A stretch of DNA of 64,000 nucleotides, taken from contig NZ_QMEK01000005.1 in NCBI RefSeq assembly GCF_003390845.1, positions 186,001 to 250,000 of the forward strand. Reading direction: 5' to 3'. The DNA comes from Tropicimonas sp. IMCC34043 (GTDB lineage Bacteria > Pseudomonadota > Alphaproteobacteria > Rhodobacterales > Rhodobacteraceae). The notes beneath the pieces are model-generated. The model made no database searches. It worked only from the letters and a program-made list of their open reading frames with translations, and was not told where the DNA came from. A program made the position numbers and the translations under genes. Numbering within the stretch: the first letter of the stretch is position 1; each line of letters opens with the position of its first letter. Positions 1 through 64,000 of this stretch are shown piece after piece.

Positions 1-657
1 TATGGCGGATCGCATGTCGCCGCCGCGGCCGGGGCCGATCTGGAAGGGCTGTATTTTGCCGCTTCGGCCGGTCTTCTGGGCGCGTGGTCGACCCATCTGA
101 TGACGGCCCTGCTGCTGACCAGCCTGTTCGCCTGCCTGCTCTCCTTCCACAACACGCTGAACCGCTATTTCTACACTATGGGCTTCGAGGGCCTGCTCTG
201 GAAAGCGCTCAGCAATGTCCACCATGTCCACGGCTCGCCCCACATTGCCGGTCTGTTTCAGGCCGTTCTGGTCGCCATCGTCATCGGTGCCTTCGCCATC
301 AGCGGCGCCGATCCCTATCTGATCGTCTTCTCGTGGATGTCGACGCTGGCGGTGCTTGGCATCCTGTCGGTGCAGATCCTGGTCTCGGGCGCGGTGATCG
401 TCTTCTTCCGCCGGATCGAACATGATCGACATCACCTCACCATCCTAGTCGCACCGTTGCTTGGCCTGGCCGGTCTGATGGCGGCCTTCGCGCTGGTTTC
501 GTCCAACGTGTCGATGATGTCTGGCAGCGAAAACCCCATCGTGCTCAGCTTCCCGATCCTTGTCTGGCTGGTTGGCCTGATCGGCTATGGCCTCGCGCTC
601 TGGATGAGAAGCAGCGATCCGGTGCGCTATGCCGGGCTTGGCCGCGCCTTCGACTGA
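1..657 (+). CDS. APC-family amino-acid/amine permease, 3' end only
   Basis: The reading frame is open from base 1, so the N-terminal half lies outside the window. About 218 residues remain. They hold several hydrophobic membrane segments separated by short polar loops, including the loop with FHNTLNRYFYTMGFEG, which resembles the middle of amino acid-polyamine-organocation (APC) permeases. The likely role is inner-membrane uptake of an amino acid or amine. It is followed on the same strand by an ornithine-cyclodeaminase-like protein, a RidA-like protein and an FAD oxidase, so the substrate is probably the compound that those enzymes degrade. The substrate cannot be told from this fragment. 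Confidence 0.8.
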   Translation, partial: YGGSHVAAAAGADLEGLYFAASAGLLGAWSTHLMTALLLTSLFACLLSFHNTLNRYFYTMGFEGLLWKALSNVHHVHGSPHIAGLFQAVLVAIVIGAFAISGADPYLIVFSWMSTLAVLGILSVQILVSGAVIVFFRRIEHDRHHLTILVAPLLGLAGLMAAFALVSSNVSMMSGSENPIVLSFPILVWLVGLIGYGLALWMRSSDPVRYAGLGRAFD

Positions 658-814
658 CCCGATCCGGCTCGGCGCGCCTTTCCCGGGCGCACCGCCAGAC
701 CCAACCCAAGTCTCAACCGACAGGCACCCTTGTCAGCTCGCGCCACTGCGGCCGAGCCGGGGCAATGCCCGTCCGACCTGAACCCCGACCGAAGAACAAG
801 AAACGGAAACCGAC

Positions 815-1954
815 ATGAGCGCGCTCCCCAAGATCGACTTCATCTATCTCAACGAAACCGACATGATCCGGGCCGGTGTCACCGACATGGCCGCCTGCGT
901 GGACACTATGGAAGACATGTTCGTGCTGCTGCACAAGGGCGACTACCGGATGGCCGGCGCCAACAACGATAGCCACGGCGCGATGGTCGTGTTCCCGGAG
1001 ACCTCGCCGCATCCGAACATGCCGAAACCGACCGCCGATCGCCGCTTCATGGCGATGCCGGCCTATCTCGGCGGCGATTATTGCACCGCAGGGGTCAAGT
1101 GGTACGGCTCCAACATCGCCAACCGCGACAAGGATCTGCCGCGCTCGATCCTGATGTTCACGCTCAGCGATGCCGATACCGCCGCGCCGCTGGCCTATAT
1201 GTCGGCCAACCTGCTTTCGGCCTATCGCACCGGTGCCGTGCCCGGCGTCGGCGCCCGGCATCTGGCCCGCAAGGACGCCAAGGTGATCGGCGTCTACGGG
1301 CCCGGCGTGATGGCCAGGACCTCGGTCGCGGCCTTCATGGCGACCTGCCCGATGATCGACACGATCAAGGTCCAGGGCCGCGGCAGGAAAAGCCTCGACA
1401 GCTTCATTGCCTGGGTGAAGGAGGCCTATCCGCAGGTGACGAGGATCGAGGTCGTGACCGAGATCGAACAGGTCGTGCGCGGCGCCGATATCGTCACCTA
1501 CTGCGCCTCTGGCGCGACCGGCGATGTCTCGACCTATCCGGTGGTAAAGCGTGAATGGCTGAAGCCCGGTGCGTTCCTGGCGATGCCCGCCTCCTGCGAG
1601 ATCGACGAAGGCATGGAACAGCCCGACGTGCGCAAGGTGATGGACAACATCGGACTTTATGAGGCGTGGTTCGACGAGCTGCCCAAGCCCGCCCATGCGC
1701 ATGTGCCACTGATCGGCGTGCGGTTCATGGACATGATCCACGACGGCAAGATGGCCCACGACGAGCTTGGCGATCTGGGCGCGATCTGCGCCGGGGCCGA
1801 GCCGGGACGGGCCAGCGACGACGAGATCATCGTGCTGTCGGTCGGCGGAATGCCGGTCGAGGACGTGGCCTGGGGCACGAAGGTGTACCGCAACGCCGTC
1901 GAAAAGGGGATCGGCACGAAGCTGAACCTCTGGGACGAGCCGGCGCTTCGCTGA
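815..1954 (+). CDS. Ornithine cyclodeaminase / mu-crystallin family protein
   Basis: This 379-residue protein has the ornithine cyclodeaminase/mu-crystallin fold: an N-terminal substrate region (ANNDSHGAMVVFPE, GVKWYGSN), the SANLLSAYRTGAVPGVGARHLA segment around residues 130-150, and a Rossmann motif GVYGPGVMA near residues 164-172. The family includes cyclodeaminases and NAD(P)H-dependent imine/ketimine reductases. I recall that close relatives in alphaproteobacteria are auto-annotated as 'tyramine oxidase subunit B', but that label is not proof of function. With RidA and an FAD oxidase downstream, a role in handling an imine or cyclic amine intermediate is plausible. The start ATG follows an AGAAACGG stretch. 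Confidence 0.85.
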   Translation: MSALPKIDFIYLNETDMIRAGVTDMAACVDTMEDMFVLLHKGDYRMAGANNDSHGAMVVFPETSPHPNMPKPTADRRFMAMPAYLGGDYCTAGVKWYGSNIANRDKDLPRSILMFTLSDADTAAPLAYMSANLLSAYRTGAVPGVGARHLARKDAKVIGVYGPGVMARTSVAAFMATCPMIDTIKVQGRGRKSLDSFIAWVKEAYPQVTRIEVVTEIEQVVRGADIVTYCASGATGDVSTYPVVKREWLKPGAFLAMPASCEIDEGMEQPDVRKVMDNIGLYEAWFDELPKPAHAHVPLIGVRFMDMIHDGKMAHDELGDLGAICAGAEPGRASDDEIIVLSVGGMPVEDVAWGTKVYRNAVEKGIGTKLNLWDEPALR

Positions 1955-2040
1955 GCCGTTGCATAGCCTTCCAAAGGCGTGCCGCGTTCCCTTTGGCGTG
2001 GCACGCGCCCCAGTCCTCAGAAAAAAGAACGGACCGCACC

Positions 2041-2463
2041 ATGACCAAGGTCGTCAAAGTCAAGACCGGCGCAAAGCTGGAAACGCTGAGCAGCTATTCC
2101 CGCATCGTGATGGTCGACAACTGGATCTTCGTGTCCAACACCGCGGGGCGGAACCCCGAGACGCAGGAAATCCCCGAAGACCTGGGCGAGCAGACCCGTC
2201 AGGTCTTTGCCAATATCGAACGCGCCCTGGGCGCTGTCGGCTCGGGGCTTCAGGATGTGGTCTCGACCCGTGTCTTCATCCAGTCGCCCACAGACACGCC
2301 CGTGGTCATGGGCATCTTTGGCGACAGGTTCCGCGGCATCGACCCGACCACCACGGTGACCTGCCCGCCGCTCGGCTCGACCGTCTACAAGGTCGAGATC
2401 GAGGTGACCGCCTTCGAGGGTGCGGGGCAGGCCGACGTCGACCGGCGCATAATCCCGCTCTGA
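2041..2463 (+). CDS. RidA/YjgF-like protein lacking the usual catalytic Arg
   Basis: The 140-residue product matches the YjgF/YER057c/UK114 fold, with SYSRIVMVDNWIFVSN near the N-terminus and the C-terminal strand YKVEIEVTAFE. RidA proteins hydrolyse reactive enamine/imine intermediates released by PLP or FAD enzymes. In archetypal RidA the substrate-binding Arg lies in an ARS-type motif just before the last strand. Here the matching stretch reads DPTTTVTC, so this is probably a RidA-subfamily member with another activity. It lies between an ornithine-cyclodeaminase-like gene and an FAD oxidase, in the same direction. The start ATG at 2041 follows AAAAAAGAACGG; longer upstream reading in this frame has no family similarity. 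Confidence 0.85.
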   Translation: MTKVVKVKTGAKLETLSSYSRIVMVDNWIFVSNTAGRNPETQEIPEDLGEQTRQVFANIERALGAVGSGLQDVVSTRVFIQSPTDTPVVMGIFGDRFRGIDPTTTVTCPPLGSTVYKVEIEVTAFEGAGQADVDRRIIPL

Positions 2464-2526
2464 GCCCCTAAAACTGACGCGGCTGCCGGCCGACGCCCCC
2501 TTTCACGACCGCACAGGACCCATCCG

Positions 2527-3819
2527 ATGGCCCCCATAACCAGACCTGTTCAAACCGCGACCGAGCTGCCGAAATCCACCACCGTCGTTGTGATCGGCGG
2601 CGGGATTGTCGGCATGACCGCCGCGCTCAACCTTGCCGAACGCGGCATTCCCGTCACCGTTCTGGAAAAGGGCCGCGTGGCGGGCGAGCAATCCTCGCGC
2701 AACCTCGGCTGGATCCGCAAGACCTCGCGCGCTGCCATCGATGTGCCGATGGCGGTCGCCGCGGATCGGCTGTGGGCCGGGATGCACCAGAGGATCGGCG
2801 CCGATGTCGGCTATCGCCAGAAGGGCATCATGTTCGTCGCGGGCACCGAGGCGACGCTGGAAACCTACCGCAAATGGCTGGCCTCGGTGCAGGATTTCCA
2901 GCTCGATTCACGGATCGTGTCTGCCGCCGAGATCAAGGATCTGGTCCCGGAAGGCGCGGGCAAATGGGAAGGCGGCATCTACACCGCCTCGGACGGGCGA
3001 GCCGAGCCCACCATCGCCACCAGCGAGATCGCTCGCGCCGCAATCGAAAAGGGCGCGGTCGTTCTTGAAAACTGCGCCGTGCGCACCGTGACCCGGTCTG
3101 CCGGCAAGCTCAGCGGGGTCGTGACCGAAAAGGGCGAGATCGCCTGCGATCAGGTGATCCTGGCGGGCGGCCTGTGGTCGCGGCGCTTTCTGGGCAACAT
3201 GGGTCTGTCGCTGCCGACGCTGCCGCTCAACTGCAACGTGGTGCAGACCGCCCCGATGGAGGGGCCGACCGAAATCGCCGTCGGCGGCCCGGATTTCTCG
3301 TTCTGCCGGCGCATCGACGGCCGGTACACCATCTGCCAGCGCGGCGCGATGGACTCCACGCTTGTCCTCGATCACGCGCTGCTGGGCCTGCGCTATCTGC
3401 CGACACTGCGCGAAGCGCGCGGCGTCATGCGGATCCGGCTTGGCAAGGAGTTTGTCGACGATCTGAAGCTGGCGCGCCGCTGGAAACCCACCTCGGTCTC
3501 ACCGTTCGAAAAGCTGCGCACCATGGATCCGCGCGCCATCGACGGGATCAACGCCGAAGCGATGGAAAACGCCAGCACCGCCTGGCCTGTTTTTGCACAG
3601 GCAGAGGTCGAACGAACCTGGGCCGGCACGATGGATATCACACCCGATTCCAATCCGGTCATCGACAGGGTCGCAGCCTGCCCCGGGCTGACGCTGGCAA
3701 CCGGCTTTTCCGGGCATGGCTTTGGCACCGGCCCGGCGGCCGGGCAGCTTGCCGCGGACCTGGCGACGGGCGCGGCCCCGCTCGTCGATCCGGCCCCCTA
3801 TCGGTTCGACCGCTTCTGA
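2527..3819 (+). CDS. FAD-dependent amine/amino-acid oxidoreductase (DAO family)
   Basis: A 430-residue glycine-oxidase/D-amino-acid-oxidase-type flavoprotein. The dinucleotide-binding motif GGGIVGMTAALNLAERG sits at about residues 23-39, followed by TVLEKGRVAGEQSSRN, where the flavin-contacting strand ends. The C-terminal FAD signature is the GFSGHGFGTGPAAGQLAADL block near residue 395. Such enzymes oxidise a C-N bond to an imine, which hydrolyses to a carbonyl compound plus ammonia. It has no signal peptide, so it is cytoplasmic. It is the last gene of the permease-OCD-RidA-oxidase run, so it probably starts breakdown of the imported amine. The substrate is unknown. Confidence 0.87.
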   Translation: MAPITRPVQTATELPKSTTVVVIGGGIVGMTAALNLAERGIPVTVLEKGRVAGEQSSRNLGWIRKTSRAAIDVPMAVAADRLWAGMHQRIGADVGYRQKGIMFVAGTEATLETYRKWLASVQDFQLDSRIVSAAEIKDLVPEGAGKWEGGIYTASDGRAEPTIATSEIARAAIEKGAVVLENCAVRTVTRSAGKLSGVVTEKGEIACDQVILAGGLWSRRFLGNMGLSLPTLPLNCNVVQTAPMEGPTEIAVGGPDFSFCRRIDGRYTICQRGAMDSTLVLDHALLGLRYLPTLREARGVMRIRLGKEFVDDLKLARRWKPTSVSPFEKLRTMDPRAIDGINAEAMENASTAWPVFAQAEVERTWAGTMDITPDSNPVIDRVAACPGLTLATGFSGHGFGTGPAAGQLAADLATGAAPLVDPAPYRFDRF

Positions 3820-4035
3820 GCCAGCGGCCGTCCCTGCGCTTGGCCTCGGTCGGGGTCGGCCCTTCAGGCCCTGACGGACCTTGCAGACCGGCACCCTGCG
3901 ACGCTGCGCGACCGCTCTCAACTCCGGCCCGCGCGCGCCGGTGCCGGCGCCGCGATCAGAGAGCTTTTAAAGTTAGGATCCTACAGGTGGTGGCGAAAGT
4001 GGATCACGCCACGCGCCCTGACCGCACCCCGGCCG

Positions 4036-4488
4036 CTATGCGCCGGTGGCGGCCGTCGGCAGGCGCACGACCCCTTTCTTGAGGATCAGGTTGCCATAAA
4101 GCCGCCGCTCGCCGGTCTGGACGACCGCATAGGCCGCCTTCGAGCGTTCGTAGAAGGCAAAGCGCTCCACCGAGGCGATGGGAACCGGATTGTCGGCGCC
4201 GCGGTCGATGATCGCCTGGAATTCGGCGACGGCTTCGGGCACCGCGGTGGGATCGCCCACGACCTGCATCACGACAGCCGGGTCGGGAACGAAATCGTCG
4301 AGCGGCAGCACCGTGAGAACCGCCGCGGCGACCCGGGTCGCATCGACCCCGTCGAGGCGGATCACCCGCTGGCCGCAACTGGCGCCAGGAAAGTTCGCAT
4401 CGACAATGGCGATGTCGTCGCCATGTCCCATCGAGGCGAGCGCGAACAGCAGGTCCGGAGAAAGGACGGGATCGAGTCCGATGAGCAT
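4036..4488 (-). CDS. RbsD/FucU-type sugar mutarotase
   Basis: The 150-residue product is typical of the RbsD/FucU family (about 140 residues). It starts MLIGLDPVLSPDLLFALASM and carries the conserved GHGDDIAIVDANFP motif near residues 22-35, whose His and Asp act in anomer interconversion. The C-terminal KAAYAVVQTGERRLYGNLIL segment is also conserved. These enzymes interconvert alpha and beta anomers of ribose or fucose so that isomerases or kinases can use the imported sugar. It is the last gene of a leftward operon with a ribose-type ABC importer and a DeoR regulator, 49 bases after the regulator stop. FucU is the likelier subtype because a fucose-isomerase-like gene is nearby, but this is an inference. 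Confidence 0.87.
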   Translation of the reverse strand: MLIGLDPVLSPDLLFALASMGHGDDIAIVDANFPGASCGQRVIRLDGVDATRVAAAVLTVLPLDDFVPDPAVVMQVVGDPTAVPEAVAEFQAIIDRGADNPVPIASVERFAFYERSKAAYAVVQTGERRLYGNLILKKGVVRLPTAATGA

Positions 4489-4537
4489 TGTGGGTCCTCC
4501 GAAAAGTGGGTCGGGGCACAGGGGCCGGGACCCTGGG

Positions 4538-5344
4538 TCAAGTTGCGATCAGAAGCTCGATCCCCCGGCGATCGAATTCCTTGGCGTCGCGGTCCGAGAT
4601 ACCGTCGTCGGTGACGAAGGAATGGATCAGCTCCAGGGCACCGAGGCGGGTGAAAGAAGATTTGTTGATCTTGGTCGAATCCGCGACGAGATAGACGTGC
4701 GAGGCGGCATTGATCATCGCCTTCTTCAATTCCAGATCGGCGAAGCTGGGATAGGTGAGGCCGGATTCGGGGCCCACGCCTGCGGTGGCAAGGAACAGCT
4801 TGCCGGCATAGATGTTCTGGAAATAATCCACCGCCTTGTCGCCGCTGATCGAGAGCGTCGGCGACTTGAACTGACCGCCCGGCAGGTGAATGGCAAAACC
4901 GGGGATCGCGCCGAGGATGATGGCGATGTTCAGCGCATTGGTGATGACCGTCAGGTTGGTGCGGTCGACCAGCCGGGTCGCAACCTCGGTCGTTGTGGTG
5001 CCGGCGTCGAGGATCAGGGTCTCGCCGTCGCGGACCAGCGAGGCGGCATAGGCGCCGATCTTACGCTTTTTGTCCATGTTCTCCATGTGCTGGAGAACCA
5101 TCGACCCGGCCTGAAGCGGGATCCGGTTCAGATGGGCGCCACCATGTTCACGGGTGACGTGGCCTTCCTTTTCCAGACGCTCCAGATCCTGCCGGATCGT
5201 CGCCTCGGAGACCTGGAAGGCCGCCGAGAGATCGCGCACCCGGGCGCTGCCTTCTTCCTGCAGCCATTCGAGGATCTTGCGCCGCCGCGGTTCCGCCAGA
5301 AGGCCGGCCATATCGTCCGGAAGCGCGGCGGGTCTATCTGACAC
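4538..5344 (-). CDS. DeoR-family transcriptional regulator
   Basis: A 268-residue DeoR/GlpR-type repressor. The N-terminal helix-turn-helix reads RRRKILEWLQEEGSARVRDL with SEATIRQDLERLEKEG as the recognition region. The C-terminal sugar-phosphate sensor has the family block DAGTTTTEVATRL followed by VITNALNIA. I chose the GTG start (VSDRPAALPD) because AAAGGGGGA lies a suitable distance upstream; an ATG 57 bases further up would add a non-conserved, Arg-rich leader. It sits inside the ABC importer operon, so it probably responds to a phosphorylated intermediate of that pathway and controls the divergent promoters at 9.8-10.2 kb. Confidence 0.88.
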   Translation of the reverse strand: MSDRPAALPDDMAGLLAEPRRRKILEWLQEEGSARVRDLSAAFQVSEATIRQDLERLEKEGHVTREHGGAHLNRIPLQAGSMVLQHMENMDKKRKIGAYAASLVRDGETLILDAGTTTTEVATRLVDRTNLTVITNALNIAIILGAIPGFAIHLPGGQFKSPTLSISGDKAVDYFQNIYAGKLFLATAGVGPESGLTYPSFADLELKKAMINAASHVYLVADSTKINKSSFTRLGALELIHSFVTDDGISDRDAKEFDRRGIELLIAT

Positions 5345-5499
5345 GGGACATTCCCCCTTTCCCTGCTCTTCTTGTCGCGGGCGGCGGACGGGGCATGCCA
5401 CAGATCGCCGCCCTTCGTCCTGACATCGCAGCTATTCGAATGCAAGTGCGATCAAATCGCTGCCATTCGCAGTCCGGGGCAGCAAAACTTCCCCGTGGC

Positions 5500-6564
5500 C
5501 TAGTCGTTCAGCGCTGCCTGCTGCTGCAGGACCACCCGGGCCTGCAGCTTTTGCTGGGCCTGATCGACGACCACCGCGGCGATGATGACAAGGCCCTTGA
5601 TGACCGTCTGCCAGAAGGCCGAGACCCCCATCATCACAAGGCCATCCGACAGGATCCCGATCACGAAGGCGCCGATGATCGTGCCTGCGATCTTGCCGCG
5701 ACCGCCCGACATCGAAGTGCCGCCAAGAACTGCCGCGGCGATGGCGTTCAACTCGAACATGTTGCCGGTCGCGGGGTGGGAGGCGACCAGTTGCGACGAG
5801 ATGATGAGCCCGACCAGAGCCGCGCAGAAGCCCGAGAACATGTAGACGGCAATCTTCACCCGGTCGACCTTAACCCCCGAAAGCGCGGCGCCCCGTTCGT
5901 TGCCGCCGACGGCATAGATGTGCCGCCCAAGCGGTGTCCGGTTGGCCACATAGGCCGCGCTGCAGCCGACGACGACCAGCATCCAGATCATGATCGGAAC
6001 GCCCAGCAAGGTTCCCGCGCCGATCAGATAGAAGGTGTTGTTGCCGTAGTCCGGGTTGCCGTTGAGGTTGGGGAAAGTCTGTCCGTCCGACGACAGCAGG
6101 GCAGTGCCGCGCGCGACATACAGCATGCCGAGCGTGGCGATGAAGGGGGCGACGTTCAACTTGGTTATGAGCAGTCCGTTTATGAGCCCGATGAAGGTGC
6201 CCACGAACATGACGATCAGCATGATCTCGATGGTGCTGAACTGCATCGTCCAGCCAAGCCCGATGTCCATGCCGTTCAGGATCAGCCAGCCCGCGACCAT
6301 GCCGCAGAGCCCGACGATGGAGCCCACCGACAGGTCGATTCCGCCGGTGATGATGACGAAAGTCATGCCGATGGCCAGCAGCGCGTTCAGGGCCACGTGC
6401 TTTGACATGATGATCATGTTCGCGCCGCTGAGAAAATTGGGCACCGCAAAGGCGAAGAAGGCGAAGACGAGGATCAGGGCAATGAAGGTCCGCGCCTTCA
6501 GCAACAGAAGAAGCAGCGCCCCGCTGCCGCTTTCCTTGGGTTTGGTCACGCTCGCACTGTTCAT
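5500..6564 (-). CDS. Ribose-type ABC transporter permease
   Basis: This 354-residue polytopic protein belongs to the RbsC/AraH/XylH permease family. Its hallmark segments are MTFVIITGGIDLSVGSIVGL in the N-terminal half, the GLLITKLNVAPFIATLGMLY stretch, and AIAAAVLGGTSMSGGRGK near the C-terminus. It forms the membrane channel that works with the twin-domain ATPase encoded just upstream; the two genes overlap by four bases (ATGA), which suggests translational coupling. It lies in the leftward operon binding protein-DUF2291-ATPase-permease-DeoR-FucU. The substrate is probably a pentose or deoxyhexose. Confidence 0.92.
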   Translation of the reverse strand: MNSASVTKPKESGSGALLLLLLKARTFIALILVFAFFAFAVPNFLSGANMIIMSKHVALNALLAIGMTFVIITGGIDLSVGSIVGLCGMVAGWLILNGMDIGLGWTMQFSTIEIMLIVMFVGTFIGLINGLLITKLNVAPFIATLGMLYVARGTALLSSDGQTFPNLNGNPDYGNNTFYLIGAGTLLGVPIMIWMLVVVGCSAAYVANRTPLGRHIYAVGGNERGAALSGVKVDRVKIAVYMFSGFCAALVGLIISSQLVASHPATGNMFELNAIAAAVLGGTSMSGGRGKIAGTIIGAFVIGILSDGLVMMGVSAFWQTVIKGLVIIAAVVVDQAQQKLQARVVLQQQAALND

Positions 6565-8117
6565 GGCGCGGTTTCCTCCAGGATATCTTTCCGTGCTTTG
6601 GATTTGCCCGGCGACGACGCCGCAACGAGCTGTTCGCTGGTGACGGTTCCGGCGTCGAACTCCCCGGTGATCCGGCCATCGGCCATCACCAGGATGCGGT
6701 CGGACAGCGCCATGACCTCTTCAAGGTCCGAGGTTATGAAGACGATGCCCAGACCCTCGGCGGTGAGCTTGCGCATGGTGCGGAACATCTCGGCCTTGGC
6801 GCCGATGTCGATGCCGCGCGATGGTTCGTCCATCAGCAACACCTTGGGCCGGGTCATCAGCGCCTTCGAGACGACGACCTTCTGCTGGTTGCCGCCCGAA
6901 AGGCTCGACACCGGGTTTTCCAGCGAGGCGATCTTGATCGACAGCTCGCGCACATATTCGGCCGCAGCCCGCGCCTCGGCGGCGAGGTTCATGTGGAAGA
7001 ACCGGGTGAAGTCCTTCAGCGACGACAGGGTGATATTCTCGCGGATCGACAGGATCTCGATCAGCCCGTCCTGCTTGCGGTTTTCGGGGATCAGCGCGAG
7101 GCCGCGGCCGATCCTGCCGGCCACCGTCCGTTCCTTGACAGGCTTTCCCTCGACAAAGAACCGGCCGCCGCAATGGGGGTGCTGGCCCATGACGCATTCG
7201 AAAAATTCCGACCGCCCGGCGCCCATCAGCCCATAGACCCCGAGGATCTCGCCCCGGCGCACGCCCATCGACACGTGATCGACGGTATAGCCGCCGCCGG
7301 GGCGGGGCAGGGTGACGTCCTCGGCCCGGAAGACCTCGGGGCCGAATTCCAGCACGTCGGTCTTGGGAAAATCCTTCGAGGCGCCGCCGATCATGTTGCG
7401 CACGATCCAGGCGACGTCGATGCCCTCCATGCTGCGCGCGCCGGTGACGGCGCCGTCGCGCAGCACGGTGATATAGTCGCCGATCCGCACCAGTTCCTCG
7501 AGCCGGTGCGAGATATAGACGATGCCCACCCCGTCGGCCTTCAGATCGCGGATCACCCGGAACAGGATATCGACCTCTGCCGCCGACAGTGCCGAGGTTG
7601 GCTCGTCAAGAATCAGTATACGCGTGTTCTGAGCGAGGCTCTTGGCGATCTCGATGATCTGTTGCTGGCCGATCCTGAGGTCGCCCACCGGCGTGCCCGG
7701 GTCGATGTCGTCATGCTCCAGCCGCTTGAGCAGCTTGCGGGTCTCGTCGCGCTGATAGGCGCGGTCGATGTCGATGCCGCCGCGGGTGCGTTCGCGGCCG
7801 ATGAAGATGTTTTCGGCAACCGACAGGTTGGGGAACAGGTTCAGTTCCTGAAAGACGATGCCGATGCCGGCGGCCTCGGCCTGGTTCTTGTTGGTGAACC
7901 GCACCGGGTGGCCGAACAGCTCCATCTCGCCCAGCGTCAGCGTTTCGACCCCGGCCACGATCTTCATCATCGTCGACTTGCCGGCGCCGTTCTCGCCGAC
8001 CAGCACGTTGACCGCCCCCATGTGGAGGTCGAAATCGACGTTCTTGAGCGCCAGCGTCCCGGGGTAGACCTTGACCCCCTTGCGGATCGTCAGTCCGATC
8101 TCGTGCGGCTCCATCAT
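6561..8117 (-). CDS. Ribose-type sugar ABC transporter ATP-binding protein (two ATPase domains)
   Basis: The 518-residue protein has the duplicated nucleotide-binding domains of the RbsA/MglA/XylG family. Domain 1 carries Walker A GENGAGKST at residues 41-49 and Walker B LILDEPTSAL. Domain 2 has the degenerate P-loop GLMGAGRSE, the signature LSGGNQQKVVVSKAL and Walker B LLMDEPSRGID. It powers sugar uptake with the adjacent permease. Its start codons (ATGATG) overlap the stop of the DUF2291 gene, and its own end overlaps the permease start, so the genes are tightly coupled. Confidence 0.93.
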   Translation of the reverse strand: MMEPHEIGLTIRKGVKVYPGTLALKNVDFDLHMGAVNVLVGENGAGKSTMMKIVAGVETLTLGEMELFGHPVRFTNKNQAEAAGIGIVFQELNLFPNLSVAENIFIGRERTRGGIDIDRAYQRDETRKLLKRLEHDDIDPGTPVGDLRIGQQQIIEIAKSLAQNTRILILDEPTSALSAAEVDILFRVIRDLKADGVGIVYISHRLEELVRIGDYITVLRDGAVTGARSMEGIDVAWIVRNMIGGASKDFPKTDVLEFGPEVFRAEDVTLPRPGGGYTVDHVSMGVRRGEILGVYGLMGAGRSEFFECVMGQHPHCGGRFFVEGKPVKERTVAGRIGRGLALIPENRKQDGLIEILSIRENITLSSLKDFTRFFHMNLAAEARAAAEYVRELSIKIASLENPVSSLSGGNQQKVVVSKALMTRPKVLLMDEPSRGIDIGAKAEMFRTMRKLTAEGLGIVFITSDLEEVMALSDRILVMADGRITGEFDAGTVTSEQLVAASSPGKSKARKDILEETAP

Positions 8118-8767
8118 TGGTTCCCCCCGACCGACAGGTCGACCGGGACCAGAAGGATCGGGTCGCCTTGCTTCGGAACCGCGAATGCGCCGGTGAAGGT
8201 GACGGTATCGCCGATCAGGTCGCCCTCGGGCAGGGCGATGGCCGCCGACGCGGTGTCGTTCAGCGCCCGGGCGAGTTTGGCGAATTCGATCTGATCGCGG
8301 AAGTCCGAGAAGGAGAAGAAGGTTGTGGCGTCGCGCAGCGCCGTGCCCTTGATCACCGGGCCAAGCTGGATCGCAAGATCCGCCGCGCCGTCGCCGGTCA
8401 CATCGACGTCGATGGTCGCCGCGCGCGAGGCGCGGTTCGATGCGATGACCTTGCCGCTGCCTTCGACGATGAAGTTCCAGGGGCTGCCTTCGCTGGCCTT
8501 GGGGATGCCATAGCTTGTGCCAGCCGCATCGAGGCCCGCGCCGATGGCCGCGACCACGGTGGCCGCGTCCCTTGCGCCCTCGTGCATGTAGGGTTTCAGT
8601 CTTGGCTCATAGACCTCGGCGACAAGAACGGCCATGCGCTCTTCGTCGGTCATGTTGGCGGCGGTCTGTGCGGCGCTGTTCGGGTCGGGATTCTTGACGA
8701 TCTTGCAGCCGGCGAGCATGGGCAGACAGGCCAGAATGCCGGCTGCCATCAACAGGGTTCGGGTCAT
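8114..8767 (-). CDS. DUF2291-family periplasmic lipoprotein
   Basis: A 217-residue protein that starts with a lipoprotein signal: MTRTLLMAAGILACLPMLAGC, with lipobox LAGC and the lipid-bearing Cys at residue 21. The rest is a soluble periplasmic domain containing SPWNFIVEGSGKVIASNR, typical of DUF2291. Members are often found next to ribose-type ABC importers; their role is not established but is presumably in substrate delivery or complex stability. It lies between the binding-protein and ATPase genes and overlaps the ATPase start. I chose the ATG at 8767 because it begins the signal peptide. Confidence 0.85.
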   Translation of the reverse strand: MTRTLLMAAGILACLPMLAGCKIVKNPDPNSAAQTAANMTDEERMAVLVAEVYEPRLKPYMHEGARDAATVVAAIGAGLDAAGTSYGIPKASEGSPWNFIVEGSGKVIASNRASRAATIDVDVTGDGAADLAIQLGPVIKGTALRDATTFFSFSDFRDQIEFAKLARALNDTASAAIALPEGDLIGDTVTFTGAFAVPKQGDPILLVPVDLSVGGNQ

Positions 8768-8824
8768 GGCGAACCTTCGCGTCTGGTAAAAGGGGGCCGC
8801 CCGGTGGGGCGCTTCGCGACAGGT

Positions 8825-8856
8825 GCCCCGGCGCACGGGGAGAGGTGCGCCGGGGC
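8825..8856 (-). terminator. Intercistronic stem-loop after the binding-protein gene
   Basis: A perfect 12-bp inverted repeat (GCCCCGGCGCAC with GTGCGCCGGGGC, 8-base loop) lies just after the binding-protein stop and before the DUF2291 gene. It has no T-run on the transcribed side, so it is more likely a partial terminator or 3'-end stabiliser that raises binding-protein mRNA than a full stop for the operon. Confidence 0.6.
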
Positions 8857-8870
8857 TTCCTTGCAAAGGG

Positions 8871-10226
<1,356 letters not shown>

Positions 10227-11690
10227 ATGACACGCAACGCGACGCGCAAGGTGACCCTCGGGGTCGTGATCGGCAGTCGGGCTTTCTTCAATGGCGCACC
10301 CTGCAAGGCTGCGCGCGAGGAAACGCTGGCGCATCTCGAGCGGCTCGGCATCGACGCCTGCATCCTGCCGTTCGAGGCGACGGTGAATGGCGCAGTGCAA
10401 AGCATCGAGGACGCCAAGCTTTATGCCGCGCATTTCGCGCAGAACCGCGACCTGATCGACGGTCTGGTGATCTGCCTGCCGAATTTCGGCGACGAAATCG
10501 CCGTGGCTGAACTGATCGCGCGCGCAAAGCTCAACGTGCCGATCCTGCTGCAGGCCAGCAACGACGAGGTCGACAAGGTCGATGTCAAAAGCCGTCGCGA
10601 CGCCTTTTGTGGCAAGCTTTCGGTTGCCAACAATTTCTATCAATACGGCGTGCCCTTCACCGAGACGACGTCGCATACCTGCGACACCTTCAGCGACGAG
10701 TTCGGCACCGATCTGGAGCGCTTTGCCCGGGTCTGCCGCACCGTGCGCGGGCTGACCAATGCCCGGATCGGCGCCATCGGTGCCCGTACCGGCGCGTTCC
10801 AGACCATGCGGTTTTCCGAGAAGCTGCTGCAGGCCGCGGGCATCACCGTGGTCACGGTGGACCTGTCCGAGATGATCGGCGCCGCATCGGCAATCGGCGA
10901 CGACGACCCGGACCTTGCGGCCAAGCTTGCGGCGATCAAGGCCTATGGCACCATCCCCGGCCACATCACCGCGGCGCAGATCGGCAAGCAGGCCAAGTGG
11001 AGCCTCGCGGTCAATCGCTGGATCGAGGAGAACGAATGCGACGCCTCGGCCATACAGTGCTGGCGGTCGCTGCAGGACAATTTCGGCTGCGCCACCTGCC
11101 TGACCATGTCGATGATGGGCGAGGAACTGATGCCCTCGGCCTGTGAGGTCGATGTGATGGGGGCAATCTCGATGTATGCGCTGGCGCTGGCGTCGGGCGC
11201 GCCCTCGGCGATCCTCGACTGGAACAACAATTATGCCGATGCGGTCGACAAATGCGTCTGCACCCATTGCGGCAATTATCCCAAGCAGTTCATGGGTACG
11301 ACGCCGGAAGTGGGCGAACTTGACGTGCTGGGCGAAACCATCGGCCGGTCGAAGTGCTTTGGCGCGGTCAAGGGCAAGGTCCAGCCGGGGCCGATGACCT
11401 ATTTCCGCGTATCGAGCGACGACCGCGCCGGCACCCTCAAGACCTATGTCGGGCAGGGCAGCTTTACCGACGATCCGTTCCCGATGGATGGCGGCATCGC
11501 GGTGACCGAGGTTGCCCGGCTGCGCGAATTGATGAGCTTTGTCACCCGGAACGGGTTCGAACACCATGTCGCGATGGTGCGCGGCCACCATGCCGACGTG
11601 GTGGCCGAGGCAATCACCCGCTATCTACGCTGGCCCATCTATCACCATGGCGCCCCTGCGGCGCCGTCGCTTGTCTGGCCCGGCCGCTGA
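10227..11690 (+). CDS. L-fucose/L-arabinose isomerase-like protein
   Basis: A 487-residue protein of the L-fucose isomerase/L-arabinose isomerase superfamily. The N-terminal Rossmann-like part includes LPFEATVNGAVQSIEDAKLY, and the middle holds ECDASAIQCWRSLQDNFGC and MPSACEVDVMGAISMYAL, which resemble the metal- and substrate-binding regions. The C-terminal part ends with HHVAMVRGHHADVVAEAI. Such enzymes interconvert aldoses and ketoses with Mn2+. It may be a divergent member whose sugar is unknown. GGGAGGAG sits 6 bases before the ATG at 10227. Its divergence from the ABC/FucU operon suggests both belong to one regulon. Confidence 0.82.
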   Translation: MTRNATRKVTLGVVIGSRAFFNGAPCKAAREETLAHLERLGIDACILPFEATVNGAVQSIEDAKLYAAHFAQNRDLIDGLVICLPNFGDEIAVAELIARAKLNVPILLQASNDEVDKVDVKSRRDAFCGKLSVANNFYQYGVPFTETTSHTCDTFSDEFGTDLERFARVCRTVRGLTNARIGAIGARTGAFQTMRFSEKLLQAAGITVVTVDLSEMIGAASAIGDDDPDLAAKLAAIKAYGTIPGHITAAQIGKQAKWSLAVNRWIEENECDASAIQCWRSLQDNFGCATCLTMSMMGEELMPSACEVDVMGAISMYALALASGAPSAILDWNNNYADAVDKCVCTHCGNYPKQFMGTTPEVGELDVLGETIGRSKCFGAVKGKVQPGPMTYFRVSSDDRAGTLKTYVGQGSFTDDPFPMDGGIAVTEVARLRELMSFVTRNGFEHHVAMVRGHHADVVAEAITRYLRWPIYHHGAPAAPSLVWPGR

Positions 11691-11753
11691 CGCCGAGGTG
11701 AAAGGGCAGGGCGCGTCGTTTGAAGCGGGCGCGCCACGTCCGGCGTCACGTCA

Positions 11754-11789
11754 GCGCCATTGACCGCCGAGGGAAGCGGTCAATGGCGC
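11754..11789. terminator. Strong bidirectional stem-loop between convergent genes
   Basis: A perfect 14-bp inverted repeat (GCGCCATTGACCGC with GCGGTCAATGGCGC, 8-base loop CGAGGGAA) lies between the ends of the isomerase-like gene and the SDR gene. Because it is symmetrical and has no T-run, it could act on transcripts from both directions. Confidence 0.6.
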
Positions 11790-11856
11790 CGTGACAATCG
11801 AAGGTTCTGCGGCGGGAGCGGGTCGCCGGGACGGCCTGAACCGCAGCCCCCGATTG

Positions 11857-12645
11857 TCACCAGCAGCAGAAGCCGCCGTCGACCAGCAGATCGACGCCTG
11901 TGCAATAGGAAGAGGCGTCGCTCGCAAGGAAGATTGCGGGACCGACCATCTCGTTGACGTCGGCCATGCGCTGCATCGGGGTCTGGCTTTCGAAGTCCTT
12001 GGTCTGGTGGACCATCTCGGGCCGGGTGTTCATGGGCGTTGCAGTATAGCCCGGGCTGATCGCATTGACCCGGACGCCGCGGTCGACCCATTCCATGGCG
12101 AGGCTTTTCGACATGTGGATCACGCCGGCCTTGGAGGCGTTGTAATGCACCTGCATCAAACCCCGGTTCACGATCACGCCAGACATCGAGGCGATGTTGA
12201 TGATCGATCCCTTGCCGTGTTTCAGCATCGCGCCGGCCTCGGCCTGGCACGACAGGAAGACGCCCTTCATGTTGATGTCCATCAAGGTCTGATACTGGTC
12301 TTCCTCCATCTCCTCGGCGGGGTTCGCGTTGGCGATGCCGGCCGAATTGACAGCGATTCCGAGCGCTCCGAGATCGGTCTCGGTGCGGGCGACGGCGTCG
12401 AACAGCGCGGCCTTGTCGGTGACGTCGGCGGTCAGGGTCAGCACCTTGCGCCCCGCCGCCCGGATGTGCTCGGCGGTCTCGGCCAGCCCGCCGTCCTGGC
12501 GCCGGTCGAGACAGGCCACGTCGGCCCCGCATTGCGCCAGACCGATGGCGATCCGCTGGCCAATCCCGCTTCCGGCACCGGTGACCAGCGCGACCCGACC
12601 GGAAAGGTCGAACAGCGCCGGGGCGTTGAGCGTGATATCTGCCAT
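11857..12645 (-). CDS. Short-chain dehydrogenase/reductase (polyol or ketose type)
   Basis: A 262-residue classical SDR. The cofactor motif TGAGSGIG is at residues 22-29, NSAG at about 100-103, and the catalytic Tyr168/Lys172 in YNASK with Ser near residues 153-155. The C-terminus (CTGVDLLVDGGFCCW) is typical. It probably interconverts a polyol and a ketose using NAD(P). It is the last gene of the leftward operon permease-binding protein-ATPase-SDR, 47 bases after the ATPase stop, so it likely acts on the imported compound and supplies the ketose to the divergent kinase/transketolase block. Confidence 0.88.
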   Translation of the reverse strand: MADITLNAPALFDLSGRVALVTGAGSGIGQRIAIGLAQCGADVACLDRRQDGGLAETAEHIRAAGRKVLTLTADVTDKAALFDAVARTETDLGALGIAVNSAGIANANPAEEMEEDQYQTLMDINMKGVFLSCQAEAGAMLKHGKGSIINIASMSGVIVNRGLMQVHYNASKAGVIHMSKSLAMEWVDRGVRVNAISPGYTATPMNTRPEMVHQTKDFESQTPMQRMADVNEMVGPAIFLASDASSYCTGVDLLVDGGFCCW

Positions 12646-12692
12646 CTCTTGTCTCCTTCGTGGGGTGCCGGGCTTCGCCCGGCAGAAGCGTT

Positions 12693-14186
12693 TCAGCTGG
12701 TCGCGAGTTCCATGATCGAGACGTCATTTGCCTGCGACCGGTCGAGGATGCCAGCTTCCCGGCCCTCGGCCATGACCATGATCCTGTTCGAGACGCCCAG
12801 CACCTCTTCGAGGTCCGAGCTGACGACGATCACGGCGACACCCTTTTCGGCCAGCTCGACAATGATCTCGTAGATCGCGGACCGCGCGCCGACGTCGATG
12901 CCGCGGGTCGGCTCGTCCAGCACCACGACCTTCGGATCGTGGGCAAGCCATTTTGCCAGCACCACCTTCTGCTGGTTGCCGCCCGACATTTCGTCGGCAT
13001 TCTGCTGGCCCTGGCCTTTGACGCCGAAACGGCCGATGGCGCGGTCGGCAAAGGCGTTGATGTTGCGCTGCCTGACCCAGCCCTTTGGGGCGACCGACTG
13101 GAAATTCGCGTAGCCGATGTTCTCGGCGATGCTGTGGCTCAGCACCAGTCCCTGCAGCTTCCGGTCTTCGGGCACGAGCACCATCCCGTGACGGATCGAC
13201 TCGGCCGGCGAGCGCGGTGTGATCTCGCGTCCCTCCAGATGCACCGATCCCGAGCGGATCGGATCGGCCCCGGTGATCGCCCGGACCAGATCGGTCCGTC
13301 CGGCACCGACCAGCCCGGCAATGCCGAAGACCTCGCCCCTGCGGACCGTAAAACTGACATCCTCGAAGGCGCCGGTGGCCGAACAGAGGTTCTTCACCTC
13401 CAGCACGGTCTCGGGCCTCGGTTGCGGGAAAGTCGGGAACATCCGGCCCATCTCGCGGCCGACCATGCTCTCGACAATGGTGCGGACAGGGACGTCGCCG
13501 CTGTCGAATTCCTGGACCTTGTCGCCGTCGCGCATGACGACAATGCGATCCGCAACGCGGCGAATTTCTTCCAGCCGGTGCGAAATATAGATGATGCCGA
13601 CGCCATCGGCGCGCAGTCGGTCGATCTGCTCGAACAGCCGTTCGGTCTCGGCGCCGCCAAGGGCCGCGGTCGGCTCGTCGAGGATCAGCAGGCGCGCGTT
13701 CAGCGTCAGCGCCTTGGCGATCTCGACCAGTTGCTGATTGGCGGTCGACAGCCCTTCGACAAGCCGCGAGGCTGGCAGATCGAGCCCGAGCCGCTGCAAT
13801 TGTTCCTGTGCCATCTCTTCCATCAGCCGGCGATCGATGCTGCCGGGCTTTTTCGGCCAGCGACCGACAAAGACGTTCTCGGCAATCGACAGATATGGCA
13901 GCAGGCGAAGTTCCTGATGGATCAGCCCCAGACCGCAGTCGATGGCCTGACGGGGGTTGGCGGGCGCGAAGGGCGCGCCCTGCCATGTCATGGTTCCCGA
14001 ACTGGGCGCGATGGTGCCACAGATGATGTTGGAAACCGTCGATTTCCCGGCACCGTTTTCTCCAAGCAGCGCAACGACCTCCCCCGCATGAATATCGAGG
14101 TCGATGCCATGCAGGATCTCGAGCGATCCATAGCTCTTCTTGATATTGCGGAGGGACAGGATGGGAGGTTCGGTCTTGGTTGCCAT
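12693..14186 (-). CDS. Ribose-type sugar ABC transporter ATP-binding protein (two ATPase domains)
   Basis: A 497-residue twin ATPase of the RbsA/MglA family. Domain 1 has Walker A GENGAGKST at residues 42-50, and LSTANQQLVEIAKAL with Walker B LILDEPTAALGG. Domain 2 has GLVGAGRTD, the signature MSGGNQQKVVLAKWLA and Walker B VVLDEPTRGIDVGA. I chose the ATG at 14186 (MATKTEPP) because AAAAAGGG precedes it; a GTG 18 bases upstream is also possible. It couples ATP hydrolysis to uptake with the permease at 15.3-16.3 kb. Confidence 0.92.
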   Translation of the reverse strand: MATKTEPPILSLRNIKKSYGSLEILHGIDLDIHAGEVVALLGENGAGKSTVSNIICGTIAPSSGTMTWQGAPFAPANPRQAIDCGLGLIHQELRLLPYLSIAENVFVGRWPKKPGSIDRRLMEEMAQEQLQRLGLDLPASRLVEGLSTANQQLVEIAKALTLNARLLILDEPTAALGGAETERLFEQIDRLRADGVGIIYISHRLEEIRRVADRIVVMRDGDKVQEFDSGDVPVRTIVESMVGREMGRMFPTFPQPRPETVLEVKNLCSATGAFEDVSFTVRRGEVFGIAGLVGAGRTDLVRAITGADPIRSGSVHLEGREITPRSPAESIRHGMVLVPEDRKLQGLVLSHSIAENIGYANFQSVAPKGWVRQRNINAFADRAIGRFGVKGQGQQNADEMSGGNQQKVVLAKWLAHDPKVVVLDEPTRGIDVGARSAIYEIIVELAEKGVAVIVVSSDLEEVLGVSNRIMVMAEGREAGILDRSQANDVSIMELATS

Positions 14187-14240
14187 TGCGCTACCCTTTT
14201 TCACCGGTCTTCGATCGGGTTTCGAGAACGTCGCCTGGGT

Positions 14241-15173
14241 TTACGGGTGGTTCGCGATGAAGGGTTCGACGTTTTCCTTCGTGGTCAGCGTCGCGGGCAG
14301 CAGCTGCTCGGCCGGGACCTCTTCGCCGTTCACCAGCTTGATGGCGCTGTCGACGGCCAGTTGGCCGAAATACTGCGTCCGCTGGGTGCTGGTGGCGTCA
14401 AAGACACCGTCGCGCAGAGCTTCGAGCGCGGCAGTATCGCCGTCGAAGCCGAAGACCCAGATCCGCTGCGGCAGGTTGGCGACCTTCACCGCCTGAGCCG
14501 CGCCAAGTGCCAGCGCATCGGCCTGACCCCAGACCAGGGTCACGTCAGGATGGGCCTGAAGCATGTTCTGGGTCATCTGGAAGCCTTCGTCCTGCGACCA
14601 GATCTGGCTGAACTGCTCGGCGACGACCTTGATGCCGGGGAATTCTTCCATCGCCTGGGTGCAGCCCTTGGAGCGATCGACCTCGGGCGTGGTGCCCTTC
14701 TGGCCGTGAACGATGACCATGTCGCCCGAACCGCCGGCCTGTTCGAACATGTATTTGCAGATCTCATAGGCCGAGACGACGCTGTCAGAGGCGATGAAGG
14801 TATCGCCGGGCTCACCTTCGGCGTTGCGGTCGACGTTGACGACCGGGATCCCCTGAGCGTGGGCAAGCCGGACCGGCACGGTCGCAGCGGCGGCGCCGGC
14901 GGGAATATAGATCAGCGCGTCGATGCCCTGGGTCAGAAGGTCCTGCACCTGGCTGACCTGGGTCGCGCTGTCGCCCTTGGCGTCGACGGTGATCACCTCG
15001 ATCCCCTTCTCGCTGGCATAGGCCTCGACCGATTGTTTGATCTGGTTGAAGAAGTTGGCCTGAAGGTTCGCGACGGCAAGGCCGATCTTCTCGGGTTGCG
15101 CCGAGGCGGCAAGCGGGGTCAGCGCGGTCGTCGCGACGGCTATGGCGGCCAGCAGGGATTTCTTGAAAGTCAT
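14241..15173 (-). CDS. Sugar-binding periplasmic protein of ribose-type ABC importer
   Basis: A 310-residue RbsB-type binding protein. The Sec signal MTFKKSLLAAIAVATTALTP ends near residue 25 (ASA). The mature start PEKIGLAVANLQANFFNQIK, the block DALIYIPAGAAAATVPVRLA and VWGQADALALGAAQAVK belong to the periplasmic-binding-protein-1 fold. It binds the substrate for the importer whose permease is encoded just upstream and whose ATPase is just downstream. Unlike the other binding-protein genes in this window it is not first in its operon and has no strong stem-loop right after it. The substrate is unknown. Confidence 0.92.
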   Translation of the reverse strand: MTFKKSLLAAIAVATTALTPLAASAQPEKIGLAVANLQANFFNQIKQSVEAYASEKGIEVITVDAKGDSATQVSQVQDLLTQGIDALIYIPAGAAAATVPVRLAHAQGIPVVNVDRNAEGEPGDTFIASDSVVSAYEICKYMFEQAGGSGDMVIVHGQKGTTPEVDRSKGCTQAMEEFPGIKVVAEQFSQIWSQDEGFQMTQNMLQAHPDVTLVWGQADALALGAAQAVKVANLPQRIWVFGFDGDTAALEALRDGVFDATSTQRTQYFGQLAVDSAIKLVNGEEVPAEQLLPATLTTKENVEPFIANHP

Positions 15174-15256
15174 GTCGGGTCTCCTCCGTTGGGGTATCCG
15201 GTTGCCGCCTCCTGTGCAGCTTCCGAAGATTTCCGGCGACCGGCCGGGCGGGTGGT

Positions 15257-15276
15257 CGGCGGCAGTCCTGCCGCCG
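15257..15276 (-). terminator. Small stem-loop between permease and binding-protein genes
   Basis: CGGCGGCA and TGCCGCCG form an 8-bp perfect stem with a 4-base loop in the 121-base gap between the permease stop and the binding-protein start. It may tune relative expression or protect the mRNA; there is no T-run. Confidence 0.4.
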
Positions 15277-15294
15277 ATCCGTTTGGGCTTGGGA

Positions 15295-16269
15295 TCAGCG
15301 CTTCTTCAGCGCCTCGGCGGCGACCGCCATCGCGATCACGACGCCGATCACGACCTGCTGGGTGAAGGGCGAAACGCCGAGCAGGTTCAGGCCGTTGCGC
15401 AGCACGCCGATAATCAGCACGCCGATGACGGTTCCCGCGATGCCGCCGGTGCCGCCCGAAAGGCTGGTGCCGCCGATGACGACCGCGGCGATCGTGTCGA
15501 GTTCATAGGTGAACCCCGAACTTGGCTGCACCGAGTCGAGCCTTGCGGCCAGAACGATCCCGGCCAGGCCCGAAAGCAGCGCCGACATCGTGTAGACCCC
15601 GATGGTCATCAGCTTGACGTTGATCCCGGCCAAACGCGCGACCTCGGGGTTGCCGCCAATGGCATACAGGCTGCGACCTCCGGTGGTGTTGCGCAGAAAA
15701 ATCCAGCCGGCAATGAAGACCGCGAACATCAGTCCGACCGTCACGGTCAGGAAGCCGCCGTGGCGGACGATGGCCATCAGATTGAACCAGCTCGGAAAAC
15801 CTACGATCTGCTGCCCGTCGGTGATCATGTTTGCAAGGCCGCGGGCGACCGACATCATGGCAAGGGTCGAAATGAAGGCCGGAACGCCGAAGTTGGTGAT
15901 CAGCAGGCCGGTTATCACGCCGGCGAAAGCCGCGACGACCAGCGCCAGGACCATTGCGAGCGGCAGCGCGATGCCGACCACATTCGACATGTATCCCATC
16001 ACCATCATCGCCAGCGCCAGAACCGATCCCACGGCAAGGTCGATCCCGCCGATCAGGATCACGAAGGTCATGCCAACGGCCATGATGCCGAGGACGGTGA
16101 TCTGATCGAGCACGTTGAGAAGGTTTCGGCTGGTGAAGAAGGAATCGGTCGCAAAGCTGAGGAAGGCGCTCAGCAGCAGCAGACCGACAAGCGGCCCGGT
16201 TGCTCCGCGCAGGGAAAACAGGCTTGCGACAGAAGCCTTCATCGGACCGTTCTTGGCGATCGCAGTCAT
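15295..16269 (-). CDS. Ribose-type ABC transporter permease
   Basis: A 324-residue multi-span protein of the RbsC/XylH family. Diagnostic segments are MTFVILIGGIDLAVGSVLAL, GLLITNFGVPAFISTLAMMS and AAVVIGGTSLSGGTGGIAG near the C-terminus. It is first in the leftward operon with the binding protein, ATPase and SDR. GGGAGGAACCG sits just before the ATG. It faces the divergent transketolase genes across a 178-base promoter region that carries putative SorC-regulator sites, so importer and enzymes are probably co-controlled. Confidence 0.92.
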   Translation of the reverse strand: MTAIAKNGPMKASVASLFSLRGATGPLVGLLLLSAFLSFATDSFFTSRNLLNVLDQITVLGIMAVGMTFVILIGGIDLAVGSVLALAMMVMGYMSNVVGIALPLAMVLALVVAAFAGVITGLLITNFGVPAFISTLAMMSVARGLANMITDGQQIVGFPSWFNLMAIVRHGGFLTVTVGLMFAVFIAGWIFLRNTTGGRSLYAIGGNPEVARLAGINVKLMTIGVYTMSALLSGLAGIVLAARLDSVQPSSGFTYELDTIAAVVIGGTSLSGGTGGIAGTVIGVLIIGVLRNGLNLLGVSPFTQQVVIGVVIAMAVAAEALKKR

Positions 16270-16447
16270 CGGTTCCTCCCGGAGCGTATATTTATGCAGT
16301 CTTGATGGAACATCCGTAGCCGAGGGAGGCGATGGCTGTCAAATCATTTCTTAACGATCCATCGTGTTCGGGCTCGAACAATGGTCTTGACAGCTACGGA
16401 GAAAAGCATGTTTAACTATGATGGAATAAAAATTCATGGAGAGAACG
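16270..16447. promoter_or_regulatory. Divergent promoter with putative SorC-type operators
   Basis: On the plus strand TTGACA (16387-16392) is followed after 18 bases by TTTAAC (16411-16416), a fair sigma-70-like promoter for the transketolase genes. Right after it lies ATGGAATAAAAATTCATGG (16421-16439), an inverted repeat GAAT-N4-ATTC. Nearly the same site recurs at 19700-19717 before the SorC-type regulator, and a third related core (ATAAATAT on the minus strand, 16288-16295) lies on the importer side. On the minus strand TTGACA at 16342-16337 could serve the importer operon. The repeated site is likely the operator of the regulator at 19.8 kb. Confidence 0.55.
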
Positions 16448-17269
16448 ATGACCCCTCAAGATCTCCGAGCCATGGCGAACCGGATTCGCCGCCGCGACCT
16501 ACAGGCCGTCTACGAGGCGGGTGCCGGGCATATCGGAGGCGAGATGTCGGTGATCGACATCCTCACCGCACTCTATTTCGATGTCCTGAACGTCGATCCC
16601 GGCAATCCGCTCGACCCGGACCGCGACCGTTTCGTGCTGAGCAAGGGACACACGGCCTGCGCGCTCTATGTCACGCTGGCCGAGAAGGGGTTCATCCCGA
16701 AGGAAGAGATCTCGACCTTCCTGAAGCCGCATTCGCGGCTGAATGGGCACCCAAATCGCACCAAGGTTCCCGGCGTTGAAACCAACACCGGTCCGCTCGG
16801 CCACGGGCTTCCGGTTGCGGTCGGAATGGCCGCGGCGGCCAAGCTGAGCAATGCCGCATGGCAGACCTATGTGGTCACCGGCGATGGCGAAATGCAGGAA
16901 GGCAGCAACTGGGAAGCGATCATGGCCGCCAAGCAGTTCAAGCTCGACAACCTGACGCTGATCATCGACCACAACCGGCTGCAACAGGGCGCCAAGCTGG
17001 CCGAAACCAACGATATCGCCCCGATCGCCCCCAAGCTCGAGGCTTTCGGTTGGGCGGTGCAGGAGATCGACGGCCACGACATGGATCAAATCCTGAAGGC
17101 CCTGTCGCCCGAGACCGTCGTGCCGGGCAAGCCCAGGGGGATCATCGCGCATACCCACAAGGGCAACGGCATTTCCTTCATGTCCGACAATGTCGCGTGG
17201 CATCACAAGGTGCCGAATGCAGAGCAGTACAAACAGGCCATGGCCGAACTCGAGGAGGCTGCCCAATGA
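16448..17269 (+). CDS. Transketolase, N-terminal (thiamin-diphosphate-binding) subunit
   Basis: A 273-residue protein equal to the N-terminal domain of transketolase. The thiamin-diphosphate motif starts GDGEMQEGSNWEA (about residues 143-155) and ends with the NLTLIIDHN stretch. GAGHIGGEMS and LSKGHTACALY are further conserved blocks, and HPN..VPGVETNTGPLGHGL completes the active site. It transfers two-carbon ketol units as a heteromer with the next gene, which it overlaps by four bases (ATGA). I chose the ATG at 16448 because GGAGAG lies just upstream. With an FGGY kinase downstream, the donor is probably a ketose phosphate derived from the imported sugar. Confidence 0.92.
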   Translation: MTPQDLRAMANRIRRRDLQAVYEAGAGHIGGEMSVIDILTALYFDVLNVDPGNPLDPDRDRFVLSKGHTACALYVTLAEKGFIPKEEISTFLKPHSRLNGHPNRTKVPGVETNTGPLGHGLPVAVGMAAAAKLSNAAWQTYVVTGDGEMQEGSNWEAIMAAKQFKLDNLTLIIDHNRLQQGAKLAETNDIAPIAPKLEAFGWAVQEIDGHDMDQILKALSPETVVPGKPRGIIAHTHKGNGISFMSDNVAWHHKVPNAEQYKQAMAELEEAAQ

Positions 17270-18225
17270 ACGCCGTGACCGAAGCCGTCAAGCTCCACGA
17301 CTGCCGGGATGCCTTCACAGCGACGCTTGAAGCGATGGCGGCCGACGACCCGAGGATCGTCGCGGTCTGCAACGACTCGGTCGGGTCGAGCAAGCTGAAC
17401 CAGTTCCGCGACAGGTTTCCCGACCGCCTCGTGAACGTCGGCATCGCCGAACAGAACATGATCGGCGTCAGCGCGGGCCTCGCCAATGGCGGCAAGATCC
17501 CGTTCGTCTGTGGCGCTGCCTGCTTCCTGACCGGCCGGGGGCTGGAACAGATCAAGGCCGACATCGCCTATTCCGACGCCAACGTGAAGCTGGTCGGGAT
17601 CAGCGCCGGCATGGCCTATGGCGAGCTTGGCCCGACCCACCATTCGACCGAAGACTTCGCCTGGATCCGGGCGATCCCGAACATCGCTGTCGTTGCCCCC
17701 TGCGACAACATCGAAACCGCGGCCGCCATCGCCTTTGCGGCGGAGTACACGGGGCCGATCTTCCTGCGGCTCAGCCGTGTCGGCGTGCCGCAACTGCTGC
17801 CCGACGACCACAGGTTCGAACTCGGCAAGGCCGACACGCTGCGCAACGGCAGCGATGTCACGATCATTGCGAACGGTGTCTTGACCCACCGCGCCCTGGA
17901 CGCGGCAGAGCTTCTGGCCGCCAGAGGGATTGAGGCGCGGGTTCTCAACATGGCTACCGTCCGTCCGATCGACGAGGCCGCGATTGTCAGCGCCGCCGAG
18001 GAAACCGGCGCGATCCTCACCTGTGAAGAACACACTACCTTTGGCGGTCTTGGAAGCGCGGTTGCAGAGGTGGTCGTCGATATGGCGCCCGTTCCGATGA
18101 AACGGCTCGGCGTTCCGGGCATCTTCCCCCCGACCGGTTCGGAGAACTTTCTGCTCGACGAATTCGGCATGTCACCCGACGGCATCGCGGAAGCGGCCGC
18201 CCGGTTGATGCAACGGAAGGCCTAG
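17266..18225 (+). CDS. Transketolase, C-terminal subunit
   Basis: A 319-residue protein that matches the pyrimidine-binding and C-terminal domains of transketolase. It has NVGIAEQNMIGVSAGLANGG near residues 63-82, containing the conserved Glu that activates thiamin diphosphate, then GPTHHSTEDFAWIRAIPNIA, and a C-terminal domain with GVPGIFPPTGSENFLL. It completes the enzyme with the preceding subunit. Split transketolases of this kind occur in specialised sugar pathways; the apulose-4-phosphate and sulfo-sugar transketolases are examples. Ten bases separate its stop from the FGGY kinase start. Confidence 0.92.
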   Translation: MNAVTEAVKLHDCRDAFTATLEAMAADDPRIVAVCNDSVGSSKLNQFRDRFPDRLVNVGIAEQNMIGVSAGLANGGKIPFVCGAACFLTGRGLEQIKADIAYSDANVKLVGISAGMAYGELGPTHHSTEDFAWIRAIPNIAVVAPCDNIETAAAIAFAAEYTGPIFLRLSRVGVPQLLPDDHRFELGKADTLRNGSDVTIIANGVLTHRALDAAELLAARGIEARVLNMATVRPIDEAAIVSAAEETGAILTCEEHTTFGGLGSAVAEVVVDMAPVPMKRLGVPGIFPPTGSENFLLDEFGMSPDGIAEAAARLMQRKA

Positions 18226-18235
18226 GAGGGGCGAC

Positions 18236-19708
18236 ATGCAACGCGCAGTTCTGGCCATCGACGAAGGCACGACCAACAGCAAGGCCATTCTGGTGGTCGA
18301 GAGCGGAGAGATCGTGGCGCGCGGGTCGTGCCCGGTCGAAACCCGGCATCCGCAGGCGGGCTGGGTCGAACAGGATGCAAGGCAGATCTGGCGCAGCACG
18401 GTCACGGCCATCGCAGAATGCCGTGCGGCCGGGCCCGACGTCGAGATTGCCGCCATCGGGATTTCAAGCCAGCGGGAATCGATTCTGGTTTGGGATCGCC
18501 GGACAGGCGCCCCGCTCGGTCCGGTTGTGACCTGGCAATGCCGCCGCACGTCCGCGGCTTGCGAGGCGCTGAAGGCCGCCGGACACGAACGAGAGGTGAT
18601 CGCGCGCACCGGCCTGCCGCTGGACCCGCTGTTTCCCGCGACCAAGGTCGGCTGGCTGCTGCAGACCCATTGTGCCGGCCGGAACCCGGACGAGATCTGC
18701 ATCGGCACCGTCGATTCCTGGCTGATCTGGAACCTCTCTGGCGGCACGGTCCATGCCTGCGATGCATCGAATGCGGCGCGCACCCAACTCTACAACATCT
18801 CGGAAAGCCGTTGGGACGAGTGGCTGTGCGACCTGTTCAAGGTCCCGATGGCAATGCTGCCCGCGGTGAAGGATTCCTCCCATATCTTCACCCGGACCGC
18901 AGGGGTGGACGGGTTGCCCGACGGCATTCCTGTTGCCTCTGCCATCGGTGATTCCCACGGGGCGCTGTTCGGTCACGGCGCGTTCCACCTCGGCGACGGC
19001 AAGGTGACCTTTGGCACGGGCTCGTCCGTCATGACGACGATGCCCGAATTCGTCGTCCCGCCCAAGGGCATCACCACGACCATCGCCTGGTCGCTGAACG
19101 GCACCCCGACCTATGCCTTCGAGGGCAATATCCTGGTCAGTGCCTCGATCCTGCCCTGGACGGCCGATCTGCTTGGCCAGCCCGACGTGACGGCCCTGCT
19201 CGATCTCGCGCAGACCGTCGACAGCACGCTTGGCGTGATGCTGGTACCCGCTCATGTCGGACTTGGGGCGCCGCACTGGAACGCCGAGGCGCGCGGCCTG
19301 ATCTGCGGGCTGTCGTTCAACTCGGGCAAGGCCCATGTCGCCCGGGCCGCGGCGGAAAGCATGGCATTCCAGGTCGCCGATGTCTTCGCGATCATCGAGC
19401 CGAATGCGGGGCAGGGGATCGGCCGACTGTTCGTTGACGGCGGACCCAGCCGCAATCCGTTTCTGATGGGCATGGTTGCCGATTATATCGATCATCCCGT
19501 GATCGTCGGTGAAAGCACCGAGGCGTCGGCGCAGGGCGCGGCTTATCTTGCCGGGCTCGCGACGGGTGTCTGGCCGGATCTGGAAACGATCGAGGGGCTC
19601 GATCTTCACGGGTCCGAAATCGCGCCCTCGATTGCGCGCGATCTGCGTGCCGACGGGCTTGCAGCCTGGAGGGCGGCGATCTCGCGGGCGACCCTTGGCA
19701 TGGAATAA
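18236..19708 (+). CDS. FGGY-family carbohydrate kinase
   Basis: A 490-residue sugar kinase with the glycerol-kinase-like opening LAIDEGTTNSKAILV, ATP-phosphate block GDSHGALFGHGAF with TFGTGSSVM, and the late LFVDGGPSRNPFLMGMVADY motif with GAAYLAGLATGVW. FGGY kinases phosphorylate glycerol, ketopentoses and similar polyols. Placement right after a split transketolase suggests that it phosphorylates a ketose, which the transketolase then cleaves. Pairwise features look closer to glycerol kinase than to xylulokinase, but a ketose substrate is more consistent with the context. GGAGGGGCGAC precedes the ATG. Confidence 0.9.
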   Translation: MQRAVLAIDEGTTNSKAILVVESGEIVARGSCPVETRHPQAGWVEQDARQIWRSTVTAIAECRAAGPDVEIAAIGISSQRESILVWDRRTGAPLGPVVTWQCRRTSAACEALKAAGHEREVIARTGLPLDPLFPATKVGWLLQTHCAGRNPDEICIGTVDSWLIWNLSGGTVHACDASNAARTQLYNISESRWDEWLCDLFKVPMAMLPAVKDSSHIFTRTAGVDGLPDGIPVASAIGDSHGALFGHGAFHLGDGKVTFGTGSSVMTTMPEFVVPPKGITTTIAWSLNGTPTYAFEGNILVSASILPWTADLLGQPDVTALLDLAQTVDSTLGVMLVPAHVGLGAPHWNAEARGLICGLSFNSGKAHVARAAAESMAFQVADVFAIIEPNAGQGIGRLFVDGGPSRNPFLMGMVADYIDHPVIVGESTEASAQGAAYLAGLATGVWPDLETIEGLDLHGSEIAPSIARDLRADGLAAWRAAISRATLGME

Positions 19709-19717
19709 ATATTCAGG
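19700..19717. promoter_or_regulatory. Putative operator for the SorC-type regulator
   Basis: ATGGAATAAATATTCAGG overlaps the kinase stop codon, 41 bases before the regulator start. Its GAAT-N4-ATTC core and most flanking bases match the site at 16421-16439 in the transketolase promoter. The duplication at two distant promoters of one block suggests a specific regulator site. Confidence 0.5.
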
Positions 19718-19757
19718 TTAGATCTCGCGTGTCGTTTCCCAAAATTGGAGCCTCGAA

Positions 19758-20726
19758 GTGGCACGAGTGAACGAACTCAGGCTGATCGCGCGGGTTGCGC
19801 AGATGTACCATGGCGAAGGGCGGCGGCAGGCCGAAATTGCAAAGCACCTGCACATGTCCCAGGCGACGGTGTCGCGCATGCTGAAGAAGGCGCAAGAGGA
19901 AGGGATCGTCCGAACCTCGATCGTTCCGCCGTCGGGCACCTTCATCGAGCTCGAATCGGCGCTGCGCGAACGCTTTGGGGTGCCCGAGGCGATCGTCGTC
20001 GAATGCTCGCAGGACAGCCCGGGCCCGATCATGTCGCGCATCGGCGAGGCGGCCGCGCATTTTCTGGAGGCGACGCTGCAAGCCGACGAGATCATCGGTG
20101 TCGCTAGCTGGAGCGAGACCATCCTGAAGATGGTCGACAACATCTATCCCATGCGCACCGGCCGCGCCAAATACGTCGTCCAGACCCTGGGCGGCATGGG
20201 CGATCCGACCGTCCAGACCCATGCGACGCACCTGATCACGCGGCTGGCACGCCTGACCGGGGCCGAGCCGCGCCTGCTGACCGCCCCCGGCGTCGCGCAA
20301 TCGCGCGAGGCAAAACTGGTGTTGGTGAGCGATCCCTATGTGCGCGAGACCATGGACCTGTTCGGCCGCATCACACTCGCCATCGTCGGCATCGGATCGA
20401 TCGAGCCGTCATCGATGCTGGCGCGAAGCGGCAATGTGTTCTCGACCAAGGAACTCGCCGAGCTGACCGATGCGGGTGCTGTCGGGGACATGAGCCTGCG
20501 GTTCTTCGACCGAAACGGCGCCATCATCAAGACGCCGCTCGATGATCGCGTGATCGGGATGCCGCTGGAAGATCTGGCCAAGGTGGATCGCGTCATCGGC
20601 CTTGCCGGTGGCAAGGCCAAGACCGAAGCCATCGATGCGGCGCTGAAAACAGGCTGTATCGACATCCTGATCACAGACAACTTTACGGCCCGCCGCCTCG
20701 TCGAAGGGACGACAGCCACAACCTGA
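19758..20726 (+). CDS. SorC/DeoR-type sugar-binding transcriptional regulator
   Basis: A 322-residue SorC-family regulator. The N-terminal helix-turn-helix reads RRQAEIAKHLHMSQATVSRM with LKKAQEEGIV; the long C-terminal domain is the sugar-phosphate-sensing fold with VVQTLGGMGDP, LVSDPYVRETMDLF and the final IDAALKTGCIDILITDNFTA, which is a family signature. These proteins usually sense a phosphorylated sugar. It starts with GTG after TTGGAGCC. It probably controls the divergent importer/transketolase operons through the repeated GAAT-N4-ATTC sites at 16.3-16.4 and 19.7 kb. Confidence 0.9.
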   Translation: MARVNELRLIARVAQMYHGEGRRQAEIAKHLHMSQATVSRMLKKAQEEGIVRTSIVPPSGTFIELESALRERFGVPEAIVVECSQDSPGPIMSRIGEAAAHFLEATLQADEIIGVASWSETILKMVDNIYPMRTGRAKYVVQTLGGMGDPTVQTHATHLITRLARLTGAEPRLLTAPGVAQSREAKLVLVSDPYVRETMDLFGRITLAIVGIGSIEPSSMLARSGNVFSTKELAELTDAGAVGDMSLRFFDRNGAIIKTPLDDRVIGMPLEDLAKVDRVIGLAGGKAKTEAIDAALKTGCIDILITDNFTARRLVEGTTATT

Positions 20727-20744
20727 GGGAACTGGAGAAAGACC

Positions 20745-21527
20745 ATGAGACGTTTCGAGGGCAAGACGGTCGTCATCACCGGCGGCAACAAGGGCATCGG
20801 CTTTGCGATTGCAGAACGTTTTGCCTCTGAAGGCGCGAACCTTGTCATCGCTTCGTACGAGGAACAGGTGGCAGAGGCCGCAGCCGAGCTTGCAAAGACC
20901 GGCGCCAGCACACTGCCCGTCGTCTGCGATGTAACCGATCCCGAACAGATCGTAGCGCTTTATGATGCCGCCGAAGCGGAGTTCGGCGAGATCGACATCT
21001 CGATCCAGAACGCCGGCGTCATCTATATCTCGAAGCTGGAGGACGTGAGCCTCGCGGAATGGAACAAGACGCTGGCGGTCAACACCACCGGCTGTTTCCT
21101 GTGCTGTCAGGAGGCGATCAAGCGGATCCGCAAGCACGGGCGCGGCGGCAAGCTGGTCAACACCGCATCGGGCCAGGCGCGGCAGGGCTTCATCTATACC
21201 CCGCACTACGCCGCGTCGAAATTCGGCGTCATGGGGCTGACCCAGAGCCTTGCCAAGGAAGTCGCTACCGAGAACATCAACGTCAACGCGATCTGCCCCG
21301 GTATCATCGTCACCGAAATGTGGGACTATAACGACCGGGTCTGGGGCAAGATGCTGGGCGACTACAAGCCCGGCGAGCTGATGGCGGAATGGGTCGCGGC
21401 CCTTCCCATGAAACGTGCAGGCAGCGGCAAGGACGTCGCCGGTCTGGTCAGCTTCCTTGCCAGCGAGGATGCGTCCTACATCACCGGGCAGACGATCAAC
21501 GTTGACGGCGGCCTGATCATGTCCTGA
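20745..21527 (+). CDS. Short-chain dehydrogenase/reductase
   Basis: A 260-residue classical SDR. Cofactor motif TGGNKGIG at residues 12-19, QNAG at about 88-91, catalytic Ser142, Tyr155 and Lys159 (YAASK), and the C-terminal TGQTINVDGGLIMS. The sequence style resembles polyol and acetoin/sorbitol dehydrogenases. GGAGAAAGACC precedes the ATG. It follows the SorC-type regulator by 18 bases and probably oxidises a polyol or reduces a keto-sugar in the same pathway as the SDR at 11.9-12.6 kb; two SDRs could act on two related polyols. The substrate is not known. Confidence 0.87.
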   Translation: MRRFEGKTVVITGGNKGIGFAIAERFASEGANLVIASYEEQVAEAAAELAKTGASTLPVVCDVTDPEQIVALYDAAEAEFGEIDISIQNAGVIYISKLEDVSLAEWNKTLAVNTTGCFLCCQEAIKRIRKHGRGGKLVNTASGQARQGFIYTPHYAASKFGVMGLTQSLAKEVATENINVNAICPGIIVTEMWDYNDRVWGKMLGDYKPGELMAEWVAALPMKRAGSGKDVAGLVSFLASEDASYITGQTINVDGGLIMS

Positions 21528-21533
21528 CGGTTG

Positions 21534-21572
21534 CGGCTCACCGCGTCCGGTCTACCCGGTCACGGTGAGCCG
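21534..21572 (+). terminator. Terminator-like inverted repeat
   Basis: CGGCTCACCG and CGGTGAGCCG form a perfect 10-bp stem seven bases after the SDR stop, with a 19-base loop, followed by CTTCCTT rather than a clear T-run. It probably ends the transketolase-kinase-regulator-SDR transcript. Confidence 0.5.
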
Positions 21573-22290
21573 CTTCCTTGCGGCCGCGGCGTTCTCTCCA
21601 GCCCGGGGCCGGGACAATCTCGGACCTCGTTCTCGGGATTGACGGCCAGCAGTCCCGTCAGCCGATCCGCACGGAACACCGCAACGACGGGCTTGCCCGC
21701 GCCGCCCGATCCGGCGACAGGGCTGCGATCAGGCGACAGCGCCGAAGCTCGGCTGGCCGAGGCGGTCCGCGACACTACGGTCGGCAGGCCTCGGCGACTG
21801 CGATGACAACGCCCCGTCCGAAAGCGCCGACTGCCGGTTGGTGACAGCTGTCATCGACGTCCCCGGTCCATGGAAGTCCGCCGTCCGGGTCGATTGGGAC
21901 AGGCTGACGTGGATCTTTTGGGATACTGGCGTCCGACTGCGCGGCGCTGTCGGAAAGGTCGCTTCGCAAGCAGCAGAGGCGGCGTCTTTTGAAACATGGA
22001 GCGCTGCCGAATAGGCGGCCCAATCCGTGAGCCAGAAACTCTCTGACAAATCCGGGCCGGATCATGGACGGGTCCTGCGGGACGGTCAGATTCAGCCGCT
22101 GTAAATCTGACGCGCTGATATCGTGACAAATGGTCAGGTCACCGCAATACGCGTCCGTCGCGCTTGATCCGGGACCACAGGAGTGACAACCTGAGGTAGA
22201 GTTCATTCCACATGAGGAATGTGGGATCGGATGACAACGGGCCCGTTCGGGACAGCGACGGGCCCAATAGACAAGAAGAAAGATGGGTCA
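21573..22290. other. Gene-poor stretch with a structured 5' leader at its right end
   Basis: I see no supported gene in this 718-base stretch; frames that stay open lack a ribosome-binding site and show no family motif. Structured elements are TCAGATT/AATCTGA (22086-22110), CCACAT-GAGGA-ATGTGG (22208-22224), and a perfect 8-bp stem GGGCCCGT/ACGGGCCC (22239-22265) only 25 bases before the start of the next gene. The last two lie in the probable 5' untranslated region of the hydrolase gene and could affect its expression. Confidence 0.45.
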
Positions 22291-23403
22291 ATGCGTATTC
22301 CAAAGCGCCCTACGACGACACTGCCTCTGGCCGGAATGGCCTCGTTCGCCCTTGCCTTGACGGCGATGCCATCCCTGGCCTGCACCGGCATCATTTTGAC
22401 CAGCGGCGATGCCGGGGTCGTGCCGGCCCGAACGCTTGAATTCGGGTTCGACATGGACTCCGACGTGATTGCTGTTCCCGCGGGAACCAAGATCACGACG
22501 CTGGCTTTGAACCCCGATCTGAGCGGCTTCACCTATACTACGAAATATGGTTTTGTCGGGCTTAATGCGCTGAACAAACCGGTTACGCTCGATGGGATGA
22601 ACGAAAAGGGGCTCTATTTCGGCTCATTCTATTTGCCTGGCGAAGCGGTGTTCGGGACGGCCACACCGGAGAATGCCGATCACGTCATTTCGAGCGAAGA
22701 AGTCGGCAACTGGATCCTCGGCAATTTTTCTTCAGTCGAGGAACTGCGCGCGGCTTTGCCCGGGCTGGAGGTTGTCGGAACCAATATCCCGCAAATAGGC
22801 GGGGTCGCCCCGCTGCATTATTCGGTTGTGGATGCCTCCGGGGCAGCAATCGTGATCGAATATACAGCCGCCGGATTGAGAATATTCGACAACACGGTCC
22901 ACGTCATAACCAATTCACCGACCTATGACTGGCACATGACCAATCTGCGGAACTACATTGGCCTGAATCCCGACAATTCCGCTCCGATCAGCGTCGATGG
23001 GCAAACGCTTGCAGGATTTGGTCAGGGTACGGGCATGTTCGGTCTTCCCGGCGATTTCTCGCCGCCCTCGCGCTTCGTGCGGGCGACGGCGTTCGTCGCA
23101 ACAACGGATCATGGCAAGACATCGGACGAGGCGGTTTTCCGGGCCTTCCATATCCTGAACACCTTCGACATCCCGAAAGGGTCTGTGCGCGAGGCGGGTA
23201 AGGACGGTACACAGGATTTCACGGTCTGGACCTCGGCGGCCGATACCAAGAAGGGGGTCTATTTCTTCAAGAGCTATCAGTCGCAGCAGATCGAAAGCGT
23301 CACAGTGGCCGAGGCTCTTGAAGGTCTTGACGCCGTCGCTACAACTCCGATGGACCGCACGCTGTCCGTCGTGAACATAACCGGTGACTTGAAGAACAAG
23401 TAA
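22291..23403 (+). CDS. Periplasmic choloylglycine-hydrolase-like Ntn amidase
   Basis: A 370-residue member of the choloylglycine hydrolase/penicillin V acylase (linear amide C-N hydrolase) family. A Sec signal peptide of about 30 residues ends MPSLA, so cleavage would expose Cys31, the N-terminal nucleophile, in the expected context CTGIILTSGDAGVVPARTLE. The Arg of the ARTLE block is a conserved active-site residue, and ENADHV, ISSEEVGNWIL and VHVITNSPTYDWHM follow family order. It would hydrolyse amide bonds (bile salts, penicillin V or N-acyl homoserine lactones in different members) in the periplasm. It stands alone. The start at 22291 is chosen because it opens the signal peptide. Confidence 0.87.
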   Translation: MRIPKRPTTTLPLAGMASFALALTAMPSLACTGIILTSGDAGVVPARTLEFGFDMDSDVIAVPAGTKITTLALNPDLSGFTYTTKYGFVGLNALNKPVTLDGMNEKGLYFGSFYLPGEAVFGTATPENADHVISSEEVGNWILGNFSSVEELRAALPGLEVVGTNIPQIGGVAPLHYSVVDASGAAIVIEYTAAGLRIFDNTVHVITNSPTYDWHMTNLRNYIGLNPDNSAPISVDGQTLAGFGQGTGMFGLPGDFSPPSRFVRATAFVATTDHGKTSDEAVFRAFHILNTFDIPKGSVREAGKDGTQDFTVWTSAADTKKGVYFFKSYQSQQIESVTVAEALEGLDAVATTPMDRTLSVVNITGDLKNK

Positions 23404-23623
23404 CTGAAATCCTGAGGCTGCACGGCCGAAAGGGCGGCGGTCTGCGCCGCGATGTCTGCCGGCATCCGTGAATGCACGGGTGCCGGCGTTCTCGTTCGTC
23501 GCCAACGGCAGCCCACGCGTGGGGTCGGGCCGTGCCTGGCGCTGTTTGCGCGGCCGATCCCGCCTGGCTGCTGTCTGGGCGGGGCGGATCATCTTTCAAC
23601 CCGAACCGCATCGCTCTTTCGTC

Positions 23624-24958
23624 CTATGCGCGCAGCCCTTCGGCAATCGGTGTGCGCATGACCAGAATTGCCGGCAGCAGCGACAACAGCGCTGTGCCCG
23701 ACAGGAAGCCGCAGGCGAGGTGAATTTCGCTCCACCCGAGGGTGGCTGTCACCAGCACATCGGTGCGCGCGCTGACGATACGCGACAGGATCGCGGTTGT
23801 GGCGTACCCCGCCAGAATGCCGCCCAGCGTGCCGAGCGTCAGCATCGACGCGCCATAGCACCAGACCACGGCCATGACGAAGCGGCGCGGGGCGCCGAGC
23901 GCGCGCAGCATTGCGGTCTGGCGCTGGAACAGACGGGTCAGGATGAACAGCCCCATCAGGACCGAGGCCGCGACCAGACCCTGCGTGACAAGGCTCATCA
24001 ATGACATCGCCTGCCGGATGTCGCCCATGACCCGATAAAGGTTGGCAAGCACGGTGCCGGGAAAGAACGCCATGGTTTCGCTGTCCCGGGTGAAGTCCGA
24101 TTTCAGCGCATAATTCGCCCAGAGCGCCGACGACCGCACGATGACCGCCGGGGTGCCCGGAAAGTAGTCGGGATCGAATGGCGGCCCGATCCGGTCGCCG
24201 CGTTCCGGCGCGTGTCCATTGGCAAGGCCATGAACCTCCCAAACGCCCTCAACCGGTATCAGGATCGCGTGGTCCCAGGGGGTGCCGGACGGGGGCAGGC
24301 GCCCCACGACGGTCAGGTCGAAGCCGTCATGGTGGTGGCCGTGTTCGTCCTCTTCCTCTTCATCGTGGTCGTCTTCCTGACCGTGTACGGGCGTGAAGAC
24401 ATCGCCGATCCGAACCGGTGCGGCAGCACCGGCAATCGCCTCGGTCGAGGTCTGCCACATCCGTCCCTCGATCTCGCCGTCGCCGAGATGCCGGACAAAG
24501 GCGTCGATGGTGCCGATCAGCGGCGCGGTCAGGTAGCTGTCGCCAAACGCTATCGGGGCCGCAATATCGACGTTCTCGTGGTCTGCGATGTCCTGATAGA
24601 CCCGCCCGGACAGCAGCGGCACGTCCGAGGGCCGAAGGAAGATCGTGGCCAGGGTCATGGTCAGTTCGCTGCCCGGGGCCGACACGACCAGATCGAACTT
24701 GTCGGCAGCATGGGCCATGCCCTGACGCAGGCCACGTTCCTGCACGATCACCCCGATCCCCATGCCGACGGAAACCGAGATCAGCAGAACGAAGATCAGG
24801 TTGGCCCAGCGAAAGCGCCAGAGGATTGCCCTGACCAGCGCCCACGGCGCGAAGCCGCGCAGCAGGATCGCGGCAATCACGGCCAGAGGCAGAAGCAAGC
24901 CGGCGGTGATCAGGCTGTCCTGCGCCCCGGCCGAAAGTGTGTCCCAGAGATTGCGCAT
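23624..24958 (-). CDS. FtsX/MacB-type ABC transporter permease with His/Asp/Glu-rich loop
   Basis: A 444-residue FtsX-family permease. There are hydrophobic segments at about residues 18-33 and 53-72, a long periplasmic domain, and three more segments in the last 150 residues, the first starting near SLVTQGLVAASVLMGLFI. The unusual feature is an acidic/His-rich loop at residues 192-211 (HDEEEEDEHGHHH), which suggests divalent-metal contact. It overlaps the ATPase gene by one ATG (ATGA) and is last in an operon led by alkaline phosphatase. FtsX-type transporters move lipoproteins or transduce force rather than import solutes; a metal-related role is only an inference. Confidence 0.87.
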   Translation of the reverse strand: MRNLWDTLSAGAQDSLITAGLLLPLAVIAAILLRGFAPWALVRAILWRFRWANLIFVLLISVSVGMGIGVIVQERGLRQGMAHAADKFDLVVSAPGSELTMTLATIFLRPSDVPLLSGRVYQDIADHENVDIAAPIAFGDSYLTAPLIGTIDAFVRHLGDGEIEGRMWQTSTEAIAGAAAPVRIGDVFTPVHGQEDDHDEEEEDEHGHHHDGFDLTVVGRLPPSGTPWDHAILIPVEGVWEVHGLANGHAPERGDRIGPPFDPDYFPGTPAVIVRSSALWANYALKSDFTRDSETMAFFPGTVLANLYRVMGDIRQAMSLMSLVTQGLVAASVLMGLFILTRLFQRQTAMLRALGAPRRFVMAVVWCYGASMLTLGTLGGILAGYATTAILSRIVSARTDVLVTATLGWSEIHLACGFLSGTALLSLLPAILVMRTPIAEGLRA

Positions 24959-25635
24959 CAGGTGGCCGCCTCGTCCAGAATCCGCCCGTCCTGAACGGCA
25001 AGAACGCGGTCCATCCGGGCATGAAGGTTCGCATCGTGGCTGACCGCGATCAGGGTCTTGCCCTTGTTCCGCGCCAGCGCCGCGAGATCGTCGATCAGTC
25101 GGTCGGCTGCGGCGCGGTCGAGGCTGGCCGTCGGCTCATCCGCCAGGATCACCCCGGCGTCCCCGGCCATGGCGCGGGCGACCGAAACCCGCTGACGCTC
25201 GCCGCCCGAGAAGCTCGACACCGAACGGTCAAGCTCCTGCAATCCCAGATCGGTCAGCCGGGACTTGGCGCCGTGGCGCAGTGCCGCGCGCTCGCCGCGC
25301 GGCCGGAACATCTGTGTCAGCGCGGCGTTGCCGAGCGCGTCGAGTTCCTCGAACAGCAGGAAATCCTGAAACACGATACCGATATGAGCGGCACGGAAGC
25401 GGGCGCGACGCTCGGCGCCTATGGCCAGCAGGTCGGTGTCACCCCATGCAACCCGGCCGGAACAGGTTTCGAGCAGCCCGGCCAGCGCGAACAGCAGCGT
25501 CGATTTCCCGGCGCCGGTCGGACCCTTGATCCCGATCAGGGACCCGGGGGCGATTGTGAGGCGGGGAACGGACAGCAGGACGCGGCCACCCGGACGGCGC
25601 ACCTCCAGGTCCATGACCTCCAGCGGCAATGTCAT
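24958..25635 (-). CDS. LolD/MacB-type ABC transporter ATP-binding protein
   Basis: A 225-residue ATPase with Walker A GPTGAGKST at residues 38-46, signature SFSGGERQRVSVARAMAG and Walker B VILADEPTASLDR, followed by the H-loop LIAVSHD. It is the size and type that partner FtsX/LolC-like permeases. I chose the ATG at 25635 (MTLPLEVMDL), preceded by AAGGA; an upstream ATG at 25698 has no ribosome-binding site. It overlaps the permease by four bases. It lies 77 bases after the Tat-signal protein gene. Confidence 0.9.
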   Translation of the reverse strand: MTLPLEVMDLEVRRPGGRVLLSVPRLTIAPGSLIGIKGPTGAGKSTLLFALAGLLETCSGRVAWGDTDLLAIGAERRARFRAAHIGIVFQDFLLFEELDALGNAALTQMFRPRGERAALRHGAKSRLTDLGLQELDRSVSSFSGGERQRVSVARAMAGDAGVILADEPTASLDRAAADRLIDDLAALARNKGKTLIAVSHDANLHARMDRVLAVQDGRILDEAAT

Positions 25636-25712
25636 CGGTACAGAGTCCTTGCAGTCGTCAAATCGGCTCAGTGTCCGGGATGCCACCTGTGTGGCCATGC
25701 CCGCGGTCTGAG

Positions 25713-26132
25713 TCAGGAAAAAGTGGCGTCGGTCAGGCGCAGGAGGCTGACAAAGCCGGTCTCGGGATCCTTGTAGGCGCCCAGTTCCAGCACGCCGCGC
25801 GTGTCGATCCGGACGTTGAAGGGTTCCACGTCCACCACCCGCTTGGTGTAGACGGCCACGATGTCTTGCGGCCAGTCGGTTTCAGATTCGCAAAACGGGC
25901 AGGTCGCCATCGGCATCTTGGTCAGGACGAAGAAATTCAGGTCCGCTTTCAGAGGCGGCGCCATGAAACCGTCGACGGTAATGCGCTGGCCTTCCAGCGA
26001 GCGGGCAAGATCCGAGAACGCGCCGCCTTTGACGTAGAGGTCGCGCAGTTTGATCACCCCGTCGGAACCCCGGGCAGTCGAGGCCAACGCCGATGACGCA
26101 GCCGTGGCAAGGAAGAAGCGGCGGGACAGCAA
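25713..26132 (-). CDS. Small Tat-exported protein with a CxxC pair
   Basis: A 139-residue protein with a twin-arginine signal (SRRFFLATAASSALAST). The mature part contains a C-x2-C pair (Cys78 and Cys81 in MATCPFCESE) and a conserved-looking segment DGFMAPPLKADLNFFVLTKM. I recall similar short proteins of the DUF3299 type beside LolD/FtsX-like transporters, but the assignment is uncertain. The CxxC pair could bind a metal or act in redox. It is between alkaline phosphatase and the ABC transporter genes on the same strand, so all four are probably one operon. A periplasmic location follows from the signal. Confidence 0.75.
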   Translation of the reverse strand: MLSRRFFLATAASSALASTARGSDGVIKLRDLYVKGGAFSDLARSLEGQRITVDGFMAPPLKADLNFFVLTKMPMATCPFCESETDWPQDIVAVYTKRVVDVEPFNVRIDTRGVLELGAYKDPETGFVSLLRLTDATFS

Positions 26133-26222
26133 GGTGGCCTCCTGAAATCTCGGATCGGGCGTAGGAACGGACTGAAGGACCCCGGCCGGGGCCCTTCAGG
26201 TTTGTTGTGCTGGCGGCGGGGC

Positions 26223-27713
26223 CTAGTTGGCGTTTGTCGCGTAGTTCATCACGTGGAAGATCACGTTCTGCTCGATGGTTCCGTCAAACAGGTGCGCCCA
26301 GGGACCCTTTGCATAAAGCGCCACGTCGACACCCGAATGCGACTCGGAGTCCTTCGGGATGAGGACCTGCTGGTTGTAGTCGAGGTCCTGGGCCTGCTCC
26401 TGTGTGATCTCCGGGCGTCCGTCCGGCGCGGTGAAGCGGCCGTCGTCCTGCTTGACCATGACCGAGCTTGCGCCGTTCAGATAACCGACGACGGTAAAGG
26501 GCTTGCCGTCGTCCGCCAGCACCAGCTCGTCGCTGTGCTCGATCCCCTGCTTGGCAACGTCAAAGCACAGGCCGTCGATCGGCGTGCCACGGCCGCAATA
26601 GCCATTCATGGCAACGGCATGTTCGTGGTCGGCGGTGACAATGATCAGCGTGTCCGCGTCATCGGTCATTTCGTCGGCAAGGGCCACGGCGTCCGCAAAT
26701 GCCTTGCCGTCGATCATGGCGCGCTTGGCGTTGGTGGCATGGTTGGCGTGGTCGACGCGGCCGGCCTCGATCTCGAGGTAGAAGCCGTTTTCGTTGGTGC
26801 TGAGCGCTTCGATCGCCTTGGCGGTCATGTCGGCCAGCGAAGGCTCGGTTTCCGGGCGGTCGGCCTCGTAGGAGGCGTGGCTGTCGGACCAGAAACCCAG
26901 GATCGGCGCGTTGTCGGCGGCGGCGTCGAGGCCGGCCTTGTCGTGGACGAACTGAATGCCCAGGCCCTTGGCGCGATCGATCAGGTTCACGTCATCGGGG
27001 CGGTGGCCGGTGCCGCCATTCGGCGTGCCCATGCCCTTGGGGACAAAGTAGCGCGCGCCGCCACCCAGAGCGACGTCAAGCGTTCCGGCTTCCATGGCGT
27101 CGATCATCTGGGTCGCGATATCGGCCTGTGCGGTGCAGCCCTCGGGGACGGAATCTTCCCAGTTGCGGTTCGCGGTCTTGGCATAGACGGCGGCCGGCGT
27201 GGCATGGGTCAGACGCGCGGTCGTGACGGCACCCACGGATTTTCCGGCCTCCGTCATCAACTCCGAGAACAGGGTCAGCTCGTTGCCCGAGACCTTGGCG
27301 CAATCGCCATGGATCGCGTTTTCGCCAAGGTTGATCAGGTTGAAGCGCTGCTTGACGCCCGTGTTCATCGCACCGGCCGTCGGGGCGGAGTCCGGGGTTT
27401 GGGCATTGATGTTGTAGGTCTTCACCAGCGCGAGGTAGGGGAATGCCTCCTGCGGCTGCACATAGTCGTCGCCCATGCCGCCTTCCATCTGACCCGCATA
27501 GAGACGGTTCATGTAGTTCGAGGCGACGCCGTTGCCGTCGGCGACGAACAGGATCACATTCCGCGCCTTGTTGGTGTTCTGCGTCTTGGCCAGTTCGGCC
27601 TGAATGCGCTCTTGACCGGCCTTGTACCAATCGCTGTCGGCCTGGGCGATTTCCTGTGCGCCGGCACTTCCGGCGGCAAGAGCGATCGCGGAAACCGCAA
27701 TGAAATGTCTCAT
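26223..27713 (-). CDS. phoA: Alkaline phosphatase (PhoA family)
   Basis: A 496-residue secreted phosphomonoesterase. The Sec signal ends at about residue 19 (SAGA). Active-site blocks are VADGNG (first metal-binding Asp), the nucleophile region PDSAPTAGAMNTGVK with the DSA serine, EIEAGRVDHANHATN (second metal cluster), TADHEHA, and SESHSGVDVALYAKGP with a Zn-binding His. The enzyme releases phosphate from phosphomonoesters in the periplasm and needs Zn and Mg. It is first in an operon with a Tat-signal protein and an ABC transporter. A Pho-box-like repeat lies about 52 bases upstream, so induction by phosphate starvation is likely. Confidence 0.92.
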   Translation of the reverse strand: MRHFIAVSAIALAAGSAGAQEIAQADSDWYKAGQERIQAELAKTQNTNKARNVILFVADGNGVASNYMNRLYAGQMEGGMGDDYVQPQEAFPYLALVKTYNINAQTPDSAPTAGAMNTGVKQRFNLINLGENAIHGDCAKVSGNELTLFSELMTEAGKSVGAVTTARLTHATPAAVYAKTANRNWEDSVPEGCTAQADIATQMIDAMEAGTLDVALGGGARYFVPKGMGTPNGGTGHRPDDVNLIDRAKGLGIQFVHDKAGLDAAADNAPILGFWSDSHASYEADRPETEPSLADMTAKAIEALSTNENGFYLEIEAGRVDHANHATNAKRAMIDGKAFADAVALADEMTDDADTLIIVTADHEHAVAMNGYCGRGTPIDGLCFDVAKQGIEHSDELVLADDGKPFTVVGYLNGASSVMVKQDDGRFTAPDGRPEITQEQAQDLDYNQQVLIPKDSESHSGVDVALYAKGPWAHLFDGTIEQNVIFHVMNYATNAN

Positions 27714-28056
27714 GGATAGTTCCTGTTCGTTTTTTGGCGTTCCCCCGTGCGGTAGTCTTGGTGCGTGACAGAATTGGAAAAATCTTGCGACAGTTCTGCG
27801 AAGAGACTGACTGGAGCGCGTTGACGTTGCGACAACACGAGGATTTGCATTTTGTTATCCACAGGTAACCGGCCCGGCAGGTCCGTGTGACCGGACCGGC
27901 GTCGTCACCGAGCGGGCGAGGTTGCCCGGTCTGGTCGACCGGACCGGGCGTCTTAAACCTCAACCTCTGCCTTGATCGCCGTCGAGGCGACTGGGGCGCG
28001 AGCTCCCGGCCATCGTTCCGGCGCGGATGCTCACCTGTCCGGAACCGCCGCGCGTT
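27714..28056. promoter_or_regulatory. phoA upstream region with Pho-box-like repeat and a stem-loop
   Basis: Read on the minus strand, CTGTCGCAAGA (27793-27783) and CTGTCAC (27771-27765) are 22 bases apart, which is two 11-base Pho-box units, with a T-rich middle unit. A further TTGTCGCAACG lies upstream (near 27835). The right part holds a perfect 8-bp stem GCCCGGTC/GACCGGGC (27924-27949) that may end the leftward autotransporter transcript. No gene is seen in these 343 bases. Confidence 0.4.
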
Positions 28057-30978
28057 TCAGAATCTCCAGGTCACGTCGGCTTGCAGGACCGAGGAACTGA
28101 CGTCCTCGGCGAATTGTCCGACATAGGAAATTCCGACGCTCCCCTGACGGCTGATCAGAACGTCGATGCCAAGCTCGACGAGCGCAGTGTTTTCGGCCAA
28201 CGGCACGCCGGAGACCGTGAAGTCGGAGCCGGAGGCGGCGTTGAACGCGAAGTCCTGCTGTGGCGTGAGGTCCCCGAAGGCGTTCTGCCAGGCAAGCGAG
28301 CCACGCGCGATCAGCGCCTTGCCGCCAGAAAGCTCGACGTTGGTTGCGGCTCTGACACCGATGGTGCCGTAACCGACGTCCGAGGAACTCGATGACCCTT
28401 TCAGGCCGGCATCGGCACCGCTTTCGGTGAAGCTGTCGGTGTCGACATTCACCCAGGCCAGTCCCGCGAAGGGCTCCAGCGCGATGTCCCGGAGGGCGAC
28501 GCCATATCCGATTTCCGCGAAGGCCTGCGCGGTTCGGGCATCGTAATCGGCCTTCGCCTTGTCACTGGTGCCGGCAAGCGAGATCGTGCGCTCCGAGTCT
28601 ATCTGGCTGAAAATGTAGTTGGCCCCGAAGCGCAGGCTGAACGGACCCGCCGCCGTCCCCGCATAGATCCCCAGCAACTGGCTGTCGGCGTCAAAGGAAC
28701 TGGAAAGCTCGTCGACGTCGGAGTTTGATTGGTAAAAGCCAAAGGCGGCGCCGAGAGTCCAGTTGTCGATCTGGGTATCCGCGCCAAGGATGATGCCGCC
28801 GACGGTTTCGCTTACGTCATAGGTTCCGTTGCTGCCATCCAGATCGTTCCAGCCGCCGAAGCCCTGCGCCCAGAATGACGAACCGGATCCGGTTGCCATG
28901 GGCGTGCCCGGATAGGCGGTGCCTGCGGTCTGCGTGGACCGGGACACCTCGGCGCCCATCGAGGAGATTCTGGACAAGGCGGTCAGGGCGGTGTTCTGCC
29001 CGGGGTCGGTTGCCTGCCGCAGACGCCCGAGGATTGCCAGACGGCCATAGAGGCTGTCGCCGATCAATACGGACTGCTCGCTTGCAAAGCCTTCACCCGA
29101 GAGGGCGTCCAGCGCACCGGGCAACTGGTTCGCATCAAGCCGGTAGAGCGGATCGAGCGCCGACGGCAGGTCCGCCAGGATGTTTCCCACCTTGGTGTTG
29201 ATGAGGCTGTCGATGGCAGCGCCCACGGCCTTGCCGTTGTCGGTGTTGCCTGCCAGCCGGGCCAGCCCCGCGGAGACGTTCAGCGTGACCTCGGTCGGGG
29301 AATAGCCGAGCGTCGGCACGAACAGGTCCGGCAGGCCCGGGGTTTCAAGCGTTGCAAAGGTGCCGGTGATGTCCTGGTTTGCGGTGACGAGTGTGTAGGT
29401 CTTCTTGTAGACGTCAGACTGGAAGCGCGCCGCCAGCGTGCCGTCGAGCCGGGCCAGGTCGGTCTGCAGCATGTCATTGCTCTGCGCGTCGATCCGCAGG
29501 CTCAGTGTCCCGGTATCGGTCTGGGCGTAGGTGCCGCTGATCTGCTGGACGGTGCCCGCACCGGGGGCTGACACACCAAGCCAGCCGCTGTTCTCGAACC
29601 GGGTTTCGGGCCCGGCCGAAATGTTGACGCGTCCGTCGATCGTGCCCTCGTTGACAACCATCGTGCCGCGCGCATCGGGGCCCGAGACGATGGCATCCGC
29701 GCCGGGATCGGCGATCAGGGTGCCAGCGTTCAGCAATGTGCCGTAGGTGCCGTTCATCCGCACGCCGGCACTGCCAAGGCCGGTTGCCGTGATCGTGCCG
29801 TCGTTGGTGATGACGCCGTATGTCTCGCCCTTGATGCCGACACTCGACCTCCCCTCCACGAGGATCGTCGAATGGTTCACCACGTCATCCCCGCCGGGTT
29901 GCGTGACGATGCCGGTCGCATTGTCGGACGAGACCACCAGCGGCGTCAGATTGCGGATCGGATTATAGATGCCCGGTATTGTGGCGACATAGCCGTACTG
30001 GACACCGTCGAGGATGTAGATGCCGATCACCTTGTCGCCATAGGCGGAATTGGCCGAGACAACTTCGCCGGGGACGTCGATTTCGTACCATGTGACGGTT
30101 CCATCGGCAGCGACATGCATCACCGCCGGGTGAACCGCGAGATCGGCGGTGATCCAGTTGGTCACAAGATTGTAGGCGCCCGCCGTGCCTGCGCCGGTAA
30201 TGCCTTCGAAATGCGTCGCAATTGCCAGCGGGTGATCGTAGGTCGTATAGGTGCCGGTCGCCAGATCATAGATATAGCCGTGTTCGAGGTCGGCCCTCTC
30301 CCCGCGCTTGAAATATCCACCCGAGATCTTGTCGCCATAGATGCCATAGGCCGTCGTACTGATGGCATCGGGAATGTTGTTGTTGATGTACTGGCCGCTG
30401 TCGATCTCGTAGATGAACGCATTGCCGGTCGCGTACTCGGTGTCATAATTGCCGACCACCCGGTTGCCGAACGTGCTGTGGGCGATGGTAAACAGGGTCT
30501 TGGCACCTCTGTCGGGATAGATCAGGTCCTTGATCTGCTCGCCGGGCGCGGCCGCGCCGTCATAGATATAGCTCAGGTCGTTCGGTGCCGAGTCCTCGGT
30601 CTGGTAGCTGCCGACAGTGCGCAGGATACCGGCCGGGGTCCCAAAGCTCGGACCGTAGGGCGATGAACTGATGGCGCCGGGAAAGTTCACACCGTCCTCG
30701 GTGGCCACCGGCATCGGAGCCCACACTTGCGTGCCAAGGTTGTAGTAGAGCCCACCGGTCGCGGTCGTGCCGGGGATCACATAGTTGCCGACGACGTTGT
30801 CGCCACGAATTCCCGTGAGAAATGTGGTCGTTTCCCCGAATGTCAGAGTCTCGTAGCTGGACACAACGGGATCTTTCGCATGGGCGGAAGATGCGATAAT
30901 TCCCGTACCTAAACCGATTACGACGACATACCCAATCCGTGAATACGGCATTCCTGACGGTCTTGACCCAATCGTCAT
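28057..30978 (-). CDS. Large autotransporter with repeat-rich passenger domain
   Basis: A 973-residue type V secretion protein. Residues 1 to about 33 are a signal peptide ending SSAHA. The next 300 or so residues hold several imperfect 50-60-residue repeats with the core VVGNY or ISGGYF, then a tyrosine-rich HGYIYD or NAFIYE and a GTYTTYDHP-like turn; they resemble HAF-type extracellular repeats. A linker region with Gly/Thr-rich beta-helix-like sequence (NDGTITATGLG, NEGTIDGRVNI) follows, and from about residue 700 the C-terminal beta-barrel begins (SSFWAQGFGGWNDLDG) and ends in ADVTWRF with the terminal Phe. I chose the ATG at 30978 because GAAGGGAG precedes it. It is likely surface exposed; the ligand is unknown. 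Confidence 0.88.
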   Translation of the reverse strand: MTIGSRPSGMPYSRIGYVVVIGLGTGIIASSAHAKDPVVSSYETLTFGETTTFLTGIRGDNVVGNYVIPGTTATGGLYYNLGTQVWAPMPVATEDGVNFPGAISSSPYGPSFGTPAGILRTVGSYQTEDSAPNDLSYIYDGAAAPGEQIKDLIYPDRGAKTLFTIAHSTFGNRVVGNYDTEYATGNAFIYEIDSGQYINNNIPDAISTTAYGIYGDKISGGYFKRGERADLEHGYIYDLATGTYTTYDHPLAIATHFEGITGAGTAGAYNLVTNWITADLAVHPAVMHVAADGTVTWYEIDVPGEVVSANSAYGDKVIGIYILDGVQYGYVATIPGIYNPIRNLTPLVVSSDNATGIVTQPGGDDVVNHSTILVEGRSSVGIKGETYGVITNDGTITATGLGSAGVRMNGTYGTLLNAGTLIADPGADAIVSGPDARGTMVVNEGTIDGRVNISAGPETRFENSGWLGVSAPGAGTVQQISGTYAQTDTGTLSLRIDAQSNDMLQTDLARLDGTLAARFQSDVYKKTYTLVTANQDITGTFATLETPGLPDLFVPTLGYSPTEVTLNVSAGLARLAGNTDNGKAVGAAIDSLINTKVGNILADLPSALDPLYRLDANQLPGALDALSGEGFASEQSVLIGDSLYGRLAILGRLRQATDPGQNTALTALSRISSMGAEVSRSTQTAGTAYPGTPMATGSGSSFWAQGFGGWNDLDGSNGTYDVSETVGGIILGADTQIDNWTLGAAFGFYQSNSDVDELSSSFDADSQLLGIYAGTAAGPFSLRFGANYIFSQIDSERTISLAGTSDKAKADYDARTAQAFAEIGYGVALRDIALEPFAGLAWVNVDTDSFTESGADAGLKGSSSSSDVGYGTIGVRAATNVELSGGKALIARGSLAWQNAFGDLTPQQDFAFNAASGSDFTVSGVPLAENTALVELGIDVLISRQGSVGISYVGQFAEDVSSSVLQADVTWRF

Positions 30979-31592
30979 GGTGGACTCCCTTCGCGCCAAT
31001 GAAAATCCCCTACCTTCATCCCGCGATGGGATTGGAATAGGCGAGTGGTCAACGATTGTTGGATGACCGGGTTTTTACAACAGATTTTTTTCCTGAAATA
31101 CTGACTGGTGCTAAGGCGCATCTGTCAGGATGGCTTTTCGTCGGATAATTTACGCTCGGAAACTGCCGACCGTGTTCGGCAATTGGAGCCAATGAAGCCC
31201 GCAGGAAACGAGGGAGAAATCAAAACCCGCAGGCCTCATTGGAAGTCGGCCGAAGCCGTAGGTCATCCGTTCAGGGATGTTCACGCCCCTCCGTACCATT
31301 CGACCGGAGCGGCCGTACTGACGCAGGTTGGTGTCGGTGAAAAAAATGCGCTGCGCCTCGGCCTTCGCCTCACCGGCCTCGGGCGGCGCGCCGACCCGCG
31401 TTCCCGCGGCTTGCGCGGTTCAAACCTGACCGTCACGCGCCAAACAATCGATTGGTCAACAATTGGTGCAAGGTCTTCGATCTGATGATGACTGGCTCGC
31501 GGAGACCCGAGAGGCTAGTACCTTCCAACATCTGTCGGAGCGCCGCCGTATTGCCCGCGCCTCGACCCCATTTGCACACAGCGAGACATGAC
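30979..31592. other. Divergent intergenic region, no gene seen
   Basis: These 614 bases separate the leftward autotransporter from the rightward alcohol dehydrogenase. The first 120 bases are AT-rich, with T-runs near 31071-31092, and probably hold the autotransporter promoter. Two short repeats stand out: CAAC-GATT-GTTG inside a GGTCA...TGACC frame (31048-31069), and a related AACAATCGATTGGTCAACAATTGG-like patch around 31443-31466. Both could be regulator sites. One frame stays open but has no family motif or ribosome-binding site. Confidence 0.35.
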
Positions 31593-32639
31593 ATGCAGAC
31601 CACCGGCTATGCCGCACAGGACGCCGACACCCCTCTGGCGCCTTTCAGCTTTGAACGTCGCGCTGCGCGCGAGAACGACGTGGTGATGGAGATCCTGTAT
31701 TGCGGGGTCTGCCATTCCGACCTGCACTGGGCACACAACGATTGGGGCTGGACCACCTTCCCGGCGGTTCCGGGCCACGAGATCGTCGGCCGGGTGATCG
31801 AGGTCGGACCCGACGTGACGAATTACAGGGTTGGCGATCATGTTGCCGTCGGTTGCATGGTCGACAGCTGCCAGCATTGTGACCAGTGCGAAAAGGGCGA
31901 AGAGCAGCTTTGCCGCGAAGGCAACACCGGCACCTATGGCGGGCTCGATCGCATCTCCGGGGAACTGACCTACGGCGGCTATTCCAAACATCTGGTCGTG
32001 CGCGAGGAATTTGTGCTGCGGCTGCCGGAGGGCCTCGATATCTCCAAGGCGGCGCCGTTGCTCTGCGCGGGGATCACCACCTGGTCGCCGCTGCGGACAT
32101 GGAATGTCGGGGCAGGCAGCCGCGTCGGCGTCGTGGGTCTTGGAGGGCTTGGCCACATGGCGGTAAAGCTCGCCGCGGGCCTTGGCGCGCATGTCACGGT
32201 GCTGAGCCGGACCGCCGACAAGGAAGCCGATGCAAAGAACCTCGGTGCCGATGCCCTGTTGGTGTCGTCAGACGAGGAAGCGATGGCGCAGGCGGCAAAC
32301 GGATTTGACCTGATCATCGACACGGTGCCGGTCAAGCACGACCTCGCGCCCTATCTGCCGCTTCTGGATGTGGACGGCACGCTCGTGATCGTCGGTCAGG
32401 TCGGACCGGTGCCCGAACTGTCGACGGTTCCCTTGCTGACGGGGCGCCGCCGCATCGCCGGATCGCCGATCGGCGGTATCCGCGAAACCCAGGAGATGCT
32501 CGATTTCTGTGCCGAGAAAAACATCCTTCCCGAGGTCGAGATGATCCGCATGGACGAGATCAACAACGCCTTCGAGCGGATGGTGAAGTCCGACGTCCGC
32601 TATCGCTTTGTCATCGACATGGCCTCGTTGCAGGTCTGA
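31593..32639 (+). CDS. Zinc-dependent alcohol dehydrogenase (CAD/YahK type)
   Basis: A 348-residue medium-chain dehydrogenase. The catalytic zinc ligands are Cys in CGVCHSDLHWAHNDW, His-Glu in VPGHEIVGRV and the later Cys in LCAGITTWSPL; the structural zinc site is the four-Cys lobe CQHCDQCEKGEEQLC. The cofactor motif is GLGGLGHMAVKLA followed by VLSRTADK, which suits NADP. Members reduce aldehydes or oxidise alcohols. GAGACATG precedes the ATG, so the ribosome-binding site is weak and a longer start is possible. It is convergent with the polyol operon, and no operon partner is seen. Confidence 0.9.
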   Translation: MQTTGYAAQDADTPLAPFSFERRAARENDVVMEILYCGVCHSDLHWAHNDWGWTTFPAVPGHEIVGRVIEVGPDVTNYRVGDHVAVGCMVDSCQHCDQCEKGEEQLCREGNTGTYGGLDRISGELTYGGYSKHLVVREEFVLRLPEGLDISKAAPLLCAGITTWSPLRTWNVGAGSRVGVVGLGGLGHMAVKLAAGLGAHVTVLSRTADKEADAKNLGADALLVSSDEEAMAQAANGFDLIIDTVPVKHDLAPYLPLLDVDGTLVIVGQVGPVPELSTVPLLTGRRRIAGSPIGGIRETQEMLDFCAEKNILPEVEMIRMDEINNAFERMVKSDVRYRFVIDMASLQV

Positions 32640-32646
32640 CGGACCA

Positions 32647-32667
32647 GGGGCGGCAAGGTGCCGCCCC
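32647..32667 (+). terminator. Terminator-like stem-loop after the alcohol dehydrogenase
   Basis: GGGGCGGCA and TGCCGCCCC form a perfect 9-bp stem with a 3-base loop, eight bases after the stop codon. A second stem, CGCCGGCC/GGCCGGCG at 32765-32785, is nearer the convergent aldolase gene and may serve that side. Confidence 0.55.
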
Positions 32668-32870
32668 GCCGACGTCCCGGGCAGAGCACCCGGGGGATCG
32701 GACAAGACGGCACCTTGGCCCCGGTTCGCGTCGCGGCCTTGCGGTCTGGCGGTCAACGCGGCCACGCCGGCCTGTGCGGCCGGCGCGATGGTTCCCTTTG
32801 AGCGTCGGCCGGCGTTCTGCCGCTGGTGCGGCGGCGGCGCCCACGCGCTTGCCACCGGTTTTGCCCGCGT

Positions 32871-34142
32871 TCAGCGGGCGGCGGCCGGGCGCAGCTTGGC
32901 CTGTTCCAGTTCCCAGTATTCGATCAGGAACTGTTCGGCCCGGGGGATCGGCTGGTACTGGCCAAGCCGTTCGGCCGACCGCACGACGCGCAGGTTCTGT
33001 TCGGCCAGATCGGCGTTGATCCCCGCCTCGCGCGCCGATTTCCCGATGCCGATCACCCCGAGCCCGCGAATGATTGCCACCCTTGGCGCCGTGTCCAGCA
33101 TGATCACCGGCGCGCGTGCTGCCGGTGCGTGAAGATCGAAATAGCTGCAGTAGGCCCGCCCAAAGGCATCGATTGCATCGGCAATTTCGGTCTTCGTGGC
33201 ATCGGGCGACAACACCAGCGGGAAGGGCTTGATCCGGATCACATGGTCGGGCGTGATCGTGCCGCGCGCCACAGCCGACAGCAGCGCCGGGTCCGACGCA
33301 AGTTCGGCCGTCGGCATCCCCGCACGCAGGTCAAGCTGCACGCCATCGCCGAATGCCGGCAAGCCGGTCAGCGCTGCGGCAAGCCGTTCGGCGATGGCGG
33401 CAAGCCCGTCGTTCGCTGCAGGCACAGGCATCGGCGGCAGGGCTGCACCGGCAGAGGCCAAATGGGCCTCGCAAACGGAAACGACCTCTATGAACCGTCC
33501 ATAGCTCTGGTCCGCCGTGTCGCCCCAGGTGAACAGCCCGTGGTGGGCCAGCCACATCGCCTGCGCCGCAGGAGACGCTGCGGCCGCCGCGGCACCGGCG
33601 ATGGCCAGATCGAAACCGGGAAAGACATAGGGCAGAAAAATCACGCTCTCCCCGAAGAGTGCGGCGACCAGCCGGCGCTGCTCTGCCTCGGGTTGGTTCG
33701 ACAACGCCAACATGGCCGAGGCATGGCCGTGATCCACAAACCGCGCTGGCAGAAAGGCGTGCAGCAGCGTCTCGACCGACGGATCTGGCGATTGCGGGTC
33801 GAGCAGATGGCCGCGCAGGAAGCGCATCATCTCGCCGTCGCCAAAGCGCACACCCTGCGCGTGGATGTCGAGGATGGGCGCAAGACGCAGCCCCGGCAGG
33901 TCCGCCGCCTGCACCCTGGCAAGATCGCGGCCGCTGCCCTTCACATGCAGCACCGGCTCCGGCCCGCGGCCGAGATCGCGCATCACCTTGACCGAGGTGT
34001 TGCCGCCCCCGTGCATGGCCAGTTCCGGCTCGCCGCCGATCAGCCGCGAGGAATAGGCCCGCCGTGCCAGAAGGGCGTCGGCCTCGGTTGTGGCGTCGGC
34101 CGCCAGTTCGGCGGCCTCCGCTTCGTTCCAACGATTCAGCAT
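32871..34142 (-). CDS. Stand-alone class II aldolase (RhaD-like half of an aldolase/SDR fusion)
   Basis: A 423-residue class II (Zn-dependent) aldolase-type protein. It carries HGGGNTS at residues 44-50, KGSGRDLARVQ, NPSVETLLHAFLP-like PSVETLLHAFLPARFVDHGH with metal-binding His, and HHGLFTWGDTADQSYGRFIE. The order and length match the N-terminal half of the fused rhamnulose-1-phosphate aldolase/SDR protein (about 700 residues). It ends LIEYWELEQAKLRPAAAR, right where the SDR half usually begins, so the dehydrogenase half is missing. It is the last gene of the leftward polyol operon; it starts 8 bases after the LsrF-like stop. It would cleave or isomerise a sugar phosphate, possibly together with the LsrF-like aldolase. 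Confidence 0.85.
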   Translation of the reverse strand: MLNRWNEAEAAELAADATTEADALLARRAYSSRLIGGEPELAMHGGGNTSVKVMRDLGRGPEPVLHVKGSGRDLARVQAADLPGLRLAPILDIHAQGVRFGDGEMMRFLRGHLLDPQSPDPSVETLLHAFLPARFVDHGHASAMLALSNQPEAEQRRLVAALFGESVIFLPYVFPGFDLAIAGAAAAAASPAAQAMWLAHHGLFTWGDTADQSYGRFIEVVSVCEAHLASAGAALPPMPVPAANDGLAAIAERLAAALTGLPAFGDGVQLDLRAGMPTAELASDPALLSAVARGTITPDHVIRIKPFPLVLSPDATKTEIADAIDAFGRAYCSYFDLHAPAARAPVIMLDTAPRVAIIRGLGVIGIGKSAREAGINADLAEQNLRVVRSAERLGQYQPIPRAEQFLIEYWELEQAKLRPAAAR

Positions 34143-34149
34143 TACGCGC

Positions 34150-35037
34150 TCACGCTGCTTTGGCTTGGCTGAGATCATTGTACATTTCGAACGCCTGTTC
34201 TGGCGGGGTGAGCTCGTGCACGACCGCACTGACCGCCTGGATCATCGCGACCGGATTGTCGGCGCGGAAGATGTTGCGCCCCATATCGACCCCCGCGGCG
34301 CCCTGGTCCACGGCGCGATAGGCCACTTCCAGCGCTTCGCGTTCGGGGATTTTCTTGCCACCGGCGATGACAATGGGCACCGGGCAGCCTGCACAGACCC
34401 GCTCGAACCCGTCTTCGACGAAATAGCTCTTGACGTATTGCGCGCCGATCTCGGCGGCAATCCGGGTGGCAAGGCCAAAATAGCGCGCGTCCCGCGCCAT
34501 GTCCTTGCCGACGCCGGTGACCGCAAGGGTCGGCATTCCGACGCGGTTGCCGGCGTCGATCAGACGGATCAGGTTGTTGATCGACTTATGCTCGTATTCC
34601 GAGCCGATATAGATCTGCGCCGCCATTGCGCAGACGTTCATGCGCAGCGCGTCTTCCATGTCAACCGCGACCGTCTCGTTCGAGAGCTCGGACATGATCG
34701 AATTGCCGCCCGACGCGCGCATCACGATCGGCTTCCGGATTGCCGCCGGCACGGTGCTGCGCAGCATGCCGCGGGTACACATCAGCACGTCGGCATAGTC
34801 AAAGAGCGGTGCGATGTTCACATCGACCCGCTCCAGCCCGGTTGTCGGCCCCTGGAAATAGCCGTGGTCGAAGGCCAGCATGACCGTGCGTCCGGTGTCG
34901 GGGCGGAAAATTCGGGCCAGCCGGTTCTGCATCCCCCAGTCATAGGCGCCAGCGCCCTTGAGAAAGAAGGCCTTGTTGCGGGCGGGGATATCGAGGGCAT
35001 AGTCCTTGCCGTCGTGAATGTCGTCGAGATCAGCCAT
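34150..35037 (-). CDS. lsrF: LsrF-type class I aldolase/thiolase
   Basis: A 295-residue protein strikingly like Escherichia coli LsrF as I remember it: both open MADLDDI and share [19 protein letters not shown] and [11 protein letters not shown]-like blocks. The Schiff-base lysine is Lys203 in [14 protein letters not shown], the same position as in the E. coli protein, and [12 protein letters not shown] and [12 protein letters not shown] follow. E. coli LsrF converts the phosphorylated autoinducer-2 product with CoA into dihydroxyacetone phosphate and acetyl-CoA. Here the usual LsrB, LsrK and LsrG partners are absent, so the natural substrate may be a related ketose phosphate. It overlaps the kinase end by 8 bases. 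Confidence 0.9.
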
Positions 35038-36586
35038 GGATCATCCTTTCATGTTCCTGAGTGTCATCCGCCTTGAGGGGCAGCGGTTCGGCCCTGGCCG
35101 GGGCGGTCCAGACCCGGGTGAGGGCATCGCGATAGGCGCACCAGCGGCCATAGCGGTCATCGAGGCGCGCCTGGGCCACGGGGTCGGGGCAGACCTCCGA
35201 GGTGGCGGCAGCCATGGTATCGGCCGCCTCGGAATAGCTGGAAAACAGACCCGCCCCGATGCCTGCGGCCATCGCCGCACCACGTGCGCCGGTTTCCTCG
35301 CAATCCGCGATGCGCAGGTGCATCCCCAGAACATCGGCGAAGATCTGCGCCCATAGCGGCGATTTCGCGGCGCCACCCGACAGGGTCGCGGTGGCAAAGC
35401 GGTGATCCGGATCGATCACCGCCATATGCGCGCGGTGGTGGAACGCCACGCCCTCGTAGAGCGCGCGTACCATGTCGCCCCGGCTGTGCCAGCTGCCGAG
35501 GCCGTTGAACCCGCCGCGGGCGCCGGGAACCGGGCCGGCGTAGAGATAGGGGTGAAAGACCGGCAGGTCCGCGGTCGCCGGGTCCGAGCCAGCGGCAAGC
35601 TCGTTGCAGAGCTTGAACGGGTCCGTGCCGGTTGCCGCCGCTTCACCCGCCAGGAATTGCTGGACGAACCATTCGAGGTTTGCCGCCGATGTGGGCGAGG
35701 CTTCGCAGCTGACCCAGACGTCGTTTCCAAGAACCGTGGCCAGAAGGGCCCGCGGGACCTTTGGCAGCTCTGCGGCAAAGGTCTGGTTGATTGACCAGCT
35801 TCCGGCCACGATCGACGCCTCGCCGACCCGCGCCGTGCCAGCCCCGAGCGACGAGGCAAGGACGTCGAAAAGCCCCGCCACCACCGGCGTGCCTTGGGCC
35901 AGTCCGGTGGTCGCGGCCGCTGTGGCCGTCACCCGGCCGACGACGTCGTGGCTGGCCGCGGGTTCCGGCAAAAGCCGCCGCTGCTCGGCAATGCCATAAA
36001 GATCCAGCAGCGCAGTGTCATAGCGCAGCCCCGGAAGGGCAAGCAGCCCGCAGCCCGCGAGATCGGAGAAATCCGACCCGATCCGCCCGGTCAGCCCCTG
36101 AACCACGACATCCTTGCACAGCAGCACGTGGCCCGCCCGTTCGATCACTTCGGGACGTTCCTGCGCCAGCCAGGCCAGCAGAACCGGCGTCATCGCGGGC
36201 CAGGGCCGGGAATGGGCGATGGCGGCTATCCGGCTGCCTGCCTGCGCGCCGATACGGCCGGCAAGCGCCTCGGCGCGGCTGTCCATGGACTGGATCCCGA
36301 TCAGCCCCCGGCCATCCCGGTCGAGAAGATACAGCCCGTTGCCGTGGCCCGAGGCACCGACGGCGCGGATCGCGCCGGGCGCTACGCCGGATTGTGCCAG
36401 GCAATCCCGAATGGCGCCAGCCGCCGCCGCCCAAAGCTCTTCCGGGCTGCGTTCGACGCAATGGGGGGCTGGCTGATGCGTCGTCGAATTGCGCGCCGCC
36501 ACGGTGACCGGCTGGCCCGACAGGTCGAACAGCGCCGCCTTGACCATGGTGTTGCCGGCGTCGACGCCAAGCAGATATTCCGTCAT
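35030..36586 (-). CDS. FGGY-family carbohydrate kinase (LyxK-like)
   Basis: A 518-residue FGGY kinase. The opening [16 protein letters not shown], the phosphate block [27 protein letters not shown] and the late [20 protein letters not shown] motif look most like L-xylulose/3-keto-L-gulonate kinase LyxK and less like LsrK. It starts at ATG 36586, overlapping the dehydrogenase stop by four bases, and its end overlaps the LsrF gene. It probably phosphorylates a polyol or ketose imported by the upstream ABC system. The dehydrogenase encoded before it is of the polyol-phosphate type, so the kinase may act first. Confidence 0.9.
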
Positions 36587-38337
36587 TGTGCCGCGACCTC
36601 CCTGTTGCAATCCGGGTTCCCGAGCCGCGACCGCGCGATCCCGTGGTCGGCCAGAAGCCGGTCTTCGAATGCCGATACCCGGGCTGCTCGCTCGTCCTCG
36701 GACCACCCCTTGGCCCGCGCAAGCCTGTCGGCCAGCGCCGCAATGGCGGCACCGTCAAGCTGGCCCGCCAACGCGATCACGGTGCGGCGCAGCGCCAGAT
36801 CCTCCAACGTCTCGACCTGCTCGTGTGCGATCAGATAGTCGATTTCGCGGTCGCTGTAGCCGGCAAGCCCCGGCAATGGCTGTTCGCCTGCAAAGGCCTC
36901 CGCCAGCGCCTGCGCCAGGGTGCCATAGCGGGACAGAAGCGTGGCGACGCGGGGCAGGGGCAGGCCGCTGCGCGCGGCGAGGTCTGCGACCCAGGCATCG
37001 GGATCCTCGGGATAGGAAAGGCCGCCGCCGATCGCCAGCGTCTCGGTTCCACAGCGCCGCTTCAACCCGAGGCGGTCCAGCGTATCGTTGGCCGCAAGCT
37101 CGCCAAAGGCGCGGAACGTGGTCCATTTGCCGCCGATCATGCACAGGATCGGCGCATGGGCCCCAGGTGTCGCCGGGATCAGCCACTGCGTGAAATGCCC
37201 GCGCGGGATCTGCCCGGTCGTTCCGGCGGCGCTGACGGGCAGGGGGCGCACGCCCGAGAAGATGAAACGGATCTGGTCGTCGCGCACCTCGATATCGGGA
37301 AAGACGTATTTCAGACCGTCGAGGATATAGGCCCGCTCGTCTGCCTCGCAGCGCACCGCATCGGGATCGGGAACCTTCAGATCGGTCGAGCCGACAAGCA
37401 CCATTCCGTGCAGGACGAACATGATGCAGATCCGGCCGTCGATATTCTCGTAATAGACCATGTCGTCGCCGAGGATCTCGCGCAATCCCGGGTGGTCGAT
37501 CATCAGGTGCGAGCCCTTGGTCCCCTCGACCATCGCGGGGCAGGGCGGGGCAGCAAGGCAGTTGTTGGTCAGATCGACCCAGGCGCCTGCAGCGTTGATG
37601 ATGATCTCGGGAACGCAGGTAACCGTTCCGCCACCGATCCGGTCTTGCAGGACGACGCCGGCGGGCCCGATATGCGTGACCGCCAGATAATTGAGCGCCG
37701 TCGCCTTGCCGCCGGCGCGCGCCACGTCCTCGAAGATCTCGGTCACGACCCGTTCGGGGTGACTGACCTGTCCGTCGAAATAGGTGGCCGCGCAGCGCAC
37801 CCGGTCCGGGAAGCCCGGAAAGCGCGCGATCACCTTGCGGCGGGACAGGAACGCGTGCTTCGGCATGCCGCCGCGTCCGCGGGTATAGATGTCGTAGAAG
37901 CTGAGCCCGAGCTTCAGCGGCAGCGCGCCGCGGCGCGAGGGCGCGCGGGTCAGGCCCAGGAACTTCAGCGGCGCATTCAGCGTGCCCGACATCCAGCTGT
38001 CGATCGGCACCACGGTGCGCAGCGGCCGTACCAGATGCGGGGCGTTCAGCAACAGGCGGTTGCGTTCGTCGAGCGCCTCGCGAACCAGATCGAACTCGCC
38101 GTTTTCGAGATAGCGCAGCCCGCCGTGCACCATGCGCGACAGGGCCGAGGATGCGCCGGCGCAGAAATCGGCCTTGTCGGCCAGCACCACCTCCACCCCG
38201 TTCAGCGCCAGTTCGCGATAGACCGATGCGCCGTTGATGCCGCCGCCGATCACCAGCACCTGCGGCCGGGCGTTGTCGATGCGCGCGAGCCGTTCCTCGC
38301 GGGGTGCGGGAGGGACAATCCCGAGATTGATGGTCAT
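36583..38337 (-). CDS. GlpD/EryB-like FAD-dependent polyol-phosphate dehydrogenase
   Basis: A 584-residue flavoprotein of the glycerol-3-phosphate dehydrogenase family. GGGINGAS lies at residues 31-38 with VVLADKADFCAGASSALSRM and HGGLRYLENGEFDLVREAL, and the active-site-like LTNNCLA and GGKWTTFRAFGELA blocks follow; the C-terminal helical domain (from about residue 440) is the DAO_C type. It likely oxidises a polyol phosphate to a ketose phosphate and passes electrons to the quinone pool. The erythritol pathway enzyme EryB is a related example. It sits three bases after the SorC regulator. The polyol is unknown. Confidence 0.88.
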   Translation of the reverse strand: MTINLGIVPPAPREERLARIDNARPQVLVIGGGINGASVYRELALNGVEVVLADKADFCAGASSALSRMVHGGLRYLENGEFDLVREALDERNRLLLNAPHLVRPLRTVVPIDSWMSGTLNAPLKFLGLTRAPSRRGALPLKLGLSFYDIYTRGRGGMPKHAFLSRRKVIARFPGFPDRVRCAATYFDGQVSHPERVVTEIFEDVARAGGKATALNYLAVTHIGPAGVVLQDRIGGGTVTCVPEIIINAAGAWVDLTNNCLAAPPCPAMVEGTKGSHLMIDHPGLREILGDDMVYYENIDGRICIMFVLHGMVLVGSTDLKVPDPDAVRCEADERAYILDGLKYVFPDIEVRDDQIRFIFSGVRPLPVSAAGTTGQIPRGHFTQWLIPATPGAHAPILCMIGGKWTTFRAFGELAANDTLDRLGLKRRCGTETLAIGGGLSYPEDPDAWVADLAARSGLPLPRVATLLSRYGTLAQALAEAFAGEQPLPGLAGYSDREIDYLIAHEQVETLEDLALRRTVIALAGQLDGAAIAALADRLARAKGWSEDERAARVSAFEDRLLADHGIARSRLGNPDCNREVAAQ

Positions 38338-38340
38338 GGT

Positions 38341-39312
38341 TCAAACCTTCCTGATCAGCTCGGCCAGCACGTCGCGTGCGGTGATCTCGTCGGTGACCAG
38401 CGTGTTGATGTAGCCGCCGCGAACCACGGCACAGATCGCTTCCGCCTTGTCGCGCCCCGCCGCCACGCCGATCGACACCGGGATCCGGCCCAGATCCTCG
38501 GGCGAGATCGCCACCAGCAGGCGGTTCCTGGCATAGTCGGTAAGCCGCCCTCTGGCGTCGAGCACGTGGGCCAGAAGTTCGGCGACAGCGCCCGAGGCCA
38601 TGAGATCTGCCTCTTCCTCCGGCATGTCGCGATGCAGGTCGAAATAGCTTGTCGCCCGGGCGCGCAGCCCGCCGATCCCCACCACGGCAATATCGGCATT
38701 GCGGGCCTGATCGATTACCCGCGACACCGACCGCATCCCGGTGATCATCGCGTGCTGTTCCTCGGTCTCGGCAAACATCGGCGACAGCATCTGCACCGCA
38801 TGTGCCCCGAAAGCCTCGGCCATGGTGGCCGCGGCATGGTTCACGTCGGTATAGTGCTTGCCCTGCACAAGGCCGGTGGCGGGGATCACCGTCACGTCGC
38901 GGATCGTCTGAGCATTGCGCAGCCCGGCAACACAGGCGGTGACCCCCTTGCCACCGGAAATGCAGATCGACTGCCCCGGCTTGACCTTGGAAATCAGCAG
39001 GTCCGCCGCCGCAATCCCGACCCGCGACAGCACCGCCTCGGCATTGTCCGAGGTCGTCGCCTCGATCACCACCTCGCGCAGCCCGGAGACCTCTGCAAGC
39101 TCGCGTTCCAGCGCCAGATGGTCCTGGAAGGGCGAACGGATCGAGATCTCGACCATGCCCAGTTCGTGGCCCTGCCGGATCATCCGGTTTACCGTCGAAT
39201 GGCTCTGGCCGGTCCGCTCGGCGATCTGCGCCTGGGTCAGCCCGTCCACGTAGTGCAGAGAGATCGCGTTATAGATGCGGCGGATCTGGGCGAGGTCCTG
39301 TTTCATGTCCAT
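38341..39312 (-). CDS. SorC-family transcriptional regulator (EryD-like position)
   Basis: A 323-residue SorC/DeoR-type regulator. The helix-turn-helix is GLTQAQIAERTGQSHSTVNR; the sensor domain includes GLVQGKHYTDVNHAAATMAE and ends RDKAEAICAVVRGGYINTLV with the family motif TDEITARDVLAELI. Its position inside a polyol operon resembles eryD and lsrR. It lies four bases after the permease stop and three bases before the dehydrogenase start; GGAGGGCTGAGG precedes its ATG. A perfect inverted repeat TGAAATTTATTTCA (43110-43123) upstream of the operon may be its site. Confidence 0.9.
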   Translation of the reverse strand: MDMKQDLAQIRRIYNAISLHYVDGLTQAQIAERTGQSHSTVNRMIRQGHELGMVEISIRSPFQDHLALERELAEVSGLREVVIEATTSDNAEAVLSRVGIAAADLLISKVKPGQSICISGGKGVTACVAGLRNAQTIRDVTVIPATGLVQGKHYTDVNHAAATMAEAFGAHAVQMLSPMFAETEEQHAMITGMRSVSRVIDQARNADIAVVGIGGLRARATSYFDLHRDMPEEEADLMASGAVAELLAHVLDARGRLTDYARNRLLVAISPEDLGRIPVSIGVAAGRDKAEAICAVVRGGYINTLVTDEITARDVLAELIRKV

Positions 39313-39316
39313 GGCC

Positions 39317-40333
39317 TCAGCCCTCCCGCCCGGCGCGCTTGCTCATCAGGTGGTCGAACGACACGGCGGCAAGCAGGATGAAGCCCTTGATCATGTCCTG
39401 CAGATAGACGGAGACATCGAGCAGGATCAGCGAACTGGTCACCAGCGACAGCAGCGCCACGCCAAGCACGGCACCAAAGATCGATCCTTGCCCGCCCTTC
39501 AGCGAGGCGCCCCCGATCACCGCCGCCGCAATCACGTTGAGTTCCATGCCGACGCCGAACTGCGGCGTGGCAGAGCCGAAGCGGGCCATGAAGATGACGC
39601 CCGAGAGCCCCGCAAGGGTCGAGCACAGGACGGTCACCCAGAAGATCACCCGTTTCGTCCGGATCCCGGAATATTCCGCCGCCCGTTCGTTCGAGCCGGT
39701 GTAGAAAATGGCGCGGAAGCGCGTGGCACGGCGCAGCAGGAAGTCGAAGACCACCGCCAGCACCAGGAAGATGATCACCACCAGCGGCACGCCGCCGATG
39801 CTGCCCTGGCCGACGAACTTGAACTCCGGCGGCAGCGTGAACAGCGACAGCGGTGTGCCCTGGGTCACCAGCAGGCAGGCGCCGCGCACGATGACCATGG
39901 CGGCCAGCGAGGCGATGAAGTGACTGAGGCCGACCTTGACCACGAAGACCCCCATTGCGGCCCCGATCGCGGCGGCCGAGGCGACGCCCCCCGCCGAAGC
40001 GAGCCATGGGTTGATCCCGAGAAGAAACAGCTTGCCCGCGACGACCATGGCAAAACAGACGACCGCCCCGACCGACAGGTCGAGCCCGCCAACGATCAGC
40101 AGCATCGTCATGCCGATGACGACGATCCCCTCGACCGAGAAGCTCAGGAAGATCGTGCGGAAGTTGCTCCAGGTCAGGAAATAGGGCGAGGCAAGGCTCA
40201 TCACGACACAGACGAGCAGGATGATGCAGAGCAGCCCCATCTCGCGCATGCCCAAGAGACGCTTCATCGCCCCGTCCGATCCGCGAACGATGTCGCGCTT
40301 TTCCGTCGCTTGCCCGAGGCTGGTTTCGGTCAT
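39317..40333 (-). CDS. Ribose-type ABC transporter permease
   Basis: A 338-residue RbsC-type permease. Diagnostic segments are MTMLLIVGGLDLSVGAVVCF, GVFVVKVGLSHFIASLAAMV and AAAVIGGASLKGGQGSIFG. It forms the channel for the importer whose ATPase gene it overlaps by four bases (ATGA). It is followed at once by the SorC regulator and polyol enzymes, so its substrate is probably a polyol or ketose. The N-terminal 30 residues are cytoplasmic and charged. Confidence 0.92.
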   Translation of the reverse strand: MTETSLGQATEKRDIVRGSDGAMKRLLGMREMGLLCIILLVCVVMSLASPYFLTWSNFRTIFLSFSVEGIVVIGMTMLLIVGGLDLSVGAVVCFAMVVAGKLFLLGINPWLASAGGVASAAAIGAAMGVFVVKVGLSHFIASLAAMVIVRGACLLVTQGTPLSLFTLPPEFKFVGQGSIGGVPLVVIIFLVLAVVFDFLLRRATRFRAIFYTGSNERAAEYSGIRTKRVIFWVTVLCSTLAGLSGVIFMARFGSATPQFGVGMELNVIAAAVIGGASLKGGQGSIFGAVLGVALLSLVTSSLILLDVSVYLQDMIKGFILLAAVSFDHLMSKRAGREG

Positions 40334-41859
40334 TGCTCCGTTCCTTCAAGCTTTTGCGCGGCGACTGGCGGCTTCAGCCCCGAGGCCAGCGCGATGATTG
40401 CCTCTTCGGTCATCCGGTCCGGCCCGATCTCGCCCGACAGCCGACCCTCGTGCAGCACCAGGATCCGGTCGGCGAGCCCGATCAGCTCTGGCAGCTCGGA
40501 GGAAATGACGATCACCCCCACGCCGCTGCGCGCCAGATCCCGCAGGATGATATGGATTTCAGATTTTGCGCCTACATCGACACCGCGGGTCGGCTCGTCG
40601 AGGAACACCACCCTGGGGTTCACCGAGAACATTCGCGCCAGGGCGACCTTCTGCTGGTTCCCCCCCGACAGGACCGAGGGCGGATTGGCCATGCTGGCGG
40701 CCTTCAGCCGAAGTTTCTTGCCAAGTCGTTGCGCCTGCGCCTCCTCGGCGCTCCGGTCGATCAGCCCGAGTCTGGTCGAGACCTGTCCAAGTCGCAGTGC
40801 CGAGACGTTCGAGCGGATCGAGAGATCGAGGAACAATCCCTCGGCCTTCCGGTCCTCCGAGACATAGACCACGCCGTGGTCCAACGCGGTGGCGAAGTCC
40901 GGGATCGAGACGTCCTGCCCGTCGAGCCGGATGCGCCCGGCACGCCGCGGGCCCAGCCCGCAGACAGCCTTTGCCAGTTCGCTGCGGCCGGCGCCGATCA
41001 GCCCGCCGATCCCGAGTATCTCGCCCTCGCGCAGGGTGAAGGAGATGTCGTCGAGCAGATGGGTGTCGCACAGGCCCTCGACCTCGATCAGCGGGCGCCC
41101 CGCGGCGCGGTTGAGCTTTGGCGGGTAAAGTTTTGAAATCGTGCGCCCGACCATGCGGTTGACCACCTGTTCCGGCGTGGTTCCGTCGACCTGAAGGCAA
41201 TCGATGTAACGGCCATCGCGAAACACGGTCACCCGGTCGCAATGGTCGAAGATCTCCGCCATGCGGTGGGTGATATGGATGATGCCGAGGCCCTTCGCCT
41301 TCAGCCGGTGGACGATGGCGAAGAGTTTCCTCGTCTCCGCCTCGGTCAACGCAGAGGTCGGCTCGTCCAGGATCAGGATCCGTGCATCGAGTGCCAGAGC
41401 CTTGGCGATTTCGACCAGTTGCTGGTTGGAGATAGACAGCGAGCCGACCTTGGCGCCCGGATCGACGTCGGTCAGCTCGGCCAGTGCTGCGCGCGCCTTG
41501 CGCTCCATTCCGGCAAAGTTCATCAGCGGTGCGCGGCTTGCGGCGGTGGCGGCCATGAAGATGTTCTCGGCCACGCTGACATCCGGGCAGAGCGCAATCT
41601 CCTGATGTACGAAACCGATGCCGAGCGCCTGCGCCTCCAGCGGCGAGCGGATGCGCACGGGCTTCCCGTCGATGCGGATCTGGCCTGCATCGGGCTGGAT
41701 GATGCCGTCAACGATCCGCATCGTGGTCGATTTGCCGGCGCCGTTTTCACCGGCCAGCGCATGGATCTCGCCGGCACGCAGGTCGAACGAGACGTCTTGC
41801 AGGGCAGCGACCGGGCCGAAACGCTTGGCAATGCCCTCGAGTTCGAGAAGCGATGGCAT
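40330..41859 (-). CDS. Ribose-type sugar ABC transporter ATP-binding protein (two ATPase domains)
   Basis: A 509-residue twin ATPase. Domain 1 has GENGAGKST at residues 37-45, LSISNQQLVEIAKALALDA and LILDEPTSALTEAE. Domain 2 has GLIGAGRSE, signature LSGGNQQKVALARMF and Walker B VVFLDEPTRGVDVGA. It powers the importer made with the permease at 39.3-40.3 kb and the binding protein at 42.0-43.0 kb. It lies 101 bases after the binding-protein stop. Confidence 0.93.
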   Translation of the reverse strand: MPSLLELEGIAKRFGPVAALQDVSFDLRAGEIHALAGENGAGKSTTMRIVDGIIQPDAGQIRIDGKPVRIRSPLEAQALGIGFVHQEIALCPDVSVAENIFMAATAASRAPLMNFAGMERKARAALAELTDVDPGAKVGSLSISNQQLVEIAKALALDARILILDEPTSALTEAETRKLFAIVHRLKAKGLGIIHITHRMAEIFDHCDRVTVFRDGRYIDCLQVDGTTPEQVVNRMVGRTISKLYPPKLNRAAGRPLIEVEGLCDTHLLDDISFTLREGEILGIGGLIGAGRSELAKAVCGLGPRRAGRIRLDGQDVSIPDFATALDHGVVYVSEDRKAEGLFLDLSIRSNVSALRLGQVSTRLGLIDRSAEEAQAQRLGKKLRLKAASMANPPSVLSGGNQQKVALARMFSVNPRVVFLDEPTRGVDVGAKSEIHIILRDLARSGVGVIVISSELPELIGLADRILVLHEGRLSGEIGPDRMTEEAIIALASGLKPPVAAQKLEGTEQ

Positions 41860-41887
41860 GCGAGCCTCCGAAATTTACGGGTAGGGT

Positions 41888-41952
41888 GGCGGACCCGATG
41901 GCCGGGTCCGCCGGGAGGAGTTGGCCGGTTAGGGAGAGTGTTCCCGGCCAAC
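41888..41952 (-). terminator. Two stem-loops after the binding-protein gene
   Basis: Two perfect 9-bp stems lie in tandem between the binding-protein and ATPase genes: GGCGGACCC/GGGTCCGCC (41888-41912) and GTTGGCCGG/CCGGCCAAC (41920-41952). They have no T-run and probably stabilise the upstream message or reduce read-through. Confidence 0.55.
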
Positions 41953-41960
41953 AGGGAGGC

Positions 41961-42995
41961 TCAGCCTTGGATACCCTTGGTGCCGCGGCGCTTGAGGTAG
42001 CCGTCCCAGTAGAAGTCCTGGGCATTCTGCTGGGTGACCACGGAATAACCGTTGTCCAGCATCGGGATTCCCATCGGGTTGAAACCGGCGCGGGCGTGAT
42101 CGTTCATCGGGTCGATCAGATTCGGGTGTGCGGCCAGCCACAGCAACAGAAAGCCGTAGTAGCCCTGCGTCCCCTGGTTTGGATTGATCGCGCCGAACAT
42201 TTCGCCCGCCTTGATCATGTCGAGCACCGTGGCGTTCACGTCGACCGTCATCACCTTGATGCCCGAGCCGAGTTCCTTTGCCGCCTGGGCCGCGCCGATC
42301 GCCGAAGAGGCTTCGGGCATGAACACCGCACCCAGATCCGGATGCGCCTGGGCAAGCGACAGCACCGCCTGATAGGCCTTGTTCGGGTCCTGGTTGGTAA
42401 CCGCGCGGCCGACCAGCGTCATGTCGGGATATTGGGCCTGCATCCGCGCCACAAACGACGAAACGCGCCTGTCATGATTGTCCTGACCCGGGTTTTCAAG
42501 CACCGCGTAGGAACCCTTGCCACCCATTGCCTCGGCAATCTGGTCGGCGGCCACGGTCCCCTCGCGGGTGTTGTCCGAGGTCACATAGGAGGCGCGGTTG
42601 GAATTCGGGCTGTCAGCGGCGAAGGTCACAATCGCCGTACCTTGCTCGATCGCCCGGTTGATCGGTTCGACAAAGGGATCGGGGTTCATCGGGTGCAGCA
42701 GGATGCCGGCCGGACGCTTGGCCAGGGCCTGTTCGAAACTCGTGATCTGCTTGTTCACGTCATATTCGGGCGTGCCGGTGTAGTCGGTCTCGCAGCCGAA
42801 CTGGTGCGCGGCCTGCTTGAACATCTCGTAGACCGGGAACCAGTATTCCACGCCCGAAACCATCACGTTCATGACGTAGGTTTCACCCGGTTCGCATTTG
42901 AACGGTGTCTCCGGCCAGGGCGCATCCAGATCCTGCGCCTGCACCGCGGACACACCTAGGGACACGGCTGCCGCCGCAATCAGAAATGTCTTCAT
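41961..42995 (-). CDS. Sugar/polyol-binding periplasmic protein of ribose-type ABC importer
   Basis: A 344-residue periplasmic-binding-protein-1 member with a Sec signal (MKTFLIAAAAVSLGVSAVQA, cleavage after residue 20). The mature part has YVMNVMVSGVEYWFPVYEMF, RPAGILLHPMNPDPFVEPIN and MTVDVNATVLDMIKAGEMFG. It does not look like LsrB although an LsrF-like gene is in the same operon. It is the first gene of the leftward polyol operon. AAGGAGGAAAAG precedes the ATG at 42995. The exact polyol or sugar is unknown. Confidence 0.9.
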   Translation of the reverse strand: MKTFLIAAAAVSLGVSAVQAQDLDAPWPETPFKCEPGETYVMNVMVSGVEYWFPVYEMFKQAAHQFGCETDYTGTPEYDVNKQITSFEQALAKRPAGILLHPMNPDPFVEPINRAIEQGTAIVTFAADSPNSNRASYVTSDNTREGTVAADQIAEAMGGKGSYAVLENPGQDNHDRRVSSFVARMQAQYPDMTLVGRAVTNQDPNKAYQAVLSLAQAHPDLGAVFMPEASSAIGAAQAAKELGSGIKVMTVDVNATVLDMIKAGEMFGAINPNQGTQGYYGFLLLWLAAHPNLIDPMNDHARAGFNPMGIPMLDNGYSVVTQQNAQDFYWDGYLKRRGTKGIQG

Positions 42996-43585
42996 GAGCT
43001 TTTCCTCCTTGCCGGACGGCGCGACCTCCTCTTGCCGCGGGCGCCGGTTCATTTGACGTTGGGCAAACATGCGGGCGGCACCCCGAGTCTGTCAATAAAT
43101 CCTAGGCGGTGAAATTTATTTCATCCTGTGGCTCGGTCCGGTCGCCGGCATGTGCGCCCGACGCCTCGACAGCTTTGGCCACAGCGAGAGGCGCCCGGCA
43201 GGACGGCAGAAGCGGCACTGGGACGTGGTTGGCGCGACCCTCGACGGCAGGATCCGGGACCGGCGCGGAGATCCACGTTCAAGGCGGCGGGGGTGCCGCC
43301 GTGACAGCCAACGCTGTGGGATTGGACCGCGGCCCAGAAATTCATTCATAGCTTAAACAACGTTTTATAGATCACTGATAGAAATACAGGCTACGTGCGC
43401 CAATCCTGGCGTCGACGGTCGCTGCAAAATAAGTCGTGTAATGATAATTATGTAAAATATTACTTAACCGCGCGTGCGGATGAGGTGCGGCTGTTCCTGC
43501 GCCGGCGTCGCAAGGCTTTCAAGCGGCATCGGCTTGATCCCGGGGCCTGAGCAGACTAACTGGGTCGTTCCCTTCCATACTGGCG
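42996..43585. promoter_or_regulatory. Promoter region of the polyol operon and AT-rich island
   Basis: This 590-base stretch has no supported gene. On the minus strand TTGACA (43095-43090) lies 95 bases before the binding-protein start, with the perfect inverted repeat TGAAAT-TT-ATTTCA (43110-43123) just upstream of it, a good candidate for the SorC-family regulator site. From about 43340 to 43470 the sequence is strongly AT-rich (for example GATAATTATGTAAAATATTA) in an otherwise GC-rich window, and holds GTAAT...ATTAC arms around 43439-43464. It may carry the promoter of the rightward gene. Confidence 0.45.
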
Positions 43586-44521
43586 ATGCCTCCCATGCCC
43601 CTGCGCTACCTTGTTACCCACTCCGGCGGCTTTCATGCCGATGAGGTGCTGGCCTCCGTCATCCTCACCCGTCTGCATCCCGATGCCGAAATCGTGCGAA
43701 GCCGCGAGCGCGCGTGGATCACGCCCGGGCCGGATCGGATCGTCTATGATGTCGGCGGCGCGTTCGACCCCGAGGCGGGGATTTTCGACCATCACCAACG
43801 CGGCGCGCCGCAGCGCGAGGACGGGCAGCCGTTCAGCGCCTTCGGTCTTGTCTGGCGGCAGTTCGGGCGCGATTACCTGCGGGCTCTCGACGTGCCCGAG
43901 ACGGATCTGGACGCCATCCATGCCAGTTTCGACGCGGCTTTCGTGGTACCGGTCGACATGGTCGATACCGGCACGCTGTCGTCGGGTGCGGCGGGTCCGC
44001 TGGCCGCAATGACCCTGCCCGGGTTGATCGAGACGCTGAAACCGGTCTTTGACGAGACCGGGCTCGAGGCAGAGACGCGCGCCTTTCACGATGCCCTCGG
44101 TATCGCGCGCAGCTTTGTCGAGGCGCGGGTGGCGCGCAGTGCGGCAAAGCTCCGGGCCGAAGCCATCGTCATGGCGACAATCGAACGTACGGGCGACGGC
44201 CGGGTTCTGGAATTGCCGACCGGCATGCCGTTCCGCCCGGCGGTGGTGAAGGCGCAGGCCGATCATTTGCTGTTCGTGGTAACGCCCCGCGGCGAAGAAT
44301 GGTCTTTGGGCGGAATCCGGCTGGCCGACGACGGCTTCGCGCAGCGCGCCGACCTGCCCGAGGCCTGGGCCGGCCTGACCGGCGCGGAACTGGAGCAAGC
44401 CTCGGGCGTCGACGGCGCGCTGTTCTGCCATACCGGGCGCTTCATTGCCACCGCCCGGACCCGCGACGCGATACTCGCCATGGCGGACAAGGCTGTCGAT
44501 GAGGCGCTAGGCAACAACTGA
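43586..44521 (+). CDS. MYG1/UPF0160-family predicted metal-dependent hydrolase
   Basis: A 311-residue MYG1-family protein. Conserved blocks are THSGGFHADEVLASVIL (residues 11-27), YDVGGAFDPEAGIFDHHQRG (about 53-72) with Asp/His residues fitting a DHH-type metal site, and the late HTGRFIATARTRDAILAMAD. Family members are predicted metal-dependent phosphoesterases; the eukaryotic protein has 3'-5' RNA exonuclease activity. The ATG at 43586 (MPPMPLRY) is nine bases before a second possible ATG. It stands alone between the polyol operon and a convergent LysR gene, so context gives no pathway. Confidence 0.87.
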   Translation: MPPMPLRYLVTHSGGFHADEVLASVILTRLHPDAEIVRSRERAWITPGPDRIVYDVGGAFDPEAGIFDHHQRGAPQREDGQPFSAFGLVWRQFGRDYLRALDVPETDLDAIHASFDAAFVVPVDMVDTGTLSSGAAGPLAAMTLPGLIETLKPVFDETGLEAETRAFHDALGIARSFVEARVARSAAKLRAEAIVMATIERTGDGRVLELPTGMPFRPAVVKAQADHLLFVVTPRGEEWSLGGIRLADDGFAQRADLPEAWAGLTGAELEQASGVDGALFCHTGRFIATARTRDAILAMADKAVDEALGNN

Positions 44522-44550
44522 TCCGGGGATCGGACGGGACAGGCCTGTGG

Positions 44551-45480
44551 TCAGCCCGAGCCTGCGTTCTCCATGAAAGCCTGAAGCTGCGGCACCATGA
44601 AATCCAGGAAGGCCCGGACCCGATGTGGCATGCGGGCCCCGCCGAGGAACAGCGCGTGGACATCCTCGGTGTCGCCTTCCACAGCCTCGCTCAGAACCTC
44701 GACCAGCCGGCCCGCCTGCAGGTCCTCGCGGATGTGGAACTCGCCGATGCGTGCCAGCCCCGCGCCGGCCAGCGCCATGCGCCGCACGGTCTCGCCATTG
44801 TTGGCCAGAAGCGGGCCGGCGGCGGCGCGGTCCAGCATCCGTCCGTTGTCGCGCAGCGGCCAGAGCGGCGTCGAGCGGCGGAAGTTGAGGCCAAGGCAGG
44901 CGTGGCCGGCGAGATCGCCAAGCGTGACCGGCGTTCCATTCCGCTGCAGGTACTCGGGCGAGGCGACGATCTTGCGTGGCGCCGTGCCGATCTTGCGGGC
45001 GGTCAGGCTGGAACTCGCCAGCGCCCCCACACGGAACGCGACATCGGTGCGGTCGAGGTAGAGATCGACCACCTCGTCCGAGATCGACAGGTCGACGACG
45101 ATGCTCGGGAACTCCCGCCAGAAGGCGGGAAGCAGCGGTTCGACCGCGACCATGCCGAAGCCGACCGAGGCCGTGACCCGCACCGTGCCGGTGATGCTGG
45201 CCGCGCCGCGCGACAGATCGCGCTCGACCGCGTCGAGATCGGCCAGCAGCGCCTGACTGCGGTCGTAATAGATCCGCCCTTCCTCGGTCAGCGACAGCCG
45301 CCGGGTCGAACGTTCGAGCAGCCGCACGCCGAGCCGCGCCTCGATCCGCCCGATCAGTTTCGAGACGGTCGAGGGCGTCATCAGCATCTGCCGCGCGGCT
45401 TCCGAGAAACTGCCCGAGTCCACCACGCGCAGGAAGACCTGCATTTCGCCCGCCCGGTTGTCCATGTCGCGCTGTACCAT
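44551..45480 (-). CDS. LysR-family transcriptional regulator
   Basis: A 309-residue LysR-type regulator. The winged helix-turn-helix contains FLRVVDSGSFSEAARQMLM with TPSTVSKLIGRIEARLGVRL at residues 16-54; the effector domain starts ITGTVRVTASVGFGMVAVEP and runs to the end. It faces an MFS transporter gene across a 261-base gap that carries CTGGCG-N6-CGCCAG, a candidate site. Such divergent LysR-MFS pairs usually regulate the exporter. The effector is unknown. Confidence 0.9.
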   Translation of the reverse strand: MVQRDMDNRAGEMQVFLRVVDSGSFSEAARQMLMTPSTVSKLIGRIEARLGVRLLERSTRRLSLTEEGRIYYDRSQALLADLDAVERDLSRGAASITGTVRVTASVGFGMVAVEPLLPAFWREFPSIVVDLSISDEVVDLYLDRTDVAFRVGALASSSLTARKIGTAPRKIVASPEYLQRNGTPVTLGDLAGHACLGLNFRRSTPLWPLRDNGRMLDRAAAGPLLANNGETVRRMALAGAGLARIGEFHIREDLQAGRLVEVLSEAVEGDTEDVHALFLGGARMPHRVRAFLDFMVPQLQAFMENAGSG

Positions 45481-45508
45481 GAATTGAATTCACAGATGAA
45501 GTGCCTTT

Positions 45509-45526
45509 CTGGCGGATTATCGCCAG
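45509..45526. promoter_or_regulatory. Candidate LysR operator
   Basis: CTGGCG-GATTAT-CGCCAG is a perfect inverted repeat, 28 bases from the LysR start and about 216 from the MFS start. It is the main dyad in the divergent promoter region, as expected for a LysR regulator that controls its own gene and its neighbour. Confidence 0.45.
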
Positions 45527-45616
45527 TTGGAGCAGCGTCTATTCAGCAGGTCAGGAAACCGGGTCGCGCACCCCACCAGAACACGTGCGCGGCATTGCCA
45601 CGACAGGAGACACCAC

Positions 45617-45718
45617 ATGCACCACGTGATCGTTCACGCGGCCGAGATCCCAATGCCTGCCCGCTCTGACAGCCGCCGCGTCAGCCCCGAAGATCTTGCG
45701 CCGGACCGGGCGTCGTGA
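45617..45718 (+). CDS. Possible small upstream ORF (33 residues)
   Basis: A short frame starting MHHVIVHAAEIPMPARSDSR ends 23 bases before the MFS start. Its ATG has a strong ribosome-binding site (AGGAG, 7-base spacing), better than many genes here. It has no recognisable domain. It could be a translated leader for the transporter, a small protein, or the remains of a lost gene. Confidence 0.35.
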   Translation: MHHVIVHAAEIPMPARSDSRRVSPEDLAPDRAS

Positions 45719-45741
45719 CCGGTCTGCGAAAGGACACAGCC

Positions 45742-46920
45742 ATGAACCGTCCCAGCCTCAACTGGCCATTGCTGGCCCTCGCCGTGGGCGCCTTCGGGAT
45801 CGGCGTGACCGAGTTCTCACCCATGGGCATGCTGCCCGTCATCGCCGAGGGCGTTGGCGTGTCGATCCCCACTGCCGGGCTGTTGGTCAGTGCCTATGCG
45901 CTTGGCGTGATGATTGGCGCGCCGGTGATGACGCTGCTGCTCGCGCGCTTCGGCAAACGCACGGCACTGATGATGCTGATGGCGATCTTCACGCTTGGCA
46001 ACGTGATGTCCGCGCTGTCGCCGGACTATTGGACGCTTCTTGCCTCGCGCGTCGTTACCAGCCTGAACCATGGCGCTTTCTTCGGGCTCGGCGCGGTCGT
46101 CGCGGCAAGCGTCGTTGCCCCCGAAAAGCGCGCCAGCGCCGTTGCGGCGATGTTCATGGGCCTGACCATCGCCAACGTCTTGGGCGTGCCGCTTGCCACC
46201 TGGGTCGGCCAGCAGGTCGGCTGGCGCACGGCCTTCGCGGGGACTGCGCTTCTTGGCCTTCTGACCATTGCGGCCCTTGCGCTGGCGTTGCCGCGCGGCG
46301 CCGCCGGTCAGGCCCCCGACGTGCGCCGCGAGCTGCGCGTGCTGACGCGGGCACCGGTGTTGATCGCGCTGTTGACCACGGTCATGGGCTCCAGCGCAAT
46401 GTTCGTGCTCTACACCTACGTGGCCCCGATCCTCGAGACGCTGACACATGCCTCGGGTGGGTTCATCACGGTGGCGCTGGTTGTCATCGGGCTTGGCTTT
46501 ACCTTCGGCAACTGGCTCGGGGGGCGGGTCGCCGACTGGTCGCTCGACGGGGCCACGACGATCTTCCTCGGAGCGATGAGCGCGATCATGCTGGTATCGC
46601 CGGTCCTGCTGCGCACCCCTGTCGGCGCGCTGCCGACGCTGTTTCTCTGGGGGGCTGCCGCCTTTGCCATCGTGCCGCCGGTGCAGATGCGCGTGATGCG
46701 GGCGGCCGAGGACGCGCCGGGCCTTGCCTCGTCGATCAACATCGGGGCGTTCAACCTCGGCAATGCGATCGGCGCGGCGCTCGGTGGCGCGGTGATCAGC
46801 GCGGGCCTCGGCTATGCCATGGTGCCGGTGGCCGGGGCGTTGACGGCCGCGGCCGGGCTGTCGCTGGTCTGGCTTGGCCGGCGGAACAATGTCGACCGAA
46901 CCGCGATCTGCGACGTCTGA
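45742..46920 (+). CDS. MFS transporter (DHA1, sugar/drug efflux type)
   Basis: A 392-residue major-facilitator protein with 12 predicted membrane segments. The signature GKRTALMMLMAIFTLGN follows segment 2, and SRVVTSLNHGAFFGLGAVVA and PLATWVGQQVGWRTAFAG resemble the AraJ/SotB/YdhP-like DHA1 group of efflux pumps. I chose the ATG at 45742 because AAAGGACAC precedes it; a GTG 27 bases earlier is possible. It is divergent from a LysR regulator and is probably induced by that protein's effector. The exported compound is not known. Confidence 0.9.
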   Translation: MNRPSLNWPLLALAVGAFGIGVTEFSPMGMLPVIAEGVGVSIPTAGLLVSAYALGVMIGAPVMTLLLARFGKRTALMMLMAIFTLGNVMSALSPDYWTLLASRVVTSLNHGAFFGLGAVVAASVVAPEKRASAVAAMFMGLTIANVLGVPLATWVGQQVGWRTAFAGTALLGLLTIAALALALPRGAAGQAPDVRRELRVLTRAPVLIALLTTVMGSSAMFVLYTYVAPILETLTHASGGFITVALVVIGLGFTFGNWLGGRVADWSLDGATTIFLGAMSAIMLVSPVLLRTPVGALPTLFLWGAAAFAIVPPVQMRVMRAAEDAPGLASSINIGAFNLGNAIGAALGGAVISAGLGYAMVPVAGALTAAAGLSLVWLGRRNNVDRTAICDV

Positions 46921-46929
46921 CGCGACGCG

Positions 46930-46956
46930 GCATGCCGGCTGAACCGGCCGGCATGC
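46930..46956 (+). terminator. Terminator-like stem-loop after the MFS gene
   Basis: GCATGCCGG and CCGGCATGC form a perfect 9-bp stem with a 9-base loop, ten bases after the stop codon. It has no T-run. Confidence 0.5.
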
Positions 46957-47166
46957 CCACCAAGGCAGCGCACCTTGTGGCGCAAGGGATGCGCGTCCGC
47001 CGCGGCGACGGTGACGACCCCAAAGGGTTGAACGCGGCCGTCCGGTGAAAAACCTGCTGACAAATGCGGCGTTCCGCGCGTATGACGAATGGCCCTGTCG
47101 GGCCACGCAGCCCGGGATCGGGCGAGTCGCCCGGCGGGGGTGGACGCAACGGGAGGAGGCGCCAAG

Positions 47167-47853
47167 ATGCCCGACTTCGATCTGGTGATCTTCGACTGCG
47201 ACGGCGTGCTGATCGACAGCGAAGTGATCTCGGCCCGGATGCTGGTGGCAGAGCTTGCCGCCTTGGGCGTTGCGGTCGATCTTCCCTATGTCGCCCGCCA
47301 TTTCCTTGGTCGCAGCTATCCGGTGGTTCTGGCCCAGATCCGCCAGGAGTTCGGCCTCGATCTGCCGCCAGAGTTCGAGGACGACTATCGCCGCCGGCTG
47401 CTTGCCGCCTTCGATGGCGAACTTCGGGCGATGCCCGGCGTGCGCGAGGCGATCGAACGCCTGAGGCGCCCCTATTGCCTCGCGACCAGTTCCAGCCCGA
47501 CGCGGGTCAACCGCTCGCTCGACATCGTCGGGCTGAGCGGGTTGTTTCAGGGCCGGATCTTCACCGCCTCCGAAGTTGCGCGCGGCAAACCGGCGCCGGA
47601 TCTGTTTTTGCATGTCGCCGCGCGCATGGGGGCCGCCCCGGATCGCTGCCTGGTGATCGAGGACAGTCTCAACGGGGTCCGGGCGGGTCTCGCCGCCGGC
47701 ATGACCGTCTGGCAGTTCACCGGCGGCAGCCACATGCAGGGTCTCGCGCAGGTGATGGATGCAAATGTCGAGCCTCATCGCAGGTTTGCATCTTTCGATG
47801 ACTTCAGTAATCCTGTACCGACCCTCGAACGAGGCGAGGCACCCCATGAATGA
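47167..47853 (+). CDS. HAD-superfamily sugar-phosphate phosphatase-like protein
   Basis: A 228-residue HAD hydrolase. Motif I is IFDCDGVLIDSE with nucleophile Asp10 and acid Asp12; motif II is LATSSSPTRVNRS; motif III and IV are GKPAPDLFL and CLVIEDSLNGVRAG. It resembles the beta-phosphoglucomutase/sugar phosphatase branch. I recall a HAD gene beside the polyol operon of Rhodobacter sphaeroides, so it may remove dead-end sugar phosphates such as fructose or sorbitol phosphates. GGGAGGAGGCG precedes the ATG. It overlaps the regulator start by eight bases. Confidence 0.9.
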   Translation: MPDFDLVIFDCDGVLIDSEVISARMLVAELAALGVAVDLPYVARHFLGRSYPVVLAQIRQEFGLDLPPEFEDDYRRRLLAAFDGELRAMPGVREAIERLRRPYCLATSSSPTRVNRSLDIVGLSGLFQGRIFTASEVARGKPAPDLFLHVAARMGAAPDRCLVIEDSLNGVRAGLAAGMTVWQFTGGSHMQGLAQVMDANVEPHRRFASFDDFSNPVPTLERGEAPHE

Positions 47854-48811
47854 TCCCAGCTTTCCCGAGGCCGAAATCGCCCCACTGGACGAAGCGGCCC
47901 GGGCCGGCTGGCTGTATTATGTCGGCGGCAAGACCCAGGACCAGATTGCGCGCCAGCTCGGGATTTCGCGCCAACGCGCCCAACGGCTGGTGGCGCGTGC
48001 GGTCGCCGAGGGGCTGATCCATTTCCGGCTCGATCACCGCATTGCCCGCTGTCTGGAGCTTGAGGCAGACCTTCGCCGCCTCCGCGGGCTGCGGATCTGC
48101 CGGGTGGCGCCAAGCCTCGGGGCGGGCTCGGAGCCGGTGCGGTCGATTGCGCCTGTGGCCGCGGCCGAGATGGAGCGCATCCTCGACGTGCCCGATCCGC
48201 TTGTGGTGGCCGTCGGCACCGGACGGGCGCTGCGCGCCGCGGTCGAACAGATCCACACCTTCAAATGTCCGCAACACCGCCTTGTTTCGCTCAACGGCAA
48301 TATCTCGCCCGACGGATCGGCCTCGCATTACGACGTGCTGATGCGGCTCGCCGACCGGGTATCGGCCGACCAGTATCCGATGCCCCTGCCCGTCGTCGCA
48401 TCGAGCCTCGAGGAACGCGAGCTGTTTCATTCGTTGACGCCGGTGCGGCGCAATGTGGCGCTGGCGCGGCAGGCGCTGATCACCTTCGTCGGCGTCGGCC
48501 ACGCCTCGGATACCGCGCCGATGCTGCGCGACGGCTTTCTCAGTGAACCCGAGTTCCGCGAGATCCAGGCCGCCGGCGCCGTGGGCGAGATCGTCGGGTG
48601 GTTCTATGACGAGTCGGGCCAGTATCTCGATGCCGAACCGAACCGGCGGGTGGCGGGCGTTCGCGTCGAACCGCCGGGCGACAGCGACAAGCTGGTGATC
48701 GGGGTCGCCGCCGGCGTTGAAAAGATCGCGGCCCTGCGCGGCGCGATTTCCGGGCGGATTATCAACGGATTGATTACCGACGAGGATACGGCCGCCGCTT
48801 TGCTGGCCTGA
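47846..48811 (+). CDS. smoC: SorC-family regulator of the polyol operon (SmoC-like)
   Basis: A 321-residue SorC-type regulator with helix-turn-helix KTQDQIARQLGISRQRAQRL near residues 28-47, then a sugar-sensing domain that ends GAISGRIINGLITDEDTAAALLA, the family signature. It overlaps the HAD gene end by eight bases and is 112 bases before smoE. A 14-bp perfect palindrome (TGAGCATATGCTCA) next to the smoE promoter is a likely binding site. By analogy to the Rhodobacter polyol operon it probably activates or represses sorbitol/mannitol uptake in response to a polyol. Confidence 0.87.
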   Translation: MNDPSFPEAEIAPLDEAARAGWLYYVGGKTQDQIARQLGISRQRAQRLVARAVAEGLIHFRLDHRIARCLELEADLRRLRGLRICRVAPSLGAGSEPVRSIAPVAAAEMERILDVPDPLVVAVGTGRALRAAVEQIHTFKCPQHRLVSLNGNISPDGSASHYDVLMRLADRVSADQYPMPLPVVASSLEERELFHSLTPVRRNVALARQALITFVGVGHASDTAPMLRDGFLSEPEFREIQAAGAVGEIVGWFYDESGQYLDAEPNRRVAGVRVEPPGDSDKLVIGVAAGVEKIAALRGAISGRIINGLITDEDTAAALLA

Positions 48812-48923
48812 GCGTTCCGCACAAATATGTGGCGTCGCAAGAATATCCTTGACAAAAGTCTGTCCGAGGGTGAGCATCGGCCCATGTCATGAGCATATGC
48901 TCAGGCTTCTTGGGAGGAAGACC
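48812..48923 (+). promoter_or_regulatory. smoE promoter with palindromic operator
   Basis: TTGACA (48849-48854) and GAGCAT (48872-48877), 17 bases apart, form a likely promoter. The perfect palindrome TGAGCATATGCTCA (48890-48903) lies just downstream, and a half-site TGAGCAT (48871-48877) overlaps the -10, so the two half-sites are 19 bases apart. Another dyad CACA-AATA-TGTG is at 48820-48831. These fit control by the SorC-type regulator encoded immediately upstream. Confidence 0.6.
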
Positions 48924-50243
48924 ATGAAATTGACAAACGCACAGGCGCTGCTCGGCGCATGTGCGGTGGCGGCGTTGTCCACGGCTGCCACTGCCGAAAC
49001 CATCACCATCGCGACAGTGAACAACGGCGACATGATCCGGATGCAGGGTCTGGCCGACGACTTCAAGGCCAAGAACCCGGATATCGATCTGGAGTGGGTG
49101 ACGCTTGAAGAAAACATTCTCCGCCAACGCGTTACCACCGACATCGCCACCAAGGGCGGCCAGTACGACGTCATGACGATTGGCAACTACGAAGTGCCGA
49201 TCTGGGGCAAGCAGGGCTGGCTGATGCCGCTCGACGACATGCCCGAAGGCTATGACGTGGGCGATCTGCTGCCCGCGATCGCCGGCGGCCTCTCGGTCGA
49301 TGGCAAGCTTTATGCCGCGCCGTTCTATGGCGAATCCGCCATGGTGATGTACCGCACCGACCTGGCCGAAAAGGCCGGCGTGACGATCCCCGACAAGCCG
49401 AACTGGGATCAGATCAAGGAAGCCGCCGCGGCGATGACCGACAAGGACAACGGCATCTACGGCATCTGCCTGCGCGGCAAGGCCGGCTGGGGCGAGAACA
49501 TGGCGTTCATCACCTCGATGGCCAACTCCGAAGGCGCGCGCTGGTTCGACATGGACTGGAATCCCCAGTTCGACAGCCCGGAATGGAAGGCGACGCTCGA
49601 CGGCTACCTCGACATGATGACCAACTATGGTCCTCCGGGTTCCTCGTCGAACGGCTTCAACGAGAACCTCGCGCTGTTCCAGCAGGGCAAGTGCGGAATG
49701 TGGATCGACGCGACCGTCGCCGCCTCCTTCGTGACCGACCCCGAGGATTCGACCGTGGCCGACAAGGTCGGCTATGCCCAGTTCCCGAACAAGGCGGGCA
49801 TGGAAGGCACCGGCCATTGGCTGTGGTCGTGGAACCTGGCCGTTCCGGCCGGCAGTACCAAGGAAGACGCCGCGAAGAAGTTCATCGCCTGGGCGACCTC
49901 CAAGGACTACACCAACCTCGTCGCGGCGCAGGACGGCTGGCGCGCGGCCCCTCCGGGCACCCGTACGTCGCTGTATGAAAACGCCGATTATCAGGCAGCC
50001 GCCCCCTTTGCGGCAATGACCCTGGCGGCGATCAATGGCGTCGACACAGCGCATCCGACGGTTCAGGAAGTGCCCTACACCGGCTCGCAATTCGTCGCGA
50101 TCCCGGAATTCCAGGGTATCGGCACGGCTGTTGGCCAGCAGTTCTCGGCAGCCCTCGCGGGTCAGGCCACGGCCGACCAGGCGCTGCAGAGCGCGCAGGC
50201 GCTGACGACGCGCGAGATGAAGAAAGCCGGCTACATCAAGTGA
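48924..50243 (+). CDS. smoE: Sorbitol/mannitol-binding periplasmic protein SmoE
   Basis: A 439-residue extracellular binding protein of the maltose/polyol (family 1) type. The Sec signal ends about residue 24 (ATAA). The mature part has TIATVNNGDMIRMQGLADDF, the block YDVMTIGNYEVPIWGKQGWL, PFYGESAMVMYRTDLAEKAG and NENLALFQQGKCGMWIDATV, which are strongly like SmoE/MtlE proteins. It captures D-sorbitol, D-mannitol or arabitol for the SmoFGK transporter. GGGAGGAAGACC precedes the ATG. A 10-bp stem-loop follows the gene. Confidence 0.92.
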   Translation: MKLTNAQALLGACAVAALSTAATAETITIATVNNGDMIRMQGLADDFKAKNPDIDLEWVTLEENILRQRVTTDIATKGGQYDVMTIGNYEVPIWGKQGWLMPLDDMPEGYDVGDLLPAIAGGLSVDGKLYAAPFYGESAMVMYRTDLAEKAGVTIPDKPNWDQIKEAAAAMTDKDNGIYGICLRGKAGWGENMAFITSMANSEGARWFDMDWNPQFDSPEWKATLDGYLDMMTNYGPPGSSSNGFNENLALFQQGKCGMWIDATVAASFVTDPEDSTVADKVGYAQFPNKAGMEGTGHWLWSWNLAVPAGSTKEDAAKKFIAWATSKDYTNLVAAQDGWRAAPPGTRTSLYENADYQAAAPFAAMTLAAINGVDTAHPTVQEVPYTGSQFVAIPEFQGIGTAVGQQFSAALAGQATADQALQSAQALTTREMKKAGYIK

Positions 50244-50283
50244 GCTAGGCCTCACGCGATCCGACCTGCTTTCTTCCCTCCCC

Positions 50284-50309
50284 GGGCCGACGCGTTCTTG
50301 CGTCGGCCC
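50284..50309 (+). terminator. Intercistronic stem-loop between smoE and smoF
   Basis: GGGCCGACGC and GCGTCGGCCC form a perfect 10-bp stem with a 6-base loop, 41 bases after the smoE stop. There is no T-run. It probably raises binding-protein mRNA over that of the membrane components. Confidence 0.6.
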
Positions 50310-50343
50310 GCCCTGCCTGCCACCCCTTGTCGAGGAGCCGGCC

Positions 50344-51216
50344 ATGGCCACCCAACATTCCCGTGCCGCTGCGCGCGCGATGCTCTCACCCTCGGTGCTT
50401 CTGCTGCTTGCCTGGATGATCATCCCGCTGTCGATGACGCTCTACTTCTCGTTCCTGCGCTTCAACCTGCTGATGCCCGGGATGGAAGAATGGGCCGGTT
50501 TCGACAATTACCGATATTTTCTGACCGACCCCGCCTTCTGGTACGCCATGCGCAACACGCTGGTTCTGGTTGGTGGCGTGCTGGTGATCACCATTGTCGG
50601 CGGCACCCTTCTTGGGCTGCTGCTCGACCAGGATTTCTTTGGCCAGGGCATTGTCCGGGTGCTGGTGATCGCACCGTTCTTCGTCATGCCCACCGTCTCG
50701 GCGCTGGTCTGGAAGAACATGTTCATGAACCCGGTCAACGGGTTGTTTGCCCATTTCGCCCAGGCGCTGGGGCTGCAACCTTTCGACTTTCTGGCCCAGG
50801 CGCCGCTGCTTTCGATCATCGTGATCGTGGCGTGGCAATGGTTGCCCTTCGCCACGCTGATCCTGCTGACCGCGCTGCAGTCGCTTGACAGCGAACAGCT
50901 TGAGGCCGCCGAGATGGACGGGGCAAGCCCGCTCAGCCGCTTCATCTATATCGTGGTGCCGCACCTGTCGCGCGCCATAACCGTGGTGATCCTGATCCAG
51001 ACAATCTTCCTGCTGTCGGTCTTTGCCGAGATCCTGGTCACGACCAACGGCGGTCCGGGCTATGCCTCGACCAACCTGACCTACCTCGTCTACGTCCAGT
51101 CGCTGCTGCAGTTCGACGTTGGCGGCGGATCGGCCGGGGGCGTCGTCGCCATCATCCTCGCCAATATCGTTGCGATCTTCCTGATGCGGATGATCGGCAA
51201 GAATCTGGAGTCCTGA
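50344..51216 (+). CDS. smoF: Polyol ABC transporter permease SmoF
   Basis: A 290-residue six-span permease of the MalF/SmoF group. The EAA loop is EQLEAAEMDGASPLSRFIYIVVPHL (coupling helix for the ATPase). The N-terminus holds LMPGMEEWAGFDNYRYFLTD, typical of this family. It forms the heterodimeric channel with SmoG, whose gene begins two bases later. It lies in the smoEFGK order seen in Rhodobacter. Confidence 0.92.
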   Translation: MATQHSRAAARAMLSPSVLLLLAWMIIPLSMTLYFSFLRFNLLMPGMEEWAGFDNYRYFLTDPAFWYAMRNTLVLVGGVLVITIVGGTLLGLLLDQDFFGQGIVRVLVIAPFFVMPTVSALVWKNMFMNPVNGLFAHFAQALGLQPFDFLAQAPLLSIIVIVAWQWLPFATLILLTALQSLDSEQLEAAEMDGASPLSRFIYIVVPHLSRAITVVILIQTIFLLSVFAEILVTTNGGPGYASTNLTYLVYVQSLLQFDVGGGSAGGVVAIILANIVAIFLMRMIGKNLES

Positions 51217-51217
51217 C

Positions 51218-52048
51218 ATGGCACGCAAGGTAACATCCCGCCGCATGGCGATCGTCACCGTCGTGGCTTGGGCGGTGGGTTTCGCGATCTTCTTCCCGAT
51301 CCTGTGGACGATCATCACGAGCTTCAAGACCGAGGCGGAAGCCATTGCTTCTCCGCCGAAATTCCTGAACTTCCACTGGACGCTCGAGAATTATATCACG
51401 GTGAACGAGCGGTCGAACTACTTCCGCCACTTCATGAACTCGGTGGTGATATCGGTCGGCTCGACGCTGCTTGCCCTGCTGATTGCGGTGCCGGCGGCCT
51501 GGTCCATGGCCTTCGTGCCCTCCAAGCGCACCAAGGACATCCTGATGTGGATGCTCTCGACCAAGATGCTGCCGCCCGTCGGCGTCCTGATCCCGATCTA
51601 CCTGATGTTCCGCAACCTCGGGCTTCTGGATACCCGCACCGGTCTGGTGATCGTGCTGACGCTGATCAACCTGCCGATCGTGATCTGGATGCTCTATACC
51701 TACTTCAAGGAGATCCCTGTCGATATCCTTGAAGCCGCACGGATGGACGGTGCGTCTCTGAAGTCCGAGATCATCTATGTCCTGACCCCGATGGCGGTGC
51801 CGGGCATTGCCTCGACACTGCTGCTGAACGTCATCCTCGCCTGGAACGAGGCTTTCTGGACGCTCAACCTGACGGCGGCCAAGGCCGCCCCGCTCACTGC
51901 CTTCATCGCCAGTTACTCCAGCCCCGAAGGGCTGTTCTATGCCAAGCTGTCGGCGGCCTCGACCATGGCCATTGCGCCGATCCTGATCATGGGCTGGTTC
52001 AGCCAGAAACAACTCGTCCGCGGCCTGACGTTCGGCGCCGTGAAATAG
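51218..52048 (+). CDS. smoG: Polyol ABC transporter permease SmoG
   Basis: A 276-residue six-span permease of the MalG/SmoG group, with EAA loop DILEAARMDGASLKSEIIYVLTPMA and the conserved start of the second half, VVISVGSTLLALLIAVPAAW. It pairs with SmoF in the membrane. It starts two bases after the smoF stop and ends 12 bases before smoK, so it is translationally close to both. Confidence 0.92.
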   Translation: MARKVTSRRMAIVTVVAWAVGFAIFFPILWTIITSFKTEAEAIASPPKFLNFHWTLENYITVNERSNYFRHFMNSVVISVGSTLLALLIAVPAAWSMAFVPSKRTKDILMWMLSTKMLPPVGVLIPIYLMFRNLGLLDTRTGLVIVLTLINLPIVIWMLYTYFKEIPVDILEAARMDGASLKSEIIYVLTPMAVPGIASTLLLNVILAWNEAFWTLNLTAAKAAPLTAFIASYSSPEGLFYAKLSAASTMAIAPILIMGWFSQKQLVRGLTFGAVK

Positions 52049-52060
52049 GGGGGGAGACCT

Positions 52061-53065
52061 ATGGGACAAATCACACTCAACAAGGTTCGCAAGGCATTCG
52101 GCGACGTGGAAGTCATTCCGCCGCTCGACCTGCGGATCGAAGACGGAGAGTTCGTGGTCTTCGTCGGGCCTTCGGGCTGCGGGAAATCCACGCTTTTGCG
52201 GCTGATCGCGGGGCTCGAGGATGTCTCGAGCGGCGCGATCGTGATCGATGGCAAGGACGCCACCGACGTGCCGCCCGCCAAGCGCGGGCTTGCCATGGTG
52301 TTCCAGTCCTATGCGCTTTATCCGCATATGTCGGTGCGCAAGAACATCGCCTTCCCGCTCAAGATGGCGGGGCTCAGCAAGTCCGAGATCGACAAGCGGG
52401 TCGACAATGCCGCGCGGGTTCTGAACCTTGCGGCCTATATCGAACGTAAGCCGGGCCAGCTTTCGGGCGGTCAGCGTCAGCGGGTGGCGATCGGGCGTGC
52501 CATCGTGCGCGAACCTTCGGCCTTCCTGTTCGATGAACCGCTGTCGAACCTCGATGCGGCGCTGCGGGTGAACATGCGGCTCGAAATCTCCGAACTGCAC
52601 AACACGCTCGCCACCACGATGGTCTATGTCACGCACGATCAGGTCGAGGCGATGACCATGGCCGACAAGATCGTGGTGCTGCAGGCCGGCCGGATCGAAC
52701 AGGTGGGATCGCCGCTGGATCTGTACCGGACCCCGTCGAACAAGTTCGTCGCAGGCTTCATCGGCAGCCCCAGGATGAACTTCATCGAAGGACCGGAAGC
52801 TGCAAAGTACAATGCCCATACCATCGGCATCCGCCCCGAACACCTCGATGTTTCCAACACCGAGGGTGCCTGGAAGGGGGTTGTGGGGGTCTCGGAACAT
52901 CTGGGTTCCGACACTTTCGCCCATGTGCTCGACACGGGTCTTTCCGAGGGCATGACCGTCCGTGCCAGCGGCGAGGTTGCGCTCAACCACGGCGATACGG
53001 TCTTCATGACGCCGCAGCCCGACAAGATCCATCGCTTCGACGAGCAGGGTCTGAGGCTGTCATGA
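52061..53065 (+). CDS. smoK: Polyol ABC transporter ATP-binding protein SmoK
   Basis: A 334-residue ATPase of the MalK/UgpC type. Walker [10 protein letters not shown] is at residues 36-44; the Q-loop is [14 protein letters not shown]; signature [20 protein letters not shown]; Walker [17 protein letters not shown]-loop VTHD. The C-terminal regulatory OB-like domain includes [10 protein letters not shown]. It drives uptake through SmoFG. Its stop codon overlaps the ATG of a 31-residue open frame (53062-53157). Confidence 0.93.
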
Positions 53066-53157
53066 CAGGGGCCGAAGGCTCACCCGCGGCGCAGATCCGC
53101 GCCGCAGCCTTCGCCGCCCATTTCTGCAAGGTCGACGGCGGCCAGCGAATACGCTGA
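53062..53157 (+). pseudogene. Possible internal-deletion remnant of an SDR gene (smoS position)
   Basis: A 31-codon frame opens on the ATGA overlap with the smoK stop and ends ...FCKVDGGQRIR. The VDGG motif is the usual C-terminal end of SDR polyol dehydrogenases (compare NVDGG in the other two SDRs here). In Rhodobacter, as I recall, the sorbitol dehydrogenase gene smoS sits between smoK and mtlK. This frame could be the first and last codons of such a gene after an internal deletion. A chance match is possible, because only four residues are diagnostic. Confidence 0.3.
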
Positions 53158-53169
53158 GCCGCCGCCATC

Positions 53170-53190
53170 GGGGCGCGGCAAGCGCGCCCC
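53170..53190 (+). terminator. Stem-loop before mtlK
   Basis: GGGGCGCG and CGCGCCCC form a perfect 8-bp stem (5-base loop) 52 bases before mtlK. It may partially separate the importer transcript from the dehydrogenase transcript. Confidence 0.4.
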
Positions 53191-53242
53191 GGACGACACC
53201 CAGGGCGGCATCATCGACCGTCCGATCCGAACGGAGGCCAAG

Positions 53243-54730
53243 ATGACCACGACACTTTCCCGACTTTCCCGCGCCACACTGGGCGCGCTTCCCGCCGGGG
53301 TCGCAGCGCCCGGCTATGACATCGATGCGGTGACGCCCGGCATCCTTCACGTGGGGCTCGGCAATTTTCACCGGGCGCATCAGGCGGTCTATCTCGACGA
53401 TCTGTTCGCCAAGGGGCTCTCGCACGACTGGGGCATTCTCGGCGCCGGGGTCATGGACTATGACGCCGAACAGCGTAAGGCGCTGATGGCGCAGGACTGC
53501 CTTTACACCGTGGTCGAACAGGATGGCGCGGGCGACGCGGCGCGCGTGATCGGGGCCATGCGGGGCTTCCTGCCGGTCGAGCCGGGCTGTGCCGCGATCC
53601 TTGCGGCGATGGCCGACACGACGATCCGCATCGTGTCGATGACGGTGACAGAGGGCGGCTATTTCATCGATCCCGCAACCGGGGTGTTCGACCCGAGCCA
53701 GGCCGCGATCCGCCACGACATTGCCAACCCCGACAGGCCGAAAACGATCTTCGGCGCCATCGTGGCGGGCCTCAAGGCGCGCCGCGCCGCCGGCGAGGTG
53801 CCCTTCACGGTCATGTCCTGCGACAACGTTCCCCACAATGGCCGCGTCGCCCGCGACGTGGTGGTGGGGATCGCCGAGGGTCAGGACACGGCGCTTGCCG
53901 CCTGGATCAAGGACACTGTCGCCTTCCCCAATGGCATGGTCGACCGGATCACGCCCGCGACGACCGAAGCGCGGCGCAAGTACCTGCGCGACACCTTCGG
54001 GGTCGAGGATGCCCGGCCGGTGTTCTGCGAGCCGTTCCGGCAATGGGTGCTGGAGGACAAGTTCACCGCCGGCCGGCCGAAGCTGGAAGACGTGGGCGTG
54101 CAGTTCGTGCCGGACGTGACGCCCTATGAGAACATGAAGATCCGGATCCTGAACGGCGGCCATGCCTGCATCGCCTATGCGGGCCATCTGATGGGCTGCC
54201 ACTATGCCCACAACGCGATGGAGCATCCGCTGGTCTCGGCCTTCCTCGAAAAGGTTGAACGGGACGAGATCATTCCGGTGGTGGCGCCGGTGCCCGACAC
54301 CTCGCTTGAAGACTACTTCACCCTGATCCGGCAGCGGTTCTCGAACCCCAGGATCGAGGACGAGATCCGCAGGCTCTGCCTTGACGGCTCGAACCGGCAG
54401 CCGAAGTTCATCGTGCCCTCGGCACGCGACAATCTGGCGAAGGGCCGCGCGGTGCCCGGCCTCGCGCTCGAAAGCGCGCTGTGGTGCCGGTACTGCTATG
54501 GCGAGGACGAACAGGGCGTCGTGATCGAACCGAACGATCCCGATTGGGACCGGTTGACCAGGCAGGCGCGGGCGGCGCGGGACAATCCCGCCGCCTGGCT
54601 TGAGATGGGCGACATCTATGGCGACGTCGCCAAGGCCGAGGCGTTCCGCGCCGATTTCATCGGCTGGCTGAACCGGCTTTGGGCCGAGGGTACCGAGACG
54701 GTCGTGCGCGACTATCTGGGGAAGGCCTGA
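53243..54730 (+). CDS. mtlK: Mannitol 2-dehydrogenase MtlK
   Basis: A 495-residue polyol-specific long-chain dehydrogenase. The N-terminal cofactor region is ILHVGLGNFHRAHQAVYLDD; the catalytic signature K-x4-N-x2-H is Lys299-Asn304-His307 in KIRILNGGHACIAY; CDNVPHNGRVARDVV and NPRIEDEIRRLCLDGSNR are further family blocks. It oxidises D-mannitol (and D-arabitol) to D-fructose (or D-xylulose) with NAD. It follows smoEFGK, which imports its substrate. AACGGAGGCCAAG precedes the ATG. Confidence 0.93.
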   Translation: MTTTLSRLSRATLGALPAGVAAPGYDIDAVTPGILHVGLGNFHRAHQAVYLDDLFAKGLSHDWGILGAGVMDYDAEQRKALMAQDCLYTVVEQDGAGDAARVIGAMRGFLPVEPGCAAILAAMADTTIRIVSMTVTEGGYFIDPATGVFDPSQAAIRHDIANPDRPKTIFGAIVAGLKARRAAGEVPFTVMSCDNVPHNGRVARDVVVGIAEGQDTALAAWIKDTVAFPNGMVDRITPATTEARRKYLRDTFGVEDARPVFCEPFRQWVLEDKFTAGRPKLEDVGVQFVPDVTPYENMKIRILNGGHACIAYAGHLMGCHYAHNAMEHPLVSAFLEKVERDEIIPVVAPVPDTSLEDYFTLIRQRFSNPRIEDEIRRLCLDGSNRQPKFIVPSARDNLAKGRAVPGLALESALWCRYCYGEDEQGVVIEPNDPDWDRLTRQARAARDNPAAWLEMGDIYGDVAKAEAFRADFIGWLNRLWAEGTETVVRDYLGKA

Positions 54731-54736
54731 AGCCGC

Positions 54737-54817
54737 CCTGCCCCGGCCGTTTCGGGGGTGGCCGGCCGGGGCAGGTATTTGGACCAAGAAGAAGACGCCG
54801 GGGGTTCGGCCCCGGCG
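54737..54817. terminator. Paired stem-loops between convergent genes
   Basis: CCTGCCCCGGCCG/CGGCCGGGGCAGG (54737-54775, 13-bp stem) is followed by TATTTGG and then by CGCCGGGG/CCCCGGCG (54796-54817, 8-bp stem). They lie between the mtlK and SelA-like stops and can serve both directions. Between them is a CCAAGAAGAAG stretch, which I recall as common near gene ends in Rhodobacterales. Confidence 0.6.
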
Positions 54818-54831
54818 ATGGTCCGTGGTGG

Positions 54832-56028
54832 TCAGTCGGGCCAGGCGAGCCAGCCTGCGGCGCTGCGGCGCGGGGTGTCCATGGCATAGTCCGGGCGCGG
54901 GGCGGCCATCAGGGAGATCAGCGCCTCGGCCACCACCTCGGCCTCGCCCGGGTGCAGGTTGCAGGGATCGAGGAAGAAATGGCCAAGCTCGGCCTCGTGG
55001 TTGCGCACGATCACCGGCGGTTCGGCTGCGGCAAGCGCGCGGGCAAACCCGGTGGCGGTGAAGCCGCTTTCGGGCAGGACCCGCACCTCGACCCGGTCGA
55101 GCGGGTTTGCGGTCGGGTCGGGCACGATCCTCGCCTGCAGGCCGGGCATCCCGGCAAGTGTGCTCATCCACAGATCGAGCGCGGATTGTTCGCGGGCGCG
55201 GATCCCTGTGTGATCGCGCCGTTCCCAGGCGTCGAGGGCTGCCATCACGCCGGCGATGCTTTCCTTGCCGACCTTCATGCCGCGGCCGATGCCGTGGTTC
55301 TGGATATAGGCCGCGCGCACCAGATCCTTGCGGCCCGCAACAAGCCCCGAGGTCGGCCCGGACAGGAACTTGTGGCCCGAATAGACCACGAGGTCCGCGC
55401 CTTGCGCGAGGAACACCCGGAGGTCGTATTCCGACGCCGCATCGACGATGACCGGGATGCCCCTGGGCTTGCAGATCGCGACGACCTCGGGCAGCGACAG
55501 CATCCCGTATTGCGCCGAATGGTGGGTGACGACGTGCAGCACCGCCGCCGTCCGGTCGGTGATCGCGTTCGCGATGTTGAAGGGCATGGTCGAGCTGACG
55601 GTGCCGGCCAGCACCACCTTGCCGCCGGCGAGCCGCACCGACTGGTCGATCGGCGCGCCATAGTTCACCGAATGGCCGAGTTGCAGGATCACCTCGTTCG
55701 GGCGCCCGCCGGTGTCGTCGGGCAGCCGTTCGACGGCGAGCAGGTCGTCGCCGGTGATCGTACCCGCGACCGCCATGCTGATGCCGGCGGCGCAGCAGGC
55801 GGTGACAAAGCCCGCCTCGCCGCCCGTCAGGCGGGAAATCGTCGCGCTGGCGCGGCGCTGCAGGTCGTCCATCTCGATCCATTCGGGCGCGATCTCGGCC
55901 ATCGCCGCGATGGCTTCGGGGCCGATGATCGAGGCGCCGAGAAAGGTCATGGTTCCCGAGACATTGACCACCTTGCGAAGGCCGAGGCGGCTGCGGATGT
56001 CGGAGTTGGTGAGGGTCGGCGGGGTCAT
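54832..56028 (-). CDS. SelA-like PLP-dependent enzyme (ammonia-lyase/aminotransferase type)
   Basis: A 398-residue PLP enzyme of the SelA/glucosaminate-6-phosphate ammonia-lyase (DgaE, YhfS) branch. The start [20 protein letters not shown] and the block [20 protein letters not shown] form the phosphate-binding region; [20 protein letters not shown] is followed by [18 protein letters not shown], in which Lys is the likely Schiff-base residue. The family carries out beta-elimination or racemisation of amino acids or amino sugars, not true selenocysteine synthesis in this context. I chose the ATG at 56028 since TCTGGAG precedes it. It is last in an amino-acid ABC operon, so it likely acts on the imported amino compound. 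Confidence 0.85.
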
Positions 56029-56044
56029 GTCAGCTCCAGAGAGG

Positions 56045-56815
56045 TCAGAAATAGGAGGCGCGGAAACGCGCCAGGAAGGCCGCGAGGCGGGGATAATCGT
56101 CGGCGTTGGCCAGAAGCTCCCTCGGTTCGCCCTCGGCCGCGATCCGGCCGTCGGCCATGAAGACGATGCGCGAAGAGGCATCGCGGGCAAAGGCGATCTC
56201 GTGGGTGACCATCAGCATGGTCATGCCCTCGGCGGCAAGCGCGCGCACCACCTCGAGCACCTCGCCGACAAGCTCGGGGTCGAGGGCCGAGGTGATCTCG
56301 TCGAGCAGCAGCACCTTTGGCTCCATCGCAACGGCCCGCGCGATACCCACACGCTGCTGCTGGCCGCCCGACAGTTCGGCCGGCAGGCTGTCGGCCTTGT
56401 GGGCAAGCCCGACCCGGTCGAGCCAGGTCTCGGCGATGGCGCGGGCCTCGTCGCGCGATTTGCGGCGGACCTTGCGCAGGCCCAGCATGATGTTCTCGGC
56501 CGCGGTCAGGTGCGGGAACAGGTTGAAGCTTTGAAACACCATCCCGGTCTCGGCCCGCATCCGTGCCAGCGTGCGTTCGTTGCGGCGCTGGCCGGGGGCG
56601 GAAAAGCCGACCTCTTCGCCATCGATCCGGATCGAACCGGCATCGTAGCTTTCAAGGAAGTTGACGCAGCGCAGCAGGGTGGTCTTGCCGCTGCCCGAGG
56701 GGCCGATGACGGTCACAACCTCGCCGCGCCCGACGTCGAGGTCGACGTCTTTCAGAACCTCGATCTCGCCGAAGGATTTCCGCAAGCCGCGGATCGAAAG
56801 CAGTGGGTCGGTCAT
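56045..56815 (-). CDS. Polar amino-acid ABC transporter ATP-binding protein
   Basis: A 256-residue GlnQ/HisP-type ATPase. Walker [10 protein letters not shown] at residues 38-46, signature [20 protein letters not shown], Walker [16 protein letters not shown] and H-loop MVTHE. It drives the permease pair encoded just upstream on the strand. It begins five bases after the permease stop. It is 16 bases before the SelA-like gene. Confidence 0.93.
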
Positions 56816-56820
56816 ATGGA

Positions 56821-57471
56821 TCAGGCCTGCATGAAGGAGAACCGCCGTTCGAGCCGTCGCGACAGCGCCGAGAGCGAGTAGTTGATGACGAAATAGATGA
56901 ACGCCCCGAGGATATAGAGCGGCAGCGCCTCGTAGGTGCGGCCGATCACCTGGTTGATCGAATGCATCAGGTCGGTGACGCCGAGCAGCGACACCAGCGC
57001 ACTGCCCTTGACCGCATCGGTCACGCCGTTGATCCAGGGCGGCAGGAACCGGCGCAGCGCCTGGGGAAAGATCACATAGCGCAGGCGTTCGGCGAATGTC
57101 AGCCCGATCGCCATGCCCGCCTCGGTCTGGCCGCGCGGGATCGATTGCACCGCGCCGCGGAGATATTCGATCACCTGCGCGGTCTTGAACAGCGTCAGCG
57201 CCGTCACCGCGGCCCAGAACGCGTCAAAGTCGATGCCGATGGCCGGGAAGCCGTAATAGACGAAGAACAGCAGCACCAGGATCGGGATGCCGCGGATGGT
57301 GTCGGAAAACAGCCGCACCAACAGCCGCAGCGGAAGTGCGCCATAGATCAGCGCACAGCCGAGCAGGACGCCTGCGACAAGCGAGATCCCGACCGTCAGC
57401 GCGGAGACGACGAGCGTGACCCAGAGCCCGCCGAACAGGAACGGGATGGCATAGACGATCTGCTCAAGCAT
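56821..57471 (-). CDS. Polar amino-acid ABC transporter permease 2
   Basis: A 216-residue HisM/GlnP-type permease. The conserved LFSDTIRGIPILVLLFFVYY follows the second span, and EYLRGAVQSIPRGQTEAGMA with YVIFPQALRRFLPPWIN is the EAA-type coupling loop. The start at 57471 (MLEQIV) overlaps the other permease by eight bases. It forms the channel with permease 1. Confidence 0.9.
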   Translation of the reverse strand: MLEQIVYAIPFLFGGLWVTLVVSALTVGISLVAGVLLGCALIYGALPLRLLVRLFSDTIRGIPILVLLFFVYYGFPAIGIDFDAFWAAVTALTLFKTAQVIEYLRGAVQSIPRGQTEAGMAIGLTFAERLRYVIFPQALRRFLPPWINGVTDAVKGSALVSLLGVTDLMHSINQVIGRTYEALPLYILGAFIYFVINYSLSALSRRLERRFSFMQA

Positions 57472-58135
57472 GGCGGCCGACCCGGAAACGACGCTCCAGC
57501 AGGCGCAGCAGGAACAGCAGCAGATAGCCGGTGACAAGATACATGGCGGTCGCGATCAGATAGGCCTCGACGATGCGGAAGGTGTTGAGGTTGATCCATT
57601 GTGCGCCCCAGGTCAGTTCGGGCACGGCGATGACCGAGGCGACCGAAGTGTCCTTGAAGAGCGAAATGAAGGTGTTCGACAGCGCCGGCAGGATGATGCG
57701 GATCATCGCCGGCAGCCGGACCGAGGTGAAGCGCTGCCAGGGGGTCAGGCCCAGTGCCTTGCCGGCGTCGATCTGGCCCTTCGGGATGGCCTCGAGCCCG
57801 GCGCGAAACACCTCGACCAGATAGGCGCCGGAATAGACCGACAGCGTGACGACAAACGAGGTCGCCGCGTCATAGCGGATATCGACCGCCTGCGGCAGGC
57901 CGTAGAACACCAGATAGACCAGAAGGATCAGCGGCACGTTGCGGATCGTCTCGACATAGGCCGCGATTACGCCGCGCAGCCAGCGCCCGCCCGAGACATG
58001 GGCGAGCGCCAGCACCAACCCGATCAGCACGCCGATCGCGATCGAGATCACGGCTAGTTCGAGGCTGAGCAGCAGCCCGCCCCACATCTTGTCGAAGTTC
58101 CGCCAGACCACGGCGAAGTTCAGGTCGTATCCCAT
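57464..58135 (-). CDS. Polar amino-acid ABC transporter permease 1
   Basis: A 223-residue HisQ/GlnP-type permease. AYVETIRNVPLILLVYLVFY and EVFRAGLEAIPKGQIDAGKA with SVRLPAMIRIILPALSN are the family blocks. It overlaps permease 2 by eight bases and lies 57 bases after the binding-protein gene, across a small stem-loop. Confidence 0.9.
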   Translation of the reverse strand: MGYDLNFAVVWRNFDKMWGGLLLSLELAVISIAIGVLIGLVLALAHVSGGRWLRGVIAAYVETIRNVPLILLVYLVFYGLPQAVDIRYDAATSFVVTLSVYSGAYLVEVFRAGLEAIPKGQIDAGKALGLTPWQRFTSVRLPAMIRIILPALSNTFISLFKDTSVASVIAVPELTWGAQWINLNTFRIVEAYLIATAMYLVTGYLLLFLLRLLERRFRVGRHA

Positions 58136-58154
58136 GGCAATCTCCGGCGGGGGG

Positions 58155-58176
58155 CCGCGGCGGGGGGGCGCCGCGG
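58155..58176 (-). terminator. Stem-loop after the amino-acid binding-protein gene
   Basis: CCGCGGCG and CGCCGCGG form a perfect 8-bp stem with a G-only loop of six bases, just after the binding-protein stop. It has no T-run and probably stabilises the upstream message. Confidence 0.5.
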
Positions 58177-58192
58177 TTGACAGGTTCGGCGC

Positions 58193-59068
58193 TCAGATCG
58201 TCGGGAAGCCCGGCGTGCGCGTCGGCGGCTCGAGCCCGAAAAAGGTCTTGAAGGCCGCGTCATAGAGCGTGGTCTCGTGACCGAACATGGCGATGGTGAA
58301 AGCCGTGTTGACGAAGGTCAGCCAGTCGAGGTCGCCCTGCTTCATCGCTGCGCCATAGAGCATCGAGCGCCATTGCTTGCCGGAATCGAAATAGCGGTCG
58401 GGGTTCTTCGCCACCAGCCAGCGCACCGTCGAAAGATCGACCACCGCCGCATCGGCGCGCCGCGAGTCGACCGCCTGCAGCACGTTTGCCTGGGTGTCGA
58501 GCTGCATCACCTCGGCCTCGGGCAGCGCCTCGTGCACCGCCTCTTCGGCGCCGACGTTCTGCAGGATCGAGACCCGCGCCTTGGATCCGATGGTCAGCAG
58601 GTCGTCATAGCTCTTGATCTCGTTCCCTGGGCGCGAGATCAGCGCCACGCCCTCGACGTAATAGGGGCGCGAGAAGTTCACAAGCTGGGCACGCTGGCCG
58701 CTCATGGTCATGAACTGGCATACGATGTCGACCTTGCCGGTGTTGACGTTGGGGATCCGCTGGGCCGGATCCTGCAGCACGAACTCGACCTTGGTCTCGT
58801 CGTCGAACAGCGCCTTGGCAAGGATCCGGCCCATGGTGATGTCCATGCCGACCAACTCGCCCGCGTCGTCCTCGAAATGCCAGGGCGCGTTGGTCGATCC
58901 GGTGCCGACCAGCACCTTGCCGCGGTCGATTACCTTCGGCAGCAGGCTGTCCGCGGCCGATTGTGCCGCCGCCTCGCCGGCTGTCAGGACCAGCGATCCG
59001 CCCGTCACGCCGGCCGAGGCCAGCCCGAAGGCGCCGAATTTCAAAAAGTCTCTGCGTAGCGAAGTCAT
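58193..59068 (-). CDS. Amino-acid-binding periplasmic protein of ABC importer
   Basis: A 291-residue family-3 solute-binding protein. A Tat-like signal (LRRDFLKFGAFGLASAG) precedes the mature domain, with GKVLVGTGSTNAPWHFEDDA, GELVGMDITMGRILAKALF and VDIVCQFMTMSGQRAQLVNF. The family binds polar amino acids and related compounds. It is first in the leftward operon binding protein-permease 1-permease 2-ATPase-SelA-like enzyme. A divergent IclR gene begins 131 bases away. Confidence 0.9.
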   Translation of the reverse strand: MTSLRRDFLKFGAFGLASAGVTGGSLVLTAGEAAAQSAADSLLPKVIDRGKVLVGTGSTNAPWHFEDDAGELVGMDITMGRILAKALFDDETKVEFVLQDPAQRIPNVNTGKVDIVCQFMTMSGQRAQLVNFSRPYYVEGVALISRPGNEIKSYDDLLTIGSKARVSILQNVGAEEAVHEALPEAEVMQLDTQANVLQAVDSRRADAAVVDLSTVRWLVAKNPDRYFDSGKQWRSMLYGAAMKQGDLDWLTFVNTAFTIAMFGHETTLYDAAFKTFFGLEPPTRTPGFPTI

Positions 59069-59198
59069 GTGAAATCTCCTGTCGGATGGTTTCTGGTTGC
59101 TTGCGTTATTCAGTAATTATATCCATTCGGGCGGAACACCGGCGCCGGGGCCGCGCTCAGGGCGGCGCCGGGCCGAGGGGAAACAGGGGGGACGCATC

Positions 59199-59969
59199 AT
59201 GGATCAGGCCACCGCGCCCCGCACCCGGACCAGCGGTATCGACCGGACGCTGCAGATCATGGACATCCTTGCCGAACGCAAGGTGGCGATGTCGGCCTAT
59301 GACCTGGCCAAATCCGCGGGCGCGCCGGTCTCGACCATCTACCGTCTGGTCGATGAACTGGTTGAGCGTTCGATGTTGACCCGGCAGCCCGACAACATGA
59401 TTTGGCTGGGGCCGCGGCTGATGCGCTATGGTCTGGTCTATCGCGCCCAGATGGATGTGTTCTCGCTGGCCCAGCAGGAGATGCAGCGCCTGGTCGATGC
59501 GACCGGCGAGACGGTGCAGATCTGTGCACGCGACGAGGGCATGATGCTGGTGATCGGCATGGCCCATGGCGAGGGGCATTTCCGCGTCGCCTCGGCGGTC
59601 GGAACGCGGGTGCCGCTGAACTGGACCGCCTCGGGGCGGCTGCTTCTGGGCCACCTTGGCGACGAGGATCGGCGCGCGACATTCGCCGCGACCGCGCGGC
59701 CCTCGAACACCGGCATGGCCGAAACCGACCCCGACGTTCTGTCGCGGCAGGCGCGCGAGGATTTCGAGAACCGGCTTTCGGTGCAGTTCAACGCATCGGA
59801 ATTCTCGGTGGCCTGCATTGCAGCCCCGATCCGCGACGAATCCGGTGCCTGCGTCGCGACGATCTCGATCGTGGTGCCGGACCGCAAGGCCGAGGAGCGC
59901 AGCGAGGCATTGTCGGTCGCGGTCCGCGATGCTGCGGCGTCGGTCGAACGCTCGCTTGGGCGCCACTGA
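59199..59969 (+). CDS. IclR-family transcriptional regulator
   Basis: A 256-residue IclR-type regulator. The N-terminal winged helix holds RTLQIMDILAERKVAMSAYD and SAGAPVSTIYRLVDELVERS (recognition region); the effector domain starts VYRAQMDVFSLAQQEMQRLV and ends with the TISIVVPDRKAEERSEALSV block. GGGGGGAC precedes the ATG. It lies between the divergent amino-acid ABC operon and a convergent RidA gene. An 8+8 inverted repeat at 60583-60608 near the RidA and TRAP promoters looks like a site for this class of regulator. Confidence 0.9.
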   Translation: MDQATAPRTRTSGIDRTLQIMDILAERKVAMSAYDLAKSAGAPVSTIYRLVDELVERSMLTRQPDNMIWLGPRLMRYGLVYRAQMDVFSLAQQEMQRLVDATGETVQICARDEGMMLVIGMAHGEGHFRVASAVGTRVPLNWTASGRLLLGHLGDEDRRATFAATARPSNTGMAETDPDVLSRQAREDFENRLSVQFNASEFSVACIAAPIRDESGACVATISIVVPDRKAEERSEALSVAVRDAAASVERSLGRH

Positions 59970-60000
59970 TCCAAAGCGCGCAGGGGACGGCATCGGGCGG

Positions 60001-60486
60001 CTAACCGGCATGTTCGAAGATCGCCTCTATCTCGACCGTGATCCGATTGGGCAGCGAGGCGACGCCGAGCGACGATCTGGCGTGAATTCCGGTCTCGCCG
60101 AATATCTCGGCCAGAAGCTCGGAGGCGCCGTCGATGACAAAGGCATGGCGCGCGAAGTCTGGCGTCGCGTTGACCAGTCCCAGCAGCTTGACCACCCCGC
60201 CGACCGCGTCGAGCCCGCCGCAATGGGCCCTGAGCGCCGCCAGAATGTTGACGGCCACGAGCCTTGCATGGCCGCGCGCCGCCTCGGCCGAGACATCGTC
60301 GCCCACCCTGCCCTGCATCAGGCTGCCATCGGCAGACACCGGCCCCTGCCCCGAAACGAACAGCAGATTGCCCGAGCGGCGCACATTGGCAAAGCTGCCG
60401 ATCGGGGCTGGCGGAACCTGTGGCAGGGCGATGCCGCTGTGCGCCAGTCGCGCTTCGGGTCCTTGGGACGGGTCTGAGGCGGCCAT
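60001..60486 (-). CDS. RidA-family enamine/imine deaminase (YjgH-like)
   Basis: A 161-residue YjgF/RidA protein. It holds GSFANVRRSGNLLFVSGQGP near the N-terminus and the C-terminal HARSSLGVASLPNRITVEIE, which keeps the Arg of the ARS motif, unlike the RidA-like protein at 2.0-2.5 kb. It probably hydrolyses reactive imines, such as those released by the SelA-like ammonia-lyase-type enzyme encoded nearby. It is leftward, convergent with the IclR gene. Confidence 0.87.
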   Translation of the reverse strand: MAASDPSQGPEARLAHSGIALPQVPPAPIGSFANVRRSGNLLFVSGQGPVSADGSLMQGRVGDDVSAEAARGHARLVAVNILAALRAHCGGLDAVGGVVKLLGLVNATPDFARHAFVIDGASELLAEIFGETGIHARSSLGVASLPNRITVEIEAIFEHAG

Positions 60487-60798
60487 TGTTACACGTCGTC
60501 CCTCGGGTTTTCCGGCTTCCGCACCGCCCGATTTGCAGCCCGGTGGTGCCGCGATGGCGGAATGTCATTATTATGGAGCATAGTTCCGAATAAAGTATGT
60601 TTCGGAACCACCCACCTGTCAAGGCCCAGCCGTGCGCGGCGCTGCGTTCTCGGGTCCTGACATGCGCGCCAAGGTTGTGTGACGCCACGTCAGTATCGGC
60701 TCTTGACGCCTTGACGGGCCCCGGACGCCATCGCTGGTTGACCTTCTCACGCGGCTGAATGATGGAGGGACGCCTGATTTTCGGAGGAGACTCACACA
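60487..60798. promoter_or_regulatory. RidA-TRAP divergent promoter with IclR-type inverted repeat
   Basis: GTTCCGAA (60583-60590) and TTCGGAAC (60601-60608) form a perfect 8+8 inverted repeat with a 10-base spacer; a third CGGAA half-site is at 60558-60562. IclR-family sites are often GTTCCG-type repeats. A weaker dyad TGACG-CCA-CGTCA lies at 60680-60692, closer to dctP. No gene is seen in these 312 bases. Confidence 0.5.
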
Positions 60799-61797
60799 AT
60801 GCTCAGACGTAATTTCCTTGCCTCGGCCCTTGGCGCGGCGATGGTCCTCGGCGCAATGCCGGCCACCGCACAAGGTTTTGACGACATGAAACCCGTGACT
60901 CTGCGGCTTGCCCATGTGGTGACCGAACAGGACGGGTTCCACATTGCGGCGATGAAGTTCCGCGATCTCGTCGCCGAACGCACCGACGGCAAGGTGACGA
61001 TCGAGATCTTCCCGAACGCCTCGCTCGGCGACGAACGCACGTTGCTGGAAGGCATGCAGATCGGCAGCGTCGACATGGGCATCATCACCAACGGTCCGGT
61101 CGCGAACTTTGTCGAACCGATGGCGGTGTTCGAACTACCGTTCCTGTTCCCCTCGCGCGAAGCGGCCTATCGGGTGCTTGACGGCGATGTCGGGCAGGAG
61201 CTGCTCGACCGGCTGTCCGAGGTGAACCTCAAGGGCCTCGCCTATGCCGAACGCGGGTTCCGCAACCTGACCAACAGCCAGCATCCGGTGGCCACCCCCG
61301 CCGACATGGACGGGCTGCGTATCCGCGTGATGGAAAACCCGGTCTATACCGACACGTTCCGCGAACTTGGCGCCAACGCGATCCCGATGGCCTGGACCGA
61401 GGCGCTGACCGCGATGCAGCAGGGCACCATCGACGGCCAGGAAAACCCGGTCGGCGTGGTCTATTCCTTCAAGCTCGACGAAACCCAGAAATACATGACC
61501 ATGACCCGGCACACCTATGCCCCGGCGATCTTCGTCATGGGGATGCCGGCCTGGAACAAGCTTCCCGAGGCTGCGCAGGACGTTCTGGTCCAGTCCGCCC
61601 GCGATGCCTCGGCCTTCGAGCGCGCCTATAATGCCGATATGGAGGCAACCCAGCTCGAAGAGCTGAAGGCCAATGGCATGGAGGTCATTGAGGACGCCGA
61701 CCTGACCGCGTTCAAGGAAGCGGTGGTGCCGGTCTACGAGAAATACGGCGAAGCCTTCGGCGACTACCTCGACCGCATCAATGCGGAGCTGAACTGA
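60799..61797 (+). CDS. dctP: TRAP transporter solute-binding protein
   Basis: A 332-residue DctP-type binding protein. The Sec signal ends about residue 24 (MPATA). The mature domain begins VTLRLAHVVTEQDGFHIAAM, with FPNASLGDERTLLEGMQIGS, FRNLTNSQHPVATPADMDGL and the carboxylate-binding Arg in GLRIRVMENPVYTDTFRELG. It binds a small organic acid or acidic sugar for the QM permease. GGAGGAG lies upstream of the ATG. The gene directly abuts dctQ. Confidence 0.9.
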   Translation: MLRRNFLASALGAAMVLGAMPATAQGFDDMKPVTLRLAHVVTEQDGFHIAAMKFRDLVAERTDGKVTIEIFPNASLGDERTLLEGMQIGSVDMGIITNGPVANFVEPMAVFELPFLFPSREAAYRVLDGDVGQELLDRLSEVNLKGLAYAERGFRNLTNSQHPVATPADMDGLRIRVMENPVYTDTFRELGANAIPMAWTEALTAMQQGTIDGQENPVGVVYSFKLDETQKYMTMTRHTYAPAIFVMGMPAWNKLPEAAQDVLVQSARDASAFERAYNADMEATQLEELKANGMEVIEDADLTAFKEAVVPVYEKYGEAFGDYLDRINAELN

Positions 61798-62301
61798 GTG
61801 CTCAGGCTGGCCGAGGGGATCGATCGTGCAATCGGCGCCGCGCTGCGCCCGCTGCTGTTTGCGGGCATGGCGGCGCTGATCGTGTCGATCACGCTGCAGG
61901 TCGTCACCCGCGTGTTCTTTACCGCCTTCGGCTGGACCGAGGAAGTCGCACGCTTCCTGCTGGTCTGGCTGACCTTTCTCGGCTCGGTCTATGCCTGGCA
62001 TGAACACCGCCACATCGCGGTGACCGTTCTGGTCGAACGCCTGCCCGACGCGGCGCGTCGGGCGGCCACCATTGTCGCCCTTGTGCTCGCGCTCGCGTTT
62101 TTGCTGTCGCTCGCCTGGGTCGGGTACGAATACATGTCGATCCAGAGCTTCCAGAAATCGGCGGCAATGCGGCTGCCCATGTCTTATGTCTATGCGATCA
62201 TCCCCGTTTCCGCGCTGCTGATGGCCTGGTTCTGCCTGTCGGACCTGCTGCGCGCGATCCTGGCGGGCAAGACCCCGGAATTCGCGGAGCCTGCCGAATG
62301 A
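61798..62301 (+). CDS. dctQ: TRAP transporter small membrane subunit
   Basis: A 167-residue four-span protein. LQVVTRVFFTAFGWTEEVAR and WLTFLGSVYAWHEHRHIAV are conserved DctQ segments. It starts with GTG at the base after the dctP stop and its end overlaps dctM by four bases, so translation of the three genes is tightly linked. It forms the integral-membrane complex with DctM. Confidence 0.88.
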   Translation: MLRLAEGIDRAIGAALRPLLFAGMAALIVSITLQVVTRVFFTAFGWTEEVARFLLVWLTFLGSVYAWHEHRHIAVTVLVERLPDAARRAATIVALVLALAFLLSLAWVGYEYMSIQSFQKSAAMRLPMSYVYAIIPVSALLMAWFCLSDLLRAILAGKTPEFAEPAE

Positions 62302-63545
62302 GCCTTGTCCTGCTCGGTCTTTTCGCGCTGTTTCTGGTGCTCGGCCTGCCGGTGGCGCTGGCCATCGGTGGGGCGACGCTGATTTCGATGCAGGCCGGCG
62401 GCGTGCCGCTTCTGGTGCTGCCGCAACAGATGTTCTCAGGGATCAACAGCTTTGCGCTGGTCGCGGTGCCAATGTTCATCCTTGCCGGTGACATCATGGC
62501 CCAGGGTCAGGTCAGTGCCCGGTTGATCGCGCTTGCCGACGCGTTGATCGGGTTTCTGAAGGGCGGGCTGTCCATCGTCTCGATCCTGGCGGCGGTGTTC
62601 TTTGCCGCGATCTCGGGCTCGGGGGCCGCGACCACGGCCGCGGTCAGCGCGACGCTGGTGCCCGAACTGACCCGCAAGGGCTATGACCCGGCCTCGGCGG
62701 CAAGCCTGATTGCCGCGGGCGGCACCATCGGTGTCGTCATCCCGCCGTCGGTTCCGATGATCATCTATGCCGTCATCGCGCAGGAATCTGTCTCGAAACT
62801 GTTCCTCAGCGGCTTCATCCCGGGCGTCGCCATGGCAATCGGACTGATGGCGATTGCGCTGATCCAGGGCCATCGCCGCGCCTATCCCAGCGGCGGCGCG
62901 GTTTCCGTCACCCGGATATTTCGCACCTTCCTGTCGGCCTTCTGGGGGCTGATGACGCCGGTGATCATCCTTGGCGGCATCTTCTCGGGCGTCTTCACCC
63001 CGTCTGAGGCGGCGGTGATCGCGGTCAACTATGCGCTGTTCGTTTCGCTGGTGATCTATCGCGACATGCGCGCGAGCGACGTCTATCGGCTGTTCATCCG
63101 CTCGGCGATGACCACGGCCGTCATCATGTTCGTGATCTCGGCCTCGGCCGCGCTCAGCTGGCTCTTGTCGAACTGGCAGGTTCCGGCGCAGATCGCCGGC
63201 GCCGTGCTGTCGCTGTCCTCGAACACCTTCGTCATCCTGACGCTGATGCTGCTGCTGATCCTGCTGACCGGCGTCTTCATCGAAACCGCCTCGGCCCTGA
63301 TCATCCTGACGCCGATCCTGCTGCCGCTGGCGCTGCAGCTTGGGCTCGACCCGGTGCATTTCGGCATCGTCATCGTGATGGGGCTGGCAATCGGCATGAT
63401 CACGCCGCCGGTCGCGATCAACCTCTATGTCGCGACCTCGGTGACGGGGCTCGGGCTCGAACAGATCTCGAAGGCCGTGCTGCCCTATATGGCGGTGCTG
63501 ATCGTGGTGCTGTTTCTGGTCACCTTCGCGCCGCTGGCGTTCTAG
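62298..63545 (+). CDS. dctM: TRAP transporter large permease subunit
   Basis: A 415-residue 12-span DctM protein. Conserved segments are PMFILAGDIMAQGQVSARLI, FFAAISGSGAATTAAVSATL and GTIGVVIPPSVPMIIYAVIA, and the late LGLDPVHFGIVIVMGLAIGM. It is the Na+-coupled channel of the TRAP system. It is convergent with another TRAP large-subunit gene that begins outside the window. Confidence 0.92.
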   Translation: MSLVLLGLFALFLVLGLPVALAIGGATLISMQAGGVPLLVLPQQMFSGINSFALVAVPMFILAGDIMAQGQVSARLIALADALIGFLKGGLSIVSILAAVFFAAISGSGAATTAAVSATLVPELTRKGYDPASAASLIAAGGTIGVVIPPSVPMIIYAVIAQESVSKLFLSGFIPGVAMAIGLMAIALIQGHRRAYPSGGAVSVTRIFRTFLSAFWGLMTPVIILGGIFSGVFTPSEAAVIAVNYALFVSLVIYRDMRASDVYRLFIRSAMTTAVIMFVISASAALSWLLSNWQVPAQIAGAVLSLSSNTFVILTLMLLLILLTGVFIETASALIILTPILLPLALQLGLDPVHFGIVIVMGLAIGMITPPVAINLYVATSVTGLGLEQISKAVLPYMAVLIVVLFLVTFAPLAF

Positions 63546-63554
63546 GTCCCTGCC

Positions 63555-64000
63555 CTATCCCCCCAGCAGCCGCGGCACGATCAGCGACAGGCCGGGGATA
63601 TAGGTCACGAAGGCCAGCACGATCAGGTTGACGACGACAAAGGGAAACACGCCCGCGACGATGCTCATCACGGGTTTTCCAAGCGTCGAGGACGCGACGA
63701 AGATGTCGAGCCCGAAGGGTGGCGTGATCATTCCGATGCAGATGTTCAGCGTCACCACCATGCCGAAATGCACCGGGTCGATGCCAAGCGCCATGGCGGC
63801 CGGGAACAGCGGCGGCACCAGGATCAGCAGCGCCGAATTCGGGTCGATGAACATGCAGGCGATCAGGAAGGTGATGTTGACCACCATCAGGAACAGCACC
63901 GGCCCGGCGTGGATCGCCTCGAGAAACCCGATGATCTCGGTCGGGACCCGGGCGAGCGTGACGAAAAACGACAAAAGCCCCCCCATCGCCAGCAGCACGA
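63555..64000 (-). CDS. Second TRAP transporter large permease subunit, C-terminal part
   Basis: The last 148 residues of a DctM-type protein; the N-terminus lies beyond the window. LACMFIDPNSALLILVPPLF, LGIDPVHFGMVVTLNICIGM and ITPPFGLDIFVASSTLGKP are typical of the TRAP large subunit. It is convergent with the complete dctPQM operon at nine bases, so two separate TRAP systems end back to back. It may belong to a different substrate group: its DctM carries the FGLDIFVASS motif found in dicarboxylate-type members. Confidence 0.9.
   Translation of the reverse strand, partial: VLLAMGGLLSFFVTLARVPTEIIGFLEAIHAGPVLFLMVVNITFLIACMFIDPNSALLILVPPLFPAAMALGIDPVHFGMVVTLNICIGMITPPFGLDIFVASSTLGKPVMSIVAGVFPFVVVNLIVLAFVTYIPGLSLIVPRLLGG

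What the first reader, a model, noticed from the sequence alone, without database searches (positions are those of the whole stretch)
23624..27713. Alkaline phosphatase operon with an FtsX-type transporter carrying a metal-binding-like loop
The four genes phoA, Tat-signal CxxC protein, LolD-like ATPase and FtsX-like permease run on one strand with gaps of 90 and 77 bases and an overlap. The permease has HDEEEEDEHGHHH in its periplasmic part and the small protein has a CxxC pair. PhoA needs Zn. A linked system for metal handling or lipoprotein release in the periplasm is plausible and, to my knowledge, not a standard grouping.
Basis: partly seen in the sequence, partly recalled or inferred. Interest (0 to 1): 0.55.

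Follow-up and report, generated by a model that had tools for sequence, protein, structure and literature searches.

The report
Phosphatase operon with zinc-handling transporter
A secreted zinc-dependent phosphatase is encoded together with a small helper protein and a membrane machine related to bacterial zinc systems, and the four genes keep this order in many marine bacteria, which suggests a dedicated way of supplying the enzyme with its metal.

Summary
The grouping is not a local oddity. Among 198 genomes of the same family, PhoA occurs in 21, the CPFC protein in 22 and both in 18. Of the 80 closest CPFC loci in named genomes, 76 show all four genes in order. The CPFC protein is a divergent relative of DUF3299 (ZrgE/PA4066) and the permease belongs to the ZrgB/MacB/LolE fold class. 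The set looks like a variant of the zinc-responsive Zrg/PA4063-PA4066 systems with ZrgA missing and phoA added. PHO-type boxes (23 of 79) and Zur-type boxes (16 of 79) lie upstream of phoA far above shuffled controls; the window has only the PHO type. The acid/His-rich stretch is a lineage-specific insert between two invariant histidines, so the loop is not conserved but its frame is. Best reading: an ATP-driven periplasmic zinc-supply module dedicated to PhoA. Lipoprotein release is not supported. Metal binding, transport direction and the PhoA link are inferred; none was shown.

The parts
26223..27713 (-). phoA, alkaline phosphatase of PF00245, animal-type; Sec-type N-terminus without lipobox
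   Evidence: PF00245 E 8.8e-104; best solved relatives are rat intestinal and human placental alkaline phosphatases, with aligned D, S, E, D-H, DHxH and H motifs
25713..26132 (-). Tat-type (SRRFFLA) small protein with C78-P-F-C81, OB-fold, divergent DUF3299/ZrgE-like
   Evidence: no Pfam hit at 0.001; C78 and C81 invariant in 50 of 50; Foldseek best hit 4hsp = PA4066 DUF3299, E 3.9e-4; profile-profile match to DUF3299 proteins
24958..25698 (-). ABC ATPase (MacB/LolD/YbbA-like); likely true start 25635
   Evidence: PF00005 E 1.8e-26; Walker A GPTGAGKS, signature FSGGERQR, Walker B ILADEP; homologues mostly align from about residue 22-26
23624..24958 (-). FtsX/MacB-type permease with an extra N-terminal helix (residues 10-33)
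   Evidence: PF02687 weak, E 4.1e-4; AlphaFold2 model pLDDT 90; LolE, MacB, HrtB and 5xu1 are the closest folds
24329..24367 (-). acid/His-rich insert HDEEEEDEHGHHH, residues 198-210 of the permease, between invariant H192 and H210
   Evidence: window has 21 residues from H192 to the column of residue 212 against 12-17 in 49 of 51 sequences; one other sequence (L109) has 53 residues with 11 His; model below pLDDT 50 at 198-203
27765..27793 (-). PHO-type direct repeat CTGTCGC-N15-CTGTCAC (two 7-mers 22 bases apart), 80 to 52 bases upstream of the phoA start
   Evidence: 13 of 14 positions; only match at up to 2 mismatches in the window, chance mean 1.19, so it gains weight only from the homologues
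26172..26199 (-). GC-rich stem-loop (12 bp, GGCC loop) between phoA and the CPFC gene
   Evidence: z -1.65 for the gap; stem-loops are common in the same gap of homologues, 42 of 72 gaps with z below -2

Best explanation
The operon is a PhoA-dedicated variant of the Zrg/PA4063-PA4066 type of periplasmic zinc system. Phosphate shortage (PhoB) switches on phoA and its partners; in a subset of relatives zinc shortage (Zur) does so as well. PhoA is exported unfolded and without metal. The CPFC protein leaves the cytoplasm folded through Tat, holds zinc (inferred) and hands it to PhoA. The MacB-type ATPase-permease does not have to move zinc across the membrane: like other members of its fold class it may turn cytoplasmic ATP hydrolysis into movement of its periplasmic domain, whose conserved histidines (192, 210, 243, 249) would hold zinc, so that the metal is loaded on or released from the CPFC protein. 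The acid/His-rich insert of this species would be a flexible zinc-collecting arm. Shown: gene order and its conservation, families and folds (by prediction), invariant Cys and His, upstream boxes in homologues. Inferred: zinc as the metal, its binding, the hand-over to PhoA and the direction.
For: Order phoA-CPFC-ATPase-permease in 76 of 80 named loci, in Rhodobacterales, Hyphomicrobiales, Halomonadaceae, an Ectothiorhodospiraceae MAG, a Granulosicoccus MAG and a MAG labelled Deltaproteobacteria. Co-occurrence of PhoA and CPFC in 18 genomes (21 with PhoA, 22 with CPFC, of 198; Fisher p 6e-19; kinship not corrected). CPFC structure nearest to PA4066 and profile match to DUF3299; L148 is an intermediate, a Pfam DUF3299 protein that carries CPFC next to a MacB-type permease and ATPase. 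Distant paralogues of the permease (22-26% identical) sit in zrgA-ATPase-permease clusters with DUF3299 nearby. Zur-type boxes upstream of phoA in 16 of 79 against 0 of 790 dinucleotide shuffles; PHO-type boxes in 23 of 79 against 3 of 790 and 1 of 79 on the reverse strand. In G083 the two parts are split: a lone CPFC gene with a PHO-type box (13/14) and a transporter with a Zur-type box (12/13) plus a His-rich PCuAC protein. PhoA keeps the metal-site motifs of zinc phosphatases (residue roles recalled).
Against: No Zur-type box in the window: 0 matches at up to 2 mismatches of the consensus or up to 3 of the own genome's znuA site. Six of 23 family orthologue loci have the transporter without adjacent PhoA; one of these has the phosphatase PhoX, not a zinc enzyme as far as I recall, with a truncated CPFC gene. 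In a class-wide sample only 4 of 13 CPFC genomes have PhoA; one other has a PQQ dehydrogenase next to CPFC. Three of 21 PhoA genomes lack CPFC. Rubellimicrobium (L127) has phoA and CPFC without the transporter. No metal binding was tested. Knock-out of zrgE (the DUF3299 member) had no effect on growth with zinc chelators in Vibrio cholerae (PMC9820375, passage). Zur would derepress a zinc enzyme just when zinc is scarce, which needs an explanation.
Confidence: 0.5

Rival explanations
1. Zinc importer. The transporter is a second ZnuABC-like route that brings zinc into the cytoplasm, induced with PhoA because phosphate starvation raises zinc demand; the CPFC protein acts as its binding protein.
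For: Zrg systems support growth of Vibrio under zinc limitation (PMC9817125 abstract and passages; PMC9820375 passages); Zur-type boxes in 16 of 79.
Against: The fold class (LolE, MacB, HrtB, FtsX) has no clear import path as far as I know; ZrgA, reported as essential in Vibrio, is missing from the operon and not found in the own genome (the search rings in 6 of 8 genomes). Tight linkage to phoA would be unexplained.
Confidence: 0.2
2. Exporter of a metal or a metal-chelator complex across the envelope, as proposed for PA4063-PA4066 (pyochelin-cobalt).
For: MacB-like fold; PMC11481552 (abstract and passages) reports genetics in favour of such a role for PA4063-PA4066.
Against: No chelator-biosynthesis, membrane-fusion or TolC-type gene was seen among the four genes or the two neighbours scanned; the link to phoA and PHO-type boxes would be unexplained.
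Confidence: 0.12
3. Thiol-redox helper: the CPFC protein keeps or rearranges the disulfides of PhoA (4 Cys), and the transporter exports a reductant.
For: Invariant C-x-x-C (50 of 50); PhoA has 4 Cys.
Against: The fold is OB/DUF3299-like, not thioredoxin-like; in DUF3299 relatives the aligned place reads C-x-H, which fits a metal site better than a redox pair.
Confidence: 0.08
4. Lipoprotein release (LolCDE-like).
For: LolE is among the closest folds; the ATPase resembles LolD/YbbA.
Against: LolCE score 19.6 against a cut-off of 362; no lipoprotein seen in the operon; one permease gene only.
Confidence: 0.03
5. Shared regulation only: the genes ride together as a mobile phosphate or zinc cassette without functional contact.
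For: Presence in several classes suggests transfer as a unit; the transporter also occurs without phoA.
Against: The same order is kept across many genera at 44-75% permease identity.
Confidence: 0.07

Closest known systems
ZrgABCDE of Vibrio (zrgA = PF10986, zrgB permease, zrgC ATPase, zrgE = DUF3299)
   Same: Separate ATPase and 4-TM MacB-like permease plus a periplasmic DUF3299-type protein; zinc/Zur connection
   Different: No ZrgA here; the DUF3299-like member is divergent, with CPFC; phoA is the first gene; PHO-type box; no Zur-type box in the window
PA4063-PA4066 of Pseudomonas aeruginosa
   Same: PA4066 (4hsp) is the nearest solved fold to the CPFC protein; PA4064/PA4065 are described as a MacB-type transporter
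   Different: PA4063 counterpart missing; phoA linked; PA4063-PA4066 was proposed to export pyochelin-cobalt (PMC11481552)
LolCDE / MacB / HrtBA / FtsEX (MacB-type ABC superfamily)
   Same: Predicted permease fold
   Different: Four conserved periplasmic His, an extra N-terminal helix, no fusion protein, one permease
Bacterial alkaline phosphatase PhoA (PF00245)
   Same: Full-length match over the cut-off
   Different: Closer to animal alkaline phosphatases than to the E. coli enzyme; carries its own accessory operon

Membership tests
Zrg/PA4063-PA4066-type system | MacB/FtsX-type permease with a separate ATPase | tested here: met
Zrg/PA4063-PA4066-type system | ZrgA (PF10986) zinc-binding protein in the operon | tested here: not met
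   No PF10986 hit among the four proteins and two neighbours nor in the own genome; positive control: rings in 6 of 8 genomes. Hence not filed as a Zrg member, only as a variant of that kind
Zrg/PA4063-PA4066-type system | DUF3299 (PF11736) protein | tested here: inconclusive
   Below Pfam detection; fold match 4hsp E 3.9e-4, Z 9.0 with the next row at 8.4; hhalign probability 90.7; intermediate L148
Zrg/PA4063-PA4066-type system | Zur control | tested here: not met
   No Zur-type site in the window; present in 16 of 79 upstream regions, all in homologues
LolCDE lipoprotein-releasing system | LolC/LolE permeases over the equivalog cut-off | tested here: not met
   19.6 against 362.45 bits
Alkaline phosphatase PF00245 | full-length match over the gathering score | tested here: met
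   348.2 against 24.4 bits, profile 1-421 of 423
Pho regulon | PHO box (two 11-nt direct repeat units) upstream | tested here: inconclusive
   Window has two 7-mers 22 bases apart, 13/14, with a weak middle repeat; 23 of 79 upstream regions pass, window included
Zinc binding by permease loop and CPFC protein | metal binding | not testable with these tools
   needs purified protein

The most novel reading that the evidence does not exclude
A MacB-type ABC machine powers metal insertion into one secreted enzyme: ATP hydrolysis in the cytoplasm drives transfer of zinc from a Tat-exported CPFC carrier to PhoA in the periplasm. This would be an ATP-driven metallation system for a phosphatase, with joint phosphate and zinc control in part of its carriers.
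Probability: 0.3. Interest if true: 0.85.

Novelty: new variant of a known kind. Interest (0 to 1): 0.6.

Why it matters
How exported PhoA obtains zinc in the periplasm has, as far as I know, no named machine in bacteria. In phosphate-poor and zinc-poor seawater, zinc supply can limit phosphatase activity (idea recalled; PMC9337993, passages, discusses zinc use for phosphorus acquisition in Synechococcus). A conserved operon that binds phosphatase, carrier and transporter together, with PHO-type and in part Zur-type boxes, would make that link directly testable by gene removal. It also offers a handle on the DUF3299/ZrgE proteins and MacB-like zinc transporters, whose roles the papers I read call unclear.

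Tried and rejected
Lipoprotein release: rejected on family score, lack of lipoprotein and single permease. E. coli-like PhoA: the best sequence relatives are animal enzymes. The acid/His-rich stretch as the conserved core: rejected, it is an insert of this lineage. Zur control in the window itself: no site. The other ZnuA-family locus of the own genome (C14) looked like a manganese locus by its box, a recalled motif, and was dropped.

Sequence search of solved structures with the CPFC profile: 0 hits up to E 10. PF11736 in the own genome: 0, but no control genome rang either. The structure comparison for CPFC lists many OB-fold proteins within one Z unit of 4hsp, so the fold match alone does not prove kinship; the Foldseek E-value, the profile comparison and the shared gene neighbourhood carry it.

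Limits of counts: one search kept the best 80 of at least 575 relatives, so 76 of 80 is biased to close relatives; one search shows distant members without PhoA. Three motif patterns and a few thresholds were tried before the table; 7 of 780 random 300-base pieces from the same loci also reached the Zur threshold. Upstream regions come from related genomes, so counts are not independent. The stem-loop in the phoA-CPFC gap could be a terminator that lowers or stops read-through; not resolved. Structural alignment of the invariant His in space was not possible (no coordinates available to scripts).
Full report
What is there. On the minus strand lie phoA (27713-26223), a 139-residue Tat-type protein with C78-P-F-C81 (26132-25713), an ABC ATPase (25698-24958, likely start 25635) and an FtsX/MacB-type permease (24958-23624). 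Downstream, convergent, is a choloylglycine hydrolase-like gene (22219-23403); upstream, in the same direction, an autotransporter-type protein (28057-30999).

Conservation. The 23 loci above 35% identity, window included, are orthologue candidates. Of these 23, 17 have phoA next to the CPFC-ATPase-permease genes, two of the 17 with a divergent (L053) or broken (L044) phoA. The six others: L033 and L051 have CPFC and transporter without phoA; L038 and L041 have the transporter only; L043 has PhoX upstream and a truncated CPFC gene; L047 has the transporter followed by a His-rich PCuAC protein. PhoA is in 21 and CPFC in 22 of the 198 genomes (one CPFC hit weak), both in 18; Fisher p 6e-19, without correction for kinship.

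The four exceptions are L063 and L069 (contig ends), L079 (ATPase gene broken off) and L127 (no transporter). Carriers include Rhodobacterales and Hyphomicrobiales, two Halomonadaceae, an Ectothiorhodospiraceae MAG, a Granulosicoccus MAG and a MAG labelled Deltaproteobacteria. Further away the link loosens: in 385 genomes of the class, CPFC is in 13 (two weak), PhoA in 27, both in 4. Neighbours of the PhoA-less members include ZnuA with NicO (L146) and a PQQ dehydrogenase (L140).

The CPFC protein. Pfam finds nothing. C78, C81 and the frame F-x-VLT--P---CPFC-----WP are invariant in 50 sequences; 44 of 50 have an RR pair in the first 25 residues. The predicted structure (pLDDT 78) has a single PDB match below 0.001, 4hsp, the DUF3299 protein PA4066 (E 3.9e-4); VIA gives Z 9.0 at 3.3 A over 108 residues, with other OB-folds at 8.4, so the fold alone is not decisive. 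A profile comparison with nine DUF3299 proteins gives probability 90.7 and aligns CPFC with C-x-H of DUF3299. L148 carries a Pfam DUF3299 protein that itself reads CPFC, next to a MacB-type permease and ATPase. I take CPFC as a divergent DUF3299/ZrgE-like protein.

The permease. The model (pLDDT 90) matches LolE, MacB, HrtB and a pneumococcal relative, with an additional N-terminal helix. In 51 sequences H192, H210 and H243 are invariant and H249 is present in 50. The acid/His-rich stretch of the window is an insert between H192 and H210: 21 residues against 12-17 in 49 others and 53 (11 His) in Fulvimarina manganoxydans (L109). The ZnuA of the own genome has a loop of similar make-up (HDHDAEEEHVGDQEPPDEEGHAHSHH). 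In ZrgA of V. cholerae the His-rich region binds extra zinc but is dispensable (PMC9820375, abstract and passages). So the insert is best seen as an optional zinc-collecting arm on a conserved histidine frame.

Relation to Zrg. Distant paralogues of the permease (22-26% identical) lie in zrgA-ATPase-permease clusters: four of four tested (L024-L026, L029) have a PF10986 protein, and DUF3299-type proteins lie in all seven loci L024-L030. G018 and G171 have both systems in separate places; the window genome has the PhoA-linked one only, and a ZrgA search finds nothing there although it rings in 6 of 8 genomes. Papers: PA4063-PA4066 is described as Zur-regulated with a MacB-type transporter and proposed to export pyochelin-cobalt (PMC11481552, abstract and passages); PA4066 = 4hsp, OB-fold, role unknown (PMC8561739, passages); individual zrgD or zrgE knock-outs had no effect (PMC9820375, passages).

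Regulation. In 79 upstream regions (78 homologues and the window), a PHO-type repeat at 12 or more of 14 positions occurs in 23, against 3 of 790 shuffles and 1 of 79 on the reverse strand. A Zur-type site (pattern from five sites in PMC5387054, section 19 part 1) at 12 or more of 13 positions occurs in 16, against 0 of 790 and 7 of 780 random pieces of the same loci. Five regions have both. The genes upstream of the 16 Zur-type cases look varied by their N-termini, by eye only. The window has the PHO type at 27765-27793 and no Zur type, although the own genome has a Fur-family gene beside znuA with a site of that kind. In G083 the parts are split and carry one kind of box each. A review of Zur regulons has no occurrence of 'phosphatase' in its main text (PMC6103462). 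The gap between phoA and CPFC carries a GC stem-loop in the window and often in homologues (mean z -2.37, 42 of 72 below -2), so phoA may be expressed well above its partners, or the partners may have their own start.

Mechanism. I commit to a zinc-supply role for PhoA (0.5). PhoA keeps the zinc-phosphatase motifs in the alignment to animal enzymes (residue roles recalled). Tat export of the carrier fits a protein that must fold, and perhaps take up metal, before export. MacB-type machines are described as doing work in the periplasm (mechanotransmission; title of a reference listed in PMC9820375, otherwise recalled). Against it stand the PhoA-less cases, the PhoX case, the missing Zur box here and the lack of any binding data. 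The rivals are listed with their odds.

Novelty. I found no paper describing the phoA-linked set (searches; open-licence papers only). One study of PhoA neighbourhoods in Cobetia has no occurrence of 'ABC transporter' or 'permease' in its main text (PMC10974088). It is a new variant of a known kind, the Zrg-like MacB-type metal systems, dedicated to a phosphatase.

Noticed in passing
26172-26199: GC-rich stem-loop between phoA and the CPFC gene, without a T-run in the window; some homologues show stem-loops followed by T-runs, like intrinsic terminators.
   Followed up: partly
26223-27713: The phosphatase is closer to animal alkaline phosphatases (rat intestinal, human placental) than to the E. 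coli enzyme.
   Followed up: partly
27850-27875: A TTATCCACA sequence (DnaA-box-like, recalled motif) inside an imperfect palindrome upstream of phoA; probably chance.
   Followed up: no
28057-30999: Autotransporter beta-domain protein directly upstream of phoA, same strand.
   Followed up: no
22219-23403: Choloylglycine hydrolase / penicillin V amidase-like protein, convergent with the operon.
   Followed up: no
L109:7169-8593: Permease of Fulvimarina manganoxydans has a 53-residue acid/His-rich insert at the same place (11 His).
   Followed up: partly
L047:8077-8760: PCuAC-type protein with a long His-rich stretch follows the transporter where phoA and CPFC are missing; Zur-type box upstream of the ATPase.
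   Followed up: partly
L140:3535-5376: A PQQ-dependent dehydrogenase-like protein lies between CPFC and the permease, hinting that the module may serve other periplasmic metalloenzymes.
   Followed up: partly
L043:3986-5908: PhoX takes the place of PhoA upstream of a truncated CPFC gene and an intact transporter.
   Followed up: partly
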